Assembly: GCF_026988555.1 (NCBI RefSeq)
Contig: NZ_JALSLB010000042.1
Span: forward strand, 1 to 64,000
Source: Thermococcus sp.
GTDB lineage: Archaea; Methanobacteriota_B; Thermococci; Thermococcales; Thermococcaceae
Reading direction: 5' to 3'
Length of the DNA stretch: 64,000 nt
Below, piece after piece: positions 1 through 64,000 of the stretch. A program made the translations under genes and the position numbers. How positions within the stretch are numbered: the stretch's first letter is position 1; each line of letters begins with the position of its first letter. Below the pieces are notes generated by a model. The model searched no databases. It was not told the DNA's origin and was given only the letters and a program-made list of their open reading frames with translations.

Positions 1-17
1 AGAGCGCGTGGAGGAAA

Positions 18-269
18 ATGGAGTTCGCTGGAGCAGGGGACGACGTTAAGGAGCCGGAATGGATTTTTGCGCCGGCCTATGCGAGGAGTGTGTAGATTGT
101 CAGCCCGGAAATCATCAGAATCGGTCATGCACTTGCAGATAGACCAATTCCAAAGCTTGCAGTTGCTCAAAAGAACATGGAGAACCTGGCAAAGTCATCA
201 AATCCGAAGGTCCTTCCTCCCCTCAGCTATATGTATTCCGGCAGGATTGGCCATGCAAGGGATGTCTGA
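18..269 (+). pseudogene. Degenerate coding remnant upstream of infB, product unknown
   Basis: I see no intact gene here. The frame opened by ATG at 18 stops at TAG 93-95, then reads on without interruption to TGA 267-269. The part after the stop looks protein-like (it contains GHALADRPIPKLAVAQKN). A second frame from ATG 59 gives a short cysteine-rich stretch (CAGLCEECVDC) ending at TAG 140. A frameshift near position 95 would join the cysteine motif to the later stretch, which suggests a decayed gene. I do not recognise the family. The alternative is that the whole stretch is non-coding leader of infB. Confidence 0.3.
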
Positions 270-362
270 AGCAACCATCGACCAAAATTACTATAGGACT
301 TCTTAATATCCGCCAGAACCCTTTAAAAGCCTTATCCTGAGTCAGTGTCAGAGGTGAGGGAA

Positions 363-2159
363 ATGGTGAATGGGATTAGACAGCCCATCATAGCGGTTCT
401 CGGTCACGTTGACCACGGCAAGACGACGCTCCTTGACCGAATAAGAAAAACAAACGTCGCCGGCAAAGAAGCCGGCGGGATAACCCAGCATATAGGCGCG
501 ACGGAGGTTCCCATCGAGACCATCAGGGGGCTTGCAGGGCCACTCATCAAGCTTTGGAAGGGCGAGATAAAACTCCCCGGCCTGCTCTTCATCGACACCC
601 CTGGCCACGAGGCCTTCACCAGTCTGCGCGCGAGGGGAGGGAGCCTTGCTGACCTGGCGGTTCTCATCGTGGACATCAACGAGGGCTTCCAGCCCCAGAC
701 GATAGAGAGCATCGAGATACTCAGGAAGAACCGGACTCCATTCATCGTCGCCGCCAACAAGATAGACAGGATAAAGGGCTGGAAGGTAGAGGGGGACGAA
801 CCTTTCCTCGTAAACATAAAGAAACAGGACCAGAGGGCCGTTCAGGAGCTCGAAACCAAGCTCTGGGAGCTGATAGGTAAGTTCTACGAGATGGGCTTCA
901 ACGCTAACCGTTTCGACCGTGTCCAGGACTTCACCCGCGAGCTGGCGATAGTCCCGATTTCGGCCAAGTACGGTATAGGTGTCCCTGAGCTCCTTGTCCT
1001 TATCGCCGGCCTGAGCCAGAAGTACCTGGAGGAGAAGCTCAAGATTGAAGTTGAAGGTCCGGCGCGCGGCACTATACTTGAGATACGGGAGGAGGTCGGC
1101 CTGGGAACCACGCTTGACGTCATCATATACGACGGGACGCTTAGAAAGGACGACACGATAGTGGTTGGTGGCAAGGATAAGGCGATAGTCACTAAAATCC
1201 GCGCGCTCCTCAAGCCCAAACCCCTCGACGAGATACGCGATCCAAGGTTCCGCTTCGACCAGGTTGACGAGGTTGTCGCCGCCGCGGGTATAAAGATAGC
1301 CGCTCCAGGCCTTGAGGAAGCGTTAGCCGGCTCGCCGGTTATAGCGGCACGCTCGGAGGAAGAAGTTGAGAGGGCCAGAGAGGAAATCTTGAGCCAGATA
1401 CAGAGCGTCGTCATAAGCACCGGCAAGGTCGGTGTCATAGTCAAGGCCGACACCCTTGGCTCGCTGGAAGCTTTGAGCAAAGAACTGGGGGAGACGGGGA
1501 TTCCGATAAGGAAGGCGGACGTTGGCAACATCAGCAAGACCGACGTTATGGAGGCGCTAAGCGTTAAGGAAGAGGAAGAGAAGTACGGCGTCGTCCTTGG
1601 CTTCAACGTCAAAGTGAACGAAGACGCTGAGGAAGTTGCGAAGGCCAAAGGAGTGCCCATCTTCACCGGCAACATCATCTACAAGCTCATCGAGGACTAT
1701 GGGGCCTGGGTCAAGGCCGAGGAGGAGAAGAGAAAGCGCGAACTCCTCAAGAACGTCACCTTCCCCGGGGTGATAAGGCTCTATCCGGACGAGCGCTACG
1801 TCTTCAGGAGGAGCAAGCCGGCCATAGTTGGTGTTGAGGTCGTTGAGGGAAGGATAAGGCCTGGTGTGGTTCTGATAAAGCAGAACGGAGAGAAGGTCGG
1901 CGTCATCAAGTCCATCAAGAACAAGAACGACTTCGTCCAGGAGGCCAAGAAGGGCGACGCTGTCGCAATAGCCATCGAAGGGGCAATCGTCGGCAGGCAC
2001 ATACACCCCGGCGAGACGCTCTACGTTGACCTGAGCAAGAACGACGTTATAATCCTCGCCAAGCAGCTCAAGAACGAGCTTGACGACAGCGATATAAAGG
2101 CCCTCAAGATGACGGCGAAGGTGAAGGTCCAGAGGGACCCGTTCTGGAAGGCGGTTTAA
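363..2159 (+). CDS. infB: Translation initiation factor aIF5B (IF-2 family)
   Basis: GTPase that promotes ribosomal subunit joining and initiator tRNA placement. All G motifs are visible: GHVDHGKTTLLD (G1) near residue 15, DTPGHE (G3), NKID (G4) and SAK (G5), followed by the EF-Tu-like domain II and the C-terminal IF-2 domains. The protein is 598 aa, normal for an intein-free archaeal aIF5B; no intein interrupts the G domain as it does in some Thermococcales. I chose ATG 363 because GAGGTGA at 351-357 lies five bases before it; a GTG at 345 would add six residues but has no ribosome site. A TATA-like CTTTAAAAG lies at 321-329. It is a single-gene unit. Confidence 0.97.
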   Translation: MVNGIRQPIIAVLGHVDHGKTTLLDRIRKTNVAGKEAGGITQHIGATEVPIETIRGLAGPLIKLWKGEIKLPGLLFIDTPGHEAFTSLRARGGSLADLAVLIVDINEGFQPQTIESIEILRKNRTPFIVAANKIDRIKGWKVEGDEPFLVNIKKQDQRAVQELETKLWELIGKFYEMGFNANRFDRVQDFTRELAIVPISAKYGIGVPELLVLIAGLSQKYLEEKLKIEVEGPARGTILEIREEVGLGTTLDVIIYDGTLRKDDTIVVGGKDKAIVTKIRALLKPKPLDEIRDPRFRFDQVDEVVAAAGIKIAAPGLEEALAGSPVIAARSEEEVERAREEILSQIQSVVISTGKVGVIVKADTLGSLEALSKELGETGIPIRKADVGNISKTDVMEALSVKEEEEKYGVVLGFNVKVNEDAEEVAKAKGVPIFTGNIIYKLIEDYGAWVKAEEEKRKRELLKNVTFPGVIRLYPDERYVFRRSKPAIVGVEVVEGRIRPGVVLIKQNGEKVGVIKSIKNKNDFVQEAKKGDAVAIAIEGAIVGRHIHPGETLYVDLSKNDVIILAKQLKNELDDSDIKALKMTAKVKVQRDPFWKAV

Positions 2160-2221
2160 TTTTTCCCTATTCTTTGTTGTAATGAATGTAGGGCTTTTGG
2201 GGATAGGTAAAAGAAGAAAAA

Positions 2222-3006
2222 TCACCCAACCGAGAAGGCTATCGTGACTTCGCTCTTACCTCCGGTGACGCCGTTGACCCTGAACGTTCCGCTCCAGCTT
2301 TTGTGAGGCACCCCGTAGTTGTAGTCCCAGTCAAGGTAGTCATCGTCGAGCAGAATCGTCACGCCGAATCCCCCCATCGGGTCGTCGTTGCCCCTCTGAA
2401 CCTCCTTTAACCCCTCTTCGGTGAGATTGTAGAGCATGAAGTATCCGGAGTCCCCGGTTATGCCTGAGTAGAGGTGTATCTCCCACCGCCGACCCCATTC
2501 GTAACCCTCGTCAATCCTGATAACCGTCGGGGGGTACACGTAGGTCTTGCCGTTGAAGAAGTCGATGAACTTCTCCATGTGGATGTACCTCCCTAGGGCA
2601 CTCTCGTTAACGAAGCGGATCGTGAATGTCACATCCTTCCCGGGGTTCTGGGATGATGTCAGGGCGCTCACGTAGGTGATGACGTCGTTGTCCCACGGGG
2701 GTTCTACCTTTGAGGCTACCGGACCGGCGTAGACGAGACTCACGTTGAGCCTCAGGTTCTCAGGCAGAGAAAAGCCAGGGTCGGCCCCTGTTTTCACTTC
2801 AATCCCTTCACTACATCCACTATCCTCGTCCACATCCCACTCGCAGACCGTGTTTCCGTCCTCGTCCTGCTTGGGTTCCGGGGCAGGCGTCCCAGTGGAG
2901 GTTTCCGTGTTTGTTTCTGTGGTTGAGGGGGTGCTGGGCCCCGTAACACAGCCGCTTATGAGGACCATCCCATAAGCATAATTGCGAGGATTAATTCCTT
3001 TCCCAT
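2222..3006 (-). pseudogene. Secreted lipoprotein of unknown function, frameshifted in the signal peptide
   Basis: The open frame from 2968 encodes about 248 aa starting only six residues before a lipobox-like Cys (VLISGC), followed by a Thr/Ser/Pro-rich linker and a globular domain of about 200 aa with no recognised family. Six residues cannot serve as a signal peptide. Upstream, ATG at 3006-3004 with GGAGGG before it reads MGKELILAIMLM in another frame; removing five bases from the ATGGGATGG stretch (2965-2973 on the plus strand) joins the frames into a standard lipoprotein signal ending LISGC. The gene is therefore either broken by a five-base duplication or affected by a sequencing error. 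The mature protein would sit outside the membrane, lipid-anchored. Confidence 0.7.
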
Positions 3007-3114
3007 CTCAGTTGCCCTCCTGTCCAAGCCACGGCGAATAGACTCCATGACCTGAACTTCTTTAAGTTATGTTGCAATCTTACTTAAATTTTGTCAATGG
3101 AGAATAGAGATACA

Positions 3115-4380
3115 TCAATTTTTTCTCACCAGTTTTACAACCGCCTCAACGTGGGGCGTGTGGGGGAACATGTCCACCAGCCGGGTGTCCTCTATCCTGT
3201 ATGCCCTCTTCAAGTAGTTCTTGTAGTCGAGCTGAAATGCCTTTGGGTTGCAGGAGACGTAAATGACCTGTTCAACGCTGCTCTTCACCAGGGATTCAGC
3301 CGTTTCCCGTAGTCCTTTCCGCGGAGGGTCAGCTATCACAGTATCGTAATCGCCTAGGGGTGTCTCCTCCACCCTACCAACGCTGAACTTGACATTTACA
3401 CCATTAATCTCGGCGTTTTCTCTGGCCATCTCGACCGCGAAGGGGTTCAGCTCGACACCTGCAACGGTAAAGCCCCTCTTAGCCAGCCAGACGCCGAAGG
3501 TCCCGACGCCGGAGTAGAGGTCGAGGACTTTTTCACCATCGGTGAGGCCCTCAACCGCCCTGAGGAGCAATTCTAAGGCGTAGCTGTTGGTCTGGAAGAA
3601 GCTGTTGGGGTGAATGAGGTATGTAACGTCCCCGATCCTCTCACGTATGAAAGGTTCGCCGTCTAGAAGCTCCGGCTCTCCTCTCGGGTCGTCTCTCTCG
3701 TCCCCCTTGAGGCTCCAGTAGAGGGAATCCACGAAGGAGAAGTAGTCTTGGAATGCTTCCAGAATCTCATCTGGAGGGTTAACGTGGGCGATTAAGTTCA
3801 CCATTACCTCTCCCGTGAACTTTCCCTCTCTGACCTGCAGGTAGTGGACGTCGCCGGCTTTCCGCTTTAAGTTCCAGGGCTTAAGCCCCATCTCGGAGAG
3901 AAAATCTCTGAGGGCACGGAGATATTCAGGCGTTCTCTTTGAGAAGACCGGGCATTCCGAAAGGTTCACCACCCCCGACGGGCTTCCGTACCCCTTCAGG
4001 CCAATTCTTGAAGTGGTTACAATGAAGTTGCTCACGTTTCTGAAGTCCCAGATTTGGGGCGAGCCCTCGATCTCCGCCTCTATCCCGGTAATCCCCTCGA
4101 AGAGCTCCGCTTTAAACCTCAACTGCTCTTTATACTTCAACCCCTGCCAGAGGCAACCGCCGCAGGTTCCGAAGTGGGGGCATTTTGGCCTCCCCCTGAG
4201 CGGCGATGGCTCGAGGATCTCAAAATCCTCTGCAAGAAGTCTGCCGAATCGCCTTTTGGTTCTTCTAACTCCCACCTCGTCGCCGGGATACGAGAACGGG
4301 ACATAGATCCGCCTGCCGCCCGTTTCCAGTATTCCCAGGCCGTCGTCGCTTAAGGCATTTACCCTTCCTCTGGCGTGCAT
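3115..4380 (-). CDS. Class I SAM RNA m5U methyltransferase (TrmA/RumA family)
   Basis: Methylates C5 of a uridine in tRNA or 23S rRNA. The N terminus has a TRAM-like beta domain (residues 1-60), then an iron-sulfur cysteine motif [10 protein letters not shown] with the fourth Cys in SECPVF, a SAM-binding motif [17 protein letters not shown], and the nucleophile in VSCNPKAF. Length (421 aa) matches the two paralogues known in Pyrococcus abyssi, one acting on tRNA U54 and one on 23S rRNA; I cannot tell from sequence alone which this is. It is divergent from gyaR; a TATA box (TTTTTATAA) for gyaR lies in the 62-base gap. Confidence 0.9.
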
Positions 4381-4442
4381 GTCCCCATCTCGCCGGCAGG
4401 GTTTTTATAACCAGCGCCAATTCTTTAGATGGTGGTGATAAC

Positions 4443-5447
4443 GTGAAGCCGAAGGTTTTTATCACGCGTGCTATTCCAGAAAACGGCATCCAGACCCTGA
4501 GGGAGCACTTTGAGGTTGAGGTCTGGGAGGATGAGCACGAGATTCAAAGGGAAGCCCTGCTCGAAAAGGTTCGCGACGTTGATGCACTTGTTACCATGTT
4601 GAGTGAGAGGATTGATAAAGAAGTCTTCGACAGCGCGCCAAGATTGAGAATAGTAGCCAACTACGCAGTCGGCTACGACAACATAGACGTTGGGGAAGCA
4701 ACGCGGAGGGGAATTTACGTCACAAACACCCCCAAAGTTCTCACGGACGCCACCGCTGACTTCGCCTGGACCCTCCTTCTAGCCACCGCAAGGAGGCTCA
4801 TTGAGGCGGACAGATTTACCCGCTCCGGAGAGTGGAAGAGGAAAGGAATAGCCTGGCACCCGCTCATGTTCTTGGGTCATGATGTCTATGGGAAGACCCT
4901 CGGAATCGTCGGCTTCGGAAGGATAGGCCAGGCGGTGGCAAAAAGAGCCAGTGGCTTTGGAATGAGAATCCTCTACAATTCACGCACGAGGAAGGCCGAG
5001 GCTGAGAAAGAGCTCGTGGCTGAGTTCAAACCGCTGGACGAGCTCCTCGGGGAGAGCGACTTCGTGGTTCTGGCCGTCCCGCTGACGAAGGAGACATACC
5101 ACATGATAGGCGAGCGAGAGCTTAAGCTCATGAAGAACACGGCGATACTAATCAACATCGCAAGGGGAAAGGTGGTTGACACAGGAGCACTAGTTAAGGC
5201 CCTCCGGGAGGGCTGGATTGCCGGTGCCGGCCTGGACGTCTACGAGGAGGAGCCGTACTATCACGAGGAGCTATTCAGTCTCGACAACGTGGTTCTGGCC
5301 CCGCACATAGGGAGCGCGACCCACGGTGCAAGGGAGGGAATGGCTGAGCTCGTGGCGAGGAACCTCATAGCCTTCAAGAACGGCCAAATCCCCCCGACGC
5401 TCGTGAATAGGGAAGTGGCGAATGTCAGGAAGCCGGGATTTGAGTGA
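4443..5447 (+). CDS. gyaR: Glyoxylate reductase (D-2-hydroxyacid dehydrogenase family)
   Basis: NAD(P)H-dependent reduction of glyoxylate to glycolate; cytosolic. The D-2-hydroxyacid dehydrogenase fold is complete: Rossmann motif [13 protein letters not shown] around residue 160, catalytic Arg in NIARGKVVD, Glu in YEEEP and His in PHIGSAT. At 334 aa it closely resembles the characterised Thermococcus litoralis GyaR as I remember it. Start is GTG at 4443, five bases after GGTGGTGAT. A C/D box RNA gene follows immediately downstream. Confidence 0.95.
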
Positions 5448-5453
5448 GCCCAT

Positions 5454-5516
5454 CCGGCGATGATGAGCACTGGTCTCCCCGGCTGACGGTGATGAGCTGG
5501 ACCCGTGCCTGAGCCC
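5454..5516 (+). ncRNA. C/D box guide sRNA, predicted to target 16S rRNA
   Basis: The spacer between gyaR and the DUF72 gene contains a complete archaeal C/D layout: C box ATGATGA (5460-5466), a 16-nt guide, D' box CTGA (5483-5486), a 3-nt spacer region overlapping C' box GTGATGA (5489-5495), a 13-nt guide (5496-5508) and D box CTGA (5509-5512). Eleven guide bases (5497-5507, CTGGACCCGTG) are identical to plus-strand 59199-59209, which is the antisense of the 16S rRNA in this window, so the guide can pair with 16S. By the D-box-plus-five rule the target is the G at 59206, about 16S nucleotide 316. I found no target for the D' guide. Exact ends are approximate. Confidence 0.85.
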
Positions 5517-5523
5517 CTTTCCT

Positions 5524-6261
5524 TTACTCTTTTTTGGAGAGAACTTCCCTAACCATCGCCCTGAACCTCTTCGCGTCTTTGCACATGTCCGAGTTGTTGA
5601 AGAAGACGAGGCTCTCCGAGCGGTTCCGGCCAGGAACCCTTTCCCTCACCTTTCCCAGCTCCTCGTCGCTGTAGGAGTGGCGGTAGATTATCCTCCCGTT
5701 CTCGTAGCGCCCGTGGAGGCGGTAGTAGCTGACCTCGCCGAGGTGAAGCGGAATCCTCACGAGCGGATCGGTCACGTCTATGACATCAAAAGCTCTCACG
5801 AAGCGTTTTACTCCATCTTCACTCCAGCCCCTCAGCTCCACCGCTATCTCAAAGCCTCCCCGCTCTATCGTTTCAAAAAACCTCTCGGCGCTGGTAAAAC
5901 TCTCCTCGCTCTCCCTGAAGCTTTTGGGTAGCTGAATCAGTATAAACCTCGCACCGAGCGTTTTCGCTTCTTGCAGGGTTATCCTCCAGAAGTTAAGCAC
6001 CTCGCTGTTCAACCTTAACAGGCCTACATTCTTCCCTGGCTTTACGTTGCTCCTGCGCCACGTCGGGTTGTTAGACGGGTGGGTAACTCCTTGAAATGCC
6101 TTGATGGCAAAGGTAAAGCCCTCCGGAGCTTCTCTCCGCCAGCGTTCGAGCGTCTTCTCCTGAAGTATCCGGTAGAAGGTCTGCTGCACCTCTATAGCGT
6201 CGAAGTCGCGGTAGTAATTCGAATGGCTCTCGCAGAAGCCGCATGTCCCGACGTTAATCAC
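5524..6261 (-). CDS. DUF72 (YecE-like) family protein
   Basis: TIM-barrel-like family of unknown biochemical role, widespread in bacteria and archaea. Hallmarks are the N-terminal GTCGF followed by YY, the EVQQTFY segment, FAIKAFQGVTH, a WRI...LGARFILIQLP strand, EVELRGW-like strand (IAVELRGWSED) and the C-terminal YYRLHGR with VFFNNSD. Length about 245 aa is normal. I prefer GTG at 6261 because GGTGGT lies just upstream; an in-frame GTG at 6270 would add three residues. Divergent from the DHPS-like gene. Confidence 0.85.
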   Translation of the reverse strand: MINVGTCGFCESHSNYYRDFDAIEVQQTFYRILQEKTLERWRREAPEGFTFAIKAFQGVTHPSNNPTWRRSNVKPGKNVGLLRLNSEVLNFWRITLQEAKTLGARFILIQLPKSFRESEESFTSAERFFETIERGGFEIAVELRGWSEDGVKRFVRAFDVIDVTDPLVRIPLHLGEVSYYRLHGRYENGRIIYRHSYSDEELGKVRERVPGRNRSESLVFFNNSDMCKDAKRFRAMVREVLSKKE

Positions 6262-6322
6262 CCATACCACCGCTGGTCGTTTCTTCCAAAAGCCTAAATA
6301 CTTTCGGGGTTAATTCCAATCC

Positions 6323-7861
6323 ATGAGGCCACCCGCAAAAATCCTCTTAGTTACCGGGAAACTCGCCGAACCCCTCGTGAGGAAGTACGGTGAAGGCTGC
6401 GACGTCTTCGTTACGCCGGTGAGCGTTGCCGCCTTCCTGACGCCCGAGATGGTAGTTCACTACCTGAAAAAGGCCGGAATCAAAAACGGGGACTACGACA
6501 TAATCCTCATCCCCGGGCTCGTCCGCGGTTCCACCGGACTTATTGAGGACGAACTCGGAATCCCTGCCTTCAAAGGGCCGAGGAACGCGATGGACATCCC
6601 TCAAACGCTTAAAGCCCTGGGTGAGGGTTTCAGGCTCAGCAAAGAAAAACCGGCGGACGAGCTCTTCTCCTTCGATGCCCTAAAGCGCGTCGAGGACATC
6701 AGAAATAAGACTAGAAACAGGCGCTATATCGAGAAGGCCTTCAAGAAGCCGTGGAACGTCCTCATCGGCAACCTCCCCGCGGGGAGGGACTTTCCGGCGA
6801 GGATTTTAGGGGAAGTTGTCGATGCCCCGAGACTCGGGGTTGAAAAGACCGTCGAGAGGGCCCTATACTACCTCCGGGAGGGGGCCGATATAATCGACAT
6901 CGGCATGGTGACTGGAGAGACCAACCTCGATTTTATCGAGCTGATTCCCGAAATCCGCGAGAGGCTTGGGGAGAAGGGCTTTGAAGTCCCTATAAGCTTT
7001 GACTCCCTCAACACCGCTGAAATCGAGAAGGCGCTCGAATACGCCGATCTCTTCCTCAGCGTTGACGGGGGGAACCTTGAGGAGCTCGTAACGGAGAAAC
7101 CCGTTGTTTTAATCCCGACCAATCAGGGGAGGGGCTTTTTCCCTACCAGGCCGTCCGAGAGGGTTGAATTCCTAGAAAACCTCAAGAAGCAGGCCCTTGA
7201 TTTGGGTTATAAAACTGTAATACCTGACCTGATTTTGGAGCACGTCCCCCACTTAGCGCGCTCCCTTACTGCCTTCCAACTCTACCGCGGGAGGAATCCG
7301 GACGACGTTCTTTTGGCCGGGGTCGGCAACGTTGTCGAACTCTACGATGCTGACAGCGTCGGGATGAACGCCCTGCTGGCGGGAATCGCGAAGGAACTTT
7401 CAATAAACCTCCTCCTCACGACCGAGACGAGCGCCAAAGCCAGGGGCTCCATAAGGGAGCTCAGGCGGGCGATAGACATGAACCTCTTTGAGATGCCAAA
7501 GGATTTGGGCTTCGACCTGCTCCTCTTAAAGGAAAAGAGGCCTGCTGACTGGCGATTTGAACCCACGGGGGAAGTCATCAAGGCAAGGGAAAGGCCGGTT
7601 CAGCTTGAGCCTATCTACTTCCGGATCTGGGTTGAAGGAGGAAAAATCTGGGTCAACGCTCACCGCGGGACAGAGGCCGTTCTCACGATAGTCGGCGAGG
7701 AGCCGAACGCGATAATCGACACGATTCTGGAGCACTTTGAGATAAGCCCAAGGCACACCTTCTACCTCGGCAGGGAGATTGAGAGGGCCAAAACGGCGCT
7801 GAAGCTGAGGAGGAGCTACGTCCAGGAGGTTGAAGTATTCCAGGATTTTTATGAAGGTTGA
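6323..7861 (+). CDS. Dihydropteroate synthase-like protein (DUF6513 plus pterin-binding domain)
   Basis: Two-part archaeal protein of 512 aa. The first about 130 residues form the archaeal-specific N domain (KILLVTGKLAEPLVRKY). From about residue 145 there is a pterin-binding TIM barrel resembling dihydropteroate synthase, with GADIIDIGMVTGE, FDSLN, SVDGGN and the C-terminal part. The family is annotated as DHPS-related; whether it makes a pterin in Thermococcales is not established. There is no ribosome site before ATG 6323, and a TATA-like CCTAAATACT about 25-30 bases upstream suggests a leaderless transcript. Confidence 0.85.
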   Translation: MRPPAKILLVTGKLAEPLVRKYGEGCDVFVTPVSVAAFLTPEMVVHYLKKAGIKNGDYDIILIPGLVRGSTGLIEDELGIPAFKGPRNAMDIPQTLKALGEGFRLSKEKPADELFSFDALKRVEDIRNKTRNRRYIEKAFKKPWNVLIGNLPAGRDFPARILGEVVDAPRLGVEKTVERALYYLREGADIIDIGMVTGETNLDFIELIPEIRERLGEKGFEVPISFDSLNTAEIEKALEYADLFLSVDGGNLEELVTEKPVVLIPTNQGRGFFPTRPSERVEFLENLKKQALDLGYKTVIPDLILEHVPHLARSLTAFQLYRGRNPDDVLLAGVGNVVELYDADSVGMNALLAGIAKELSINLLLTTETSAKARGSIRELRRAIDMNLFEMPKDLGFDLLLLKEKRPADWRFEPTGEVIKARERPVQLEPIYFRIWVEGGKIWVNAHRGTEAVLTIVGEEPNAIIDTILEHFEISPRHTFYLGREIERAKTALKLRRSYVQEVEVFQDFYEG

Positions 7862-7864
7862 GAA

Positions 7865-8155
7865 TTACTGGAGGTTTTGCATTTTTGGTCTTCTGAAGAG
7901 TTCATCCAGCTCGGCCCTCTTTGCCCTTATCTCCTCGTAAAGCCTGGCCACGTTTTCTTCGTCCATGTACTTTGTTTTGAGGGTCATCAGCATGCCTTCG
8001 AGGAACCCGAGGACTGAGAGCCTAACGTAGTCCCTTCCTTTCTTCGTTTTGAGACCTTCGTTGAGCATTACAAAGGAGTCCAGCCTCACTATCAGGGCCT
8101 TTTCGCCCAGTTCCTCCAAGAGTACCCGCGTTTTCTCAACCTCCTCCATTTTCAT
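7865..8155 (-). CDS. Small conserved helical protein, function unknown
   Basis: 96 aa, charged and predicted mostly alpha-helical, with no motif I recognise. It is the last gene of a four-gene operon: its ATG overlaps the TGA of tatD (ATGA, 8152-8155), so translation is probably coupled. The only hints about its role come from its neighbours (TatD nuclease, UPF0248, MBL hydrolase). Confidence 0.7.
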   Translation of the reverse strand: MKMEEVEKTRVLLEELGEKALIVRLDSFVMLNEGLKTKKGRDYVRLSVLGFLEGMLMTLKTKYMDEENVARLYEEIRAKRAELDELFRRPKMQNLQ

Positions 8156-8916
8156 CCCCCCACTTCCAGACCGAAGAACTCAACGGCGTTTTTCTCTGTT
8201 ATCCTCTCAACCTCCTCAAACTCAATCCCCTGGAGCCTCGCTATCCACTCGACTGCAACCTTCACATTGCACGGGACGTTGCGATGTCCCTTAAAGGGGC
8301 TCATGTAGGGGCTGTCGGTCTCAACTAGGAGGTAATCGACATCGATTACTCCAGCGACGGCCTTTACCTCCGGAATGAAGACCACACCCGTGTTTATCCC
8401 TATGACGTGGCTGTTCTCTACTATCTCCCCCGCCAGCTCAACGCTCCCGGCGAAGGAGTGGAAGTACGCCCTAACGCCCGCGCGCTGAACTATCTCAAAG
8501 GCCTCCCTTTCGGCCTCGCGGGCGTGTATCACCACGGGAAGCCCCAGTTCGAGGGCCAGCTCAAGGAAGTGCCTGAATATCGCCCTCTGGTTCTCCCTCT
8601 GAGTTTCGTTTTCCGCGTAGTGGTAGTCGAGTCCTATCTCCCCTATCGCCACTATCTCGTCCCTGTGGGCCAGGATGAACTCCTCTACTTTTTTCACTTT
8701 CTCCCAGTTGCCGCGCCGCGCCTCGTTCGGGTGGTACCCCAGGGTAGGGGCGATGAAACCGAAGTACGGCTTCAGCATCTCCCAACTCCTCCAGACGTGG
8801 GCTTTCCGGTACTCGGTGATTGAGTCCACAACGGCCGTCAGCTCCTCCCTGCACTCCTCTATCATACGCGGTGCGTCTTTCTTGTAGAACTCGAAGTGGG
8901 CGTGTGCGTCAATCAC
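8152..8916 (-). CDS. TatD-family metal-dependent hydrolase / DNase
   Basis: Amidohydrolase-superfamily TIM barrel, 254 aa. Metal-binding residues are clear: HAHF at the N terminus, GEIGLDYHY, VVIHARE, YFHSFAG and LLVETDSPYMSP. TatD proteins are 3'-5' exonucleases or related hydrolases. Start GTG at 8916 overlaps the end of the UPF0248 gene by eight bases, and its stop overlaps the next ATG, placing it third in the operon 9891-7865. Confidence 0.92.
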   Translation of the reverse strand: MIDAHAHFEFYKKDAPRMIEECREELTAVVDSITEYRKAHVWRSWEMLKPYFGFIAPTLGYHPNEARRGNWEKVKKVEEFILAHRDEIVAIGEIGLDYHYAENETQRENQRAIFRHFLELALELGLPVVIHAREAEREAFEIVQRAGVRAYFHSFAGSVELAGEIVENSHVIGINTGVVFIPEVKAVAGVIDVDYLLVETDSPYMSPFKGHRNVPCNVKVAVEWIARLQGIEFEEVERITEKNAVEFFGLEVGG

Positions 8917-9172
8917 TCTCTCCCCTCCTGTCCTTTCTGGTCTCCCATATTACCTTCCCATCTTTTCTGACGACCTTCAAAATCCGATGGTACGGTATCT
9001 GGGCCTCTCCGACGAAGAAGTAGCCGTGACCGAGCTCTATCATCCCGACGGGGATTTTCTTGACATCGCCGTAGGCTCCGCGGTGCTCTATGATGACGTA
9101 ATAATCACCCTCGTCCTCCCTCGGATCGTACTTAAGCTTCGCTAGAACCTCCTTCACTGAACCCTTCCGCAT
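8909..9172 (-). CDS. UPF0248 / DUF504 family protein
   Basis: Small basic protein of 87 aa belonging to the archaeal UPF0248 (MJ1316-like) family, seen from MRKGSVKEVLAKLKYDP, the IPVGMIELG strand and YHRILKV. This domain also occurs fused to RNA-repair-like proteins, so a nucleic acid role is possible but unproven. I start it at ATG 9172, which shares a base with the TGA of the upstream MBL gene (TGATG); a longer frame to 9226 would overlap that gene by 54 bases and adds residues unlike the family. Confidence 0.85.
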   Translation of the reverse strand: MRKGSVKEVLAKLKYDPREDEGDYYVIIEHRGAYGDVKKIPVGMIELGHGYFFVGEAQIPYHRILKVVRKDGKVIWETRKDRRGESD

Positions 9173-9891
9173 CAAAGCCACCCCAGGATTTCGTCGATGT
9201 TCTTCTTCCAATCTTTGATGGCCCAACCGTGCCCCGGAAGGCCGAAGTCAACATCGTAATCCCTGAGCCTCTCGAGGCTCTCCTGGAGTTTCCATCCGTT
9301 TCCGGTCGGCAAATCCGTCCTGCCAACGGTTCCCTTGAACACTGTATCCCCTGTGAACATGATCCGGGTTTCACCATCGTCGAGGTGGAGGCACGAGCTT
9401 CCCGCGGTGTGGCCGGGTGTGTGGATCAACTCAAGCTCCAGGGAGCCGACTTTGAGCGCATCGCCCTCCCCTAGGTGGAGATCAACCCTCTGCGGTTCGA
9501 ACCTCCTCCCGTAGGAATAGGCCAGAATCACGTAGTCGTCTCCCCTCTCCAGCGTTTTTGCCGTGGTTTCATAGGCGGCGAAGAGAACCTTGATCCCCTT
9601 CCTTTCAAGCCATTCCTTCAGCACCCCGTTTCCGCCGACGTGGTCGAAGTGCTCGTGGGTGTTGAATATCGTGACCTTCTCAACACCGTTGAGGTAACCT
9701 TCCCTCTCCCAGATTTCAGTGTAAACGTGCCAGTTAACGCCGGTGCCGGTGTCCACTACGAGGGCCTCCCTCCCGTCTCTCACCAGGTAGACGTTCGAGT
9801 CCCAGCCTATGCCTCGGAGCATGACCGTGTGTGGCGGAATCTCAACGGGCACCAGCTCCCTCGGGAACTCCTCGATGGAGCTTATCCTCAC
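9172..9891 (-). CDS. MBL-fold metallo-hydrolase
   Basis: Metallo-beta-lactamase fold hydrolase of 239 aa. The metal ligands are present: NTHEHFDHVGG, HTPGHTAGSS, FTGDTVF and GLPGHG. The layout is glyoxalase II-like, but substrate cannot be assigned from sequence. GTG 9891 is preceded by GGTGAAAGC-type context. It is the first gene of the four-gene operon and is divergent from the M20 peptidase gene; the 60-base gap holds TATA elements for both. Confidence 0.88.
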   Translation of the reverse strand: MRISSIEEFPRELVPVEIPPHTVMLRGIGWDSNVYLVRDGREALVVDTGTGVNWHVYTEIWEREGYLNGVEKVTIFNTHEHFDHVGGNGVLKEWLERKGIKVLFAAYETTAKTLERGDDYVILAYSYGRRFEPQRVDLHLGEGDALKVGSLELELIHTPGHTAGSSCLHLDDGETRIMFTGDTVFKGTVGRTDLPTGNGWKLQESLERLRDYDVDFGLPGHGWAIKDWKKNIDEILGWL

Positions 9892-9959
9892 GCTTTCACC
9901 ACGTTAAATTGGCGGCTGGGTTTATAAGGCTCACCTTCAATTGATACTAGGTGACCTCA

Positions 9960-11015
9960 ATGAAAACCGAGCGCGCGAAGGAGATACTCCTTCAGCTTCT
10001 GAAGGTACCATCCCCCTCTGGAGAGGAAGACAGAATCATGCTCCACATCATGGAGTTTCTCCACAGGCTGAACTACGACGTCCACATCGAGAGCGACGGT
10101 GAGATAATAGATCTGGTTGTGAACCCTGAGGCAGACCTCTTCTACGAGGTTCACATCGACACGATACCGATTCGCGCGGAGCCCTTCCTGAGGGGCAACA
10201 TCGTCTACGGAACCGGCGCGAGCGACATCAAGGGCGGTGCCGCTGCCATACTCCTCATGCTCGAGAACCTGCGCAGGGAGGGAAAAGACCTCAACGTCGG
10301 CATCGTCTTCGTCAGCGACGAGGAGCTGGGGGGCAGAGGCTCAGCCCTCTTCATGGAGCGCTATAAACCCAAGATGGCCGTTGTCCTTGAGCCGACCGAT
10401 TTAGAAGTCCACATCGCGCACGCCGGCAACATCGAGGCCTACTTTGAGGTGGACGGCAAAGAGGCCCACGGAGCGTGTCCCGAGAGCGGGGTTAACGCCA
10501 TCGAGGAGACCTACAAGATGCTGGAGGGGATGAAGAAGCTTGAGCCATTCAAGGCCAAGGGCAAGTACTTTGACCCACATATCGGAATCCAGGAGCTCGT
10601 CTGCGAGAACCCGGTCTATCTAATCCCCGCGCTCTGCAAGGGCCGGCTTGAGGCGAGACTTTTGCCAGACCAAGAAGTCGAGGGGGTACTCGACCTGCTC
10701 GACCCGATATTCGACGAGTACACCCTGAAGTACGAGTACACCGAGATATGGGACGGCTACGAGCTCGAACCGGACGAAGAGATAGTCCAGCTGGCGAAGA
10801 AGGCAATGGAAGCTACCGACATAGACGAGTTCGGTGGAATGAGGAGCTGGACGGACGCGATAAACTTCATGTACAACGGCACTAAGACGATAGTCTTCGG
10901 CCCCGGGAACCTCGACATCTCTCACACCAAGAATGAGCACATCGACGTGAGGGACGTTGTAACTGCCAGCGAGTTTTTGAAGGCGTTGAACGAGATTTAC
11001 GGGAGGGATGGATGA
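9960..11015 (+). CDS. M20/M28-family metallopeptidase, LysK/ArgE/DapE-like
   Basis: Di-zinc deacylase or peptidase, 351 aa. Metal and catalytic residues are in EVHIDTIP, GTGASDIKGG, SDEELGGRGS, VVLEPTDL and the C-terminal SHTKNEH. It resembles LysK, which releases lysine or ornithine from the carrier LysW, but it is not next to lysine biosynthesis genes, so I leave the substrate open. ATG 9960 follows AGGTGA by five bases; the GTG at 9951 lies inside that ribosome site. Confidence 0.85.
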   Translation: MKTERAKEILLQLLKVPSPSGEEDRIMLHIMEFLHRLNYDVHIESDGEIIDLVVNPEADLFYEVHIDTIPIRAEPFLRGNIVYGTGASDIKGGAAAILLMLENLRREGKDLNVGIVFVSDEELGGRGSALFMERYKPKMAVVLEPTDLEVHIAHAGNIEAYFEVDGKEAHGACPESGVNAIEETYKMLEGMKKLEPFKAKGKYFDPHIGIQELVCENPVYLIPALCKGRLEARLLPDQEVEGVLDLLDPIFDEYTLKYEYTEIWDGYELEPDEEIVQLAKKAMEATDIDEFGGMRSWTDAINFMYNGTKTIVFGPGNLDISHTKNEHIDVRDVVTASEFLKALNEIYGRDG

Positions 11016-11056
11016 GCTTTTTCTTTCTCCTTTGAACAAATCTTTTAAGCAGGGGC

Positions 11057-11075
11057 CCCACCAGTAACTGGTGGG
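11057..11075. terminator. Perfect hairpin between convergent genes
   Basis: CCCACCAGTAACTGGTGGG forms an 8-9 bp stem with a 1-3 base loop, exactly in the short gap between the M20 peptidase stop and the Lhr helicase stop (11076). Its position suggests a bidirectional RNA 3' end or a transcription collision barrier. Archaeal terminators usually rely on T tracts, which are absent here, so the role is inferred. Confidence 0.5.
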
Positions 11076-13844
11076 TCATTCCTCTCCCTCTTTCTTCTCC
11101 TTCCTGTCCACCCAGAACCTCCTCGTCCTTATGAACTGCCTCTCCCGCTCCATGAGGGCTACGAGCAAAGCCTCCCCCCTGTATTGAGCTAAAAGCCTCG
11201 CCGCCGTGTCGGGCCCCGTCCCGTAGCTCGCCAGCGCCAGAACGGCCTCAAATCCGTAGGAATCCACCAGATCAGCGGATTTCAACAGCTTCCTGTAGGC
11301 TCTCTCCTCCTTTCTCTCCAGCGGCCTCCCGTGGCGGACCTTATCGAGAACGGGTAAAAACTCCTCGGCATCGATGGGGTGGGCAACGGCCAGCATCTTC
11401 GAGCCGCAGCGCGGGCACTGCCTCAGCTTTATGTTTTGTAGCCTTACAACCTTCGTCTTCGAGTGCCAGCCGCAGTTGGTGCAGACCAAGACGACCTCGT
11501 GGTCGAGCAAGCGCTTCCTGAAAAGCTCCAGTATCTCGTCCCTCTCCAGGACGCCGGAGAGTAAGAACTCGCCGCTGACGGTCATGTTGAGTCCGGCTAA
11601 AGTCGAGGGCTCCCTCCTGAGCTCTGTCTTCACCCTCATCGTGCCCCTCCTGAGCATCCCGAGGACGAGTTCTCCTTTGCTCACGTCCACCTTGTCATGG
11701 TACAGCTCGCTTAGGGTTTCTCTCTCAACAACCGTCCCCTCGAAGAGCCTCTCGATTCTCCTTATCCTGGCGTCCCTCCGCAGGGCTCCAAAGCGCTTCG
11801 CCACGTTCAGCATTCTCCAGCGGTAGGCGTGGGAGTCCCTCATGACACGGGAAACAATGAACTCCAGGCTTTCAGGCTCCCCGTAGAGGTAGCCCTTAAC
11901 CTCCTCCGGGTTCAGCTGGAAGGGCGTCTTGAATACTATAGCGTGGGCCTGTGAGCGGACGGAGAAGACTCTCCCGTAGCGCAGAATCAGGAGCGAGTGA
12001 ACTAACCTCCCCAGAGCCTCGTTGGCCCTGTTCCCGAAATCGGCGTGGATGACGAGTGCCTTGGGCGTGCTCTCGACGACGATGTCGCGGTCGGTTGAGA
12101 ATGGCTCGTCCCTGATTTCCCCAAAGGCCCTCCTCAGTTCCTCCTCGATGAACTCGACCCCCTCCAAAAGCCCCTTCGCCTTCTTGAAGTCAAAAGCCAG
12201 TTCTCTCTTCAGCCGGCCGACGTCGAGGGCAACGCTGAACGGAACGGGGATCATCTCGCCCTCCCAGCTCGGTATCGCACTCTCCAGGCTCTTGCTCTCG
12301 CGAACCTTCAAAAGCCTTGCCTCGTCATCGATTTTAAGCACTATCCAGCTCCGTCCGTTCATCACGAAGTCCATGCCCTCCTCCAGATCCATGATAAAGC
12401 TCTCGTCTAAGCGACCTATGACGTGCCCGCTTCCAGCATCGAAGACCCTCCACGAGACCTCGTCCGGTATCGTCGAGAGGTTCTCGTAGTAGTACCCGAA
12501 GGCCCCCCTCCTGAGGTAGAGAAGGCCTCTTTCCTCGTCGTAGCCTATCAGCCGAGCATCCTCCAAAACGCGGAGAACGTCGAGGTAGTCTTCCCAGCTC
12601 AAATCCCTGTAAACATAGGCCCGCCTCGCTATCTCATAGGGCCTCTCGCGGGGCAGTCTTTTGTACTCGATGAGCAGGCCGACGAGGAAGTGGGCCAGAA
12701 CGTCCAGACCCCCAATCGGCTCGACCGCCTCAAAGCGACCCTCAAGGGCGTGCTTCGCTATGATTAGACTCTGGAGGTAGTCCTCGACGTTGGAGGTTAT
12801 GACGTAGCCCTCGCTGATTTCACCGATGCGGTGCTTTGCTCTGCCGACGCGCTGGACGAGCCTGTTCACCTGGCGGGGGCTCATGTACTGGATCACAACG
12901 TCAACGTCGCCTATGTCTATGCCAAGCTCCATCGAGGAGGTGCAGATTAAGGCTTTGATTTTGCCCTCTTTCAGTGCCTTCTCTGCCTTAATTCTGGCTT
13001 CCCTCGAAAGCGAACCGTGGTGAACCTCAACCGGCTTCTCCCAGGCCTTGAGGCGGTGCGCCAATATCTCCGCGAACTGGCGCGTGTTGGTGAATATGAG
13101 GGCTTTTCCGTGCTCCTCTACTATCTCCCAGAGAAGCCTCAGCCTCGCCGCTATCTCGGTTGGGAGGCTCAGCTTCCGGGCGAGCGCCATGTCCCTCTCA
13201 TTGGGCTTCGGATAGAGCACGTGGAAGCGGTAGTTCTTCTTCCAGCTCGGCTTCACTATAGTATCAGCTTTCAGCCACTCCCTCACCTCATCCTCGTTGC
13301 CGACGGTTGCGGTCATGCCTATCCTCCTAAAGTCCGCTATCTCGGCCAATCGCTCAAGACCAAGGAGGAGCTGGGCACCTCGTTTGTTGTCCACAAGTTC
13401 GGCTATCTCATCGACGATGACGAACCTCACGTTCTCAATGTGCCCCCTGAGCGACTTCACCGTCAGGATCACGCCGAGGGTTTCGGGGGTTATGATTAGC
13501 ATCCGAGGGGGATTCTTCACCTGCTTCGCCTTCCTGTAGGCCGAGGTGTCGCCGTGCCTGACCTCAACGGTTATCCCAAGCTTCTTTCCCCACCATTCAA
13601 GTCTCTCAAGCAGATCCCTGTTGAGGGCCTTGAGGGGGGCTATGTAGAGTGCCGAGATTGGTTTAAGCCCCTCTTCAAGGATTTTGTTGAAGACAGGCAG
13701 AACGGCAGCCTCGGTCTTTCCCGAACCGGTGGGGGCGATGATCAGAACACTCTTCCCGGAGCTAACCTCGTGGAATGCCTTGGTCTGAACCTCATTGAGC
13801 TTCCCAAAGCGCTCTTTGATGGCCTTTCTCAGGAGGGGGTGCAT
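11076..13844 (-). CDS. Lhr-family superfamily 2 ATP-dependent helicase
   Basis: Large nucleic-acid helicase of 922 aa. Walker A is APTGSGKTEAA (near residue 37), motif II reads VDEIAEL, motif III is TATV, and the helicase C half has IFTNTRQFAEIL, CTSSMELGIDIGDVD and QRVGRAKHR. A Lhr core follows, and near the C terminus a four-Cys zinc-type site (CTNCGW ... CPRCGS). Motif II carries Ala where DExH helicases have His. I start it at ATG 13844 (MHPLLRK); the reading frame stays open about 200 codons further but overlaps the divergent transporter. Archaeal Lhr proteins act in DNA repair or RNA remodelling. Confidence 0.92.
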   Translation of the reverse strand: MHPLLRKAIKERFGKLNEVQTKAFHEVSSGKSVLIIAPTGSGKTEAAVLPVFNKILEEGLKPISALYIAPLKALNRDLLERLEWWGKKLGITVEVRHGDTSAYRKAKQVKNPPRMLIITPETLGVILTVKSLRGHIENVRFVIVDEIAELVDNKRGAQLLLGLERLAEIADFRRIGMTATVGNEDEVREWLKADTIVKPSWKKNYRFHVLYPKPNERDMALARKLSLPTEIAARLRLLWEIVEEHGKALIFTNTRQFAEILAHRLKAWEKPVEVHHGSLSREARIKAEKALKEGKIKALICTSSMELGIDIGDVDVVIQYMSPRQVNRLVQRVGRAKHRIGEISEGYVITSNVEDYLQSLIIAKHALEGRFEAVEPIGGLDVLAHFLVGLLIEYKRLPRERPYEIARRAYVYRDLSWEDYLDVLRVLEDARLIGYDEERGLLYLRRGAFGYYYENLSTIPDEVSWRVFDAGSGHVIGRLDESFIMDLEEGMDFVMNGRSWIVLKIDDEARLLKVRESKSLESAIPSWEGEMIPVPFSVALDVGRLKRELAFDFKKAKGLLEGVEFIEEELRRAFGEIRDEPFSTDRDIVVESTPKALVIHADFGNRANEALGRLVHSLLILRYGRVFSVRSQAHAIVFKTPFQLNPEEVKGYLYGEPESLEFIVSRVMRDSHAYRWRMLNVAKRFGALRRDARIRRIERLFEGTVVERETLSELYHDKVDVSKGELVLGMLRRGTMRVKTELRREPSTLAGLNMTVSGEFLLSGVLERDEILELFRKRLLDHEVVLVCTNCGWHSKTKVVRLQNIKLRQCPRCGSKMLAVAHPIDAEEFLPVLDKVRHGRPLERKEERAYRKLLKSADLVDSYGFEAVLALASYGTGPDTAARLLAQYRGEALLVALMERERQFIRTRRFWVDRKEKKEGEE

Positions 13845-13931
13845 GATGTTACTCCATTGGAGCCCTTTATAAGTCCCACCACCGCTAACTTTATAAACAA
13901 ACCTATCGCCCGATACATTGGTGATACAAAG

Positions 13932-15410
13932 ATGCAGGTGAACACTGGGGACGAGGTCTATGACATGGCATACGCCAAGAGGGCCATGATGGTGGTGGTC
14001 ATACTGCCCTTGCTTGTCATGTATACGGAGGCGATGCTCACTCCAGCTCTGCCGACCATCCAGAAGGAATTCGCCATCAATCCCAACGACGTCAGCTGGG
14101 TTCTCACGATGTACCTCCTCGTAGGAACCGTCAGTGTAGCTCTCTTCGGCAAGCTCGGCGACATGTACGGTAAGAAGAAGATGTTCCTCGTTGCTCTCGG
14201 CTTCTATACGCTTGGCGTTGTTCTGAACGGCTTCGCTCCGAGCTTTCAGTGGCTTCTGGTCACGCGGGCTGTGCAGGGCTTTGGAATGGCGATCTTCCCG
14301 CTGGCTTTCTCCCTCGTTCGTGAGGAGTTCCCGCCTGAGATGGTGCCGCAGGTCCAGGGTATGATAAGTGCGATGTTCGGTGTAGGGATGGTCATAGCCC
14401 TGCCCCTTGGCGCATGGGTCACGCAGAATTACGGGTGGAGGTGGACTTATCACTCGGCGGCTCCATTTGCCGTATTGATGTTTCTCCTAGCATGGAGGGT
14501 TCTCAGAGAGAGTCGCTACGTCAATCCTGGAAAGATCGACTGGTTGGGAACCCTGTTTTTAACGATCGCAGTTGTTCCTGCATTGGTGGGGGTTACCCGT
14601 GCCCCCAACGTTGGCTGGACTGCAAGGGAGACCCTCGTCCTCTTTGGCGTTGCAATAATTGGTGCCCTCCTTCTGGTCCTTTGGGAGCGGGGGGCTGATA
14701 ACCCGCTCATCCCGCTGGATATAATCTCCTCCAGAAACCCAGCAATCGTCAACATCGGAATAATGTTCGCGGCCTTTGGTATATCCATGATGAGTCAGGC
14801 AAACACCTACATCTTCCAGATGAAGCCTCCCTTCGGCTTCGGCAAGACGATACTGCAGAGTGGTCTACTTATGACCCCAATGGCGGGCGTTATGCTCATC
14901 GTTGCGCCAGTGGCGGGCAAGGTAATGCCGAAAACGGGAGCAAAACCCCTTGCGATAACCGGTGCACTGATCGCAAGCGGGGGGCTGGCCTTCCTCGCGA
15001 AGTACGCAACGACACTCTCCCTGTGGGAGTTCGTGGCGACGATAACTCTGGTGGGCACGGGTATAACGCTCATGAACATCTCGCTGATCAACGTACTGGT
15101 CTTCTCAGTCCCACCGAGGGTCATGGGGGTAGCGACCGGATCAAACAGCCTGTTCAGAAACTTCGGCTCGACATGGGGACCGGCCATCGCTGGAACCGTC
15201 ATGAGTACCTACTACACCCTGATTCACATTCCGGGGGTTCCGATGGCGATAAAAATTCCGACCTCAAAGGCCTACGAGGTGCTCTTCGGGACTTCCGCTG
15301 GGATATACCTCTTCCTGGCCCTGCTGAGCCTTGCCATAGTGGAGGTCATGAAGGGCGGAAAGATACATGAGGTAGAGAACGGGGGAGAAAAGGAAATAAC
15401 CGTCGGATGA
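13932..15410 (+). CDS. MFS transporter, DHA2-like drug/proton antiporter
   Basis: Multi-spanning exporter of 492 aa, predicted about 14 membrane segments from the hydrophobic pattern. The MFS loop 2-3 signature is present (GKLGDMYGKKK) as is the motif C-like stretch GVGMVIALPLGAW. Such proteins export small molecules by proton antiport; the substrate is unknown. ATG 13932 follows GGTGAT at 13920. Upstream in-frame sequence is antisense to the Lhr gene and is not used. Confidence 0.88.
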   Translation: MQVNTGDEVYDMAYAKRAMMVVVILPLLVMYTEAMLTPALPTIQKEFAINPNDVSWVLTMYLLVGTVSVALFGKLGDMYGKKKMFLVALGFYTLGVVLNGFAPSFQWLLVTRAVQGFGMAIFPLAFSLVREEFPPEMVPQVQGMISAMFGVGMVIALPLGAWVTQNYGWRWTYHSAAPFAVLMFLLAWRVLRESRYVNPGKIDWLGTLFLTIAVVPALVGVTRAPNVGWTARETLVLFGVAIIGALLLVLWERGADNPLIPLDIISSRNPAIVNIGIMFAAFGISMMSQANTYIFQMKPPFGFGKTILQSGLLMTPMAGVMLIVAPVAGKVMPKTGAKPLAITGALIASGGLAFLAKYATTLSLWEFVATITLVGTGITLMNISLINVLVFSVPPRVMGVATGSNSLFRNFGSTWGPAIAGTVMSTYYTLIHIPGVPMAIKIPTSKAYEVLFGTSAGIYLFLALLSLAIVEVMKGGKIHEVENGGEKEITVG

Positions 15411-15419
15411 TTTCTTTTT

Positions 15420-16040
15420 TCATTCTCCCCCGTATGCCCTGAGGTAAATCTCCTTTATCTCTTCCGGCCTCGGCTCGACGGGGTTGAAAGCTATAAGCCC
15501 GTCGCGGTAGGCTTTTTCTGCCATCTCGTCAAGCCTCACCACGAAGGTCTCCCCATCAACCAGCTCGCCCAGCTTTGGAACACCGAGCATCTCGTTGAGT
15601 TCTTTAACCACTTCAATGAGGTCTTTGGCATTCTGGAAGCCAAGCTCCCTCGCTATCTCCGCGTAGCGCCTCCTCGCGTAGTCGCTTCTCTCGGCGTTGA
15701 ACTCCATCACGTAGGGCAGGAATATCGCGTTGAGGAGTCCATGCGGACCAATCCACGCTGCCTTGTGGCTCATCGCGTGGCATAGGCCGAGGCGCGCGTT
15801 GAGGAATGCTATTCCCGCCATCGTCGCCGCGTAGTGAACCCTTGCTCTTGCCTCCTCGTCGCCTTTGACCGAGAGAGGAAGCCACCGATAGACGGTCTTT
15901 ATCGCTTTAATCGCCATGGCGTCGCTGAAGGGGTTAGCAACCTTGGTTGTGTAGGCCTCTATCCCGTGGACGAGGACGTCAAGGCCGGAGTTCCTCGCGA
16001 CTTCAGGGGGTGTCGAGAGAGTTTCAAAGATTATCTAGGA
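15420..16040 (-). pseudogene. Iron-containing alcohol dehydrogenase, N-terminal half missing
   Basis: Only the C-terminal all-helical half of a group III (iron) alcohol dehydrogenase remains. The recognisable sequence begins about FETLSTPPEVARNSGLDVLV and continues through GIEAYTT, the metal-ligand region CHAMSHKAAWIGPHG and the family C terminus. A TAG lies in frame just upstream (about 16036), and no NAD-binding half (GGGS motif) exists in the window. An internal ATG at 15917 could start a 165-aa fragment but it would lack the cofactor site. The break point coincides with the left edge of the accessory island, so an insertion or deletion removed the 5' half. Confidence 0.85.
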
Positions 16041-16057
16041 GAAGGGGGAGTATTACA

Positions 16058-16162
16058 TTGAAGGAATGCCCGTTAAGGCCTACAAAAGAGCTGGACGGGA
16101 TTGAGGTTTGGCTGGACTGGAATGGTTACGCATTCACCTTCATGCTCCCAGAGGAATATTGA
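16058..16162 (+). CDS. Tiny protein (34 aa) at island edge, function unknown
   Basis: TTG 16058 follows GGGGGAG at about 16044-16050. It reads 34 aa rich in aromatic residues (WLDWNGYAFTFM) and ends 10 bases before the next gene, so the two are probably co-transcribed. The frame stays open upstream into the dehydrogenase remnant, so it could instead be the tail of a gene cut by the island junction. No family recognised. Confidence 0.35.
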   Translation: MKECPLRPTKELDGIEVWLDWNGYAFTFMLPEEY

Positions 16163-16172
16163 GGTGAGGAGA

Positions 16173-16427
16173 ATGGGGGTTTCTCTTTCTCAAATTCTTG
16201 ACGAAGTAGAATACTACCTTTATTACAAACACTACGACAAACTGAATCTCGATTTTGAGACCAAGGAAACCAAGACCCAGATTAAAGTCATAGCTTACGA
16301 CTGTAAAACCGGGGCAATCATTGAAACAATCACTTTGAAGAAAAAAGAGCTTCTCAATGACCCCCTTGGAGTTTTTGAGAAGTTTAAGACCCTCAAGGAG
16401 GAGACCATAAAGGGTCTTTCCGCTTAA
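16173..16427 (+). CDS. Small protein (84 aa) upstream of the peptide-maturation cluster
   Basis: ATG 16173 has a strong GAGGTGAGG site (16161-16169). The product is a charged alpha/beta protein (YYLYYKHYDKLNLDF near the N terminus, then a Lys/Glu-rich C terminus) with no recognised family. It lies about 160 bases upstream of the radical SAM gene and reads the same way. It could be an accessory or regulatory protein of that cluster, or an unrelated island gene. Confidence 0.6.
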   Translation: MGVSLSQILDEVEYYLYYKHYDKLNLDFETKETKTQIKVIAYDCKTGAIIETITLKKKELLNDPLGVFEKFKTLKEETIKGLSA

Positions 16428-16539
16428 GTTTTGAAACTTTTGTTAGGACTTTTCTTCAACTTTCTAAAAAATCAACCGATTTTAGGGGAGAATAAGAGTA
16501 TAAAAAGCATGTGGAAGTAGCAAAAAGTTTTAAAACTTT
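16426..16539. promoter_or_regulatory. Promoter region with two related palindromes before the radical SAM gene
   Basis: A perfect 16-bp palindrome AAAGTTTTAAAACTTT lies at 16524-16539, just after a TATA-like GTATAAAAAG (16499-16508). A similar but imperfect copy, AAGTTTTGAAACTTT, sits at 16426-16440, over the stop of the 84-aa gene. Placement of the perfect copy between TATA box and start codon is what an operator of an autoregulated cluster would look like. No regulator gene is identified within the cluster. Confidence 0.55.
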
Positions 16540-16584
16540 GACTTACATAATATACTCCCGGACAACCCCAAGGAGCGGGTTCTA

Positions 16585-18086
16585 ATGAGTGTGGTTCAAT
16601 TAAAGGCATCACGACCATAAAATCCAAAATTGCCAATATCCCCAAGTTCTTCGTTCTCCACGAAGGTTCGGGATACATCATCGAAGTTGAACCCGAAACC
16701 TACTCCGGCCTTCAGAAAATAAGCCAAGGAAAGAAGGACAAACTGACCCCAGAGGAAAGAGCGAAGCTCAAAGAACTTCAGGATTACTTAAATCAACTCC
16801 CACCCCTGAAACTCGAATACAACGAGGGCTATGGCTTCCTCCTTGGAGGAAGCATCAACGTCTCTCAGGCCTGTAACTTCTCCTGCATTTACTGTTACGC
16901 CAACAAAGGCACTTACACCCTCGAAAAGCCCAAACTCATGGACAGGGAGACTATGAGGAAAGCCATTGACTTCCTCTTCGACAAAGCCCCTTATGGTGTT
17001 AGTATCGTCTTCTTCGGGGGAGAACCACTCCTCAACTTCCCAGTCATCAAAGAGGGCGTCCTATACGCCGAACAGAAAGCCAAGGAGAGTAGAAAGCCCG
17101 TATTCTTCAGCGTTACCACAAACGGATACCTCCTCACTCCGGAGGTCGTGGACTTCCTTCTGAGCCATCCGTTTAATATCATCGTCAGCGTGGACGGGCC
17201 GAGGGAGATTCACGACCACAATAGGCCTTTTGTGGACGGTTCACCGACATATAACGTTGTAGCAAATAATCTCAAATACCTCATTAGAGAAGCCAAAAAG
17301 AGAGGAAAACTTGAGAAGATTATCCTAAGGGCTACTGTCCTCCCAGAGCAATTGAACAGGGTTCATGAGATTTATCATCACCTTAAAACCGAGTTTGGAG
17401 TTCTCAACGCCAACGTTGAGATGGCTACTCTTCCAACTAATGTCATCACTAAGGAACACATGGACACCTATCTTGAACAGCTCAGAAAAATTGCCGTTGA
17501 GGAGCTGGATACATTTAAAGAGTTACAAACAATTGTGCATACCGGATTAAGACAAACAATACTCGACATATACCAAGGGAAAGTCAGAAAATACCATTGC
17601 GGTGCAGGACGAAGAGGAGTTGCCATTGATGTAGATGGCAACATCTATCCATGCCATAGGTTCGTTAGCATGGAGAACTTCAAGCTCAGCCACGTGGATA
17701 ACTTTGAGTGGGAGCATCTGAAACGCTTTGAGCCTCAAAAATACAATTTCTCCAATCATGAACCCTGTAAGAGTTGCTGGCTAAGGTTTTACTGCCACAA
17801 CTTCTGCTTCTATGAAAACACCATCTACACCGAAAAGAGCTTCATTCCACCGGCATTGAAGTGTTATTATGCCAAAGAGTCCTTCAAAATAAGTCTTTGG
17901 CTTTACGCCCGTCTCTGGGACGAGTATGGAGACGAGTTCGAGAGATTTTTAGAGAATTCTACCCCAACCCCCAGTTTAGACCCAGAGAACACCCCTGAGA
18001 TTAAATCAGAAACTATTACGACCACAACTCTACACGGAGGTGGTGCAACCGGAGGGTTGCCCAAAACGGAGGAGGTAGAAATATGA
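16585..18086 (+). CDS. SPASM-type radical SAM peptide maturase (frame broken near start)
   Basis: Predicted to modify the two small cysteine peptides encoded directly downstream. The cluster-binding CNFSCIYC motif has Cys codons at 16872, 16884 and 16893; FFGGEPLLN follows. The C-terminal SPASM region has YHCGAG, DGNIYPCHRF, PCKSC, YCHNFC and a last Cys, enough for two auxiliary Fe-S clusters. The YPCHRF signature is typical of thioether-forming maturases such as the SCIFF enzyme. About 80 residues before the core may be a peptide-recognition domain (FFVLHEGSGYIIEVE). No ATG, GTG or TTG exists in frame before 16938, beyond the cluster motif. ATG 16585, with GGAG nine bases upstream, joins the frame if one A is restored in the AAA at 16602-16604. 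Restored length about 500 aa. Confidence 0.88.
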
Positions 18087-18178
18087 TAGGACAAGACCAA
18101 AGGAAAAAGGACGACATGCTTTGTGCATCCATTGGAGACCAGCTTTGTGAGATAAACATCGTAAAGGATGTTATTTGA
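18083..18178 (+). CDS. Putative RiPP precursor peptide 1 (31 aa)
   Basis: Starts within the stop of the radical SAM gene (ATGA overlap at 18083-18086) after GGAGGAGG, so translation is coupled to the enzyme. The peptide has a short basic leader and a core DDMLCASIGDQLCE with two Cys seven residues apart, then a hydrophobic tail. Its core closely matches the next peptide, which is the main reason to believe both are real genes. Likely fate: radical thioether or other crosslinking by the upstream enzyme, leader removal by an unidentified protease, and export. Function of the product is unknown. Confidence 0.75.
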   Translation: MIGQDQRKKDDMLCASIGDQLCEINIVKDVI

Positions 18179-18205
18179 TTAAAAAAAGAGAAAGGAGGTG
18201 ATAAG

Positions 18206-18310
18206 ATGAGGGCTATGGTGAAGACCAAGCCGAGGATGGATGACGATATGCTTTGTTCGGCCATCGGCGACGGATGGTGCGAAGTGGACGAGAGAGAGGA
18301 AATCTACTAA
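18206..18310 (+). CDS. Putative RiPP precursor peptide 2 (34 aa)
   Basis: ATG 18206 follows an excellent ribosome site GGAGGTGAT (18194-18202). The core reads DDDMLCSAIGDGWCE, the same pattern as peptide 1 (DDMLC, two small residues, IGD, two variable residues, CE), with a different basic leader and an acidic tail. The variable pair before the second Cys (GW against QL) and the divergent tails suggest two distinct products processed by one enzyme. The gene lies 27 bases after peptide 1 and ends before a T-rich tract (about 18352-18364) that may terminate the transcript. Confidence 0.75.
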   Translation: MRAMVKTKPRMDDDMLCSAIGDGWCEVDEREEIY

Positions 18311-18364
18311 ACATCCACCATACACCCCCAATTAGCGGGTTCAAACCTCTTTTTCTCTTTATTT

Positions 18365-18396
18365 TGATGTGCAAAAACAAAAAGCTTTTTACATCA
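18365..18396. promoter_or_regulatory. Inverted repeat in the promoter of the island transporter
   Basis: TGATGT (18365-18370) and ACATCA (18391-18396) form an interrupted inverted repeat whose inner parts are also complementary (AAAAA against TTTTT). It lies in the 131-base gap between precursor peptide 2 and the transporter, upstream of a probable TATA element (AAATAAAACC, about 18398). It could be an operator or the stem of a terminator for the peptide transcript. Confidence 0.4.
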
Positions 18397-18441
18397 GAAA
18401 TAAAACCATAAACTGCTAAAACCATGTCAGGGGGGCTTTAA

Positions 18442-19653
18442 ATGGATTTGATTCGGAAGTATAAGCTCTTTTATGCTTTAATAAACATGGGCTTCGTTGG
18501 AAACATTCTCATCATCTACTACTTAACCAGGGGATTCAACTACGCCCAAATAGGAACCGCAACAGCAGTAATGACCGCCGGATACGTCCTCTTCGAAGTC
18601 CCAACCGGAGTAGTAGCAGATAAAATCAGCCGAAAACTAAGCGTCCTCATCGGACTAATCATCCACACCCTCGGCCTCCCCGTCCTAATCCTCCTCAACA
18701 GCTACCCCCTCCTCATCCTCTACTCAATCCTAAACGCCCTCGGCGGAACATTCGCCAGCGGAAGCCTCCAAGCATGGCTATACTACAACCTCAAACACCT
18801 CGGCAGAGAAAAAGAATACAGACAACTCATGAAAGACATCAAAACCCTCACAATCCCCCTCTCAGCCACAACCCTCATAATCGGCGGATTCTTAGCCCAA
18901 TACTACGGGTTCACACTCCCGCTAATCCTAACCCTCCTTGCAGAGATAACCGCTATTGTAGTGGCTTACACGATTCCGGAGTATGAATTCAAAAAGCCCG
19001 AACGCTCCTACCTCAAACACACTCTTGAGGCCTCCAGAAAACTCCTCCGGCCAGAACTCCTCTGGCTCATAATCCTCTCAATCATCGTTACGATGCAAGT
19101 AAGCCAGTTCAGGAAATTCTTTGAACCCTACCTCGGAGACATCCTCGCCAAGAACCTAAAGACAACCCTAATCGGCACACTCGGAATCCTCGGAGTGGTC
19201 GAAGCCATCGTCAAAGTCATCCCAAGGCTCATTGGAATACACCTGAGAGACAAATGGAGCGTTAAGGCTTATTCCCTCGCCCCCCTCGTTATTCCACTCT
19301 TAACGGCCCTCTCTGTAGTTTACCAGAACCCGCTATGGATTATCACCTTGGGGATTGTGGTTACGGTAGTCAATACTGCCTTCGGCTTCAACGTCTCGAT
19401 TGAATTGCAACACAGGATTCCGAGAGAGGAGAGGGCTACCATAAGGTCTCTGGACATGATGGTTTCAGCGTTGGTCATGAGTGCCTTTTACTTCATCTAC
19501 GGTTTCGTCGTGGACTGGCTGGGACTGGCTGAGGCGAGATTACTCTTCGCCCTAATCCTCCTCGGTGCTGGAGTCTCATTGAAGGCCGGAGAACTCTTAG
19601 GCCCACTTAAAGACGTTCTAAAACTCAAACACATGGAAGCTATGATCAAATAA
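18442..19653 (+). CDS. MFS transporter, putative peptide exporter
   Basis: Integral membrane protein of 403 aa with about 12 predicted helices; the MFS loop motif is GVVADKISRKLS after the second helix. Placement directly after two precursor peptides suggests export of, or immunity to, the modified peptide, which is inference from context. ATG 18442 follows AGGGGGGC. The coding strand from about 18540 to 18950 is strikingly rich in A and C and poor in G and T compared with both neighbours, including its own 3' half, which may mark a different origin or recombination within the gene. Confidence 0.85.
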   Translation: MDLIRKYKLFYALINMGFVGNILIIYYLTRGFNYAQIGTATAVMTAGYVLFEVPTGVVADKISRKLSVLIGLIIHTLGLPVLILLNSYPLLILYSILNALGGTFASGSLQAWLYYNLKHLGREKEYRQLMKDIKTLTIPLSATTLIIGGFLAQYYGFTLPLILTLLAEITAIVVAYTIPEYEFKKPERSYLKHTLEASRKLLRPELLWLIILSIIVTMQVSQFRKFFEPYLGDILAKNLKTTLIGTLGILGVVEAIVKVIPRLIGIHLRDKWSVKAYSLAPLVIPLLTALSVVYQNPLWIITLGIVVTVVNTAFGFNVSIELQHRIPREERATIRSLDMMVSALVMSAFYFIYGFVVDWLGLAEARLLFALILLGAGVSLKAGELLGPLKDVLKLKHMEAMIK

Positions 19654-19836
19654 ACTTTGATTGGGCTTTGTTTTTGTCTAATTAATCTTGTATCTTACTT
19701 TGGGTGATATCCGAGGAATCTGTGCATTTTCCAGATAATCCATCCAGCTAAAAGCATAAGGTACTTAATTTCCAAAACCTTTATATTCAAAAATTCTCAT
19801 TTTTATCCAGTTATATTGTGATTATGGTGAGAAAAT

Positions 19837-20607
19837 ATGAATACCACGGAGGTCTTAAGACGGCTTTCCGAACTGGGTGATGTATTCACCAAGAAGGAGG
19901 CCCAAGAGAAACTTGGCATAACTACGAGGCAGTTAAGCTACTATCTTGAAGCGCTCCTCAGAGAAGGATTTCTTCGGAGAATTGCCAAGGGCATCTACAC
20001 TTTCTCCTTAGAACCGGGGAGAGCATCTTCCCCCCATGAATTTGTTCTAGCTCAGATTTTGGTACCTAACGGGGCAGTTGCGTACTGGTCCGCCCTCAAC
20101 TATTACGGGTTAACTGAGCAGATTCCAAGAACAGTTTTCATTCAAACTCCCGTAAAGAGAGGCTATCAAAAGCTCATAGTACTCGACGGTAAGAGGTTTA
20201 AGGTAGTCGTAGTCAGCCCTGAGAAGTTTTTTGGAATAGGCACTATACGTCTTGGACGCAGGGAGATTCGAATAACAGATCCTGAAAAGACGATAGTGGA
20301 CTGCCTAGACAAGCCTAAGTACTGCGGGGGAATAATCGAGGTCGTTAAGGCTCTCAAGAACGCGAGGCTGGATTATGAAAAGTTGCTGGAATATGCTGAA
20401 CGGATGAAGAGCAAAGCCATCCTGAAGCGTTTGGGATTTTTAAGTGAGAGGCTGGAGCTTGGGATTGAGAAGGAAATCAGACTTTCTGAAAATGACAAAA
20501 AGAGCTTTGCACTTCTCGACCCTTCAATGCCTCAGGGAGGTCGCTTTAACTATCGGTGGGGCCTGAGAATCAACGTTCCGGAGGATTATTGGGAGGAGGT
20601 AGAATGA
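19837..20607 (+). CDS. AbiEi-type antitoxin (type IV toxin-antitoxin)
   Basis: 256 aa. The N-terminal winged helix (GVTKKEA-like stretch, residues 15-60) is followed by the AbiEi family C domain (VAYWSALNYYGLTEQIP, RKIRITDPEKTIVDCLD-like). In AbiE systems this protein represses its own promoter and counters the toxin without binding it. ATG 19837 has GGTGA six bases upstream and a TATA-like CTTTATATTC near 19780. The stop overlaps the toxin start by four bases (ATGA), the standard order antitoxin then toxin. Confidence 0.85.
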   Translation: MNTTEVLRRLSELGDVFTKKEAQEKLGITTRQLSYYLEALLREGFLRRIAKGIYTFSLEPGRASSPHEFVLAQILVPNGAVAYWSALNYYGLTEQIPRTVFIQTPVKRGYQKLIVLDGKRFKVVVVSPEKFFGIGTIRLGRREIRITDPEKTIVDCLDKPKYCGGIIEVVKALKNARLDYEKLLEYAERMKSKAILKRLGFLSERLELGIEKEIRLSENDKKSFALLDPSMPQGGRFNYRWGLRINVPEDYWEEVE

Positions 20608-21443
20608 TTGAGGAGGAGATAAAGGCCCTGAGTTCTGAGCTTGGAGTCCCGGTTTCTACCGTTGAAAAGGACTACGCCATAAGCTGGATGCTCTATGGAC
20701 TCTGGAAGTCAAAGTTTTGGAGAGTACTAGCATTCAAAGGAGGGACCTGCCTGAAAAAGGCATACTTTGCAGACTACAGATTTTCTGAGGATCTTGACTA
20801 CACCTTGCTTTTAGAGGAGCCGGATACAGAGGAGGTTCAAACTAAAATAGCCGACGCCGTTGAAGTGGCCGATGAGGGGCCCGTTCAGTTCCTTGAGTTT
20901 GAACTAAGGCCAAGATACGGGGTAAAGCTTTTTCCAGGAGAGCTTCTTGGGTTTGAAGTCCGGATTCCGTTTAGACTGCTCACTAGAACCGGGAATCCAC
21001 CGAAGATTAAAATGGACATAACTCTAGAAAAGTACGAGAAAATACTGCTTCCACCCCAGGAAAGGCCGATCCTGCATGGGTATTCCGACAGCCCAAGGTT
21101 TTCCGTGGTAAGCGTTAAGACTTATAGTTTGGAGGAAATACTGGCTGAGAAAATAAGGTCTCTGTTCCAGAGGACGAGGCCAAGGGATTTGTATGATATA
21201 TGGTTTCTGAAAAGCGTTGCTGATTTAGAAAGTGTAGCTCAGATACTCAGTCCAAAGTTTGAGGCTAAGAGTGTTGAGCCAGATGTGAATGCGCTTCAAG
21301 GCAGAAAACCCTACTATGAAAGGGCCTGGCAGAGCAGTCTGGGCCACCAGTTGAGAGAACTTCCAGAATTTAGTACGGTGTGGAACGATGTCCTGGAATT
21401 AGTGAAGGATGTTCTAAGTAAGCTGGACAATTTCAAGGACTAG
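20604..21443 (+). CDS. AbiEii-type nucleotidyltransferase toxin (DUF1814)
   Basis: 279 aa. Nucleotidyltransferase signatures are FKGGTCLKKAYF, SEDLDYTL (catalytic Asp pair) and the C-terminal EEILAEKIRSLFQR and RPRDLYDIWFL, which define the DUF1814/AbiEii family. Such toxins add nucleotides to target RNAs; in bacteria AbiE confers phage resistance or stabilises mobile DNA. I start at ATG 20604, overlapping the antitoxin stop, rather than further upstream. Together with the recombinase, it fits an addiction module of the island. Confidence 0.88.
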   Translation: MIEEEIKALSSELGVPVSTVEKDYAISWMLYGLWKSKFWRVLAFKGGTCLKKAYFADYRFSEDLDYTLLLEEPDTEEVQTKIADAVEVADEGPVQFLEFELRPRYGVKLFPGELLGFEVRIPFRLLTRTGNPPKIKMDITLEKYEKILLPPQERPILHGYSDSPRFSVVSVKTYSLEEILAEKIRSLFQRTRPRDLYDIWFLKSVADLESVAQILSPKFEAKSVEPDVNALQGRKPYYERAWQSSLGHQLRELPEFSTVWNDVLELVKDVLSKLDNFKD

Positions 21444-22039
21444 AATACATTCATACTTAACAACATCTAAAAAGTTTGGATCAAATAGACCTAATGCCTA
21501 ATAATCTTTTAATTGCAACTGCAGTAAAACTCCTAATTGTTGTTGAGACTGAAACAAAAAATGTGGAAATGGAAGTGAGTTCAAAGTTCAGGCTAAGGGC
21601 TCTGAGTTAATGGGAAAATCTAACAAAAGTTGCTAAGCCATAGAAGGCCATGCTAATTATGAGCTAATAGATAAGCAGCAATAGACTGAATTATTAAAAT
21701 TGTCAAAAGAATGCTCACACCAGAGCATTGAAGGGTCTAAGAAAGAAAGAGTTGGGAGTATAGATATGGAAAGCCCCTTTCTGTGTTCCCATGAGTTCCA
21801 TAGCGTTCTATCAAATTCTATCTTGTTTTATCTAGTTTCATCCTGTTTTGCATCAGCTCCTCAGAATTCTGACGGATGATAATTGGGCATCCCAAGTTCT
21901 CAGAAGGTCTCCATAGAACATCAATTCTCATACTTAAACTCACAATTTCTAAATCCAACACACGGTGATTACTCAGACTTGCCAAATTAATTTTTAGATC
22001 ATCGGCTTTATTTAGAGTGAAAATCCAGCTGATGCACTA
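21444..22039. other. AT-rich gap of about 600 bases without a convincing gene
   Basis: Between the toxin and a small minus-strand gene I find only short frames, the longest sensible one being about 38 codons from ATG 21494, with no ribosome site. The convergent arrangement makes both flanks 3' ends. A set of 10-nt repeats (21786-21855) stands out and is listed separately. The rest may be decayed island DNA. Confidence 0.6.
21786..21855. repeat. Seven helically phased 10-nt degenerate repeats
   Basis: Seven consecutive decamers, each beginning TTC or TTT and mostly matching TTYYATCNNG. Examples are TTCCATAGCG, TTCTATCTTG and TTTCATCCTG. A 10-nt period places each unit on the same face of the helix, as in iterons, bent DNA or arrayed protein sites. 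It lies in the largest gene-free gap of the island. Confidence 0.5.
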
Positions 22040-22222
22040 TCATTGAAGATTCTGTTTGTATTTTCTTCCTTTCACATTATCCCACCATTCATCTTCTGGT
22101 CTGTTCCAGTCTTCAGCTAAAATTGGCTCAATATTTTTGAGCATTCCTAAGATAAACTCTTCATCTTCGTCCTTTGGGATATAGTAGGTTTTCTTTTTCT
22201 TTCCCTGGATCAACGTTATCAA
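22040..22222 (-). CDS. Small charged protein (57-60 aa), function unknown
   Basis: The frame starts at TTG 22222, which overlaps the preceding stop (TTGA), after GGGGAGG; a TTG at 22213 has better spacing to that site and would give 57 aa. The product has a lysine-rich start and a Trp-containing acidic tail (EDWNRPEDEWWDN). No family recognised. It appears to be the third gene of the recombinase transcript. Confidence 0.5.
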   Translation of the reverse strand: MITLIQGKKKKTYYIPKDEDEEFILGMLKNIEPILAEDWNRPEDEWWDNVKGRKYKQNLQ

Positions 22223-22677
22223 ACCTCCCCTTCTTCTCGGACCAGCTCTGAATAAGATTCATAAAAGAATACCATATGATTCTTCATCTTTTCTGTCTTC
22301 ACTCTGTATTTATAGGCGAGTGTCCCAACGATTGTGACTTTTCGCTCCAGGAATCCATTCTTGTATAAGCGGTACAAGAACATTCTAATAAATGCTTCCC
22401 ACTTAGTGTCCTTAAGATCATTGGGGGAGAGGATGGAGTATTTTAAGAGTTCATCCATTAGTTCTCTAACTGTGAGCCACACCCAATCATTCTGAGCCAA
22501 GTAGCCCAAAACAAATATTTTTACTCTCACTCTCCGGTATTCTTCTGTGTTCTCTTTTAGCCTATCTTGAAGTTTAAGCAGATCTACGTAGACATCATCT
22601 AGGGCCAACTTTGAAATTTCAATTCTGGCATTTTTACTTTTCATCTTCCCGTGCTTTTTAACAGCGTATCCCCCCAT
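22219..22677 (-). CDS. Island protein of 152 aa, possibly winged-helix
   Basis: ATG 22677 is preceded by AGGGGTGAT (22689-22681). The product begins with a basic stretch and then looks helical with a possible winged-helix layout (LTVRELMDELLKYSIL ... FLYRLYKNGFLERK). I do not recognise the family. It follows the recombinase stop by a few bases, so the two are likely one transcript; a DNA-binding or replication accessory role in the mobile element is a guess. Confidence 0.6.
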   Translation of the reverse strand: MGGYAVKKHGKMKSKNARIEISKLALDDVYVDLLKLQDRLKENTEEYRRVRVKIFVLGYLAQNDWVWLTVRELMDELLKYSILSPNDLKDTKWEAFIRMFLYRLYKNGFLERKVTIVGTLAYKYRVKTEKMKNHMVFFYESYSELVREEGEV

Positions 22678-22693
22678 TTTATCACCCCTGTGG

Positions 22694-24048
22694 CTACACA
22701 ACTCCTTTTATTTTGTGGACAGTTTCTACCGAGTCAGAATTGAGATTGCTGGAAAAGAATCTCTGAACAGTTTCTTCACTCAGAACCAAAAGAAGTTCTG
22801 GCATGACTTCATCTATAATCGAGTCAACAAACAGTCTTGTAAGTCTCTTATACCTCCTGCGGAATCTTTTGTCTTCTGTAAGAGAAATGTAGTTCATGAA
22901 ATCGACACCCTCTGCTCTTCCAAGAAGATAGTTCTTGTACCTTCTCAGCTCATCCACAAGCCGAATTCCGCTTAGGAAATTCATGAAATCAGCCTTACCA
23001 TCGTCTACTAAGCTGTAAATCATGTTCTGAAGATGACTGTCAAAGAACTTTCTGAATAGTTTAATTGTGATTATTGGCTTATCCGGACGGCAGTATTTGA
23101 GCCAGGGATACTTTCGGTAGACTTTTTCCAGCTTTTTATGGCTTCTAAACGTCTCTTTGGGAGTGTAGTAGTGGGTGAATATCTTGTCTATGGAATAGAA
23201 GCCAAAAATTGGTTGTGTTGGATCTAGAACATATCTCTTTTTGAAAACCCTGAGTTCATTAACCAATACGGGATGTATGAATACTGGAGTAACACCTCCT
23301 CCATCCCGCCGTAGCTTTGCTCTCCTAAAGTATATTACTCCCTCTGTGAGGTCTATTTGCTTAATTCTTCTGCCTGTATCGTCAGAAGTAATGAATTGAA
23401 GGTCGTTAATTTCTGAGCCCCTAGCTCCAGTCATAAGGGCTATTAGAGTAGCAAGCCGAACCTTTTCTACTGTGATGGTGGGTCGCTCTGAGATAAGAAC
23501 CGAAAGCCATTTTAGTGCGAGCTTTATTTGATCTGGAGAAACAACCTTTTCCTTCTCTCTTTTCCAGTGAGTCTGCAGTTGTATGGCCTTTGATCGCATA
23601 GCAATTTTAGATACTAGTCCTAGATAGGTGGTCGGGTTGAAGACTTCATCCCCTAAGGCTCGGTTAAACTGATTCCGTATTTTTCCCAGAGGATGTGCTT
23701 CAGGGCTTCTTCAGTGTATTTAACCACAACCCTAAATGTGTGGGTGGATTTGCTCCTACGAGGGTCTTTGAGGTATTCGGAGAACACCTGGTACACATCC
23801 ATTGCGGTCAGTTTTATTATGGGGTTATCATCGGCTACAGGCCCCTTTATTCTCAGCAGGTACTCAATGAACGTGTTTATTGCAAATGATTTATTCTGAA
23901 AGGTGCCCGGACTCAGCTGTTTTAAGTTTCTCAAGCTTATGAGTTCCTCTTTATATTCATCAATGTCTCTAAGGTCGAGAAGTATGTAATCATCGGAGGA
24001 GTAAGGAACGGGCAGTTTTTGAGGACCTCCAAATCGTTTCCTCCTCAT
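22694..24048 (-). pseudogene. Archaeal tyrosine recombinase/integrase with a one-base frameshift
   Basis: Two frames make one gene. The first (24048-23653, 131 aa) is an N-terminal core-binding-like domain ending SLTEP then TAG. The second continues, without a start codon, through GDEVFNPTTYLGLVSK into the catalytic domain (ATG 23599 is internal). Restoring one base near 23655 fuses them to about 450 aa. Catalytic-type motifs: Arg in TGARGSEI, KLFRKFF in the box II position, and a probable nucleophile Tyr near MNYISLTEDKRF or FRRRYKRL. This pattern resembles integrases of Thermococcales plasmids and proviruses. If the frameshift is real, the island is immobile. ATG 24048 is preceded by GGCGTGA; a TATA-like GTTTATAAAC lies about 50 bases upstream. 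Confidence 0.8.
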
Positions 24049-24118
24049 GGTTCACGCCGCCCTTTATAGTGTTCTAAATTGTTCTATGAATATTCAAAGT
24101 TTATAAACATTGCTAAAT

Positions 24119-24258
24119 CGCATACTTTAACCTATGATATTAGTTCTTTAGAAATACTTATATACTATAAGAGCATAATTAACGCATACTTTAAAAATAT
24201 ATTGAGAAATTAAAGCATGCAATTAGTTTTGTATTTGTATACAAAACGCATGCAAAAG
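24119..24258. repeat. Direct repeats at 64-base spacing plus an inverted repeat, upstream of the recombinase
   Basis: CGCATACTTTAA occurs at 24119-24130 and again at 24183-24194; a third related copy, CGCATGCAAAAG, is at 24247-24258, so all three are exactly 64 bases apart. The third overlaps a nested inverted repeat: GCATGC (24215-24220) and GCATGC (24248-24253) flank TTTTGTAT / ATACAAAA (24227-24246). CTTATA-TAC-TATAAG is at 24157-24171. This is the right edge of the island and upstream of the recombinase, where recombination or regulatory sites are expected. Confidence 0.55.
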
Positions 24259-24347
24259 AGGATTTAGGATGACACTCATCATCGGTCACTTCCACTAATG
24301 GGCAGGGCTTATTAAAGGTTTAGCCCGGAATTTCAATGGGGAGAGAC

Positions 24348-25247
24348 ATGAGGATAATTCCGCTCGCCTCGGAAAGTCTCGGCGTAAGGAGCCTGGCGGT
24401 CTTCGTTGACGCAGGAGGAAGGAAAATCCTTATCGACCCCGGTATCGCCCTCGGGCCGAAGCGCTACGGCCTTCCGCCGGCGAAGGTTGAGATAGAGGCA
24501 CTCCACAGGATGCGCCGCAAGCTCCAGGGCTACGCCCGAAGGGCGGACGTTGTCACAATCTCTCACTACCACTACGACCACCATACTCCATTCTTCGAAG
24601 GCCTCTACGAGAGCTCAAGCGAGGAGTACGCGAGGGAGATATACGAGAGAAAGCTCCTTTTCATAAAGCACCCATGGGAAGACATAAACTTCAGCCAGAA
24701 AAAGAGGGCATGGGTCTTCCTCAAAAACGCCGAACCGATAGCGAAAAAGGTTGAGTTCGCGGACGGCAGGAGCTTCGACCTCGGCGGAGTTACGCTGGAG
24801 TTTTCTCCAGCTGTCCCCCATGGGTGCGAGGGCTCGAAGCTCGGCTTCGTTGTGATGGTCATGATCGACGACGGCTTCCGCTTAATCCATGCCAGCGACA
24901 TTCAGCTCCTCAACAGAAAAGCCGTTGAGTGGATAATCGAAAAGGTCCCGGACCTGCTCATAACCGGAGGACCGCCGACGTACCTCGGTAAGCGCGCCGA
25001 GGGAAGCTGGGAAACTGGAATCAGAAATCTCAACGAGATAATCCGCGAGACCAACGCTCAGATAATCCTCGACCATCACATCGTCAGGGATAAGAACTAT
25101 CCGAGATTCTTCGACGAGCTGGAGAAGAGGCCTAAAACGTTCGCTGGCTTTCTCAAGGTTGAAGACCGACCGCTGGAGGCCTATCGGAGGGAGCTCCATA
25201 AAATTGAGGGGGGTGAGAAGGGGGAGGTGCCGTTCAAGTTACGTTGA
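24348..25247 (+). CDS. UPF0282 family MBL-fold protein
   Basis: 299 aa archaeal protein with a metallo-beta-lactamase fold: FVDAGGRKILIDPG near residue 20, the metal motif SHYHYDHH, HASDIQ and DHHIVRD. Biochemical role unknown. ATG 24348 follows GGGGAGAG; an ATG at 24336 would add four residues but lies before that site. It is the first intact chromosomal gene after the island, with TATA-like TTATTAAAG at about 24310. Its 3' end overlaps the convergent SDR gene by nine bases. Confidence 0.85.
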   Translation: MRIIPLASESLGVRSLAVFVDAGGRKILIDPGIALGPKRYGLPPAKVEIEALHRMRRKLQGYARRADVVTISHYHYDHHTPFFEGLYESSSEEYAREIYERKLLFIKHPWEDINFSQKKRAWVFLKNAEPIAKKVEFADGRSFDLGGVTLEFSPAVPHGCEGSKLGFVVMVMIDDGFRLIHASDIQLLNRKAVEWIIEKVPDLLITGGPPTYLGKRAEGSWETGIRNLNEIIRETNAQIILDHHIVRDKNYPRFFDELEKRPKTFAGFLKVEDRPLEAYRRELHKIEGGEKGEVPFKLR

Positions 25248-26015
25248 TAGAAATTCCCCATCAACCGGGATTATTGCACCGTTCATGTAGCTGGCTAAAT
25301 CGCTCGCGAGGAAGAGTATCATCCTCGCGACCTCATCGGGCTCCCCAAAGCGGCCCATCGGAAGGCGCGCGTTGAAGTTGAAGGATATGCCTATCTTCTC
25401 CATGTCGAGCTTCATTATCGCCTCTTTCTTGAGCCTCCTTACCCCTTCGGTCTCTATTCCTCCCGGAACTATCACATTGGCCCTGATTCTCTTTCCGTAT
25501 TCCCTCGCTATCGCCCTCGTTAAAGCGACCACGCCGAGCTTTGCGGTATCGTAGTGGGCAAGGCCTTTGGCGAAGGGCAGAAACGCCTCTATGGAGCCCA
25601 CGTTAATTATCACGCCTCCCTGCTCCTTTCTAAGCCTCACGAAGTTCTGGCACATCCAGAAAACGGAGTGGATGTTTATCGCCATGACCTTTTCGTAGAA
25701 CCCTTCATCGACCTCCGTGAAGTCTCTGAACCAGTAGACGCCGGCGTTGTTGACCAGCACAGTGGGCTCCCTGCCCCTCAGGCCCTCCCAGAGGGCATCT
25801 ACCCCCACCTTCCGAGAGAGGTCGACGCGGTGAAGGTTCACATCTACTTCAAACTCTACCACAAGGGCTTTAGTTTCTTCCAGACCTGACTCGTTAATGT
25901 CAACGAGCTCGAGGTCTGCCCCGGCTTCGGCAAACCTTATGGCTGTGGCGCGGCCTATCCCGGAGGCAGCACCGGTAATAAGTGCCCGCCTTCCTCCCAG
26001 GGGAAAGGAGCTCAT
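25239..26015 (-). CDS. Short-chain dehydrogenase/reductase
   Basis: Classical SDR of 258 aa. Cofactor motif TGAASGIG, NNAG, catalytic Ser in VGSIEAF and YDTAK (Tyr and Lys) are present, followed by NVIVPGGIETEG and the family C terminus. The acidic end of beta 2 (ELVDIN) suggests NAD rather than NADP. Substrate unknown; similar proteins are annotated glucose or 3-oxoacyl reductases. Third gene of a unit headed by the broken flavodoxin and TetR genes, so probably under the TetR operator at 27076. Confidence 0.88.
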   Translation of the reverse strand: MSSFPLGGRRALITGAASGIGRATAIRFAEAGADLELVDINESGLEETKALVVEFEVDVNLHRVDLSRKVGVDALWEGLRGREPTVLVNNAGVYWFRDFTEVDEGFYEKVMAINIHSVFWMCQNFVRLRKEQGGVIINVGSIEAFLPFAKGLAHYDTAKLGVVALTRAIAREYGKRIRANVIVPGGIETEGVRRLKKEAIMKLDMEKIGISFNFNARLPMGRFGEPDEVARMILFLASDLASYMNGAIIPVDGEFLST

Positions 26016-26033
26016 CCAGGGATTTCTCCATGC

Positions 26034-26585
26034 TCACACCCCCATAATTCTCAAAACTTCTTTCTTCATTTCATCGACGTCGAACAGTTTGCCGCCCGAG
26101 AGAAGGTGATGCAGCGCGAGGCCATCAACCAGCGCCCCCAAAAGAAGTGCTTTCTTTTCCGGCTCCCCCACACCGGCTTCTCTGAGCACGCTGGAGACGG
26201 AGCCAATGTACATTTCATAGAACTCGTCCCATTCACTGGCCCTGTTGAGTTTGATGCTCTCTTCGTACAGCTCCAAGAAAAAGCGTGAGAGCTTTGGGCT
26301 GGCCGTTACCAGTTCAAAAGCCGCATCGATTAGGGTTCTAAGCTTCTCTTCGCCCGAAAGTCCTTTCAGCTGCCTCTTGAGGTTCTCCGGCCATTCGTCG
26401 AGGAACATAAACAGAACCGCCCTTGCCAGCGTATACTTGCTTGAAAAGTGATAAAATAGCCCTCCTTTTGAAATCCCGGCTTTTCTTGCTATCTCTTCCA
26501 TAGAGACGTCATGGTAGGACTTCTCGCTGAACAGCTCAAAGGCAACGCTTATTATTCGTTTTCTGGTCTCCAGTTTTCTCATCAT
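26034..26585 (-). CDS. TetR-family transcriptional repressor
   Basis: 183 aa. The N-terminal helix-turn-helix is typical (FSEKSYHDVSMEEIARKAGISKG then FYHFSSKYTLAR, written here in two parts), followed by a helical ligand domain. Start ATG 26585 lies three bases... immediately after the flavodoxin stop, with GGAGGG upstream. A perfect 14-bp palindrome in the promoter of this unit is the likely operator, giving autorepression. The ligand is unknown; resemblance of the operator to one used by a Thermus fatty-acid regulator hints at acyl-type effectors. Confidence 0.9.
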   Translation of the reverse strand: MMRKLETRKRIISVAFELFSEKSYHDVSMEEIARKAGISKGGLFYHFSSKYTLARAVLFMFLDEWPENLKRQLKGLSGEEKLRTLIDAAFELVTASPKLSRFFLELYEESIKLNRASEWDEFYEMYIGSVSSVLREAGVGEPEKKALLLGALVDGLALHHLLSGGKLFDVDEMKKEVLRIMGV

Positions 26586-27062
26586 TAACCCTCCGGATGT
26601 TCTATCCCAAGCTCCTCTCCCAATTTAAAGGCATCAAGAACCCGCTTTATCCAGTTCTCTGCTTCCCTTATTGTCTTTGGATTCTCCTTGAGTATCCAGC
26701 CGTCGAAGACCCTCTTCGCTATTATTCCTCACTTTAATAGGTTCGGTCATCAGGCGCATGTATCTGGCTTCTGTGTATTTCTTGCCGAGTTTCCCGAACT
26801 TGTCGGCTATGCAGAGTATGAAGACAGCTATCGCCTTTCCCTCAAGGTCGTTCTTTGACAGCAGAAACTCTTTGACCCCCGGAAGAGGACGCTCGTAGTA
26901 GACGGGTGCACCGATAACCATGAGGTCACAACTTTCAACGTCGGGATTTTCAGTAACCCTAAACACTCAAACCTCGGCAATGCCTTTCACCACTTTTGCC
27001 ATGGCTCTTGCCACCCTTTCGGTCGAGCCCCTCTTGGTGTCGTAAACTATGCAGACCCTCAC
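26586..27062 (-). pseudogene. Flavodoxin-family protein, broken by a stop and a frameshift
   Basis: Read from GTG 27062, the start is a normal flavodoxin (VRVCIVYDTKRGSTERVARAM, the phosphate-binding loop). An in-frame TGA follows at about 26969-26967, after which the same frame continues correctly (SCDLMVIGAPVYYERPLPG). After TEPIK the frame is lost near 26740, and the proper C terminus (RVFDGWILKENPKTIREAENW and on) appears in another frame ending TAA 26588-26586. Two lesions make a sequencing error alone unlikely. It heads the TetR/SDR unit. Confidence 0.8.
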
Positions 27063-27075
27063 AATTCCATTTCCT

Positions 27076-27089
27076 ACCGACCGGTCGGT
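27076..27089. promoter_or_regulatory. Perfect 14-bp palindromic operator (TetR-type)
   Basis: ACCGACCGGTCGGT is a perfect palindrome placed directly after the minus-strand TATA box (ATTATAAA, about 27096-27089) and before the flavodoxin GTG at 27062. A repressor bound here would block transcription start. From memory, the Thermus thermophilus TetR regulator PfmR recognises TACCGACCGNTNGGTN, which the site fits. The TetR gene of the same unit is the obvious candidate binder. Confidence 0.75.
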
Positions 27090-27153
27090 TTATAATCTGC
27101 ATGTGCTGCTTTTAACCTTTGTGCCAGCCCGCAGAATTTAGAAGCCTCCATGT

Positions 27154-27287
27154 GGGGCGTGTCTAAAACTGCTGATGTTTGTATGATGGAGGAATAACGT
27201 CTTCCGGGAGATGCACTACTAAATATGCAAAAACTTCAAACATAATGCCCGTAAAATGAAGCAATCTTAACTTTTGGACACGCTCCC
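27154..27287. mobile_element. MITE-like element with terminal inverted repeats
   Basis: GGGGCGTGTCTAAAA at 27154-27168 is inversely repeated as TTTTGGACACGCTCCC at 27272-27287 (one substitution and one extra base). The flanks are near-identical direct repeats, CCTCCATGTG (27145-27154) and CCTCTATGTG (27286-27295), which look like a target duplication overlapping the ends. The 134-base interior encodes nothing. It sits directly upstream of the nicotinate phosphoribosyltransferase promoter. The family of the parent insertion sequence is not identified. Confidence 0.5.
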
Positions 27288-27342
27288 TCTATGTGAAAAG
27301 CTTAAATCAAAGGAGAGTCAAGTTAACAGTCAGGTGATGGAA

Positions 27343-28515
27343 ATGAGGGACTTCTACATCGCCCATGAGGATGAGATAAAAGCCGGAAAGACCACTGACG
27401 TTTACTTCATCAGAACCCGGAAGATACTCGTCGAGAAGGGAATTCACAGGAAGGTTTTCACCGATGTAACGACGACTTCTTTGCCCCATGGCTGGAAGTG
27501 GGGGGTCCTTGCTGGAATTGAAGAGGTGGCAAAACTCCTTGAGGGGCTCCCGATAAACGTCTATGCGATGCCTGAAGGCACTATATTCCACCCCTACGAG
27601 CCCGTCCTCCAGATTGAGGGCTACTACAAGGAGTTTGGGATCTACGAGACCGCTTTACTTGGAATGCTCAGCCAGGCTAGCGGTATAGCCACCGCCGCCC
27701 TCAGGACGAAAATAGCGGCGAACTTCAAACCCGTCTACTCCTTTGGGGTAAGGCACATGCATCCTGCCATAGCGCCTATGATTGACCGCTCGGCATTTAT
27801 AGGGGGCTGCGACGGGGTTTCCGGGGTTCTAGAAGCTGAGATGATCGGAGAGAAGCCCGTCGGAACGATGCCCCACGCGCTGATTCTTACCGTAGGTGAC
27901 CAGGTGAAGGCCTGGAGGTACTTCGACGAGGTTGTTGAGCCAGGGGTTCCAAGGACAGCGCTGGTTGATACGCTCTGCGACGAGAAGTTCGAGGCTCTGA
28001 TGGCGGCTGAGACCCTCGGCGAGAGGCTAACAGCGGTAAGGCTTGACACTCCGAGCTCTAGAAGGGGCAACTTCCGGAGAATTATTGAAGAGGTCCGCTG
28101 GGAGCTTGACCTTAGGGGCTACGATTGGGTTAAAATCTTCGTCAGCGGCGGCCTTGACGAGGAGAGTATAAGGGAGATAGTTGACATAGCCGATGCCTTT
28201 GGAGTTGGCTCGGCAATAGCTTCCGCAAAGCCAGTTGATTTCTCGCTTGACATTGTAGATGTTGAGGGAAAACCGATAACCAAGCGCGGAAAGCTCAGCG
28301 GAAGAAAGCAGATATACCGCTGTGAAAGGGGTCACTATCACCGCGTTCCAGCTGGGAAGAAGCTTGAACGCTGTCCGGTCTGCGGTGCAAAGGTCGAACC
28401 GCTCCTCAAGCCCCTCATCGAGAACGGGGAGATAGTGGCAGAGCTGCCAAAGGCTAGAGAGACAAGGGAGTACGTACTTGAGCAGGCCGAGAAGTTCGGG
28501 TTAAGCCTTGAATGA
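27343..28515 (+). CDS. pncB: Nicotinate phosphoribosyltransferase
   Basis: Joins nicotinate and PRPP to form nicotinate mononucleotide in NAD salvage. The 390-aa type with HEDEIKAGKTTDVYF, FSFGVRHMHPAIAP-like FGVRHMHPAI, RLDTPSSRRGN (PRPP/phosphate region), KIFVSGGLDEE and GVGSAI. A C-terminal zinc ribbon (CERGHYH ... CPVCGAK) is typical of the archaeal branch. ATG 27343 follows AGGTGA by five bases; longer starts cross into the inverted-repeat element upstream. Confidence 0.92.
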   Translation: MRDFYIAHEDEIKAGKTTDVYFIRTRKILVEKGIHRKVFTDVTTTSLPHGWKWGVLAGIEEVAKLLEGLPINVYAMPEGTIFHPYEPVLQIEGYYKEFGIYETALLGMLSQASGIATAALRTKIAANFKPVYSFGVRHMHPAIAPMIDRSAFIGGCDGVSGVLEAEMIGEKPVGTMPHALILTVGDQVKAWRYFDEVVEPGVPRTALVDTLCDEKFEALMAAETLGERLTAVRLDTPSSRRGNFRRIIEEVRWELDLRGYDWVKIFVSGGLDEESIREIVDIADAFGVGSAIASAKPVDFSLDIVDVEGKPITKRGKLSGRKQIYRCERGHYHRVPAGKKLERCPVCGAKVEPLLKPLIENGEIVAELPKARETREYVLEQAEKFGLSLE

Positions 28516-28572
28516 GCCCCTTAACAACACTATTAGAAAAATCCAAACGCCAAAGGAAGAAAAAGAAGGAAT

Positions 28573-28896
<324 letters not shown>

Positions 28897-29427
28897 TCAG
28901 TAAAGCCCCAGCTTTTTCTTGTACTCTTCGCTCACCATGTCCGGTGTCCACGGAGGATCAAAGGTGAGCTCTATCTCCGCGTCCTTGACTCCCGGAATCT
29001 CAAGGACCTTATCCTCAACGGCGCGGAGTATCCACATCGTGAGCGGGCAGCCAGGAGTGGTCATCGTCATCTTGACGTACACCGTCCTGTCCTGTCTCAC
29101 CTCAAGTTCGTATATGAGACCGAGGTTGACGACGTCGATACCTATCTCCGGATCAATGACCTCCTTGAGCTTTTCGAGCACGAGTTCTTTGGTGATCTCA
29201 GCGTTTTCATCGCCGCTTATCCTGCGTTCACGGTTGATGGTTACCGTACCCACCCCGTTGAGCTTTGTGAGCTCTGTGTGGAGTTTTATGAGGACGTTGT
29301 CTATATCCGGGACGTCTTCAGCGAGTGTAACGCTTACGTTGCCGTCTCCATCGACATCGATGGATTTGAGGAATTTTATGTCAATTATGCCCTCAACTAC
29401 GTTCTTAACTTCCTCTTTCGTGACCAT
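28897..29427 (-). CDS. MIP18/DUF59 (SufT/PaaD-like) iron-sulfur assembly factor
   Basis: 176 aa. The C-terminal half carries the MIP18 signature: DPEIGIDVVNLGLIY, then MTTPGCPLT with the conserved Cys, and FDPPW. The N-terminal half (residues 1-65) looks like a second, degenerate copy of a similar small alpha/beta domain. Family members help insert or deliver Fe-S clusters. Proximity to ferredoxin and a PP-loop ATPase is compatible with that role but they are separate transcription units. Confidence 0.88.
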   Translation of the reverse strand: MVTKEEVKNVVEGIIDIKFLKSIDVDGDGNVSVTLAEDVPDIDNVLIKLHTELTKLNGVGTVTINRERRISGDENAEITKELVLEKLKEVIDPEIGIDVVNLGLIYELEVRQDRTVYVKMTMTTPGCPLTMWILRAVEDKVLEIPGVKDAEIELTFDPPWTPDMVSEEYKKKLGLY

Positions 29428-29492
29428 GAATTCATCACCTGATTCGGGGTGGAAGAAGACAGATTTAAACCTTTTGGGTCAGAAATGAGTAG

Positions 29493-30233
29493 CTACCTAG
29501 ACAGCACATCGAGTATCAATTTCTCGGCCATCGTCGGCGTTATCGCCCTCGCCCTCAGCTCGCGTAGGACGCGCTGTATTGCAAAGCGCTTAACGCTCGG
29601 TGTCTTCTTGAAGGTCTCCCAAAGCAACGGACAGCCGAACTTGAGATCGTACTTTCCTCCTATCAGCCTAATTATCTCGGCCTTGTCCAGGGCCAAAAAA
29701 GCGGGGAGGTTAAGAGTTACGAGTTCGCCAGTTTCATAAATCGATATGAGCCCAGAGCTGAGGAGATCACCAGAGGCAACGATCTTTATCCCGTTCTCCC
29801 TAGCGTAGCCCTCCACGGCGTCCATAACCATCGCGTGGCAGCGGCCGCATATCGGAGCACCTTTCGCTATCTGGTCTTTGATAACTTCCATGTAACCGGG
29901 GATTTCCACAAAAACCGCGCCCTGTGTCATGGCGTTGAGGAGAACCGGCTCCCTCATCTGCGGGAGCTTTACCATGACCGGGACGACGTCGAAACCGGCC
30001 CAGCGGAGTATTTTGAGGGACGCCGTGCTGTCCGAACCGGCGGAAAATGCGAGGATTATCTCAACATCGATAGGTGAGCGGTCGAACTCCGTCCTGTAGA
30101 GGCGATACTCCAAAAGGGCCCTCAGGCGGGAATAAGTTTCTTCACCAATTTTTCTCCTAACCCGCTCAAGGGCATCCAGGTTGTACTCAAGCCGACACCT
30201 CTTAACGAAGTCGTCTCCCACAGATCCTATCAT
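29493..30233 (-). CDS. PP-loop ATPase (adenylating, thiolation-like)
   Basis: 246 aa. The PP-loop reads FSAGSDSTASLK (a variant of SGGxDS), followed by a zinc-like ICGRCH and ASGDLLSS. PP-loop proteins activate a carbonyl of a nucleobase or other substrate by adenylation, often for sulfur transfer to tRNA. The SAG instead of SGG is mildly unusual. Substrate not assignable. It is divergent from bpsA. Confidence 0.82.
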   Translation of the reverse strand: MIGSVGDDFVKRCRLEYNLDALERVRRKIGEETYSRLRALLEYRLYRTEFDRSPIDVEIILAFSAGSDSTASLKILRWAGFDVVPVMVKLPQMREPVLLNAMTQGAVFVEIPGYMEVIKDQIAKGAPICGRCHAMVMDAVEGYARENGIKIVASGDLLSSGLISIYETGELVTLNLPAFLALDKAEIIRLIGGKYDLKFGCPLLWETFKKTPSVKRFAIQRVLRELRARAITPTMAEKLILDVLSR

Positions 30234-30341
30234 CGGAGACCAATCGGTGGGCGGTTTATTAAACTTGCCGCTGGGAAAACCTTAAAAGAAGCCCCTCATA
30301 ACCCCGGTTACTAACCAAAAATCCTTCTGGAGGTGCTTGAA

Positions 30342-31397
30342 ATGAGGGAGATAGTCGAGAGGGTTAAAAAGAAGACGAGCATTCCCGTTTACGAGAGAAC
30401 CATGGAGAACGTTCTGAGCGCCATCCAGGCAAGTGGAGATGTCTGGAGGATAGTTGACCTCAGTGAGGAACCCCTCCCACTCGTCGTCACCGTCATTACG
30501 GCGCTTCACGAGCTTGGTTACGTGGGCTTCGACGGGCCTAATGTAATCCTCACCCAGAGCGGGAAGGAGCTGGTGGAGAAGTACGGGATAGGAGCGAGGA
30601 ATGACTACACCTGCTCCCACTGCGGAGGCAAGACTGTGGAGCTCGATGCCCTCAGCAACCTGCTGGAGGGGTTCAAGGAGATTGTCAAGGACAGGCCGCG
30701 GCCGAAGCACGACTTCGACCAGGCCTATGTTACCCCCGAGACAACCGTCGCCAGGATAGCCCTGATGCACACCCGCGGAGACCTTGAGAACAAGGAGGTC
30801 TTCGTCCTCGGCGACGACGACCTCACGAGCATAGCCCTCATGCTCAGCGGCCTTCCCAAGAGGATAGCCGTCCTCGACATAGACGAGCGTCTCGTGAATT
30901 TCATTGAGAAGACCGCCGACGAGCTCGGCTACTCGGACATCGAGATGTTCACCTTTGACCTCCGTGAGCCCCTTCCTGACTACGCGCTCCACAAGTTCGA
31001 CACCTTCATAACGGACCCTCCAGAGACCGTAGAGGCCATAAGGGCCTTCGTCGGTAGGGGGATAGCGACCCTCAAGGGACCCGGTTGTGCAGGTTACTTC
31101 GGCATAACGAGGCGCGAGAGCTCCCTTGACAAGTGGAGGGAGATTCAGAGGCTCCTCCTCAACGAGTTCGGTGTTGTCATCACGGACATCATCAGGAACT
31201 TCAACGAGTACGTGAACTGGGGCTACGAGGAAGAAACGAGGGCATGGAAGCTCCTGCCGGTCAAGGTCAAGCCGACCTACAACTGGTACAGGAGCTACAT
31301 GTTCAGGATTCAGACGCTTGAAGGCTCGAAGGGCTTCGAGAAGAGGATTACAGTCGGTGACGAGCTCTACAACGATGAGGAGGCCTCAACCACATGA
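30342..31397 (+). CDS. bpsA: N4-bis(aminopropyl)spermidine synthase (branched-chain polyamine)
   Basis: Adds aminopropyl groups from decarboxylated SAM to spermidine, making the branched polyamine needed for growth at high temperature in Thermococcus kodakarensis. 351 aa with an N-terminal winged helix, a zinc-type CSHCGGK, the SAM-binding fold with LGDDDLTS and LDIDER, and the active-site FITDPPETVE. Sequence matches the T. kodakarensis BpsA I know. ATG 30342 follows GAGGTG; the upstream GTG lies in that site. Its stop overlaps the next ATG (ATGA). Confidence 0.96.
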   Translation: MREIVERVKKKTSIPVYERTMENVLSAIQASGDVWRIVDLSEEPLPLVVTVITALHELGYVGFDGPNVILTQSGKELVEKYGIGARNDYTCSHCGGKTVELDALSNLLEGFKEIVKDRPRPKHDFDQAYVTPETTVARIALMHTRGDLENKEVFVLGDDDLTSIALMLSGLPKRIAVLDIDERLVNFIEKTADELGYSDIEMFTFDLREPLPDYALHKFDTFITDPPETVEAIRAFVGRGIATLKGPGCAGYFGITRRESSLDKWREIQRLLLNEFGVVITDIIRNFNEYVNWGYEEETRAWKLLPVKVKPTYNWYRSYMFRIQTLEGSKGFEKRITVGDELYNDEEASTT

Positions 31398-32074
31398 GAG
31401 CCGAAAGGCTCATGGATTGCATACAGAAGAAACTCGATCGGATTTCTGGCCTCCATTCCCTCATCCTGTACGGTTCCCTCATTAGAGGCGACTTCATCCC
31501 AGGAACTAGCGACGTGGACTTCTTCGTGGTCCTTAAGGATGGAACCGAACCGGAACCTGTTCTTCAGGGGATAAGGCCCGTTCTCAAAGAGTGTTCGTCA
31601 TTCCTCAATCCGGTCGAGATTGACGTCGCCTGGGAGTGGCTCTCGAACCTCCGCAACCCCCTCAGCCGGGGCTACCCATACAAGTTTCTGACGATCTACC
31701 AGCGGGATTTCAGGGAGAACCACGCCGTGGTTATCGGCGAGGACGTGGTTACCACAATTCCAACGTATCCCATGGAGGAACTCCTATCCGCAAGGCTGGA
31801 GAGCACTTTGAGGAACCTTGAGCGCTTTTCGGGTAACCGGAAGATGCTCCACATACTGGCCGGCGAAACGGCTAGGCTCCTCGCGTTTCTAAACGGCTCA
31901 AGCCTCAGAAAAGGGGACGTCATTAAGAAACTGGAGGAGCTCGGGGACATGGAAGCGCTCGAAGTCTACAAATCTTACCTGGATGAGAGAAAGACACAGT
32001 TCAGAGAGGAGTTCCTGAAAGAATTCATCCGATCAAGGGTGGAAAAATTGAAAGGGACGCCGTTACTTCCGTGA
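31394..32074 (+). CDS. Nucleotidyltransferase-domain protein (Pol beta fold)
   Basis: 226 aa. The Pol-beta nucleotidyltransferase signature is LYGSLIRGDFIPGTSDVDFFVV, given here as GSLIRG then SDVDF, plus a third acidic residue in EIDVAWEW. The C-terminal half is helical, like HEPN-type or substrate-binding domains of this superfamily. Translationally coupled to bpsA by ATGA overlap. Whether it is an antitoxin-like (MNT) or tRNA-modifying enzyme cannot be told. Its end overlaps the convergent secreted-protein gene by 12 bases. Confidence 0.82.
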   Translation: MRAERLMDCIQKKLDRISGLHSLILYGSLIRGDFIPGTSDVDFFVVLKDGTEPEPVLQGIRPVLKECSSFLNPVEIDVAWEWLSNLRNPLSRGYPYKFLTIYQRDFRENHAVVIGEDVVTTIPTYPMEELLSARLESTLRNLERFSGNRKMLHILAGETARLLAFLNGSSLRKGDVIKKLEELGDMEALEVYKSYLDERKTQFREEFLKEFIRSRVEKLKGTPLLP

Positions 32075-33817
32075 TTTCCTGCTTCCACTTTTCTTCCTCT
32101 TTCTTCTCACAACTGCTAGATAAGCTCCAACGATGACCAGCAGACCCATTCCACCCAGGTAAAAGGCGTACGGCCCCCAACCACCAGTGCGATTCCCTCC
32201 ACCGGAGGACAGTGCTTTCCACGGACTTCCCGCCGTAAATCCCCCGACCGGGGTTGTATTAACGATGAGGGGGTGAACCATCGGGTACATAACGACGTAA
32301 CCGTCAAGTCCCGACGTGTTTAGGGTTCCGGTGGTGTTTCCAAGGTAAATCCCGTTCTTTATCCGGAAGAACACGGCGTTCCGGAGAGTTATGGAGGTGC
32401 CGTTTGACATCACGGCGGGGATATTGGCGTAGAGAAAACTGCGTATGAACCGGTACCCCCTCTGATAAGCCGTCGTGTTGGCCAGACCCACGGCCCGAAG
32501 GGCACGAAGAATCTCCGCGGTGCTCTTTAAGTTTCCGGGGGAACCGGCGGTGTATCCCCACGCACCGCTCGGATTCTGACGGGACCTGATTATCGAGTAC
32601 GTTACGTTGAACGCACTCGTGTAGTTAAAGCGGTGGAAGTCCATGAGCGCATACGCGTAGTAGTAGTTCGGGTACTTATCCGTCAGATTTGTGACAAGCC
32701 AGTTCAATGGTTCTGTATAATTCAGAGTAACGTTCAGATCGGACAGAACCCACACAACGTACGCCGTGTTGAAGAAGTTGCCCCAGCCACTCTCCATGTG
32801 CTCGGTGAGGTACCTCACTTCATCCCCGTATGGCCGTCCAAGAAGGTGATTTATCCTGGCCATCTCGGCTATCATCCAGGGCTTCAACTTGGAGTAATCG
32901 ATGCCGGTAAAGCTGACGCTCTCGTTGCACTCGACATAGTACCCCGAAAGGACAACCCTCTCCCACTCAAACTGAGGTTTCACCTTCTCCATGTATGGGC
33001 AGGCTATGGGCGTTAGGTCGGAGAATCCAGGTAGCGTGGCCACCTCAAGGAGGTCAGGGGGTTGGTATTTCAGAACACCCCAGAAGCCGAAGTGCACCTT
33101 CTTTATAAGGTCCGTCTCGTACCGTTTATCGCCCGTTGCGTAGAGGAGAAGCGCCAGCGACGCAGGGTCATCAAGAGCGGAGTTTATCTGGACGGATTTT
33201 CTCGTTAGGTACGCCATTGCAAAGGCCTTGTAAAGACCGTTCACTCCAGTTGCCTCGATGGACTCAAGCCCCTGGAGGTCTCCGAGGGCCATGTCCCCAA
33301 ATATTTTGTCCATGGTGGTTCTGGGCCTGTGGGTCTGGAGGTAGTAGAGACCGTTCTGTATCGCTTTTTTAACGGGTATCCACGAGTATTTGAACTTCTC
33401 ATACTCCCTCAGAGCAACCACCGCGAGCGCGGTGTCCGTGTAATCACCGAAAGAACCGTTGTCGGACTGCTTATAAAGGAGCCAGTACACCCCCGCGTGA
33501 ATCGTCCTGTTGAACATGCCCTCAGCAACGCTCTCTCCCCTCATGAGCGCCATAACCGCGAGCGCAGTGTATTTGGCCTGAGGCGCCATCCCATACCGGT
33601 AGGCCCATGCCCCGTCAGGTGTTTTCAGCTCCTGCAGCCAGGTGCAACCGTCAAGCACGTAACCGTAGTTATGGACCCGGTACAAGGCTATAACAGACAG
33701 AGCCGTCGCGGGTACCGTTGGATCGTAAACGTAGGGGACCTCCCCTGCCCGAACGGGAACGTAGACGATGGACAGCAGGACAAGTACTGTTACGACGATT
33801 CCAAAGAACCTCTGCAT
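32063..33817 (-). CDS. Secreted, membrane-anchored alpha/alpha-toroid repeat protein
   Basis: 584 aa. N-terminal signal peptide (FFGIVVTVLVLLSIVYV), a long extracellular region with repeats of the prenyltransferase/terpene-cyclase-like toroid (for example GAWAYRYGMAPQAKYTALAV, DNGSFGDYTDTALAVVAL, NPSGAWGYTAGSPG), a C-terminal helix (GMGLLVIVGAYLAVV) and a basic cytoplasmic tail. Many NxT/S sites suggest glycosylation. Toroid repeats also occur in complement-like and polysaccharide-binding proteins, so enzyme activity is not implied. It lies downstream of the subtilisin gene on the same strand. Confidence 0.8.
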   Translation of the reverse strand: MQRFFGIVVTVLVLLSIVYVPVRAGEVPYVYDPTVPATALSVIALYRVHNYGYVLDGCTWLQELKTPDGAWAYRYGMAPQAKYTALAVMALMRGESVAEGMFNRTIHAGVYWLLYKQSDNGSFGDYTDTALAVVALREYEKFKYSWIPVKKAIQNGLYYLQTHRPRTTMDKIFGDMALGDLQGLESIEATGVNGLYKAFAMAYLTRKSVQINSALDDPASLALLLYATGDKRYETDLIKKVHFGFWGVLKYQPPDLLEVATLPGFSDLTPIACPYMEKVKPQFEWERVVLSGYYVECNESVSFTGIDYSKLKPWMIAEMARINHLLGRPYGDEVRYLTEHMESGWGNFFNTAYVVWVLSDLNVTLNYTEPLNWLVTNLTDKYPNYYYAYALMDFHRFNYTSAFNVTYSIIRSRQNPSGAWGYTAGSPGNLKSTAEILRALRAVGLANTTAYQRGYRFIRSFLYANIPAVMSNGTSITLRNAVFFRIKNGIYLGNTTGTLNTSGLDGYVVMYPMVHPLIVNTTPVGGFTAGSPWKALSSGGGNRTGGWGPYAFYLGGMGLLVIVGAYLAVVRRKRKKSGSRKSRK

Positions 33818-33858
33818 CCGCTCACCTCCAAAGAAAAAGGGTAAAGGGGTTAAAAAGA

Positions 33859-35928
33859 TCAGCCATAGTAGACCTTGGTCTGGAGGAAGTAGTTCGCCGA
33901 CCAGTAGTAGGTGTCGTAGGCGTAGACCAGGAAGTACCAGGTCCCAGGCTGTGGGTTGCTGTAGCTAATGTACTCGTCGGAGCCGGAGTTGGTTGAACTG
34001 GTCACGAGGTTCTGGTTCGGGTCGTAGAGATAGAGGTCGAGGTCGTCGTAGCTGTTGCCGTAGAGGTAGCCCTCTATTTTGGTGGCGCCGCTGTTAACGG
34101 TGACCGTGTCAACGACGTAGTTCTGGTAGTCAACTGTTCCAGTGAAGTTCTTGACGACGACTGACTGGGTGGGCTGGCTTGGGGTGCTGCCGTTACTCCC
34201 ACTTTCCCCGCTGCTTCCGCCACTACTACCGCCGCTGCTTCCACCGCCACTCGGGGTGCTGCCGGAGCTCTCGCTGACGGTTCCGCCTTCGTCGAGAACC
34301 TCAAGCTTGTAGTTGGCGCCACCCGAGTAGCTGGCGATGAGGAAGTACCAGGTTCCGGGGGTCGGGTTCCGGTAGGCAACCTTCTCAAAGCCGTAGTATG
34401 AGGTATCGGAGTAGTCGGTGAGCTGGCCGTTCGGGTCGTACATGTAGAGATCAAGGTCCGCCTGCGGGTTGTCCCAGGTGAGGAGGGCCGCTATCCTGGT
34501 GGTTCCACTGCTGACGGTTACGGCCTTGGTAACGTTCTGCTTGTCGTTGAGGTATCCCGTGAAGTCGACCTTGGAGTCTTGGTCATAGTTGAGGGCCTCG
34601 TAAACGTTTATTCTGCCGGCACCGTAGGCGATTCCAGCGATGGCGCTCGCGTTAACGACGTCCGCAGTTATTTCAAGGGCGTACTTTATTTTATCGGGGC
34701 TCCAGTCCGGGTGTGCCTGCCTCAAAAGGGCAACGGCACCGCTGACGTGCGGAGTGGCCATCGAGGTTCCGGAGGCGGCGACGTAGTACTGACCAACGAG
34801 CTGGTCGGTGAGCTGGGTTCCGGAGGCCCTATCTGAGATTATCCAGTTGCCTGGGGCAACGACCTCCGGCTTGAGCCTGCCGTCGGCGGTCGGACCCCTG
34901 CTTGAGAAGTACGTGATGACGTCGTTCTTGTCAACGGCGCCAACGGTGATGACGTCGGGGGCGGCGGCTGGCGAGCCAACGGTGTACGTGTCGGGACCAC
35001 TGTTACCGGCTGCAACACAGACGGCTATACCGTCCTCCCAGGCTTTGTCGACTTCCTGGCTGAGGGCGTCGGTTCCATCGGAACTCTGTGAGCCGCCGAG
35101 GGAGAGGTTTATGACCTTAATGTTGTACTTATCCTTGTTCTGGATTACCCAGTCAATGCCGGCTATAATGGTCGAAACGGAGCCGCTTCCGTCCGAGCCC
35201 AGGACCTTGACGCCGACAAGCTTGGCCCCAGGTGCCACACCCTTGTACTGGCCGTTGCTCGCAGCACCGGTTCCGGCGATTATTCCGGATACGTGAGTCC
35301 CGTGTCCCTGGTCATCATAGGGGGTGGTTCTATTATTGACGAAGTCCTTCCATCCTATGACCTTACCCTGAAGGTCCGGATGGGAGGCGTCGATTCCGGT
35401 GTCAACGACCGCAACGGTTATTCCTGTACCGTCGTAGCCAACGTTCCAGACCTCAGGGGCGGAGATCTGGGCGGTGGACTCATCGAGTCCTTCAAGGTCA
35501 ACGTCCGCCTGTATCTTGTAGTCGTCCTGAATGAACTGAATCCCCTGGACGTCGAGTCCGTTTATTGCCCCGGTATCGGAGAGCCCCGCGAGAACCAGAA
35601 GGTACTTAACGGGTATTTCAATGGCCAGGCCCGGTATGGCGTGGTAGTTGTACTTTATCTTCGCCCCAAGGAACTTGAGGAGCGGGATCGCATTCTGCTT
35701 GTCAGCCTGCGTGTTGAAGAGTATAATGGTACTTATGACACTGTCAGGATTCATTCCCTGGACCTCTTGGAACAGTTTGGGAGTCAGCAGACCGTAGGTT
35801 TTGGGGACGTTTCTAGGAACGTTCTGCGTCTCTGTGGACCCCTTGTGGGGCACCGGACTGGCTGCCACCAGGCCAAACATCAGGCCGATCAGAAACAACG
35901 CCAGTATGGCTGTTTTCAACCCTCTCAT
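33859..35928 (-). CDS. Secreted subtilisin-like serine protease (Tk-SP type)
   Basis: 689 aa. Signal peptide ([18 protein letters not shown]), I9-like propeptide to about residue 130, then the S8 domain with catalytic Asp ([13 protein letters not shown]), His (GHGTHVSGI), oxyanion Asn (AAGNSGPDT) and Ser ([11 protein letters not shown]). Two PPC/beta-jelly-roll domains follow, each with an Asp-rich DLDLYMYDP or DLDLYLYDP strand and GTWYFL, separated by a Ser/Gly linker. This matches Tk-SP of T. kodakarensis, a highly heat-stable protease, including its place near bpsA. ATG 35928 follows GAGGTGA by five bases. Confidence 0.93.
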
Positions 35929-36183
35929 TCTATTCACCTCAGACCTTAGTCAAGCATCGGGGTACCGTACCCGTCATCGAAGAACTGATAGCACCCATAT
36001 TGAATATAAGTTTTTCGTATGCTAAGTGGTCAGTTGCGACAAAAATTCCATACGTAAAGACCAAATACAGGAACAATCTACGACGATGGATGACAACGTG
36101 AATGAAGGTAAGTAAAACAGGGTTGTAACAGCGTCCCATCTCCACAAAGCAGGTTCCATGAAACATGGGGTGGATGGAAAAGC

Positions 36184-36261
36184 TGGCGGGCCGGGCGGGA
36201 TTTGAACCCGCGACCTTCGCCTCCGGAGGGCGACGTTCTGTCCTGGCTAAACTACCGGCCC
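36184..36261 (-). tRNA. tRNA-Arg (anticodon CCG)
   Basis: Minus-strand cloverleaf from GGGCCGG (36261) to CCGGCCC, discriminator G and an encoded CCA (36186-36184). Anticodon stem TCGCC/GGCGA encloses CTCCGGA, giving anticodon CCG (reads CGG). The T arm is GCGGG-TTCAAAT-CCCGC. No intron. It lies between the subtilisin and BlaI genes; position 26 and the D arm (GTTT...GAAC) are consistent with the fold. Confidence 0.95.
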
Positions 36262-36363
36262 GTGCCCATACATAGTCAAGATTAGGATTTAAAAATCTAA
36301 TCATGTCGCCGGCACAAAAACTTTTTATCCGACCGGCACCAAAGTATTCTGGAAGGTGATAAG

Positions 36364-36729
36364 ATGGAGCCCCAAGAATTCAAGCTCACCGAGGAGGGCG
36401 TACGGGCGGTTCTTCCTCCCCTTGAGGCGGAGATAATGGAGTACATGTGGCGGGCAAAGACCGCAACCGCCGGCGAGGTGTACGAAAACATGAAAAAATC
36501 CCACCCGGACATGAGACGCTCTACGGTGAGCATCCTAATGAACCGCCTCTGCGAGCGCGGCCTTTTAACGAGGTACGTCGACCACGGCAGGGGTGGCATC
36601 AGGTACGTGTACTCCATAACCACAACTAAGGAGGAGTTCGAGGAAAAGGTGGTGCAGAGCATATTCGATGCCCTGATGAGCAACTTTAAAGAGGCCACCT
36701 ACGCATACCTAGCCAAGATAAAGAAGTGA
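36364..36729 (+). CDS. BlaI/MecI/CopY-family transcriptional regulator
   Basis: 121 aa winged-helix repressor: LPPLEAEIMEYMW (helix 1), TAGEVYENMK, RRSTVSILMNRLCERGLL and the wing YVYSITTT, with a helical dimer tail. In bacteria BlaI is cleaved when the partner metallopeptidase BlaR1 senses a signal. Here the next gene is also a membrane M48 peptidase with overlapping stop/start, so a similar repressor-protease pair is plausible. GGAAGGTGATAAG precedes ATG 36364. Confidence 0.85.
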   Translation: MEPQEFKLTEEGVRAVLPPLEAEIMEYMWRAKTATAGEVYENMKKSHPDMRRSTVSILMNRLCERGLLTRYVDHGRGGIRYVYSITTTKEEFEEKVVQSIFDALMSNFKEATYAYLAKIKK

Positions 36730-37520
36730 TGCCCATGCCACTGCTCTTTCTGATCCTCCAGGTGCTGATTCTGCTGGGGATGGCGGGGAACCTCGGTCTG
36801 GCAGCGACCATCGGATCACTGGTTCTGCTCGCGGCCCTTTACGTAAAGGTAAACCGCCGGGGACCCAGCGGGGACTACATCCAGCCGGAGGGAGAGGAGT
36901 TTTCCTGGCTCCAGGAGGAACTTGAAAAGCTCTCAAAAAGAGCAGGCATAAAAACCCCGAAACTGCTCATCCTCGATGAGTACATCCCCAACGCGTTTTC
37001 TTACGGACGCACCGTGGTCCTGTCCATGGGGCTGTTCGAGGTGTTAGAGGAGGAGGAGATAATCGCCGTCATGGCCCACGAAATAGGGCACATAAAGAAC
37101 AGGGACACGCTGATGTTCCCACTCGTCGTTTACGGAAGGTACTTCTCAATAGGGGCCGTCATGTTAACGTTCATGCTCTCAAACAAGTTGGCATTGGGCC
37201 TACTCTCCCTGATATTCTACGCATTCTACGAGGAGAGCAGGGCGAAGTTCATGAAGAACCGGGAGTTTAAGGCGGATGAAACCGCACTCCACCTTCTGGA
37301 CGTCCCGATGAGCATGAAGCGTGCACTCGAGGAGCTGAAATACTACGAAGATCTCCGGTCGGAGGTCAAGATGACCGGTTTCCCAGGGATAGACCCCTCA
37401 ATAGAGCGCCCTCAGAAGAACACTCAGCTTATAGAGACGCATCCAAGTTACGATGAAAGGATCATCAGGATAATACTAGAAATGGAGAACCTCAAGGTGC
37501 AGAGGGGAATGCTAAGGTGA
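36729..37520 (+). CDS. M48-family membrane metalloprotease
   Basis: About 263 aa. Two N-terminal membrane segments, zinc motif AHEIGHIKNRD, two more membrane helices, and the third ligand in NREFKADETAL; ends with THPSYDERI as in HtpX. It is shorter than HtpX and lacks any extracellular sensor domain of BlaR1. Start is uncertain among ATG 36729 (overlapping the BlaI stop as TGATG) and ATG 36735. It may degrade the BlaI-like repressor or misfolded membrane proteins. Confidence 0.85.
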   Translation: MPMPLLFLILQVLILLGMAGNLGLAATIGSLVLLAALYVKVNRRGPSGDYIQPEGEEFSWLQEELEKLSKRAGIKTPKLLILDEYIPNAFSYGRTVVLSMGLFEVLEEEEIIAVMAHEIGHIKNRDTLMFPLVVYGRYFSIGAVMLTFMLSNKLALGLLSLIFYAFYEESRAKFMKNREFKADETALHLLDVPMSMKRALEELKYYEDLRSEVKMTGFPGIDPSIERPQKNTQLIETHPSYDERIIRIILEMENLKVQRGMLR

Positions 37521-37524
37521 TCCC

Positions 37525-38049
37525 ATGGAAGTCGAAATATCCCTTGATCCGGAGAAGGCTGAGAAAATAAAACGGATACGTCCCACCAAAGACGAGTATT
37601 TCATGCTTATCGCCAAGCTCGTCTCCCTCCGGGCCACCTGTCCAAGGCTCCGCGTCGGGGCGGTTGCTGTCAAGGACGGCTACATTCTTGCCACAGGTTA
37701 CAACGGTGCGCCTAGGGGCATGAACCACTGCATTGACTTGGGGTGCCTCATCGTCGACGGCCACTGTCACAGAGCCGTTCACGCGGAGCAGAACGTCATA
37801 GCGATGGCGGCCAGGAAGGGTATAAGCCTTGAGGGGGCGACGCTCTACGTCACCCACTTCCCCTGCGACATATGCTTTAAACTCCTCGTCAACGCGGGGA
37901 TCAAGGAGATCGTCTATGAGGAGATGTACCCCAACGAGGCGACGGAAATTCTGCTCAGAGAAGCGCAGGAAAAAGGCATAGTGAAGATAAGGCAGTTCAA
38001 ACTGCCGAAAGAGAGGGTCAAACTGTTTCTGGAGGAGCTTTTCAAATAG
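37525..38049 (+). CDS. dCMP/cytidine deaminase family protein
   Basis: Zinc deaminase of 174 aa: HAEQNVI holds the zinc His and catalytic Glu, PCDICFKLL holds the two zinc Cys, and an extra Cys/His region (CIDLGCLIVDGHCHRAVH) fits dCMP deaminases. The likely reaction is dCMP to dUMP, feeding dTMP synthesis. ATG 37525 follows AAGGTGAT. It comes four bases after the M48 gene, so they are probably co-transcribed though functionally unrelated. Confidence 0.88.
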   Translation: MEVEISLDPEKAEKIKRIRPTKDEYFMLIAKLVSLRATCPRLRVGAVAVKDGYILATGYNGAPRGMNHCIDLGCLIVDGHCHRAVHAEQNVIAMAARKGISLEGATLYVTHFPCDICFKLLVNAGIKEIVYEEMYPNEATEILLREAQEKGIVKIRQFKLPKERVKLFLEELFK

Positions 38050-38051
38050 CG

Positions 38052-38426
38052 TTAGAGCTTCTCTTCCATGTTCCTGAGCCTCTCGTTTATCTCCTCAAGC
38101 TCAATTGCTATTTTTCTCGTCAGCTCCGTTATCTCCCTCTCGGCCCTGTCAACAGCCAGATACACCCTGAAAATCATGAGGTATGCAAGGCCGATTGCAA
38201 CCACAAAGAGTGCATCCAGCCCCCTGCTAATTCCAAGTATCCTCTTAACCTCAAGGGAGATTTCCACAGGGAAACAGGACAGCACCAGCATTACCAGTAA
38301 CAGAGCCTCCCAAAAAAGAACATCCCCCCACTCAAGGTGGCCATCCCGGTATTTGCTGAAAACATAAAACATTAAACCTGAGACAACAACAATAGATATA
38401 TACTGCACCACCAACATTCTCATCAC
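38052..38426 (-). CDS. DUF2304 membrane protein
   Basis: 124 aa with three predicted membrane helices followed by a cytoplasmic coiled-coil tail (REITELTRKIAIELEEINER). DUF2304 proteins commonly sit next to GT2 glycosyltransferases in bacteria and archaea and may act as partners. Here its start overlaps the stop of the HAD-GT2 fusion gene by four bases, supporting a joint role in cell-surface glycan or glycolipid synthesis. Confidence 0.85.
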   Translation of the reverse strand: MMRMLVVQYISIVVVSGLMFYVFSKYRDGHLEWGDVLFWEALLLVMLVLSCFPVEISLEVKRILGISRGLDALFVVAIGLAYLMIFRVYLAVDRAEREITELTRKIAIELEEINERLRNMEEKL

Positions 38427-39745
38427 CTCAGTTTATCGAACAGCAGGTTAAGGGCGATCTTAAGCCCTTCTAGGACGTTCGTCCCCTTCTTCATCGAGTA
38501 TTCGGTATAAACGGCTTTTATAGGGACCTCAACTATCCTGCACCCGTGCTTTGAAGCCTCGATTATGATCTCACTGGAAACCGCGTAGCGGTCACAGGTT
38601 ATACGTATCTTCGACGCACATCTCCTGTTAAAACATCTGAGACCGCTTTGACTGTCACTTACGTACTTACCTGCAAAAAGGGCGGTTATCGCGTCAAGAA
38701 TAGTGTTGCCAAGCCGTTTTACAAACGGCATTTCACTGGTATCACCTTTAAGGCGGGAACCGACGGCAAAGTCAGCCCGCCCCTCCGCAACGGGCTTCAT
38801 GACCCTCAACGCATCACTTATGAGGTGCTGCCCATCGGCATCGAAGGTGAGGACAAGCCTTCCGTTCTTCCTAACGGCGTAGGCCAGACCCGTTCCCAGC
38901 GCCCCTCCAAGGCCGCGGTTGACCAGGTGGGTGAGAACGTGAACACCCCTTGACCCTGCCATCTCCAGAGTCCTGTCCCTGGATCCATCGTTGACCACCA
39001 CTATCTCATCCTTTCGAAAGTACCTGAGGAGGTTGTCCAGAACCCCCCCAATAGTCCGCTCCTCGTTGTACGCTGGCACCACAACGAAGGTGGAGAGGAG
39101 ATTCTCCAAGAGGGGCCTGAGTTCGACGAGCGTCGGCACCTCAAAGTTAGGTTCGACTGGAACGTCAAAGCTCATCCTTCCGGAACTGTGCGACGTTACA
39201 AGAACGGTGAGTGCACCTATCTGAGCCGCGGGAAGAACGTCATAACCATGGTCGCCGACGACAAGGACCTTCGCCGGGTCGACCCCGAAATGGTCCAGTA
39301 TGCGTTCAAGCTGACCGGAGTTGGGTTTGAGCTCTTCAGGTGAAACATCATCCCTAGTAGAGACCACCGGGAAGTACCGCACCAGGTCGTGAAGCTCAAG
39401 CGCCCTCAGCGCCGCCCGCCTGGAGCTTCGGGTCATTAACGCCAGGGCGATACCCCTGCGCTTCAGCATGTCGAGAACTTCCCTGGCCCCCTCAAAGAGG
39501 AAGCTGTTCTCAATTCTCCGGGTTTCAAGGTCCACCATTAGTTCATAGAGTTCTTCAAAGTTCCTACCGGTCTCCGTTGCTATTCTACGGATGCTCTCAT
39601 ACATTGGGGTCAGATCCCCAACGACGTCCTCTGGGATTCCCAGGGATAAAAGCTTGGATTTTAAACTCTCCTTGAGCTCTGTAAAGGACTGTTCTGCGCC
39701 TATAAGTGTTCCATCGAGGTCAAAGACCACCAGTCTTATGTCCAT
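38423..39745 (-). CDS. HAD hydrolase - GT2 glycosyltransferase fusion protein
   Basis: 440 aa. Residues 1-215 form a HAD phosphatase (DLDGTLIG with the nucleophile Asp, MTRSSRR, VVGDHGYDV). Residues about 220-440 form a GT-A glycosyltransferase family 2 domain (VVPAYNEERTIGGVL, VVNDGSRDRT, TFDADGQH, QSGLRCF), of the polyprenol-phosphate sugar transferase kind. The fusion implies that one protein makes or dephosphorylates a sugar and also transfers it. ATG 39745 follows GGTGGGC; a frame to 39781 adds 12 residues. Coupled to the DUF2304 gene and divergent from a GlcNAc-1-P transferase. Confidence 0.88.
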   Translation of the reverse strand: MDIRLVVFDLDGTLIGAEQSFTELKESLKSKLLSLGIPEDVVGDLTPMYESIRRIATETGRNFEELYELMVDLETRRIENSFLFEGAREVLDMLKRRGIALALMTRSSRRAALRALELHDLVRYFPVVSTRDDVSPEELKPNSGQLERILDHFGVDPAKVLVVGDHGYDVLPAAQIGALTVLVTSHSSGRMSFDVPVEPNFEVPTLVELRPLLENLLSTFVVVPAYNEERTIGGVLDNLLRYFRKDEIVVVNDGSRDRTLEMAGSRGVHVLTHLVNRGLGGALGTGLAYAVRKNGRLVLTFDADGQHLISDALRVMKPVAEGRADFAVGSRLKGDTSEMPFVKRLGNTILDAITALFAGKYVSDSQSGLRCFNRRCASKIRITCDRYAVSSEIIIEASKHGCRIVEVPIKAVYTEYSMKKGTNVLEGLKIALNLLFDKLR

Positions 39746-39802
39746 TTTGCCCACCGAAGGGTTTATTTTCCCAGACATCAACGGAATCTGGTGTCAAATG
39801 TG

Positions 39803-40699
39803 ATGTGGGCATCCCCTCTTATAGGTTTAACCCTGTCACTCATGCTTACCCCATACGTTGGACGGGTAATGACCGCCGCGGGGATAACGGGGAAGGACAT
39901 CCACAAGCCCAACCCTTACGATGTTCCGGAGATGTGTGGAATTGCGGTTCTCCTTTCCCTGCCCATTGCATTAAGCCCCGCGCTGGACGAGAAAATGGCC
40001 ATGGCCATGCTACCGTTCCTCCTCTTCGGGATCGTCGGGATTTTAGACGACACGACGAACCTGCGGCAACTTCATAAGGTCCTCCTCTCCCTTCTGGTCT
40101 CGATTCCCGTCACATTCATCCCGGTGCCCCATACTGTTAACGTGTTCGGACTATCCCTCAAATTAGGAATGCTGTACCTCCCCTTCGCGGTGCTCTTCGT
40201 TACGGGATCCGCAAATCTCGTCAACCTCCTGGCGGGCTTCAACGGCTTGGAGGTTGGGACCGCCGGGATAGCCCTGTTTTTCCTGGGCCTGATTACCGGG
40301 GGCACGGCTCAGCTCGTTGCCCTAACCGGAGCCGCTGTATCCCTTGGGTTCCTATGGTGGAACCGGTATCCTGCCAGGGTATTCCCTGGAGACACCGGAA
40401 CGCTCGCCCTGGGCGCGCTCATCGGCATCGTTGGTATCATAGGAAAAGTGGAGGCCTACGCTGCACTGCTCCTCATCCCACATTTCCTTGACTTCATCAT
40501 CAAAACCAGCGTCAGGTTCGGCGTAAGAAAACATGGAAGGACGAGGGTGAGGGCGGATGGAACCCTTCAAGCCCCCCCGTACCCGAGTTTCCTGGGGTTG
40601 ATAATGAGGAGCGTCAGGGTAACCGAACCAAAACTCGTCGCAATAGTGTGGTCTATTGAGACAGCCCTCGGTCTTTTGTCACTGGCTCTTCATCTATGA
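39803..40699 (+). CDS. Glycosyl-4 family GlcNAc-1-phosphate transferase (GPT/MraY-like)
   Basis: Polytopic membrane enzyme of about 298 aa that transfers a sugar phosphate from a UDP-sugar to dolichol phosphate, probably starting N-glycan synthesis (AglH-like). Family motifs: ILDDTTNLRQLHK (Asp pair), NLVNLLAGFNGLEVG and FPGDTG. About ten hydrophobic segments. Start uncertain: GTG 39791, GTG 39800 or ATG 39803, with GGTG at 39788. Its 3' end overlaps the convergent cas6 gene by 47 bases. Confidence 0.87.
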   Translation: MWASPLIGLTLSLMLTPYVGRVMTAAGITGKDIHKPNPYDVPEMCGIAVLLSLPIALSPALDEKMAMAMLPFLLFGIVGILDDTTNLRQLHKVLLSLLVSIPVTFIPVPHTVNVFGLSLKLGMLYLPFAVLFVTGSANLVNLLAGFNGLEVGTAGIALFFLGLITGGTAQLVALTGAAVSLGFLWWNRYPARVFPGDTGTLALGALIGIVGIIGKVEAYAALLLIPHFLDFIIKTSVRFGVRKHGRTRVRADGTLQAPPYPSFLGLIMRSVRVTEPKLVAIVWSIETALGLLSLALHL

Positions 40700-41447
40700 C
40701 CTTTACCATACCGAAACCGTACCTCGTCTTTTCTCCAAAGCCGTTCTCATACCCAAAGCGGGCTATGTCCATGGAACCGTGATAACGGAACACCATCAGT
40801 GAGCCGCGGTAGTACGTGTCCCTGACCAGAATCCGGACCGGTTTGAACTTTATCACGTCTATGCTGAAGTCCCTGTCCTCGGGCATACTGCCGTTGAGGG
40901 CTGAGTAGCGCATCAGCATGACCTTCCTGAGCCTATCAAAAAAGCTGTTCTCATTGGGATAGAGGTCCCAGACCTTCATCCTGCCGCCGTCAAGTTTCAG
41001 ACTGCGAACCATTACGGGGCTGAGCGTTGAGAAGAGGACACCGTCCCTTAGCCTGGGCTCCCGGAGAACCTTTATATCCTCGGCAACGAAAGACGCATCC
41101 TCAATCTTCAGGAGGGGGCTGTCCATAAATCCCTCCACTATGGCCTTTATGACATCGGAGGAGGATGAGGATATGTACAGGGAGACCTCACCAGATAGAA
41201 CCCGTATCCCCCTGTCCGGAAGGAGCTCCCGTTTGCGAACCATTATCCGAGAGAACGTGAAGTAGTCTATGTGGCTAACCTCAACGTTGTGGGCCAGCTC
41301 CGGCGAGATCAGGAACATCTTCTCCAGAAGCTGCTCGTACACTTCATAATTGTAGTTAAAGGGAAGAACAGTGTCTTCCTTAACAGGCCGGAATTTTATC
41401 TCGATTCTCAACTTTATCACGCTCCGCTTATACGGTACCGCACTCAT
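40653..41447 (-). CDS. cas6: Cas6-family CRISPR RNA endonuclease-like protein, stand-alone
   Basis: 264 aa. The RAMP/ferredoxin-like fold is clear from IEIKFRPV at the N terminus, the central KVLREP and TLSPVMVR strands, and the C-terminal glycine-rich loop GFGEKTRYGFGMVKV, all as in Pyrococcus furiosus Cas6. The Tyr-His-Lys triad of that enzyme is not evident: the matching region reads YEQLLEKMF ... LAHNVEVSHIDYFTF. It may therefore use other residues or only bind repeat RNA. No CRISPR array or other cas gene is in the window. ATG 41447 lies about 10 bases after the expected start of a promoter with TTTTTATTAA near 41484. Confidence 0.82.
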   Translation of the reverse strand: MSAVPYKRSVIKLRIEIKFRPVKEDTVLPFNYNYEVYEQLLEKMFLISPELAHNVEVSHIDYFTFSRIMVRKRELLPDRGIRVLSGEVSLYISSSSSDVIKAIVEGFMDSPLLKIEDASFVAEDIKVLREPRLRDGVLFSTLSPVMVRSLKLDGGRMKVWDLYPNENSFFDRLRKVMLMRYSALNGSMPEDRDFSIDVIKFKPVRILVRDTYYRGSLMVFRYHGSMDIARFGYENGFGEKTRYGFGMVKVIDEEPVTKDRGLSQ

Positions 41448-41631
41448 GACCCGGTAATAATCTACGAGAACAGACTTAATAAAAATTTCGTCAAAATACC
41501 AGCCCACCATTACTTCCCGTCCTAGCAAAACCCCGGATGGGGCAACCAAAAGTATATAAGTTCCATCCGCGAACCGATGGATAGAGTTAAAAGGACTCTT
41601 CTATAGAAGACCAGCCAGAGAGGTGAGAACT

Positions 41632-42828
41632 ATGAGTATTGAAGATGTTGATGTCAAACCCTCAGAGGAATACGATGATTACATCACGTACCTGAAGAGA
41701 CGTATCAGACAGCTCGAACTCCAAGTGAGAACTCTAGAGGCAGACAAAGAGAGACTGGAGAGGGAACTGTCACGGTTACGCATGGAGATGTCGCGTCTGA
41801 GACAGCCCCCGGCATTTGCGGGAACAGTGATAGAGATGCTGGACGAGGACAGGGCCATAGTGCAGAACTACAACGGGCCCAGGTTCGTGGTGAGGATCGC
41901 ACCGTGGATAGAAAGGGACAAGGTGAAACCAGGTTCAAGGGTGGCCCTCGATCAGAGGACCATGGCAGTGGTTGAGCTGTTACCGAGCGAGAAGGACCCA
42001 TCGGTGCTGGGATTCGAGGTAATAGAAAGACCTAGGATGAGTTACAAGGACATCGGAGGACTGGAGAAACAACTCCAAGAGCTCAGGGAGGCCGTCGAAC
42101 TTCCACTCAGACATCCAGACCTGTTCTCCAAAGTCGGGATCGAACCTCCAAAGGGTGTTCTCCTCTACGGACCGCCGGGATGCGGGAAGACCCTGATGGC
42201 GAAGGCACTCGCCCACGAGGTAAACGCCACGTTCATCAAAGTCGTCGGCAGCGAGCTCGTGAGGAAGTTCATCGGGGAGGGCGCGAGGCTCGTCCACGAA
42301 CTCTTCGAGCTGGCAAAGGAGAAAGCCCCGGCGATAATCTTCATAGACGAGATAGATGCCGTTGGCGCAAGGAGACTGGACGAGACGACCGGCGGTGAAC
42401 GCGAGGTCAACAGAACGCTCATGCAACTCCTGGCAGAGATGGACGGCTTCGATCCCAGCGGCAACGTCAAGATAATCGCGGCGACCAACAGACCGGACAT
42501 CCTGGATCCCGCACTCCTGAGACCCGGCAGATTCGACAGGCTGATAGAGGTGCCCCTACCGAACTTCAGGGGCAGGCTGGAGATACTTAAAGTCCACACG
42601 AGGAAGATGAACCTACGCGACGTTGACCTAAGGTTGATAGCGGAGATGACAGAGGGCGCGAGCGGGGCCGATCTGAAGGCCATAGCAACGGAGGCAGGGA
42701 TGTTCGCCATAAGAGCCAGAAGGGAACGGGTGACCCAAGAGGATTTCATAAAGGCCGTCGAGAAGGTCCTTGGGGGCGAACAGAAACTCGCCCAGCAGAT
42801 AGCCGCACACGAAGTCATGTACGGCTGA
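41632..42828 (+). CDS. pan: Proteasome-activating nucleotidase PAN (AAA+ ATPase)
   Basis: Hexameric ATPase that unfolds proteins and feeds the 20S proteasome. 398 aa: N-terminal coiled coil (residues 20-65), OB domain, then AAA module with [15 protein letters not shown], the second region of homology [20 protein letters not shown] and a C-terminal tail ending VMYG, i.e. the HbYX motif that opens the proteasome gate. ATG 41632 follows GAGGTGAG. A TATA box (GTATATAAG) lies near 41553. Confidence 0.96.
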
Positions 42829-42877
42829 TCTCCCCCGTTTTCTCCCATTCTTGGAAATGTGAAGCGGGTGCAGGCCG

Positions 42878-43834
42878 ATGGTAAGTAAACTGCTGGCGCT
42901 CGACGCTTACCCAAAACTCCGCGACCTGGACTTCAGGGTACTCAGAGGGGTAGAGCTTAACATGAGGCACCATCGGTGGGTCCCCTTGGAGGACATAGCT
43001 CGCTTTGCCCGTCTGGACGTTGAGACCGCGTCATTCAGACTCGGAAAGCTCGACGACTGGAGCCTGGTGGTGAGGAGGAGTGACATGGGCTACGTGGGTT
43101 ACCAGCTAACGATCCATGGGTACGACACCCTTGCCATACGGGCGCTGGCCAAGAAAGGTGTGGTTGAGGCCATAAGTACAGCCCAAGTAGGCGTCGGAAA
43201 GGATGCGGACGTTTACGTTGGGATAACCCCCTCCCAGGAGAAGGTGGCCGTCAAGTTCAACAGGATAGGGGGAAGGACAAGTTCAAGAAAAGCGAGGTAC
43301 CACGGAAGGGCCTTCCAGAACAAACACCACACGAGCTGGCTCTACGTGTCCCGATTGATAGCCCAGAGGGAGTACGAGGCCTTAACGCTACTCAACCCCA
43401 TAGCCAGGGTTCCAAAGCCGATAGCGTGGAACAGACATGCAGTGGTGATGGAATTTATCGAGGGAAGGGAGCTTGCAGAGTTAAGTGATGCGGAACTGGG
43501 ACGGGACGAGGCAGGGGAAGTTCTTAATAAGGTTCTAAACGAGTATATGAAGATAGTGCGTTTTGGGATCGTCCACTCAGACCTGAGTGAATACAACGTC
43601 GTGTTGAGCGGAGATGGGGTCCTGATAATAGACTGGGCCCAGTATGTGACAACAGCCGATCCCGAGAGTCTTGAGTACCTTGAAAGGGATATCACCGTTC
43701 TGCTCAATGCATTTAAACACCGGTGGCACGTTGAAGTGGATTTTAAAGAGGTATGGAAAAGTTTTAAAGAGGCATGGACTGAAAGCCGAGGGGCGGAGTG
43801 GAGGGATTCAAGATGGGGGTCGATGAGGAGATAG
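42878..43834 (+). CDS. RIO2-type serine kinase
   Basis: 318 aa. An N-terminal winged helix (residues 10-85) is followed by the RIO kinase domain: nucleotide loop GVGKDADVYVG, VAVKFNRIG, the hinge VMEFIEGREL, catalytic VHSDLSEYN and metal-binding IIDWAQ. Rio2 acts in small ribosomal subunit maturation. The C terminus overlaps the next gene by 22 bases. ATG 42878 follows GGGTGCAGG-type context. Confidence 0.92.
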   Translation: MVSKLLALDAYPKLRDLDFRVLRGVELNMRHHRWVPLEDIARFARLDVETASFRLGKLDDWSLVVRRSDMGYVGYQLTIHGYDTLAIRALAKKGVVEAISTAQVGVGKDADVYVGITPSQEKVAVKFNRIGGRTSSRKARYHGRAFQNKHHTSWLYVSRLIAQREYEALTLLNPIARVPKPIAWNRHAVVMEFIEGRELAELSDAELGRDEAGEVLNKVLNEYMKIVRFGIVHSDLSEYNVVLSGDGVLIIDWAQYVTTADPESLEYLERDITVLLNAFKHRWHVEVDFKEVWKSFKEAWTESRGAEWRDSRWGSMRR

Positions 43835-44286
43835 TGAGGCTGTTCAGAGATGCAATAGCGGCGGAGAACGCCAACGATCTTGAACGGGCAAAGAGAAAGT
43901 TTGACAGGATACTTGAGCTCAGCAGAGGAGAGAGACCTGAGGCATACTTCGAGGCGTGTTTCAGAATTGCAAACGTCTTCATCCAAGAGGATAACTACAG
44001 GGGCGCCGTCAAGTGCGCTCTGCGGGGGATCTGCCGTGCACCAAGCAGGGAACTCCGAAGGGATGGAATCCGGAGGCTGGGAGACGTGCTCTTCATAATA
44101 AAAAGACGTGGGGGACTGGGCATTCTGACGGAGAACATGGAACCCGCACTCAACCTCACCAGAGAGGAGGATCCGGAACTCCACGAGTTCACCGTTGCCC
44201 TCATAAGGCTGGCGAGTGGGGAGAGGGTAAGACGGACGTTCATAACGGCGGAACTCAGCGAAATACTCAACGGCCTCCAAGGATGA
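43813..44286 (+). CDS. TPR-like helical repeat protein
   Basis: 157 aa, all helical, with repeat-like helix pairs (AIAAENANDLERAKRKFDRI, then YFEACFRIANVFIQEDNY) resembling tetratricopeptide repeats. Function unknown. ATG 43813 follows GGAGGGA and overlaps the end of the Rio2 gene, so the two are translationally linked; that raises the possibility of a link to ribosome assembly. Its 3' end overlaps the convergent radical SAM gene by 20 bases. Confidence 0.75.
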   Translation: MGVDEEIVRLFRDAIAAENANDLERAKRKFDRILELSRGERPEAYFEACFRIANVFIQEDNYRGAVKCALRGICRAPSRELRRDGIRRLGDVLFIIKRRGGLGILTENMEPALNLTREEDPELHEFTVALIRLASGERVRRTFITAELSEILNGLQG

Positions 44287-45223
44287 GCTTAAGCTGTTCT
44301 TTGAGATAACCCTGCTTCGGAACAACCGGAAAATTGTATGGTTCCGAACTCGGCTTTTCGTTGTAGTAAGGCCGGTTGCAGGCCGGACATCCATAAGTTG
44401 CAAACACCTCGGGGGACACAACCCTTCTCAACTCGTCTGCCCCAACGCCGAAACCCTTCAGATTGCCAGCCCCATCAAACTCAAACTTCCTTGGCAGGTT
44501 CTTTCGGATTAGGTAGTGGGCCAACTGGATCCTGCGGTAGCGGACCATGCTTGGGGGGGATAGGCTCTCAAGCCGGGTGCCTTTAACGGGCGTGAAAGCG
44601 AAGAGTGAGACTTCTCCACCCAACCCGTAAACCTCTTCCAGCGTTGTCACGATCTCCTTATCCGTTTCGCCAAGGCCCACTATCACGTGGACAACCGCCC
44701 TTCCCCCTCCAAAAACCTCCAGAACATCACGGGTAAACCTCCACATCTCCCCCCAGGAATAGGCCGAATCCTTAATGATCCCGTATAGCCCTTCGCTGGC
44801 GACATCGAGGCCAATTCCGATGTAATCAACCCCAAGCGCACGGAATCTCAGCAGGACTTCCCTGTCCACTGGGGTTATGGAGAGGGACACCGGCAGCCCA
44901 AGCGGCCGCAGATCCTCCAGAATAGTCAGGACGTCCTCAACCATTCCGGGATAATCAACGGTCTGAATACATATCCTTCCAAAACCTCCCTCAATCATAT
45001 GCCCTATGACGTCTTCAAGCTCGAAAGCAGGCCAGGTGACGCGGGAAAGCTTCTTCAGATCAGCCCTGCTCTCCCTGGCCTGTGGACAGAAACCACAGTT
45101 GTTCCTGCAACGACCATCGTGATACGTCATCAGATACGCGGTTGTGGGCCTTGCCAGCATTCTTCCTGAGAGCAGTCCCATTGAGAGGGCGGTTCCGTAC
45201 GAGACCCTTATTAGCATCCTCAT
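44267..45223 (-). CDS. Radical SAM protein, LipS2-like
   Basis: 318 aa. The Fe-S motif is CRNNCGFC, followed by PQARES and LSRVTWP, and a C-terminal cysteine pair in YGCPACNRPYYN that could hold a second cluster. The architecture resembles the BioB/LipA-like radical SAM group. The pattern around the motif (AYLMTY ... CGFCPQA) recalls LipS2, half of the two-protein lipoyl synthase reported from Thermococcus kodakarensis, but I cannot confirm orthology. Start overlaps the stop of the MFS gene (ATGA), so it is the last gene of a three-gene unit. Confidence 0.8.
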   Translation of the reverse strand: MRMLIRVSYGTALSMGLLSGRMLARPTTAYLMTYHDGRCRNNCGFCPQARESRADLKKLSRVTWPAFELEDVIGHMIEGGFGRICIQTVDYPGMVEDVLTILEDLRPLGLPVSLSITPVDREVLLRFRALGVDYIGIGLDVASEGLYGIIKDSAYSWGEMWRFTRDVLEVFGGGRAVVHVIVGLGETDKEIVTTLEEVYGLGGEVSLFAFTPVKGTRLESLSPPSMVRYRRIQLAHYLIRKNLPRKFEFDGAGNLKGFGVGADELRRVVSPEVFATYGCPACNRPYYNEKPSSEPYNFPVVPKQGYLKEQLKLILGGR

Positions 45224-46404
45224 CCCCCACCCAGCTCCTTGCTCTCCCTTAAAAACCTTGGCAGTTGGGCCACCAGGAGGGAGGCCAGAAGTATGAAGGG
45301 GAGAATGGGAAACACGGCCGAGTATCCCCTGACCTTGGCCACATACCCGAGGATTATCGGCCCCGATAAGTACCCAAGATCAAAGAACATCGTGTAGATC
45401 CCCGAGCCGACGGTTCTTATGCCCTGCGGAAGCCTCGCAAGCGCCATAACCTGGAGGGCGGGAACGGCGAAGCCGAAACCGGCACCAAGGAGGATGGCAC
45501 TGATGTAGGACATCGGAGGTTGCATGTACCCATCGAGGGCTACGTAGGAGAGCAGCACCATAAAGAGGCCCACCGTAACCACCGGAAGGGGGCCGCGCCG
45601 GTCGGCCTCTTTGCCTCCGAAAACCCGGGTTACAAGGCTGGCACCCCCCATTACACTTGCGTAGAGACCAAAAACACCCGTTCCAAAACCCAGTTTGGCG
45701 TAGAATGCTGGAAGAAATGTCATAAGGCCCCCGTACGTAAACGACATGAAAAAGAGGGCCAAAGATGCGGCAACGAAGAAGGGCATGAGCAGGTGTCTAT
45801 AATCCGCCTTCCCACGTCTCCCCTCCCCGCCAGTACTCACGTACACCCCCGTCCGTCTGTAGGCAGCAAAAACAAAGGCGATGGCCGCGATCGACAGGGT
45901 AACCGTCAGTGCAAAGACCGCGTTGAACCCGAAGAACTGGGCGGCGTAACCACCTATACCCGGCCCCACGAGGTTGCCCATCGAGAACATCATGCCCCTC
46001 CATCCAAGGGTGGCACCGACCTCTCCCTCGGGGGCCAGGTCTATGGCACTCGCAAGGGACGACGGAAAGAACAGGGCCATACCAAACCCGTGAACGGCCC
46101 TTCCAAAGGCGAAGATCCAAAGATTGCTGGAGAAGGCTGAGATCATGTAGAGCACGCCGCCCACCGCACCCAGAAGGGAGCCCAGCGCCATCATATGGAA
46201 TTTGAGCCCTCTATCTCCCAGAAAACCTCCGAACGGTTTAAACATCAGGGAAACTATCGAGGCCACCGCCGCCACGGTTCCAACCAAAAGAGGATCCGCC
46301 CCCAGGTTTATAACAAAAGGAGAGATTATAGGGTTCACTACCGCCATTCCCAGAAAAAACAGAAAGGTTGAGGCGTGAAGAAACCAGATGTCCCGGGTTC
46401 CCAT
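45220..46404 (-). CDS. MFS transporter
   Basis: 394 aa with about 12 predicted membrane helices; the family loop motif is GGFLGDRGLKF between helices 2 and 3, and GRAVHGFGMALFFPSS marks helix 4. Substrate unknown. It starts one base after the asparaginase stop and its own stop overlaps the radical SAM start, so the three form one operon (47326-44267). Confidence 0.88.
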   Translation of the reverse strand: MGTRDIWFLHASTFLFFLGMAVVNPIISPFVINLGADPLLVGTVAAVASIVSLMFKPFGGFLGDRGLKFHMMALGSLLGAVGGVLYMISAFSSNLWIFAFGRAVHGFGMALFFPSSLASAIDLAPEGEVGATLGWRGMMFSMGNLVGPGIGGYAAQFFGFNAVFALTVTLSIAAIAFVFAAYRRTGVYVSTGGEGRRGKADYRHLLMPFFVAASLALFFMSFTYGGLMTFLPAFYAKLGFGTGVFGLYASVMGGASLVTRVFGGKEADRRGPLPVVTVGLFMVLLSYVALDGYMQPPMSYISAILLGAGFGFAVPALQVMALARLPQGIRTVGSGIYTMFFDLGYLSGPIILGYVAKVRGYSAVFPILPFILLASLLVAQLPRFLRESKELGGG

Positions 46405-46405
46405 A

Positions 46406-47326
46406 TCAGATCCCCGTGTACGGCTCCGGCATCCCGTCCTTCATGTACGCAACGCTCATATGTTTTGTGTTTTTCGAGAACCCAACATTCCCGTTCCGGT
46501 CTATCATTATTATTCCAGCCACGTTCTCACCGAAGTACTTCGTTGCGAGGCCAATCGCCGCCTCACTGGCCCGCAGGGCGTCAAGACCGAGGTGTACAAA
46601 ATCCGCGGCACTCTTCGCAAGAACGAGTCTTATCATGACCTCTCCAATGCCAGTGGCCGATGCGCCGGCAAACTCATCCGCGTACGTCCCGGCACCAATA
46701 AGGGGTGTGTCCCCAATCCGCCCGAACATCTTGAGGAAAACCCCACCGGTCGAGGTGCCCGCCACAACTTCCTCGCCGTCGAAGGCGACGGCTCCCACGG
46801 TACTCCTGAGAACTTCGGGATACTCCTTTATCAGCTCGTTGAGTTTTTTCCAGTGACCCGCTTCCCCCTTCTCAATGAGCTTCCTGCGGAGCTCCTCCCA
46901 CTGCCTTCTCCTCTCCTCCGTTATTGGGTTGTACTCCCCAAAACCCATAAGGCGGGCGAACTTAATGGCCCCCTCCCCCCCAAGGAGCACGTGGTCTGTT
47001 TTCTCCATGACCCTCCTAGCCACGCTTATCGGGTTTTTAACTCCCCATATACCTGCAACTGCCCCGGCCTCAAGGCCCTTCCCACGCATAACCGCCGCAT
47101 CCATTTCAACCCTGCCATCAAGGGTCAAAACACTTCCGGTTCCAGCGTTGAAAATTGGGTTATCCTCCATGGATTTAACAGCCTCTTCAACCGCATCCAG
47201 GGCGGAACCTCTTCTGAGCTCGCGCCAACCAGCCATGACAGCCTCCCTGACACCGCCCATTACCTTAGGGATTCTCTCCTCCTTCTTTATCGTTCCAGCA
47301 CCACCGTGGACTATTATCGCAACCAT
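46406..47326 (-). CDS. Plant-type L-asparaginase / isoaspartyl peptidase (Ntn hydrolase)
   Basis: 306 aa. Made as a proenzyme that cuts itself before the nucleophile Thr in RSTVGAVAFD (about residue 185). Other signatures: IVHGGAGT at the N terminus, FNAGTGSVLT, and GDTPLIGAGTYAD with the substrate-binding Arg (FGRIGD). It hydrolyses asparagine or isoaspartyl dipeptides, useful for damaged proteins at high temperature. ATG 47326 follows GGTGG. First gene of the operon with an MFS transporter and a radical SAM protein. Confidence 0.93.
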   Translation of the reverse strand: MVAIIVHGGAGTIKKEERIPKVMGGVREAVMAGWRELRRGSALDAVEEAVKSMEDNPIFNAGTGSVLTLDGRVEMDAAVMRGKGLEAGAVAGIWGVKNPISVARRVMEKTDHVLLGGEGAIKFARLMGFGEYNPITEERRRQWEELRRKLIEKGEAGHWKKLNELIKEYPEVLRSTVGAVAFDGEEVVAGTSTGGVFLKMFGRIGDTPLIGAGTYADEFAGASATGIGEVMIRLVLAKSAADFVHLGLDALRASEAAIGLATKYFGENVAGIIMIDRNGNVGFSKNTKHMSVAYMKDGMPEPYTGI

Positions 47327-47386
47327 GAGAACCACCGAAGAAAAAAATGCTCGAAAGGTTAAAAGGATTATGGAAATGAAGAGAAA

Positions 47387-48301
47387 TCAGCTCAATGCCA
47401 TGTTGATGACGCTCTCACCAATGTTCTCCAAGTATTCCAGAATCCTGCGGTAGCTCTCGAGCGCTATGGATTGCCGGTAGTCGATACCGCGGACCTTGAC
47501 CTTGAGCTCCAGCATAAGGCGGTCGATTTTACCCAGGTTGCGCTCCTCCACCTGGACCATCATCTCGTTGAACTTCTCCCGGAGGTACGAAACGTTGATC
47601 CTCCCAGGGTTCTCGGATATACGGGTGATGTGGTCCCCTATGCGCTCTATGTTGCGTACTATGAACAGGATACCTAAGAGGTCAAAAGAGCGCTTTATCA
47701 TTCCACTTTCCTCAGTTACCTCTCGTTTACTCAAGAGACGGTTTACCGCCCGGATTATGAGGAAATAGAACCTGTCAAGCTCGTTCTCAAGGTCGTTGAT
47801 GTCCCTGAGTATCTCACCGTCTCCTGGGGAGTTTATGAGGAGCTCAAGATCGCCTAACATCGATAGAACCAGCGACTTAATCCGGTTGAGGAGCTCGGCA
47901 AGGTTCACCTCCTCCTCATCCAAGAGGCTCTTGGCGACCATCCTCTGGTACTCGTCCATCACTATCTCCACACCTGGAAGACTCTGGAGAACCTTTCTTA
48001 TCTTCACCTTGTATATCGGCATCTCCTCAGAGAATCGGATTTCCAGGATGTCGTAGCCCTGGATGTAAGCCGAGATCACCAGCCTGACCGCCATATCCGG
48101 TGAGTACTCCTTGGATATTTCCAGTATCTTCTCCTCACTCACTTCCCTTGGCTCCTTGGGAAAAATCGTGATGCTCCCATCTGAGTTTATAGAGAGGGGT
48201 ATAACGTCTCCCTGCTTTAGTCCATTCTCAATGACCCATTTTTTTGGGAGGGATATTATGTAGGAACTCCTACCGGTAAATTGAACCTTTCGAAACTCCA
48301 T
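47387..48301 (-). CDS. AbrB-PhoU domain regulator
   Basis: 304 aa. Residues 1-50 form an AbrB/SpoVT-like DNA-binding fold (SYIISLPKKWVIENGLKQGD); the remainder is two PhoU-type helical bundles with FIVRNIERIGDHITRI as the metal-binding PhoU signature. Proteins of this architecture are annotated phosphate uptake regulators; no phosphate transporter gene is nearby. ATG 48301 follows GTGGTGG. Divergent from an MFS gene; the shared 87-base gap contains TTCGAA palindromes that could be operators. Confidence 0.87.
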   Translation of the reverse strand: MEFRKVQFTGRSSYIISLPKKWVIENGLKQGDVIPLSINSDGSITIFPKEPREVSEEKILEISKEYSPDMAVRLVISAYIQGYDILEIRFSEEMPIYKVKIRKVLQSLPGVEIVMDEYQRMVAKSLLDEEEVNLAELLNRIKSLVLSMLGDLELLINSPGDGEILRDINDLENELDRFYFLIIRAVNRLLSKREVTEESGMIKRSFDLLGILFIVRNIERIGDHITRISENPGRINVSYLREKFNEMMVQVEERNLGKIDRLMLELKVKVRGIDYRQSIALESYRRILEYLENIGESVINMALS

Positions 48302-48388
48302 AGATACCACCACGGGTATATGGAACGTTCGAAATAATAAAAGGCTTCACTTCGATAGACTTATAAACGCTAAGATTTAGGTTAGGGC

Positions 48389-49555
48389 ATGCTCTCGGGT
48401 TACGGCAGGGACGCAAAAGTACTCATAGCGGCCAACGCGGCGGGCCAGCTCTTCCTCCAATTCTCGGTATTCGTAATGCCCTTCTACCTCAGGATCCTCG
48501 GCTACAACATGGGCGCTATGGGTACGTTCTTCTCGGTTCAAACGTTCACTGGAGGACTGTTCTTCCTCTTGGCGGGACCAATCTCGCTCAAGATGGGTTA
48601 TAGAAAAACACTCATGATGAGCGCGCTTCTTGGCCTCGCAGGCCGATTACTCCAGGTGGCGGCGCTAAACGACTACGTCCTCGCCCTTGGCTTCTTCCTG
48701 GTTGGAGTCAACATGGGGCTCAGACAGCCGAACTTCACGGCGCTACTCAGCGAGGAGGTCGGAGAGGAGAGACGCCATCACGCGTTCTCAATAAGCTTCG
48801 GTCTGGGGACCATTTTCAACGCCGCGGGTGTACTCGTGGCGGGATTTGCACCGAACTTTTTCGTGGGGTTAGGCCTCTCCGGGGGAATGGCCTACAGGCT
48901 GGTCATCTCGCTGGCGCTCCTCCAGTTCGCCATAGTGATCCCGGCACTGCTCATGATAAGCGATGTTCCCGTGAGAAACCCCAGGATAAACTGGAACCAC
49001 GAGCTGGTCATCAAGATACTCAAGTTCTCCCTCCCGAGCGCGCTGATAGGCTTCGGGGCGGGGATAACGATACCCTACATGAGCCTGTACTTCAACATGA
49101 GGTTTGGACAGACCCTAACGGCAATAAGCGGGATATTCTTCTTCCAGCAGCTGGCGATGGGTCTCGGCTCCTTCGGACTTCCAAAGCTGGTTCAGAGGAT
49201 AGGACCGGTTAAGGTGATAACATCGTTCCAGAGCACGGCTGCCTTTCTCTTCGCGATATTTCCCTCGGTAGGGACCTTCCTACTGGCGGCCCTTCTGTAC
49301 GTTCTCCGCTCCATCCTCATGAACATAGTCTGGCCCATAAACGACTCATTCATGGTGGGCTTCTTCTCAACCGAGGAGAAAGCCACCGCGGCAGGGATAA
49401 GGAGGGCCTTCTCGACCTTCATGCGCGGCGGGGGAAACTGCGTCGGTGGCCTGCTCTTTGGCACCTCACTGAGCTATCCGTTTTACGCGACGGCGGCGCT
49501 CTACGTCATGGCAACGGCGATATTCTACGCATTCTTCATGAAACACAACAAATGA
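48389..49555 (+). CDS. MFS transporter
   Basis: 388 aa with about 12 predicted helices. The loop signature is GPISLKMGYRKTL after helix 2, and ATAAGIRRAFSTFMRGGGNCVG is in the C half. Substrate unknown. ATG 48389 follows AGGTTAGGG, with a TATA-like ACTTATAAAC about 30 bases upstream. Monocistronic; it is not closely similar to the transporter at 45220. Confidence 0.87.
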   Translation: MLSGYGRDAKVLIAANAAGQLFLQFSVFVMPFYLRILGYNMGAMGTFFSVQTFTGGLFFLLAGPISLKMGYRKTLMMSALLGLAGRLLQVAALNDYVLALGFFLVGVNMGLRQPNFTALLSEEVGEERRHHAFSISFGLGTIFNAAGVLVAGFAPNFFVGLGLSGGMAYRLVISLALLQFAIVIPALLMISDVPVRNPRINWNHELVIKILKFSLPSALIGFGAGITIPYMSLYFNMRFGQTLTAISGIFFFQQLAMGLGSFGLPKLVQRIGPVKVITSFQSTAAFLFAIFPSVGTFLLAALLYVLRSILMNIVWPINDSFMVGFFSTEEKATAAGIRRAFSTFMRGGGNCVGGLLFGTSLSYPFYATAALYVMATAIFYAFFMKHNK

Positions 49556-49564
49556 TAAGAAAAA

Positions 49565-50149
49565 TCAGGCCTTCGCGAGTTCGATACCCCGCTCAAGGGC
49601 CCTGAAGTTGACCTCCCAGAGCCTCTCCCTGAGGGTGAGCCTTATTCCCTCCAGCAGGGAATCCTTCTTGAGTGGCACAAGGCCTTTCCCGTAGGCGTAG
49701 CCGAGCATCAGGACGCCGAGGGTTCTGGGGTTTATCCCATCGGCCTCGCGCTGGAAGTCCATCATGTATACGGGGCAGATTCTTCCCAGGGCAGCCTCTA
49801 TCTCCTCCAGCTCCGGGTACTTCTCCTTTCCGACGAGGGTCGTCGCGGTGTGTATCGGGTAGGCATTGACTACCACACGGCTATCCTTCCCCAAAAAGCG
49901 GGCGTTCCTCAGCGCTTCGGCCGGTTCAAGGGCGAGCATGAGGTTTGCCCCACCCTCCTCGATGAGAGGTGAGTAGACTTCCTCCCCAAACCGAAGGTAG
50001 CTGAGGACGCTTCCATAGCGCTGGCTCATCCCAAGGGTTTCACCGATTCTAACGTTGTAGCCCTTCTGCATCGCGGCGTTTCCAACTATCCTGGAAAGGG
50101 TGAGGCCCCCCTGACCACCGACGCCAGTAATTATGAGGTTGAACTCCAT
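49565..50149 (-). CDS. iorB: Indolepyruvate ferredoxin oxidoreductase, beta subunit
   Basis: 194 aa gamma-domain protein of the pyruvate:ferredoxin oxidoreductase superfamily: GVGGQGGLTLSRIVGNAA, GETLGMSQRYGSV and GANLMLALEPAEALR are as in IorB. With IorA it oxidises aryl pyruvates from aromatic amino acids to aryl-acetyl-CoA. The alpha subunit, normally adjacent, is not in this window. ATG 50149 follows GGTGGTG. It could instead be a paralogue with a different partner. Confidence 0.85.
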   Translation of the reverse strand: MEFNLIITGVGGQGGLTLSRIVGNAAMQKGYNVRIGETLGMSQRYGSVLSYLRFGEEVYSPLIEEGGANLMLALEPAEALRNARFLGKDSRVVVNAYPIHTATTLVGKEKYPELEEIEAALGRICPVYMMDFQREADGINPRTLGVLMLGYAYGKGLVPLKKDSLLEGIRLTLRERLWEVNFRALERGIELAKA

Positions 50150-50190
50150 CCGCACCACCACGGGCTATGGAACCTTGACGTTTTTAAAGA

Positions 50191-51411
50191 TTAGGACGGC
50201 CATAATCGTTTTCCACGCACGTAGGTCGCCACCACGTTCCTCTCATCGCCCAGTATCATGAGCCGGGAGAGCAGGACTTCGAGATCGTCATGGATAGACG
50301 CCAGCGGCCCAGGGTTCAGAACGACAAAGTCAGCCTCCTTTCCGGGTTCAAGGCTTCCGATTCTGTCCTCCATCCCCAGTACCCTCGCGCCCCCCATGGT
50401 CAGGAGATGGAACGCCTTGGCCGGGCTCATCGCGTTAGCGTAGTACGCATCCCTCAGGACGTTGAACATCGAAATAAAGGGCCCCGCACCAACGTCAGAA
50501 CCGAGGGCAATGGTTAGACCAAAGCGCTCATGGGCTTCCAAGTCCATAACACCGCTGTGAAGGAAGAAATTGGACGACGGGCAATGGGCTATCTTCGTGC
50601 GGGTCCCGGCCAGCAGTTTCCTCTCTCTATCGTCGAGATGAATGGCATGACCCACTATGGTTTTCTCACCGAGCAGACCCGCCCTCAGATAAATCTCGGT
50701 GTATGATTCAAAACCCGGGAAAAGCCTCATAACCTCGGCGATCTCCCCCAACTGCTCCGACAGATGGGTCTGGACATAGAGGTTCAGCCTCCTGGCTATT
50801 TCTGAAGCCGCCTTCAGGAGGGCCATGCTACAACTCACGGCGAAGCGCGGAGTTACGGCGTAGAAGAGCCGGTCATCAAAGCCGTGCCATCTTGAGGCCA
50901 CTCCCCTGATGTCCTCAACGGCTTTCTCGGGCGTTGTTAGAAGCTCCTCCGGCCCATTCATATCCATGAGAACCTGGCCTATAACGGCCCGTATCCCGCT
51001 TTTTGCCGCCTCTTCGAAAGCTATATTGGTGGATTCCCTGTGAGGGGAGGAGTAAACAGCGGCGGTAGTCGTTCCATTCCTGAGAAGCGCTGAGAAGAAC
51101 TCCCGTGCAATATTCCTGGCAAGGCTCGGATCGGAGAACTTCATCTCCGCGGGGAAGATGTGACGCTCAAGCCACTCCAAAAGGGAGTTGCTTATCATGG
51201 CCCTCCGATGGAACTGAGGGAGGTGAATGTGAGCGTCAACAAAGCCCGGGAGTATTAGGTATCCGGAATAGTCAACGAACTCGCCCCCAACGTCCTGTCT
51301 CTCATGGGACAGGGAAACTATCCTGCCGTTGTCATCGACGGCCATATAACCGTATTCTCTGGGTGATGTGGGGTCTTCAAAACTGAGGATTCTGCCGTGG
51401 TATACCTTCAT
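50191..51411 (-). CDS. Guanine deaminase-like amidohydrolase
   Basis: 406 aa zinc amidohydrolase. Signatures match guanine deaminases: GFVDAHIHLPQ, RNGTTTAAVYSS, YVQTHLSEQ, IVGHAIHL, HCPSSNFFLHSG and ALGSDVGAGPF. The predicted reaction is guanine to xanthine plus ammonia in purine salvage. ATG 51411 is preceded by GGGTGTT; a longer frame adds three residues. Confidence 0.87.
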   Translation of the reverse strand: MKVYHGRILSFEDPTSPREYGYMAVDDNGRIVSLSHERQDVGGEFVDYSGYLILPGFVDAHIHLPQFHRRAMISNSLLEWLERHIFPAEMKFSDPSLARNIAREFFSALLRNGTTTAAVYSSPHRESTNIAFEEAAKSGIRAVIGQVLMDMNGPEELLTTPEKAVEDIRGVASRWHGFDDRLFYAVTPRFAVSCSMALLKAASEIARRLNLYVQTHLSEQLGEIAEVMRLFPGFESYTEIYLRAGLLGEKTIVGHAIHLDDRERKLLAGTRTKIAHCPSSNFFLHSGVMDLEAHERFGLTIALGSDVGAGPFISMFNVLRDAYYANAMSPAKAFHLLTMGGARVLGMEDRIGSLEPGKEADFVVLNPGPLASIHDDLEVLLSRLMILGDERNVVATYVRGKRLWPS

Positions 51412-51464
51412 GAATAACACCCGGGAAACTGGTTGGGTTTTGGGATATTAAAAAGTTTTTAAAG

Positions 51465-53045
51465 TCAGGCCTCCAGGCGGAGGCGCCTGACGACGAACTC
51501 CCTGTCAAGTGAGGCTAGGAAAGGCGCGAGCCTCGGACCACGGTCCTTACCTATGAAAAGGTTGTATAGCGCCTTAAACCACTCCCTGCTCGTGATTCCA
51601 CGCTTCTTGGCGGCATCGAAGATAACGTTGTTGAGTTCGTTAACATGAAATTTCTCGTGTTCTTCGAGCCAGCCGGCCACCTCAAACATGGCCTCTCGGA
51701 TTTCGGCCTTGAACTCAATCTCAGGGGGCTCCTCTAGGAGACTGAACTTGATGTTCTCCGGGGCGTACTTCTCGACCCAGTTCTTGGCAAGCTTAATCCT
51801 CAATCTCATCCGCTCAAGGTCCTCCTTGTGGATGTTCTCGGAAATGTGGCCCTGCTCTTGGAGAACCCTGATTATCCCATCCTCATCGAGGTGGGGCATC
51901 TGGACGAGCGTAACCAGGAACCTGAATGGCGCCTGCGCGGTCAATCTGTCGGGAACCTCCGGCATCGAGAGCTCGTAGGTTCTCTTGAGTTCATCTTCCT
52001 CCTCCTGGTTCTTAGCATCCTCAAGGCCGAAGTAAATCCTCTCAATTTTGTCAAACTCGTCGTAGAGATTAAGCAATCCCAAACCGAGGTCTATCTTCAG
52101 CTCCTTGTTAGGCCTAGACTTAGCGTAGATGAAACGGATTATCCCCGGCTCGAGGACCTCGTAGAGGTCACTGAGAAGGATGACGTTGCCCTTGCTCCCG
52201 CTCATCTTACCTTTCTGACCCTTGATTCCAACGAACTCATACATGAGCGTCATAGGTGCCTTCCAACCGAATACCTTTTCCGAAATCTCCCTGCCTGTGT
52301 CGTAGGAACTTCCGGCGGCGAGGTGGTCCTTTCCGGCCGGTTCGAAGTCCACATTGAAGTGGGCCCAGCGCATCGGCCAGTCCACGCGCCAGCGGAGCTT
52401 GACGTTGCCCTCCCTTATGTCGGTTTCACCCTCACTCCCGCAGTGCTCGCAGTGGTATTTGACATTCCACTCGCCGTCCCAAGAAACGAACTCGGCTTCC
52501 CTCCTGCACTTCGGGCAGTACACCATGACCGGCTGCCAGCTCTCCTCAAGGGGTGGCTGCTTCGCCCTCTCGCGGTAGTTATCGAGAACCGCTTTGATTT
52601 CGTCGCGCTTCTCCAGGGCGCGCCTTATCTCCTCTGCGTATTCACTAGACTTGTACAGATCGCTCGCGTAGAGGAAGTCCACCTCGATTCCGAGCTTTCT
52701 AACTTCATTCTCGAACTTCTCCATAAAATGCTCCGCGTAGCTATCGTGGCAGCCCCACGGGTCCGGAACCTCGCGAACCGGCCTCGTGAGGTGCTCCTTC
52801 CATCCCGCAGGAACGTTCTTTGGAACCTTCCTGAAGCGGTCGTAGTCGTCCCACATGTGGATGTGACGGACTTTCTTTCCCCTGTCCCTCAAAGCGTGGC
52901 CCACTATATAAGAAGTGAAGAACTCTCTGAAGTTCCCTATGTGAACGTAACCGCTCGGGGTGATTCCGCTCTCGACAACGTACTCCTCTTTGTCGCCCCT
53001 TTCATGAATTATCTTTTCAGCCATATAATCGGCCCAGTGAACCAT
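51465..53045 (-). CDS. lysS: Lysyl-tRNA synthetase, class I
   Basis: 526 aa. Class I signature HIGN ([10 protein letters not shown]) near residue 38 and KMSGSKG near residue 280, with a four-cysteine zinc site (CPKCR ... CEHCGS) between; this is the class I LysRS found in most Euryarchaea, replacing the class II enzyme of bacteria. ATG 53045 follows GGTGGTGAG. No other gene shares the transcript. Confidence 0.96.
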
Positions 53046-53309
53046 TCTCACCACCCGGCTAAGCTATTCCCTAGGGCTTTTAAGGTTAAGCTTCGTTCGA
53101 CTAACAATTCATAAAGGGAAAAAAGCACTGATATTAGTAATAATCTTTTGATAATGTAACTACGGGGGTCAATAAGGGAATCAAAGAGGGTGAGCGGGGG
53201 GCATATTGTGGTTCACGTGAGTGATTTTGTCAATGCCCTCACGGTGGTTGGAGAGACTTCGAGAGTAAGTCATATTAACCCCAACCCGCTTTATTTTTTG
53301 GTGGGATAT

Positions 53310-53921
53310 ATGCTGCCCGAATGGACACTCTACGCTCTTATCGCCGCAACTTTTATAGTGGTCGCCATCGGAATCACCAAACGCCTCGGTCCCGATTGGG
53401 CGTGGATAAATAGGAAGATAATCCACTTCAGCATAGTTCCGGCCGTGATAATGTTCTACTACGGCCTGATTCCAAAGGAAGTCTTCAGCGCCGCCGCATT
53501 CCTTTTCGCCATCTTTCAACTATGGCCCCACCTCAGGAAGAAGGAGTTCTCATGGTACCAGATAGAGCACAACTACGGGGAGGTCTTCTTCGCTTTTTCC
53601 GCCTCGGTTGTTCCGCTGGCTCTCCCGCGGGAGTACGCGACGGCCCTGTTACTGACCATGGCGATCAGCGATGGCATTACAGGGGTTGTAAGAGATTTCT
53701 ACTTCAGGAGACACGGCTTCAACGTGAAGCTCAGGAAACACTGGACCGGCAGTCTAGCTTACCTTGTCACTGCGGTATTCATCGCCTTTACCCTCTTAGA
53801 AGCGGGAACTATTGGAAAAATAGGCTGGGCGGCAATTTTAATGATGACCGAGTACCAGCCCTGGTTAGATGATAACTTGGCCGTCCCCCTTGTTGGAACC
53901 CTTCTGTTTCTAATCTACTGA
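53310..53921 (+). CDS. Phosphatidate cytidylyltransferase-like / polyprenol (phytol, dolichol) kinase family membrane protein
   Basis: 203 aa, about six or seven predicted membrane helices. Motifs RKIIHFSIVPAV and AISDGITGVVRD with RKHWTGSLAY match the SEC59/VTE5 polyprenol kinase group, which uses CTP to phosphorylate isoprenoid alcohols. That would supply or recycle dolichol-type lipid carriers. I place the start at ATG 53310 after GGTGGGA; the frame stays open 40 codons upstream but that part is polar and unlike the family. The 264 bases before it hold no other gene. The 3' end overlaps DUF366 by seven bases. Confidence 0.8.
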   Translation: MLPEWTLYALIAATFIVVAIGITKRLGPDWAWINRKIIHFSIVPAVIMFYYGLIPKEVFSAAAFLFAIFQLWPHLRKKEFSWYQIEHNYGEVFFAFSASVVPLALPREYATALLLTMAISDGITGVVRDFYFRRHGFNVKLRKHWTGSLAYLVTAVFIAFTLLEAGTIGKIGWAAILMMTEYQPWLDDNLAVPLVGTLLFLIY

Positions 53922-54481
53922 GCCCACCTGACCTTCAGGCTATCTTTCTTAACCTTTTTGAACTCCCCGATGAGGGCTTTCCCCGTCCTCTCCATGAACT
54001 TCCCAACGTCGGTAATGCCAAGCTCCTTAAGGCCGATGGCATCCACGCCCTCCGGGATTCCTTTGGCCTCGACGTTTATCCCGATGTGAATTTTGACGCT
54101 CACGGGAGAGACCGTCGCTATGGATATGCTGAGCTTTTTACCGTTCACGTATATGTCGTCGCCCTTTCTGTGGGTTTTCACGCCGTATTCAGCCAGAACC
54201 CCGCAGAGCCTCGCTATGAAGAGCTTCTGGAGCGTTGAGGCGAAGAGGGTGTTGACAAGGTCAAAGACCTCGATTATGTAGTGAACCATGTCGTTGCTCT
54301 TGATTTCCTTGCTCGCCCTTAAATCCTCGATGTCTATCATCTCCTCCACTTTAACGTCGCACTTTCCTCGGAAGACGACTAGCGAGTTTCCGAGGATTCC
54401 AAAGTTCTTGTAGGCCCAGTGGCCCCCTATTGCGGAACCGTCGTAGTCTATGATTCTATCCTTCACGATGAGCAGCTCCAT
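53915..54481 (-). CDS. DUF366 family protein
   Basis: 188 aa archaeal protein. The N-terminal motif DYDGSAIGGHWAYKNFG and central MIDIEDL/MVHYIIE segments match DUF366 as I know it. Function unknown. ATG 54481 sits at the edge of a 280-base gap before the 23S gene. Convergent with the kinase-like gene. Confidence 0.82.
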   Translation of the reverse strand: MELLIVKDRIIDYDGSAIGGHWAYKNFGILGNSLVVFRGKCDVKVEEMIDIEDLRASKEIKSNDMVHYIIEVFDLVNTLFASTLQKLFIARLCGVLAEYGVKTHRKGDDIYVNGKKLSISIATVSPVSVKIHIGINVEAKGIPEGVDAIGLKELGITDVGKFMERTGKALIGEFKKVKKDSLKVRWAQ

Positions 54482-54595
54482 GATATCACCCCATCCTTTC
54501 AGGAAGTTCCATCAACCCTTCAAAGCTTTTTGTGTCCCCACCCACGGGATGAACCAATAGAAGGGACGGTGATTTTAACGTCTTTGATAGGTATC

Positions 54596-54628
54596 TCTAG
54601 ATCCTAGGGGGTGCCCTCAAGATCTAGA
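54596..54628. repeat. Inverted repeat downstream of the rRNA operon
   Basis: TCTAGATC (54596-54603) and GATCTAGA (54621-54628) form a perfect 8-bp inverted repeat around a 17-base loop. It lies about 110 bases past the 3' processing stem of 23S on the transcribed side, so it could help end the rRNA transcript; no T tract follows. The gap 54482-54722 contains no gene that I can see. Confidence 0.4.
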
Positions 54629-54722
54629 ATTAAAAGCCATATTCAATCATCAAAAGGACTCCACTGGAAGGTTCTTAATGATCGTGGAAAAACATTAGAA
54701 TTAAGGGATTGGGACCGCGCAC

Positions 54723-54755
54723 AGGCCGATTGACCTATCAAATGCCCAGCCCTCC
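54723..54755 (-). other. 3' half of the 23S processing stem (bulge-helix-bulge)
   Basis: As RNA, GAGGGCTGGGCATTTGATAG and the following GGTCAATCGGCCT pair with the 5' half at 57796-57838. The join is a canonical BHB: outer helix of 13 bp, a 3-nt bulge (ATA) here, a central 4-bp helix (TTTG with CAAA), a 3-nt bulge (AAA) on the other strand, inner helix of 12 bp. Archaeal splicing endonuclease cuts such motifs to release pre-23S. Confidence 0.85.
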
Positions 54756-54759
54756 TTTC

Positions 54760-57786
<3,027 letters not shown>

Positions 57787-57795
57787 CTACTCAGA

Positions 57796-57838
57796 GGGCT
57801 GGGCATTTTTTGGGTCAATCGGCCTATGCACGGTCCTC
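57796..57838 (-). other. 5' half of the 23S processing stem
   Basis: As RNA, AGGCCGATTGACC then CAAA, a bulged AAA and TGCCCAGCCCTC. It pairs with 54723-54755 to form the bulge-helix-bulge described there, in the spacer between tRNA-Ala and 23S. Confidence 0.85.
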
Positions 57839-57907
57839 ATCGTGACCCCTATTCGAGGCCTAGGACCCTTCCACCCCGAGCCTAGCTCAGGATGTGCACT
57901 TGTTCGT

Positions 57908-57983
57908 GGTGGACCGGCCGGGATTTGAACCCGGGGCCTCCGGCTTGCAAAGCCGGCGCTCTCCCAGGCTGAGCTACCGGCCC
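57908..57983 (-). tRNA. tRNA-Ala (anticodon TGC) in the rRNA spacer
   Basis: Cloverleaf from GGGCCGG (57983) to CCGGTCC, discriminator A and encoded CCA (57910-57908). The acceptor stem contains the G3:U70 pair that identifies alanine tRNAs. Anticodon arm GCCGG..TTTGCAA..CCGG gives TGC. It lies between 16S and 23S, the standard place in Euryarchaea. Confidence 0.97.
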
Positions 57984-57986
57984 ACA

Positions 57987-58027
57987 GAAGCAGGCCCGAC
58001 ATCCCTTAAACCCCCCGGACGGATTTT
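57987..58027 (-). other. 3' half of the 16S processing stem
   Basis: As RNA, ATCCGTCCGGGG then GGTTTAA then GGGATGTCGGGCCTGC pairs with 59568-59612 (16 bp outer helix, 12 bp inner helix). The central internal loop is BHB-like but less regular than that of 23S. It would bring the ends of pre-16S together for endonuclease cutting. Confidence 0.75.
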
Positions 58028-58035
58028 CCGGCGAT

Positions 58036-59521
<1,486 letters not shown>

Positions 59522-59892
59522 TGAGCAAGGAGTACGGCCGGTGGGACTTCCCTCAAGGGGAAGTACCAAATATCCGTCCGGGGTTTAGTCGGGATGTCGG
59601 GCCTGCCTTACCCCCAAGGGACCCTCCTTCCAGAGTTTCCTTGGGAGCGCATCGTGCTGTGCCCATGGTTGGAGGGCGGGGTTCATTGTGGGTGCTTCGC
59701 ACCCTGTCCCCCCGACGCCGCCGTCTTGGCACCTGGGCTTTGTCGCACCCTATTCGGGCGCTCCACCCAATAGCGGTGAACCCCACTGATACAAAATTTT
59801 TGCAAAAGGATGTTCCAGGGAGATTTTTGAAAAAGAAACTGTTAAAAATCCCAATTATATTCATGAATTTAAACATAAAAACGGCAAAATTT
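59522..59892 (-). promoter_or_regulatory. rRNA operon leader and promoter region
   Basis: The 370 bases upstream of 16S contain no gene. They include the 5' half of the 16S processing stem (59568-59612, GCAGGCCCGACATCCC as RNA) and, further out, an AT-rich part. There the 12-base sequence CAAAATTTTTGC occurs twice in direct orientation (59790-59801 and 59881-59892); read on the transcribed strand it is GCAAAAATTTTG, which could be two BRE/TATA-like promoter elements about 91 bases apart. Confidence 0.55.
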
Positions 59893-59899
59893 TTGCGGG

Positions 59900-60166
59900 T
59901 TAAAGCAGAAAGAAGAGTATGAGTACGATACCAGAAACCACCGAAACAATGACACTCATATTGAGTGCATCGTCGTGGCTCAACCCAAGACCCTTTCCAG
60001 TTGACAACCCAACGTAGCCACCGAGGACCGCCGTTGGGATAGAGGCCACAAACGACAACCAGCGTCCCCCAAGCGGCATCAACCTGTTCACAAAGAGAAC
60101 GAAATCAAGGGACGCCAGGAGTGTCATAAGGATGAATCCTATTATGTAAGGAAAGGTTCTCTTCAT
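59900..60166 (-). CDS. Small membrane protein, function unknown
   Basis: 88 aa with three hydrophobic segments (YIIGFILMTLLASLDFVLF, FVASIPTAVLGGYVGL, IVSVVSGIVLILFFLL). ATG 60166 overlaps the upstream stop (TGATG), so it is translationally coupled to the next membrane protein gene. It ends only about ten bases from the rRNA promoter elements. Confidence 0.7.
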   Translation of the reverse strand: MKRTFPYIIGFILMTLLASLDFVLFVNRLMPLGGRWLSFVASIPTAVLGGYVGLSTGKGLGLSHDDALNMSVIVSVVSGIVLILFFLL

Positions 60167-60459
60167 CAGCGACACCACCCGCAGGCACCCGGTACAGTTA
60201 TGTAGAACATCGAGACGGAAAGAATGCCAACCAGAAGGGCAAGCTTTCTGGTGTCCTCTTCCTCTATACCCATAGAGAGAATAAGGCGCTTTGATACGAG
60301 TAGGATCACCATGAGCGAGAGAACTATGGAGAGTCCATTCGCGAAGGAGATTACCGAACCCAGATCGTCAACCACGAGGAAGGAAACCACCATGAGAAGT
60401 CCGGCTCCAAAAAACGTCAGAAATGTTAAGATAGCAGTGAGAGAATATATCCCGACCAT
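60166..60459 (-). CDS. Small membrane protein, function unknown
   Basis: 97 aa with three hydrophobic segments and a C-terminal CGWC. It starts 10 bases after the prs stop, with GGCAGGA as ribosome site, so prs and the two membrane proteins form one transcript. The two small proteins resemble each other only in size and layout. Confidence 0.7.
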   Translation of the reverse strand: MVGIYSLTAILTFLTFFGAGLLMVVSFLVVDDLGSVISFANGLSIVLSLMVILLVSKRLILSMGIEEEDTRKLALLVGILSVSMFYITVPGACGWCR

Positions 60460-60468
60460 CGTCCTGCC

Positions 60469-61308
60469 TCACAGCCTTACTATCTTCGGCACGATGCTTA
60501 TTCTTGAGACCGGCGTCGGTATGGTGTTCGTGACCGCAAGCTCATCCACGGCTTGGCTCACCCTCTCCACCGCTCCCTCCGCAAAGACACCGTGAGTTGC
60601 TGCAACGAAAACCTTCTCCGCACCCATCCCCCTGAGCAGGTTCGCCGCCTTGATCATCGTCCCGCCCGTGCTTATGATGTCGTCAACTATCAGGACGTTC
60701 CTGCCCTCGATGTCCACATCGGCCGGCCTCATCTCGACTTCCGTCGGGGAAATGCGCTTCTTCTCGAAGTGGCTGTACTCGAGGCCGAGCTTCTCGGCGA
60801 CCGCCCTGGCTCTACCGAAAGCACCTTTGTCCGGGGCAAGAACTACCCCCTCCCCAAGCCTCTCAGCGAAATAATCAGCTATCGCTCCAGCTGGAGACAG
60901 ATTCACCGCTTTACCTGGGAAGAACCTGAGCGTTTCCGGGTTGTGAAGGTCGAAGACGTAGAGCTCGTCGTAGTAGAGACCAAGAGCCCGCATAACGGCC
61001 CTCACGCTTATGGGCTCCCCCTCCCTGATGACCCTATCCTGGCGCGAGTACCCGAAATATGGAATCACCACCCGAAGATTCTCAACCCCGCGCTCCCTGA
61101 GTGCATCGCCGATGAGCAGGAGCTCAACTATGTGCTCGTCTTGAGGGAAGAACGTTGAGCTCACCACCGTGACCTCCTCAGCGCTTCCCAGAACGCGGAC
61201 ATACTTCTCCCCGTCGGGGAACTTCCTAATTTCAATTCCACCGATCTCCCCACCGAGGGCCGCCAGCTCGTCCCTAAGATGAAGCGCACCTGAACCAACG
61301 ACGATCAT
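60469..61308 (-). CDS. prs: Ribose-phosphate pyrophosphokinase
   Basis: Makes PRPP from ribose 5-phosphate and ATP. 279 aa, the short archaeal form: [18 protein letters not shown] (ATP binding), [24 protein letters not shown] (flexible loop Lys) and the PRPP-binding [14 protein letters not shown]. The upstream promoter lies in the 72-base gap to the DUF1614 gene. PRPP links it to the nicotinate phosphoribosyltransferase elsewhere in the window. Confidence 0.95.
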
Positions 61309-61380
61309 GATACCACCCCCATACTTAACATGGACATGTGGAAGGTTTATCCTTAAAAATCCAACTATGACACCAACACG

Positions 61381-62082
61381 TTAAACAAGTAGGAGTGCTA
61401 TCAGCCCCGCCAAGAAGATGCCGTCGAAGGTTCCCGCGCCCCCTATACTAACCATTGGGGCACCAAGCCTCTTTATCCTGTCCCAGTTCATCAGATCAGC
61501 GCCTACGAGAACCCCCATCGTACCGCTGGTGTACGCAACGAGTGGGGGATTGCTCCCACCCAATATCAGAGCTAGACCCAGGGCAATAAGGGGCGGTATG
61601 AGGGTGGGGATCGCGATACCGAGTCCACGAACGGGACGGGAGAACGCGTGACTGAGGAACGCCGCAATAGTTACCGAGATAGCGATGTTGAGGAGGAGCC
61701 TTGTCTCCCCCAGTAAAGATACCCTGGTCAGCTCGTACAGGACCACACTAAGTGGGACGAGGGCACCCCCAACGTTAACAGCTATTACAACGCGATGCTC
61801 TTCCATATCAAGATAAGGAACGGGATACGGTATCCCCATGAAGACGACCTGCCTGACCCGCAGTACCGGTTCGTACGTCCGTTCCTCCGCTATGGGAATG
61901 TTGATGAAACTGCCAAGGATCGAGAAAAGAAACAGCATCAGGGCAACGGCCGGCGGGATCCCCAACTTTGAAAAAGCAGCCGCAACTACGCTAGAAAACA
62001 GGAAGAACAGGAGGAGGAGAGCGAGGAACATGAGACCAATAACCGGGAGGGCGACCGGGGGAATGAGGATGCGCTTATTCAT
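61381..62082 (-). CDS. DUF1614 membrane protein
   Basis: About 233 aa with seven or so predicted membrane segments. Family features are NIPIAEERTYEP after helix 2, a Gly-rich AVNVGGALVPL and the C-terminal SIGGAGTFDGIFLAG. Function unknown. Start uncertain: ATG 62082 (MNKRILIPP) or ATG 62091; the frame reaches a GTG at 62094. Confidence 0.83.
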   Translation of the reverse strand: MNKRILIPPVALPVIGLMFLALLLLFFLFSSVVAAAFSKLGIPPAVALMLFLFSILGSFINIPIAEERTYEPVLRVRQVVFMGIPYPVPYLDMEEHRVVIAVNVGGALVPLSVVLYELTRVSLLGETRLLLNIAISVTIAAFLSHAFSRPVRGLGIAIPTLIPPLIALGLALILGGSNPPLVAYTSGTMGVLVGADLMNWDRIKRLGAPMVSIGGAGTFDGIFLAGLIALLLV

Positions 62083-62187
62083 CGCCGACATCACAGAAAA
62101 AAGAACGTTTCAGTTTATAAAACCAACGTGGGGGACCGGCAAAAACTTTAAGTCCACCTCCCCCAATGGAGATTGGAGGTATGCCCG

Positions 62188-62823
62188 ATGAAGATTATCT
62201 GGTACGGACACGCGTGCTTCTGGGTCGAGACCAACGGTGTGAGAATCCTGATCGACCCATATCCAGATGTTGATGATGATCGGATAGGAAAGGTCGATTA
62301 TATTTTAATCACCCACGAACACAGCGACCACTACGGGAAGGTTGAGCTCCTGTCCAGGCTCAGGGACGCCACCGTCATAGGGCCACCACCCGTTTACATG
62401 ATGGCCGTGAGTGATGGAATCACCAAAGTTAAGGAGATACACGAGGGCCAGACGCTTGACCTTGGTAACGGGGTCAGGTTAACGGCGTTCTACATGGAGC
62501 ACCCATCCAGCCAGTACCCACTTGGATACCTGATAGAAGGAGAGAAGAACGTCCTTCACACCGGCGATACCTATACAACGCCCCACATGGGGAAGCTGCG
62601 CGGTAAGGTGGACATCCTGATGGTGCCGATAAGCGGACGTTCAACCGCAAACGAGAGGGAGGCGGTCCAGATAATAGAGGATATCCGACCGCGCATAGTC
62701 ATCCCCATGCACTACGGCGTCTATGGAACAGCAGATGTTGAGAGACTGCAGGAGGAGCTACGGAAGAAGCGTGTGTGGGTTCTCCTTAAGATCATGAAAC
62801 CCTACGAAGAGTTTTCCCCCTGA
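62188..62823 (+). CDS. UPF0173 metal-dependent hydrolase (MBL fold)
   Basis: 211 aa. [10 protein letters not shown] at the N terminus, DPYPDVDD, the metal motif [16 protein letters not shown] and MHYGVYG are typical of UPF0173. Substrate unknown. ATG 62188 follows GGAGGT at 62174; a TATA-like TTTATAAAAC for it is near 62115. It is 15 bases upstream of radB and probably co-transcribed. Confidence 0.9.
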
Positions 62824-62838
62824 AGCGATGGTGAGAGA

Positions 62839-63552
62839 ATGCTCACCACAGGCGTTGAATCGCTCGACGAGCTGCTGGGGGGTGGCTTTGCCCCAGGGGT
62901 CCTAACACAGGTTTATGGTAGCTTCGCCACCGGAAAAACAACCCTTGCAGTGCAGGCCGCCCTCCTAAGCGGGGGGAAGGTGGCGTACGTTGACACGGAG
63001 GGAGGATTCTCACCGGAGCGGCTGGCTCAGATGTCCAAGGCCAGGGGACTGAACCCGGAAGAATCGCTTGGCAGGTTTCTCCTGTTCATCCCAATGGATT
63101 TTAAAGAGCAGCGACGGGTTATAGGGGGTTTGAAAAGAGTTATAAACCGAGAGTTCTCCCTTGTAGTCGTTGATTCAATAACCGCCCACTACCGAGTTGA
63201 GGAGTCCCGCAGGAACCTCACGGCAGACCTTGGCAGACAGCTACAGACCCTCCTATGGGTGGCTCGAAAACACGACATCCCCATAATCGTAATAAACCAG
63301 GTACACTACGACTCCCGGGCCGGACGGATGAAGCCCGTGGCCGAGCACACGTTGAACTACAGGTGCAAGGACATCCTCAGGCTGGACAAGCTGAACGGTG
63401 GAGGGATGAGGGCGGCGGTACTGGAGAGGCACCGCTTCCGGCCGGAGGGGGGCATGGTTTATCTCAGGATAACGGAGAAGGGAATTGAAGACGCCTTTAT
63501 CGACCAGGGACAAAACCAAGCGGGGCAAACGCCAAGAGGCATATCTTCATAG
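62839..63552 (+). CDS. radB: DNA repair and recombination protein RadB
   Basis: 237 aa RecA/RadA paralogue that lacks the N-terminal HhH domain. Walker A is GSFATGKTT, Walker B LVVVDSIT, with IIVINQVHYD as the L2-side motif. RadB modulates RadA and Hjc in archaeal homologous recombination. A GGTGAGAG ribosome site precedes ATG 62839. Confidence 0.94.
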   Translation: MLTTGVESLDELLGGGFAPGVLTQVYGSFATGKTTLAVQAALLSGGKVAYVDTEGGFSPERLAQMSKARGLNPEESLGRFLLFIPMDFKEQRRVIGGLKRVINREFSLVVVDSITAHYRVEESRRNLTADLGRQLQTLLWVARKHDIPIIVINQVHYDSRAGRMKPVAEHTLNYRCKDILRLDKLNGGGMRAAVLERHRFRPEGGMVYLRITEKGIEDAFIDQGQNQAGQTPRGISS

Positions 63553-63616
63553 GGGCCCGTCTCTCAACATCATTGCGCGGTGTGGATAAGCAGATAAAAA
63601 GAGAAGAAGCCCCCGC

Positions 63617-64000
63617 TTAAATCCTGTCGTGGACTTCTTGGGCTATCCTCAGAACGGCTTTGTAAAGCTTGTCGCTGATTATGCCCTCATCGTAGTGCTC
63701 CCTGAGCTTCTCCTGGTCTATTATCTCTTTCTTACCATCAGGCCATTTGACGACGTCTATCTCCATGTCAACGTAGCGGGCACGGTCGGGGTATATCTCC
63801 ACGGGTGTGTTGATGTTGTAGTACTCACCCTTTAGGTTGCCATCGCGGTCGTAGTATCTGTGAACAAACCACCACTTACCGGCCTCTATCTCTGTTATCA
63901 CGTAATCTCCTGTCTCTATCGGGATGTCTAATCCATCATAAAACTTGCCGGGCTTAAGACGGCGCCGCATCACTATCCGCAGGGGATTGGTGCTCATCTC
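63617..64000 (-). CDS. FAU-1-like RNase E/G-type protein, C-terminal part (runs off the window)
   Basis: The last 128 codons only. The visible part is the DUF402 domain ([20 protein letters not shown], then [13 protein letters not shown] and YVDMEIDVV). In Thermococcales this domain forms the C-terminal third of FAU-1, an AU-rich RNA binding protein with an RNase E/G-like N domain. The frame is open through the window end (GAG codon before ATG 63997), so that ATG is probably internal. Confidence 0.82.

Follow-up and report, generated by a model that had tools for sequence, protein, structure and literature searches.

A radical SAM/SPASM enzyme gene, two tiny genes for cysteine-containing peptides and an MFS transporter gene stand side by side in a 64,000-nucleotide stretch of Thermococcus sp. 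DNA (the window), taken from contig C42 of a genome assembled in 68 contigs. The question raised by this arrangement is whether the peptides are substrates of the enzyme and, if so, what the enzyme makes of them. A preliminary description had proposed a RiPP locus in which a SPASM enzyme of the YPCHRF type (SCIFF maturase and relatives) acts on twin Cys peptides. The locus is likely a genuine RiPP locus with the small Cys peptides as substrates of the enzyme, so that the core of that interpretation holds and is strengthened; its start codon, twin claim, family placement and genomic context are corrected here. The best explanation for the cassette is a ranthipeptide-type RiPP system that would make Cys-to-Asp thioether rings, to which we assign a probability of about two in three.

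The enzyme frame is open from codon 8 to the stop (16605-18086; the cassette genes and motifs, and the 84-aa ORF described below, lie on the plus strand). PF04055 was matched with E 7e-18, and the CX3CX2C motif of the radical SAM [4Fe-4S] cluster (16872-16895) is invariant in 21 sequences. The SPASM domain core (PF13186; 17598-17780) includes YPCHRF and conserved Cys columns, with further ones up to Cys425 of alignment A1. The CX3CX2C triad and all seven downstream Cys are kept across 20 homologues, except in the truncated G014 protein, and the radical SAM and SPASM assignment of the preliminary description was upheld. The AF2 model of the enzyme has a mean pLDDT of 78, and its closest solved fold is CteB (5WHY/5WGG; TM 0.83–0.85 by target length). 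The N-terminal domain (16608-16796) is predicted to have a beta-beta-beta-alpha-alpha topology and is a putative RiPP recognition element (RRE). Its top Foldseek neighbors were the RREs of CteB and of the lasso-peptide protein TbiB1, at non-significant E values of 0.15 or worse. One structure prediction was run without the row for the T. nautili N-terminus. Searches for the enzyme returned only an unrelated Bacteroides match among genome contigs, only distant radical SAM relatives (≤37% identity) among viral contigs, and nothing above 60% identity among phage records.

The enzyme had been described as starting at 16585. The ATG at this position, with AAGGAG upstream, appears from alignment to the T. 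nautili plasmid and G056 to be the original start (16585-16620), but as sequenced it does not share the reading frame of the enzyme. It reads MSVVQLKASRP and then runs into a stop, the frame ending at 16618-16620 after 11 codons. In the GGG run near 16605 the window is one base short compared with the intact T. nautili plasmid copy, with which G056 agrees. The missing G means that the enzyme gene is either frameshifted at codon 8 or mis-sequenced. The enzyme frame itself (16551-18083) is open for 511 codons, and its first ATG, GTG or TTG comes no earlier than 16938, downstream of CX3CX2C. As assembled, the window copy has no standard start codon from which the complete enzyme could be made.

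Both tiny genes are coupled to the enzyme gene, as had been noted before. Precursor-like peptide 1 (MIGQDQRKKDDMLCASIGDQLCEINIVKDVI; 18083-18178) overlaps the enzyme stop as ATGA, while precursor peptide 2 (MRAMVKTKPRMDDDMLCSAIGDGWCEVDEREEIY; 18206-18310) is preceded by a near-perfect ribosome site, GGAGGTGAT. The MFS gene is next in line, at 18442-19653. The preliminary description, right about the domains, the peptides and the MFS gene and wrong about the start, was half right in calling the peptides twins. They share the core, but the MRALVKxKPK-like leader, found in all the other aligned precursors (ten rows in total), is conserved in peptide 2 and missing from peptide 1. Peptides 1 and 2 were thus rejected as equal twins. 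At the equivalent position T. nautili has no counterpart of the peptide 1 core. The plasmid orthologue of peptide 2 is unannotated there; the gene table of the plasmid, incomplete by its own description, has no entry between the radical SAM and MFS genes.

The precursors are 31–37 residues long. Eleven of them have the core C-X4-D-X(1-2)-C in common, with E after it in most cases. In the 64 kb window the pattern TGY-N12-GAY-N6-TGY-GAR (C-X4-D-X2-C-E) has two matches, both in these peptides, where 0.08 were expected. The preliminary description had suggested looking for the peptide motif next to homologous enzymes; among 115 genomes of the phylum there are six matches to CxxI[GA]DxxCE, every one of them adjacent to an enzyme of the window's clade (clade A), with no control hits. 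Asp stands at Cys+5 in 10 of 10 aligned precursors, against a shuffled mean of 2.1, and none of 1000 shuffles reached 10; the T. nautili precursor is an eleventh case. Since the rows are few and related, the 10/10 count is to be read as conservation and not as ten independent events. Unlike this Asp, aromatic residues are not invariant. Glu is found five residues after the second core Cys in 6 of the 10 precursors, the two window peptides not among them.

Clade A comprises eight loci, those of the window, the T. nautili plasmid (NZ_OX281346; enzyme WP_285520016.1), G056, G027, G028, G014, G086 and G089, the last two from another genus of the family. The recurrent set in Thermococcales consists of the radical SAM/SPASM enzyme, one to four unannotated Cys peptides and the MFS transporter, the peptide being deleted in G014. 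Between enzyme and MFS gene there are four precursors in G056, two in the window and in G089, and one each in G086, G027, G028 and T. nautili. Precursors 3 and 4 of G056 lack an ATG at the expected place, the G028 enzyme gene has a TGA near the C-terminus, and in G014 a deletion that begins at enzyme residue 310 and extends into the precursor has removed the enzyme C-terminus and most of the precursor. The varied precursor numbers and broken copies indicate that gain, duplication and decay are common in clade A. Enzyme homologues without a Cys peptide nearby had been named as evidence against the substrate reading. An adjacent precursor is present at seven of the eight orthologous loci, and the eighth (G014) lost it by deletion.

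Relative to the T. nautili copy, dN/dS is 0.11 for the enzyme, 0.12 for MFS and 0.18 for the precursor (peptide 2, over 34 codons), pointing to purifying selection on all three. A perfect palindrome, AAAGTTTTAAAACTTT (16524-16539), lies 5' of the enzyme as a BRE/TATA-like element and has no other perfect copy in the genome. It recurs ahead of the enzyme gene in G056 and T. nautili, and G089 has the near-copy AAAGTTTTTAAAACTTT; it is a candidate promoter element of the enzyme gene. An Rfam scan found no RNA element, and scans for sigma-70 promoters and terminators, with models unsuited to archaea, stayed at chance level.

One clade A locus lies on the T. nautili 33-3 plasmid THER333_p, and window positions 16089-19669 (84%) and 16007-16085 match this plasmid. 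To the left of the left end of the insertion (16005-16172) is the C-terminal fragment of an Fe-alcohol-dehydrogenase (Fe-ADH) gene, which most relatives have at full length; the ADH match to G002 ends at 16004. Contig C25 holds the N-terminal part of the ADH gene, which lies there behind a second MFS copy, truncated at the end of the contig, and behind sequence that matches the neighbor of MFS on the plasmid. The ADH break and the C25 arrangement suggest that part of the ADH gene gave way to a segment of plasmid origin. By these alignments, the window cassette is a chromosomal, plasmid-derived insertion in a broken Fe-alcohol-dehydrogenase gene. An 84-aa ORF outside the core cassette (16173-16427; 90% aa identity to the T. 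nautili plasmid, no Pfam match) was considered as an RRE or partner protein and rejected, as it is present only in the window and the plasmid copy and absent from the other clade A loci.

To the right of the MFS gene the window carries AbiEi/AbiEii, which likewise stand beside MFS genes without a clade A enzyme in G010, G051 and G031, and the window gene at 24336 has a counterpart near the MFS/AbiE locus of G010. These AbiE neighbors and the position of the gene at 24336 suggest that in C42 two separate parts of the chromosome meet inside the MFS gene, as the result of either an assembly error or recombination. The contig may therefore be chimeric inside this gene, with the 3' part of MFS coming from a second MFS locus. 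The cassette of G056 is flanked by homologues of window genes 5524-6270 and 6323-7861; in the window these two genes are neighbors, with no cassette separating them. Plasmids serve as vehicles of the cassette, whose loss or breakage is frequent.

Two sister enzyme clades, B and C, were found in Thermococcales, with nine and four loci examined. The genome of the window has a sister-clade locus of its own at C16:19787. Clades A, B and C together are monophyletic (100/97). As in clade A, Cys/Asp-rich peptides follow the enzyme directly, at 13 of 13 loci; unlike in clade A, their leaders are MFKKLN or MEFEVVNPGD, the Cys–Asp spacings differ, and ABC-type or other membrane genes follow instead of MFS. 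Asp is enriched three to five residues after Cys in the peptides of both clades. In clade B it lies mostly at C+3 and C+4 and is enriched at both, while in clade C it lies mostly at C+4 and C+5 and is enriched at C+5, with only two distinct peptides counted.

The cassette is a candidate member of the ranthipeptide class: the enzyme is a SPASM radical SAM maturase related to the PapB, QhpD and SCIFF enzymes, and it has adjacent Cys peptides with spaced acceptor residues. A ranthipeptide is a radical non-alpha thioether peptide, its Cys joined to a beta or gamma carbon of the acceptor; the invariance of the Asp at Cys+5 supports this indirectly, and that Asp is the likely acceptor of a thioether crosslink. 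In the proposed mechanism, the basic leader MRALVKxKPK would be held by the RRE-like N-terminal domain of the enzyme. The radical SAM cluster would generate a 5'-deoxyadenosyl radical that abstracts H from the methylene group in the side chain of the core Asp. A thioether ring from Cys-S to the Asp beta-carbon would then be closed by the thiolate of the Cys that precedes this Asp by five residues and is probably bound at a SPASM auxiliary cluster. The second core Cys may form a second ring, with the Glu at its +5 in those precursors that have one. Leader removal would fall to a host protease; the neighboring MFS protein is predicted to export the product and/or protect the producer.

A Cys-S to Asp-beta-carbon ring with the natural spacing X4 would be the simplest reading by analogy with known enzymes. 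QhpD forms Cys-to-Asp/Glu thioethers (PMC7876137). PapB makes Cys–Asp crosslinks in C-X3-D and accepts Cys-Xn-Asp with n = 0–6 in vitro (PMC9413430), yet the review PMC8172795 mentions its failure on Cys-X4-Asp in one study, and the spacing cannot simply be carried over from PapB. SPASM enzymes carry out reactions of many kinds, CteB was initially described as a sactisynthase, and all family scores of the window enzyme are under the curated cut-offs. The locus might thus be a RiPP locus with another chemistry, such as an alpha-carbon thioether (sactipeptide), a C–C or C–O crosslink or an epimerization, or its peptide might be the precursor of a small cofactor. Nevertheless, it is Asp at Cys+5 and not an aromatic residue that is invariant, the relatives of known chemistry (QhpD and PapB) join Cys to Asp or Glu, and the sister-clade enzymes also lie beside Cys/Asp-rich peptides; we therefore regard a different chemistry as unlikely, though a real minority prospect. 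That QhpD is among the best family matches could also mean that the enzyme matures a protein encoded elsewhere and that the small ORFs are there by chance. The precursor motif is unique to these loci, precursor 2 is under purifying selection and G056 has four precursors in tandem, which makes this very improbable.

A dead window locus, with the frameshift a real mutation, the leader of peptide 1 lost and the remains those of a system alive elsewhere, would be compatible with the ranthipeptide-type explanation for the family. The chance of it is in our view a little under even. The single-base loss at codon 8, the leaderless peptide 1 and the two further broken orthologues (internal TGA in G028, deletion in G014) are as a dead locus would have them, but the frame runs on for about 490 codons after the frameshift without another stop, with dN 0.076, dS 0.689 and core motifs intact, and the indel, which falls within a run of three Gs in a draft assembly of 68 contigs, may be a sequencing error. 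Purifying selection on the rest of the gene implies that any loss is recent. As for the MFS protein (PF07690), a predicted exporter and/or immunity pump, orthologues with 76–90% identity adjoin AbiEi in G010, G051, G031 and G050, genomes without clade A enzyme or precursors, and relatives at 55–64% identity are widespread. Because this family is also found without the enzyme, the MFS protein may export, protect, or both. It could even be an immunity or general efflux gene and no dedicated exporter, the peptide leaving otherwise or staying inside, and the ABC-type genes of the sister clades would agree with that. The MFS gene nevertheless adjoins the enzyme in 8/8 clade A loci, several of them at unrelated sites, and we consider the immunity or efflux role possible without favoring it; it too would be compatible with our explanation of enzyme and peptides. 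New relative to the preliminary description are the frameshift, the missing leader of peptide 1, the origin from a plasmid, the disrupted ADH gene and the MFS orthologues without enzyme.

The most likely biological role of the product would be that of a peptide for competition between strains, which fits the plasmid carriage, the patchy distribution, the frequent breakage and the MFS genes kept without enzyme. A signal is the alternative, given that work cited in PMC8326336 connects SCIFF-type ranthipeptides with quorum sensing in clostridia. A wider and tentative picture, which we think somewhat doubtful, is that Thermococcales have diversified Cys-to-Asp thioether peptides, with at least three enzyme clades each having its own leader, spacing or ring size, and transporters; clade A would then be a plasmid-carried competition cassette and the MFS gene beside the AbiE toxin–antitoxin pair would give immunity to non-producers. 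If the ranthipeptide-type explanation is true, a hyperthermophile thioether maturase with substrates of 31–37 residues would be a compact, probably heat-stable biocatalyst, the clades would offer a natural series of Cys–Asp ring sizes to compare with PapB, and Thermococcales would have a testable peptide weapon or signal; genetic tools exist for them (PMC12713403). The characterized archaeal RiPPs in PMC12144867 are haloarchaeal lanthipeptides, and archaeal ranthipeptide clusters as such have already been counted there by genome mining. In a literature search on RiPPs, ranthipeptides and sactipeptides in Thermococcus and Thermococcales, with most subscription papers outside its coverage, no relevant paper was found, and so none describing peptides like those of clade A. 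Since even on the T. nautili plasmid the precursors go unannotated, the number of such systems is probably underestimated.

Set against known systems, the enzyme missed every curated NCBIfam equivalog cut-off. Its highest score was for the Nif11-like peptide maturase (TIGR04064; 251 against 518.7 bits), which is also nearest to clades A, B and C in the tree, weakly (88/76); membership was rejected on the cut-off. The precursors of that system have Nif11 leaders, and those of the cassette match no NCBIfam or Pfam family. Placement as a SCIFF maturase was rejected as well (TIGR03974; 200 against 425 bits). The SCIFF maturase CteB is the closest solved structure by sequence and fold and shares the YPCH motif and an N-terminal RRE (putative in the cassette enzyme), but its precursor carries six Cys within some 45 residues and is crosslinked by Cys–Thr bonds, whereas the cassette precursors have two core Cys. 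QhpD/PeaB, the QHNDH gamma-subunit maturase (TIGR03906; 233 against 453 bits), offers documented Cys-to-Asp/Glu thioethers and an enzyme gene that overlaps its substrate gene (qhpC). Its substrate is a 108-aa enzyme subunit with three bonds, and membership was rejected on the cut-off; no QHNDH genes were seen among the neighbors of the cassette. Freyrasin/PapB ranthipeptides share the SPASM radical SAM maturase, with 246 bits over the catalytic part (NF047865; cut-off 340), and Cys-Xn-Asp motifs. They differ in that PapA has six C-X3-D motifs, whereas each cassette precursor has two core Cys and a single C-X4-D with no repeated C-X3-D. With its score below the cut-off, the enzyme was not placed in the PapB family.

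Between the annotated radical SAM and MFS genes of the T. nautili 33-3 plasmid (L159 10455-10770, NZ_OX281346.1) lies an unannotated precursor, MRAMVKTRPKMEDDMLCSRIGDQWCEASDKAEII, and a leader-only remnant, MRELVKTNQMRR, is also present there. At the clade A (radical SAM/SPASM enzyme, Cys peptides and MFS) locus of genome G056, precursors occur in tandem (n = 4; L050 9640-10060), with the expected ATG replaced by ATA in the third and by ACA in the fourth.

An AbiEi/AbiEii toxin-antitoxin pair occupies window positions 19837-21443. AbiEi comes after an MFS gene without the clade A enzyme in G010, G051, G031 and G050, and AbiEii is likewise found in the first three. Two minus-strand genes follow at 22219-23599. 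For the one at 22219, the T. nautili plasmid carries a homologue with 50% identity; the one at 22694 matched no Pfam family and, judged by eye, looks like a tyrosine recombinase.

A second MFS copy was located at G000:C25:62657-63782, on another contig of the same genome that terminates within this gene. It is followed on C25 by plasmid-like sequence and then by the N-terminal part of the Fe-alcohol-dehydrogenase gene, of which the C-terminal part sits at window 15420-15917. The window's contig, C42, may be chimeric near 19054, within its MFS gene (18442-19653).

Clade C represents a third Thermococcales family (loci L063-L066), in which the enzyme is followed by the peptide MEFEVVNPGD...CGVLDQGGCPFPEDWECWWPEDICYRPEPI and by membrane genes. 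The window's genome carries a second ranthipeptide-like locus, of clade B (G000:C16:19787-21097; L061 7740-9497), in which ABC ATPase-like and permease-like genes lie upstream. It comprises a SPASM enzyme and two MFKKLN-type peptides, both abundant in CGxD repeats.

Follow-up and report, generated by a model that had tools for sequence, protein, structure and literature searches.

A putative family of radical-SAM RiPP precursors encoded between a SPASM enzyme and an MFS transporter in Thermococcaceae

The window, by which we mean the whole 64,000-nucleotide stretch of Thermococcus sp. DNA that was analyzed, encodes two short peptides, A and B, between a radical-SAM/SPASM enzyme and an MFS transporter (Table 1). 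Because a profile built without the window finds both B (E = 3e-10) and A (E = 8e-4), we take them, from sequence comparison, to be genuine genes of one family. It appears to be an unannotated conserved family of radical-SAM RiPP precursors, probably ranthipeptide-like. The precursor family is new; its kind, the radical-SAM RiPP, is already known. Its range is sporadic and comprises the genus of the window, one further genus of the same family, and one Thermococcus plasmid. No report of the thermococcal peptides was found in the open-access papers searched, among the matches listed. A 2019 mBio study is said to have surveyed archaeal antimicrobial peptides. One publication, in the part cited, predicts that radical-SAM RiPPs are common across the archaea, with products that are hardly known (PMC12144867).

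Table 1. Features of the peptide locus and its left flank (positions in the window)
Feature	Position	Strand	Remarks
Iron-dependent alcohol dehydrogenase, 3' part only	15420 to about 16006	-	Broken gene
Palindrome AAAGTTTTAAAACTTT, 16 bp, perfect; precedes the enzyme gene	16524..16539	.	Possible promoter/operator
Enzyme start: ATG and first codons, frame one base off the main frame	16585..16619	+	Intact copies on the T. nautili plasmid and elsewhere among relatives
Radical-SAM/SPASM peptide maturase (putative), main frame, CteB-like N-terminal domain	16620..18086	+	PF04055, PF13186
Precursor peptide A (putative), 31 aa, MIGQDQRKKDDMLCASIGDQLCEINIVKDVI	18083..18178	+	Family core, shortened leader
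Precursor peptide B (putative), 34 aa, MRAMVKTKPRMDDDMLCSAIGDGWCEVDEREEIY	18206..18310	+	Full family leader and core
MFS transporter, presumed exporter, perhaps self-protection	18442..19653	+	PF07690, E = 2.2e-19; downstream at all 8 loci

Both ORFs announced in a preliminary description of this DNA are present, and their cores align without gaps (C-x4-D-x2-C-E) around the CX7C pair of cysteines that it had pointed out. Each ORF is preceded by a sequence resembling a ribosome-binding site, AGGAGGT (18070-18076 for A, 18193-18199 for B), and the ORF of peptide A begins before the radical-SAM gene has ended, overlapping its stop codon. Neither peptide matches a family in Pfam or NCBIfam. The leaders had been described as differing. 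This holds for A, whose degraded leader is 9 bases shorter than the matching stretch of a Thermococcus nautili plasmid, and fails for B, which has the family leader MRA[LM]VK...

The window-free HMM was built from 8 peptides of other genomes and run on the window and the plasmid stretch, translated in six frames (3075 segments). It ranked the T. nautili peptide first (E = 1.4e-10), followed by B (3.1e-10) and A (7.9e-4), with the next match at E = 0.67. A second profile, A1, made from ten family peptides and run against 115 genomes of the class, gave 11 strong matches (E <= 5e-12), all at enzyme-MFS loci including that of the window, with the next at E = 0.04; these matches are partly the peptides that built A1, and the window-free HMM is the stricter test. 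Throughout the 115 genomes, all homologues of the peptides are found in one setting, with this radical-SAM/SPASM enzyme on one side and this MFS transporter on the other. A phylum-level search again covered 115 genomes and returned the same places. The scan of genome contigs with the enzyme yielded 2 distant loci only, viral contigs gave no matches, and phage records held distant enzymes only (<60% identity).

As a query, the enzyme found 20 of the 115 genomes at E <= 1e-30, and its close form (at least 52% identity) is present in seven: that of the window (G000), G089, G061, G060, G029, G026, and G047. Six of the seven have the peptide, and the seventh (G047) has a deletion there. Stretches of 18-19 kb were compared for the six genomes other than the window's own. 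The MFS gene lies downstream in all six (60.5-73% identical), and five have peptides between it and the enzyme, with four copies in G089, two in G029, and one each in G060, G061, and G026. The preliminary description had read A and B as duplicated RiPP precursors and had named a lack of conservation of either frame, in relatives with the same enzyme, as the finding that would refute this. Homologues do adjoin the enzyme in those relatives, and the reading stands. Conserved short genes beside a modifying enzyme, a leader, and a modifiable core, the features by which we recognize a RiPP precursor family, are all found here. The third and fourth copies of G089 (locus L031, about 9868-10090) have kept leader, core, and ribosome-binding site and have ATA or ACA in place of ATG; having no standard start codon, they count against the explanation of the family as working precursors.

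A further copy of the gene set is on the circular plasmid THER333_p of Thermococcus nautili 33-3 (NZ_OX281346.1; 103,230 bp). Its enzyme is 85.7% identical, and nothing is annotated between the enzyme and the MFS gene. That interval codes for MRAMVKTRPKMEDDMLCSRIGDQWCEASDKAEII, which is the partner of B; in place of A it has a remnant of 12 codons whose leader resembles that of the family. Because the plasmid copy of A has lost its core and the window copy part of its leader, A appears to be unstable, in contrast to the conserved copy B. A two-component product, as had been proposed for A and B, is not supported and was rejected, given a copy number of 1 to 4 and the core lost from the plasmid copy of A. 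DNA similarity between the window and THER333_p extends from window position 16007 to 19669, and its left edge is the point at which the iron-dependent alcohol dehydrogenase gene is broken; in seven of eight other genomes compared this frame is open over 385-414 aa, and in the eighth over 224 aa. Since the edge of similarity and the break coincide, the sequence suggests that the gene set came into the window's genome from a plasmid-like element.

The palindrome AAAGTTTTAAAACTTT occurs once in the window when up to one mismatch is allowed and in none of 100 shuffles. It is also found upstream of the enzyme on the T. nautili plasmid (L047, 10697-10712) and in G089 (L031, 8097-8112), and it is possibly a local operator or promoter element. 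Another motif, TATATACTATAAGAGCATAATTAA, lies with small changes upstream of several T. nautili plasmid genes (L047 3895, 4549, 5116, 6811, and 9929) and once in the window (24158-24183); it may be a plasmid-specific promoter element. Downstream of the transporter, Pfam matches mark an AbiEi/AbiEii type IV toxin-antitoxin pair (19837-21443), which has 65% DNA identity to a pair on the 54-kb plasmid of T. barophilus MP. A functional link between this pair and the peptide set was considered and rejected: the pair resembles the T. barophilus plasmid and lies outside the stretch shared with T. nautili.

Residue conservation was scored in 11 distinct peptides: A and B of the window, the B counterpart of T. 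nautili, four of G089, one of G060, two of G029, and one of G026 (the peptide of G061 is the same as that of G060 at the scored places and was not counted apart). The first Cys and an Asp five residues on (CX4D) are invariant, so that a Cys with an acid a few residues downstream, the feature looked for in a ranthipeptide, is present in all 11. The preliminary description had named this Asp and the core Ile as candidate acceptors for Cys crosslinks. The conservation of Asp supports the former; the latter was rejected, as position +3 is variable (Ile in 8, Met in 2, Pro in 1). The second Cys is also invariant, at +8 in ten peptides and at +7 in the first copy of G089, and is directly followed by Glu in 10 of 11; the position preceding it is W, L, Y, or M. 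A further acidic residue stands 4 to 7 places past the second Cys in every peptide, at exactly +5 in six. Between B and its T. nautili counterpart dN/dS is low: over the 27 leader and core codons dS is 0.92 and dN 0.14 (Fisher p = 0.0012, from rounded counts). Over all 34 codons, the changes at codon positions 1, 2, and 3 number 4, 9, and 13, which indicates that the tail is less conserved. Synonymous sites are saturated in many of the other peptide pairs.

The enzyme is CteB/PapB/QhpD-like by sequence and falls below the cut-off of every curated maturase family in NCBIfam. Its best scores are 251.4 bits against the nif11 model TIGR04064 (cut-off 518.7), 246.5 against PapB NF047865 (340), 232.8 against the quinohemoprotein maturase (453), and 200.2 against SCIFF TIGR03974 (425). 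It is therefore not placed in the PapB family, nor does the locus qualify as a Nif11 system, which also calls for a Nif11-type leader (neither peptide has a Pfam or NCBIfam match), or as a SCIFF system, which calls for a six-Cys precursor, the core here having two Cys. This shortfall counts against the explanation proposed below. The nearest solved structure is 5wgg, which we take to be CteB with an RRE as its N-terminal domain (E = 3e-47 with the window sequence, 4.2e-70 with a profile of eight enzymes), and the match of the eight-enzyme profile extends over that domain. All eight aligned enzymes share the CX3CX2C cluster motif and seven C-terminal Cys without exception (L032, which has an internal stop, was left out, and the sequence of L034 was cut off ahead of its stop). 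The N-terminal profile matches that of paralogues with 40% identity at 94% probability over 25 columns. A single-sequence AlphaFold model of the N terminus shows strand-strand-helix-helix at moderate to low confidence, a fold that is compatible with an RRE; it had no match in the PDB. The model of the full-length enzyme (pLDDT 44.7) was too poor for use.

In our view, the probable explanation for the whole family is that these are paralogous RiPP precursors that receive Cys-to-carboxylate thioethers from the adjacent enzyme and are exported by the MFS protein. The gene family, its synteny, the enzyme family, and the invariant residues are established by comparison of sequences; bridge chemistry and position, leader binding, cleavage, export, and activity are what we infer from them. 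The precursor would consist of a short N-terminal leader (consensus MRALVKxxPK), the core C-x-[SA]-I-G-D-x-x-C-E, and a variable acidic tail. The leader may be bound by the CteB-like N-terminal domain of the enzyme, which would then form a thioether bridge from the first Cys to the invariant Asp. We favor Cys-Asp bridging because the invariant CX4D fits the spacings accepted by PapB, which, in the cited part of the source, forms Cys-Asp and Cys-Glu thioethers and accepts Cys-Xn-Asp with n = 0-6 (PMC9413430). The second Cys might be bridged to a later Glu or Asp, either directly adjacent or 4-7 residues further along; the variable place of the latter acid counts against such bridging. The leader would be removed by a protease encoded elsewhere; that no protease gene was identified in the gene set counts against the explanation. 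The MFS protein would export the product, probably an antagonistic or signaling peptide.

For the window copy alone, it is quite possible that the locus is a decaying remnant, with genuine precursors and nothing made in the window's genome; this is compatible with the thioether explanation for the family as a whole. In its main frame, the enzyme gene lacks an ATG, GTG, or TTG before 16938, and the cluster Cys are encoded upstream of that position. The ATG at 16585 opens the N terminus of the family, but near codon 8 its frame is one base off the main one, in a region that the plasmid and other copies read through. Because of this offset and the shortened leader of A, the window copy may not work, a point against the thioether explanation. 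Related loci are broken too: the enzyme of G061 has an internal stop, and G047, compared with G060, has a deletion of some 665 bp that took away the peptide together with the latter part of the enzyme. On the other hand, B, the MFS gene, and the rest of the enzyme frame are open, and the offset may be an error of the 68-contig draft rather than a real lesion; the window copy may thus be decaying or carry an assembly error. Among eight loci (window, plasmid, G089, G060, G061, G047, G029, and G026), all have an open MFS frame, and five an enzyme frame that runs open from a standard start. A transporter kept after loss of the enzyme would be expected if it were protective, but three losses are too few for proof, and G060, G061, and G047 are close relatives, with 97-99% DNA identity at the locus.

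A sactipeptide-type product, with the Cys sulfurs linked to alpha-carbons of core residues and not to Asp or Glu side-chain carbons, seems improbable. The enzyme superfamily is the same, sactipeptide maturases such as RumMC are matched more weakly in NCBIfam (123.9 bits; cut-off 720), and variable non-acid core residues could act as acceptors; however, the PapB, QhpD-type, and SCIFF models match better than RumMC, and the Asp at +5 is strictly conserved. Next, and improbable as well, comes some other radical-SAM change (a carbon-carbon or ether crosslink, or epimerization), the Cys pair forming a disulfide or binding metal. In its favor are the W, L, Y, or M before the second Cys and weak hits among maturases of the SPASM group, including those that form cyclophanes (78.7 bits; cut-off 445), but these hits are far weaker than the PapB/QhpD-like matches, and the invariant residues are Cys and Asp, not an aromatic one. 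Finally, that ORFs so short, and unannotated in the plasmid record, are chance reading frames is refuted by the homologues and has practically no chance given the window-free E-values, the synteny in two genera, and the low dN/dS.

The thioether explanation could be carried further, to a plasmid-transferred ranthipeptide-type antagonism among hyperthermophilic archaea that we regard as somewhat unlikely. Heat-stable peptides of about 20 residues with thioether bridges would inhibit other Thermococcales, the MFS protein would both export and protect, and strains in which enzyme or peptide has been lost and the transporter kept (G047, G061, and perhaps the window) would be resistant nonproducers. 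If this is true, the product would count as an archaeocin, one whose maker is a radical-SAM enzyme. More generally, sulfur-bridged peptides of hyperthermophiles, if real, would show how staples hold at high temperature and might yield thermostable stapling enzymes. With a precursor this short and a single invariant CX4D in it, the chemistry lends itself to easy testing, for which T. nautili 33-3 offers an intact copy on its plasmid.

Further radical-SAM peptide systems were also seen. The window's genome has a second one (L002, contig G000:C16), with an FKKLN-type leader and Cys-rich peptides of CXXD repeats at 2897 and 3022, neither of which matched an NCBIfam precursor family at its cut-off. 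Systems of the same FKKLN type are conserved in several relatives (L012-L019). A third type of peptide, MEFEVVNPGD..., 48-50 aa long, lies directly downstream of another related enzyme at L020, L025, L026, and L027.

Among known systems, PapA/PapB, a freyrasin-type ranthipeptide system, has a related radical-SAM/SPASM enzyme and the same order of Cys followed by Asp or Glu, whereas the thermococcal enzyme stays below the PapB cut-off. As far as the cited part of the source goes, PapA has six CX3D/E motifs and a conserved Asn in its leader (PMC9413430); by comparison, the thermococcal peptide has one invariant CX4D and a second Cys, and the Asn is absent from its leader. CteB is the nearest solved enzyme, its N-terminal domain included. 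CteA/CteB and the SCIFF peptides are represented by thermocellin, and a SCIFF precursor carries six Cys within 45 residues, unlike the thermococcal core with two and an enzyme that reaches less than half of the SCIFF cut-off. QhpD/PeaB, the maturase of quinohemoprotein amine dehydrogenase, is known to form Cys-Asp/Glu thioethers and is similar to the window enzyme (about 32% identity for a plasmid-borne PeaB), but its substrate is an enzyme subunit and not a 30-residue peptide beside an exporter. The peptides with FKKLN-type leaders (L002, L012-L019) come from the same archaeal class and lie, like A and B, as small peptides directly downstream of an enzyme, in their case one about 40% identical; they differ in the leader and in being Cys-rich, with many CXXD/CX3D repeats. 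Because relatives at about 40% identity adjoin peptides with such repeats, Cys-to-Asp chemistry is plausible for this branch of enzymes.
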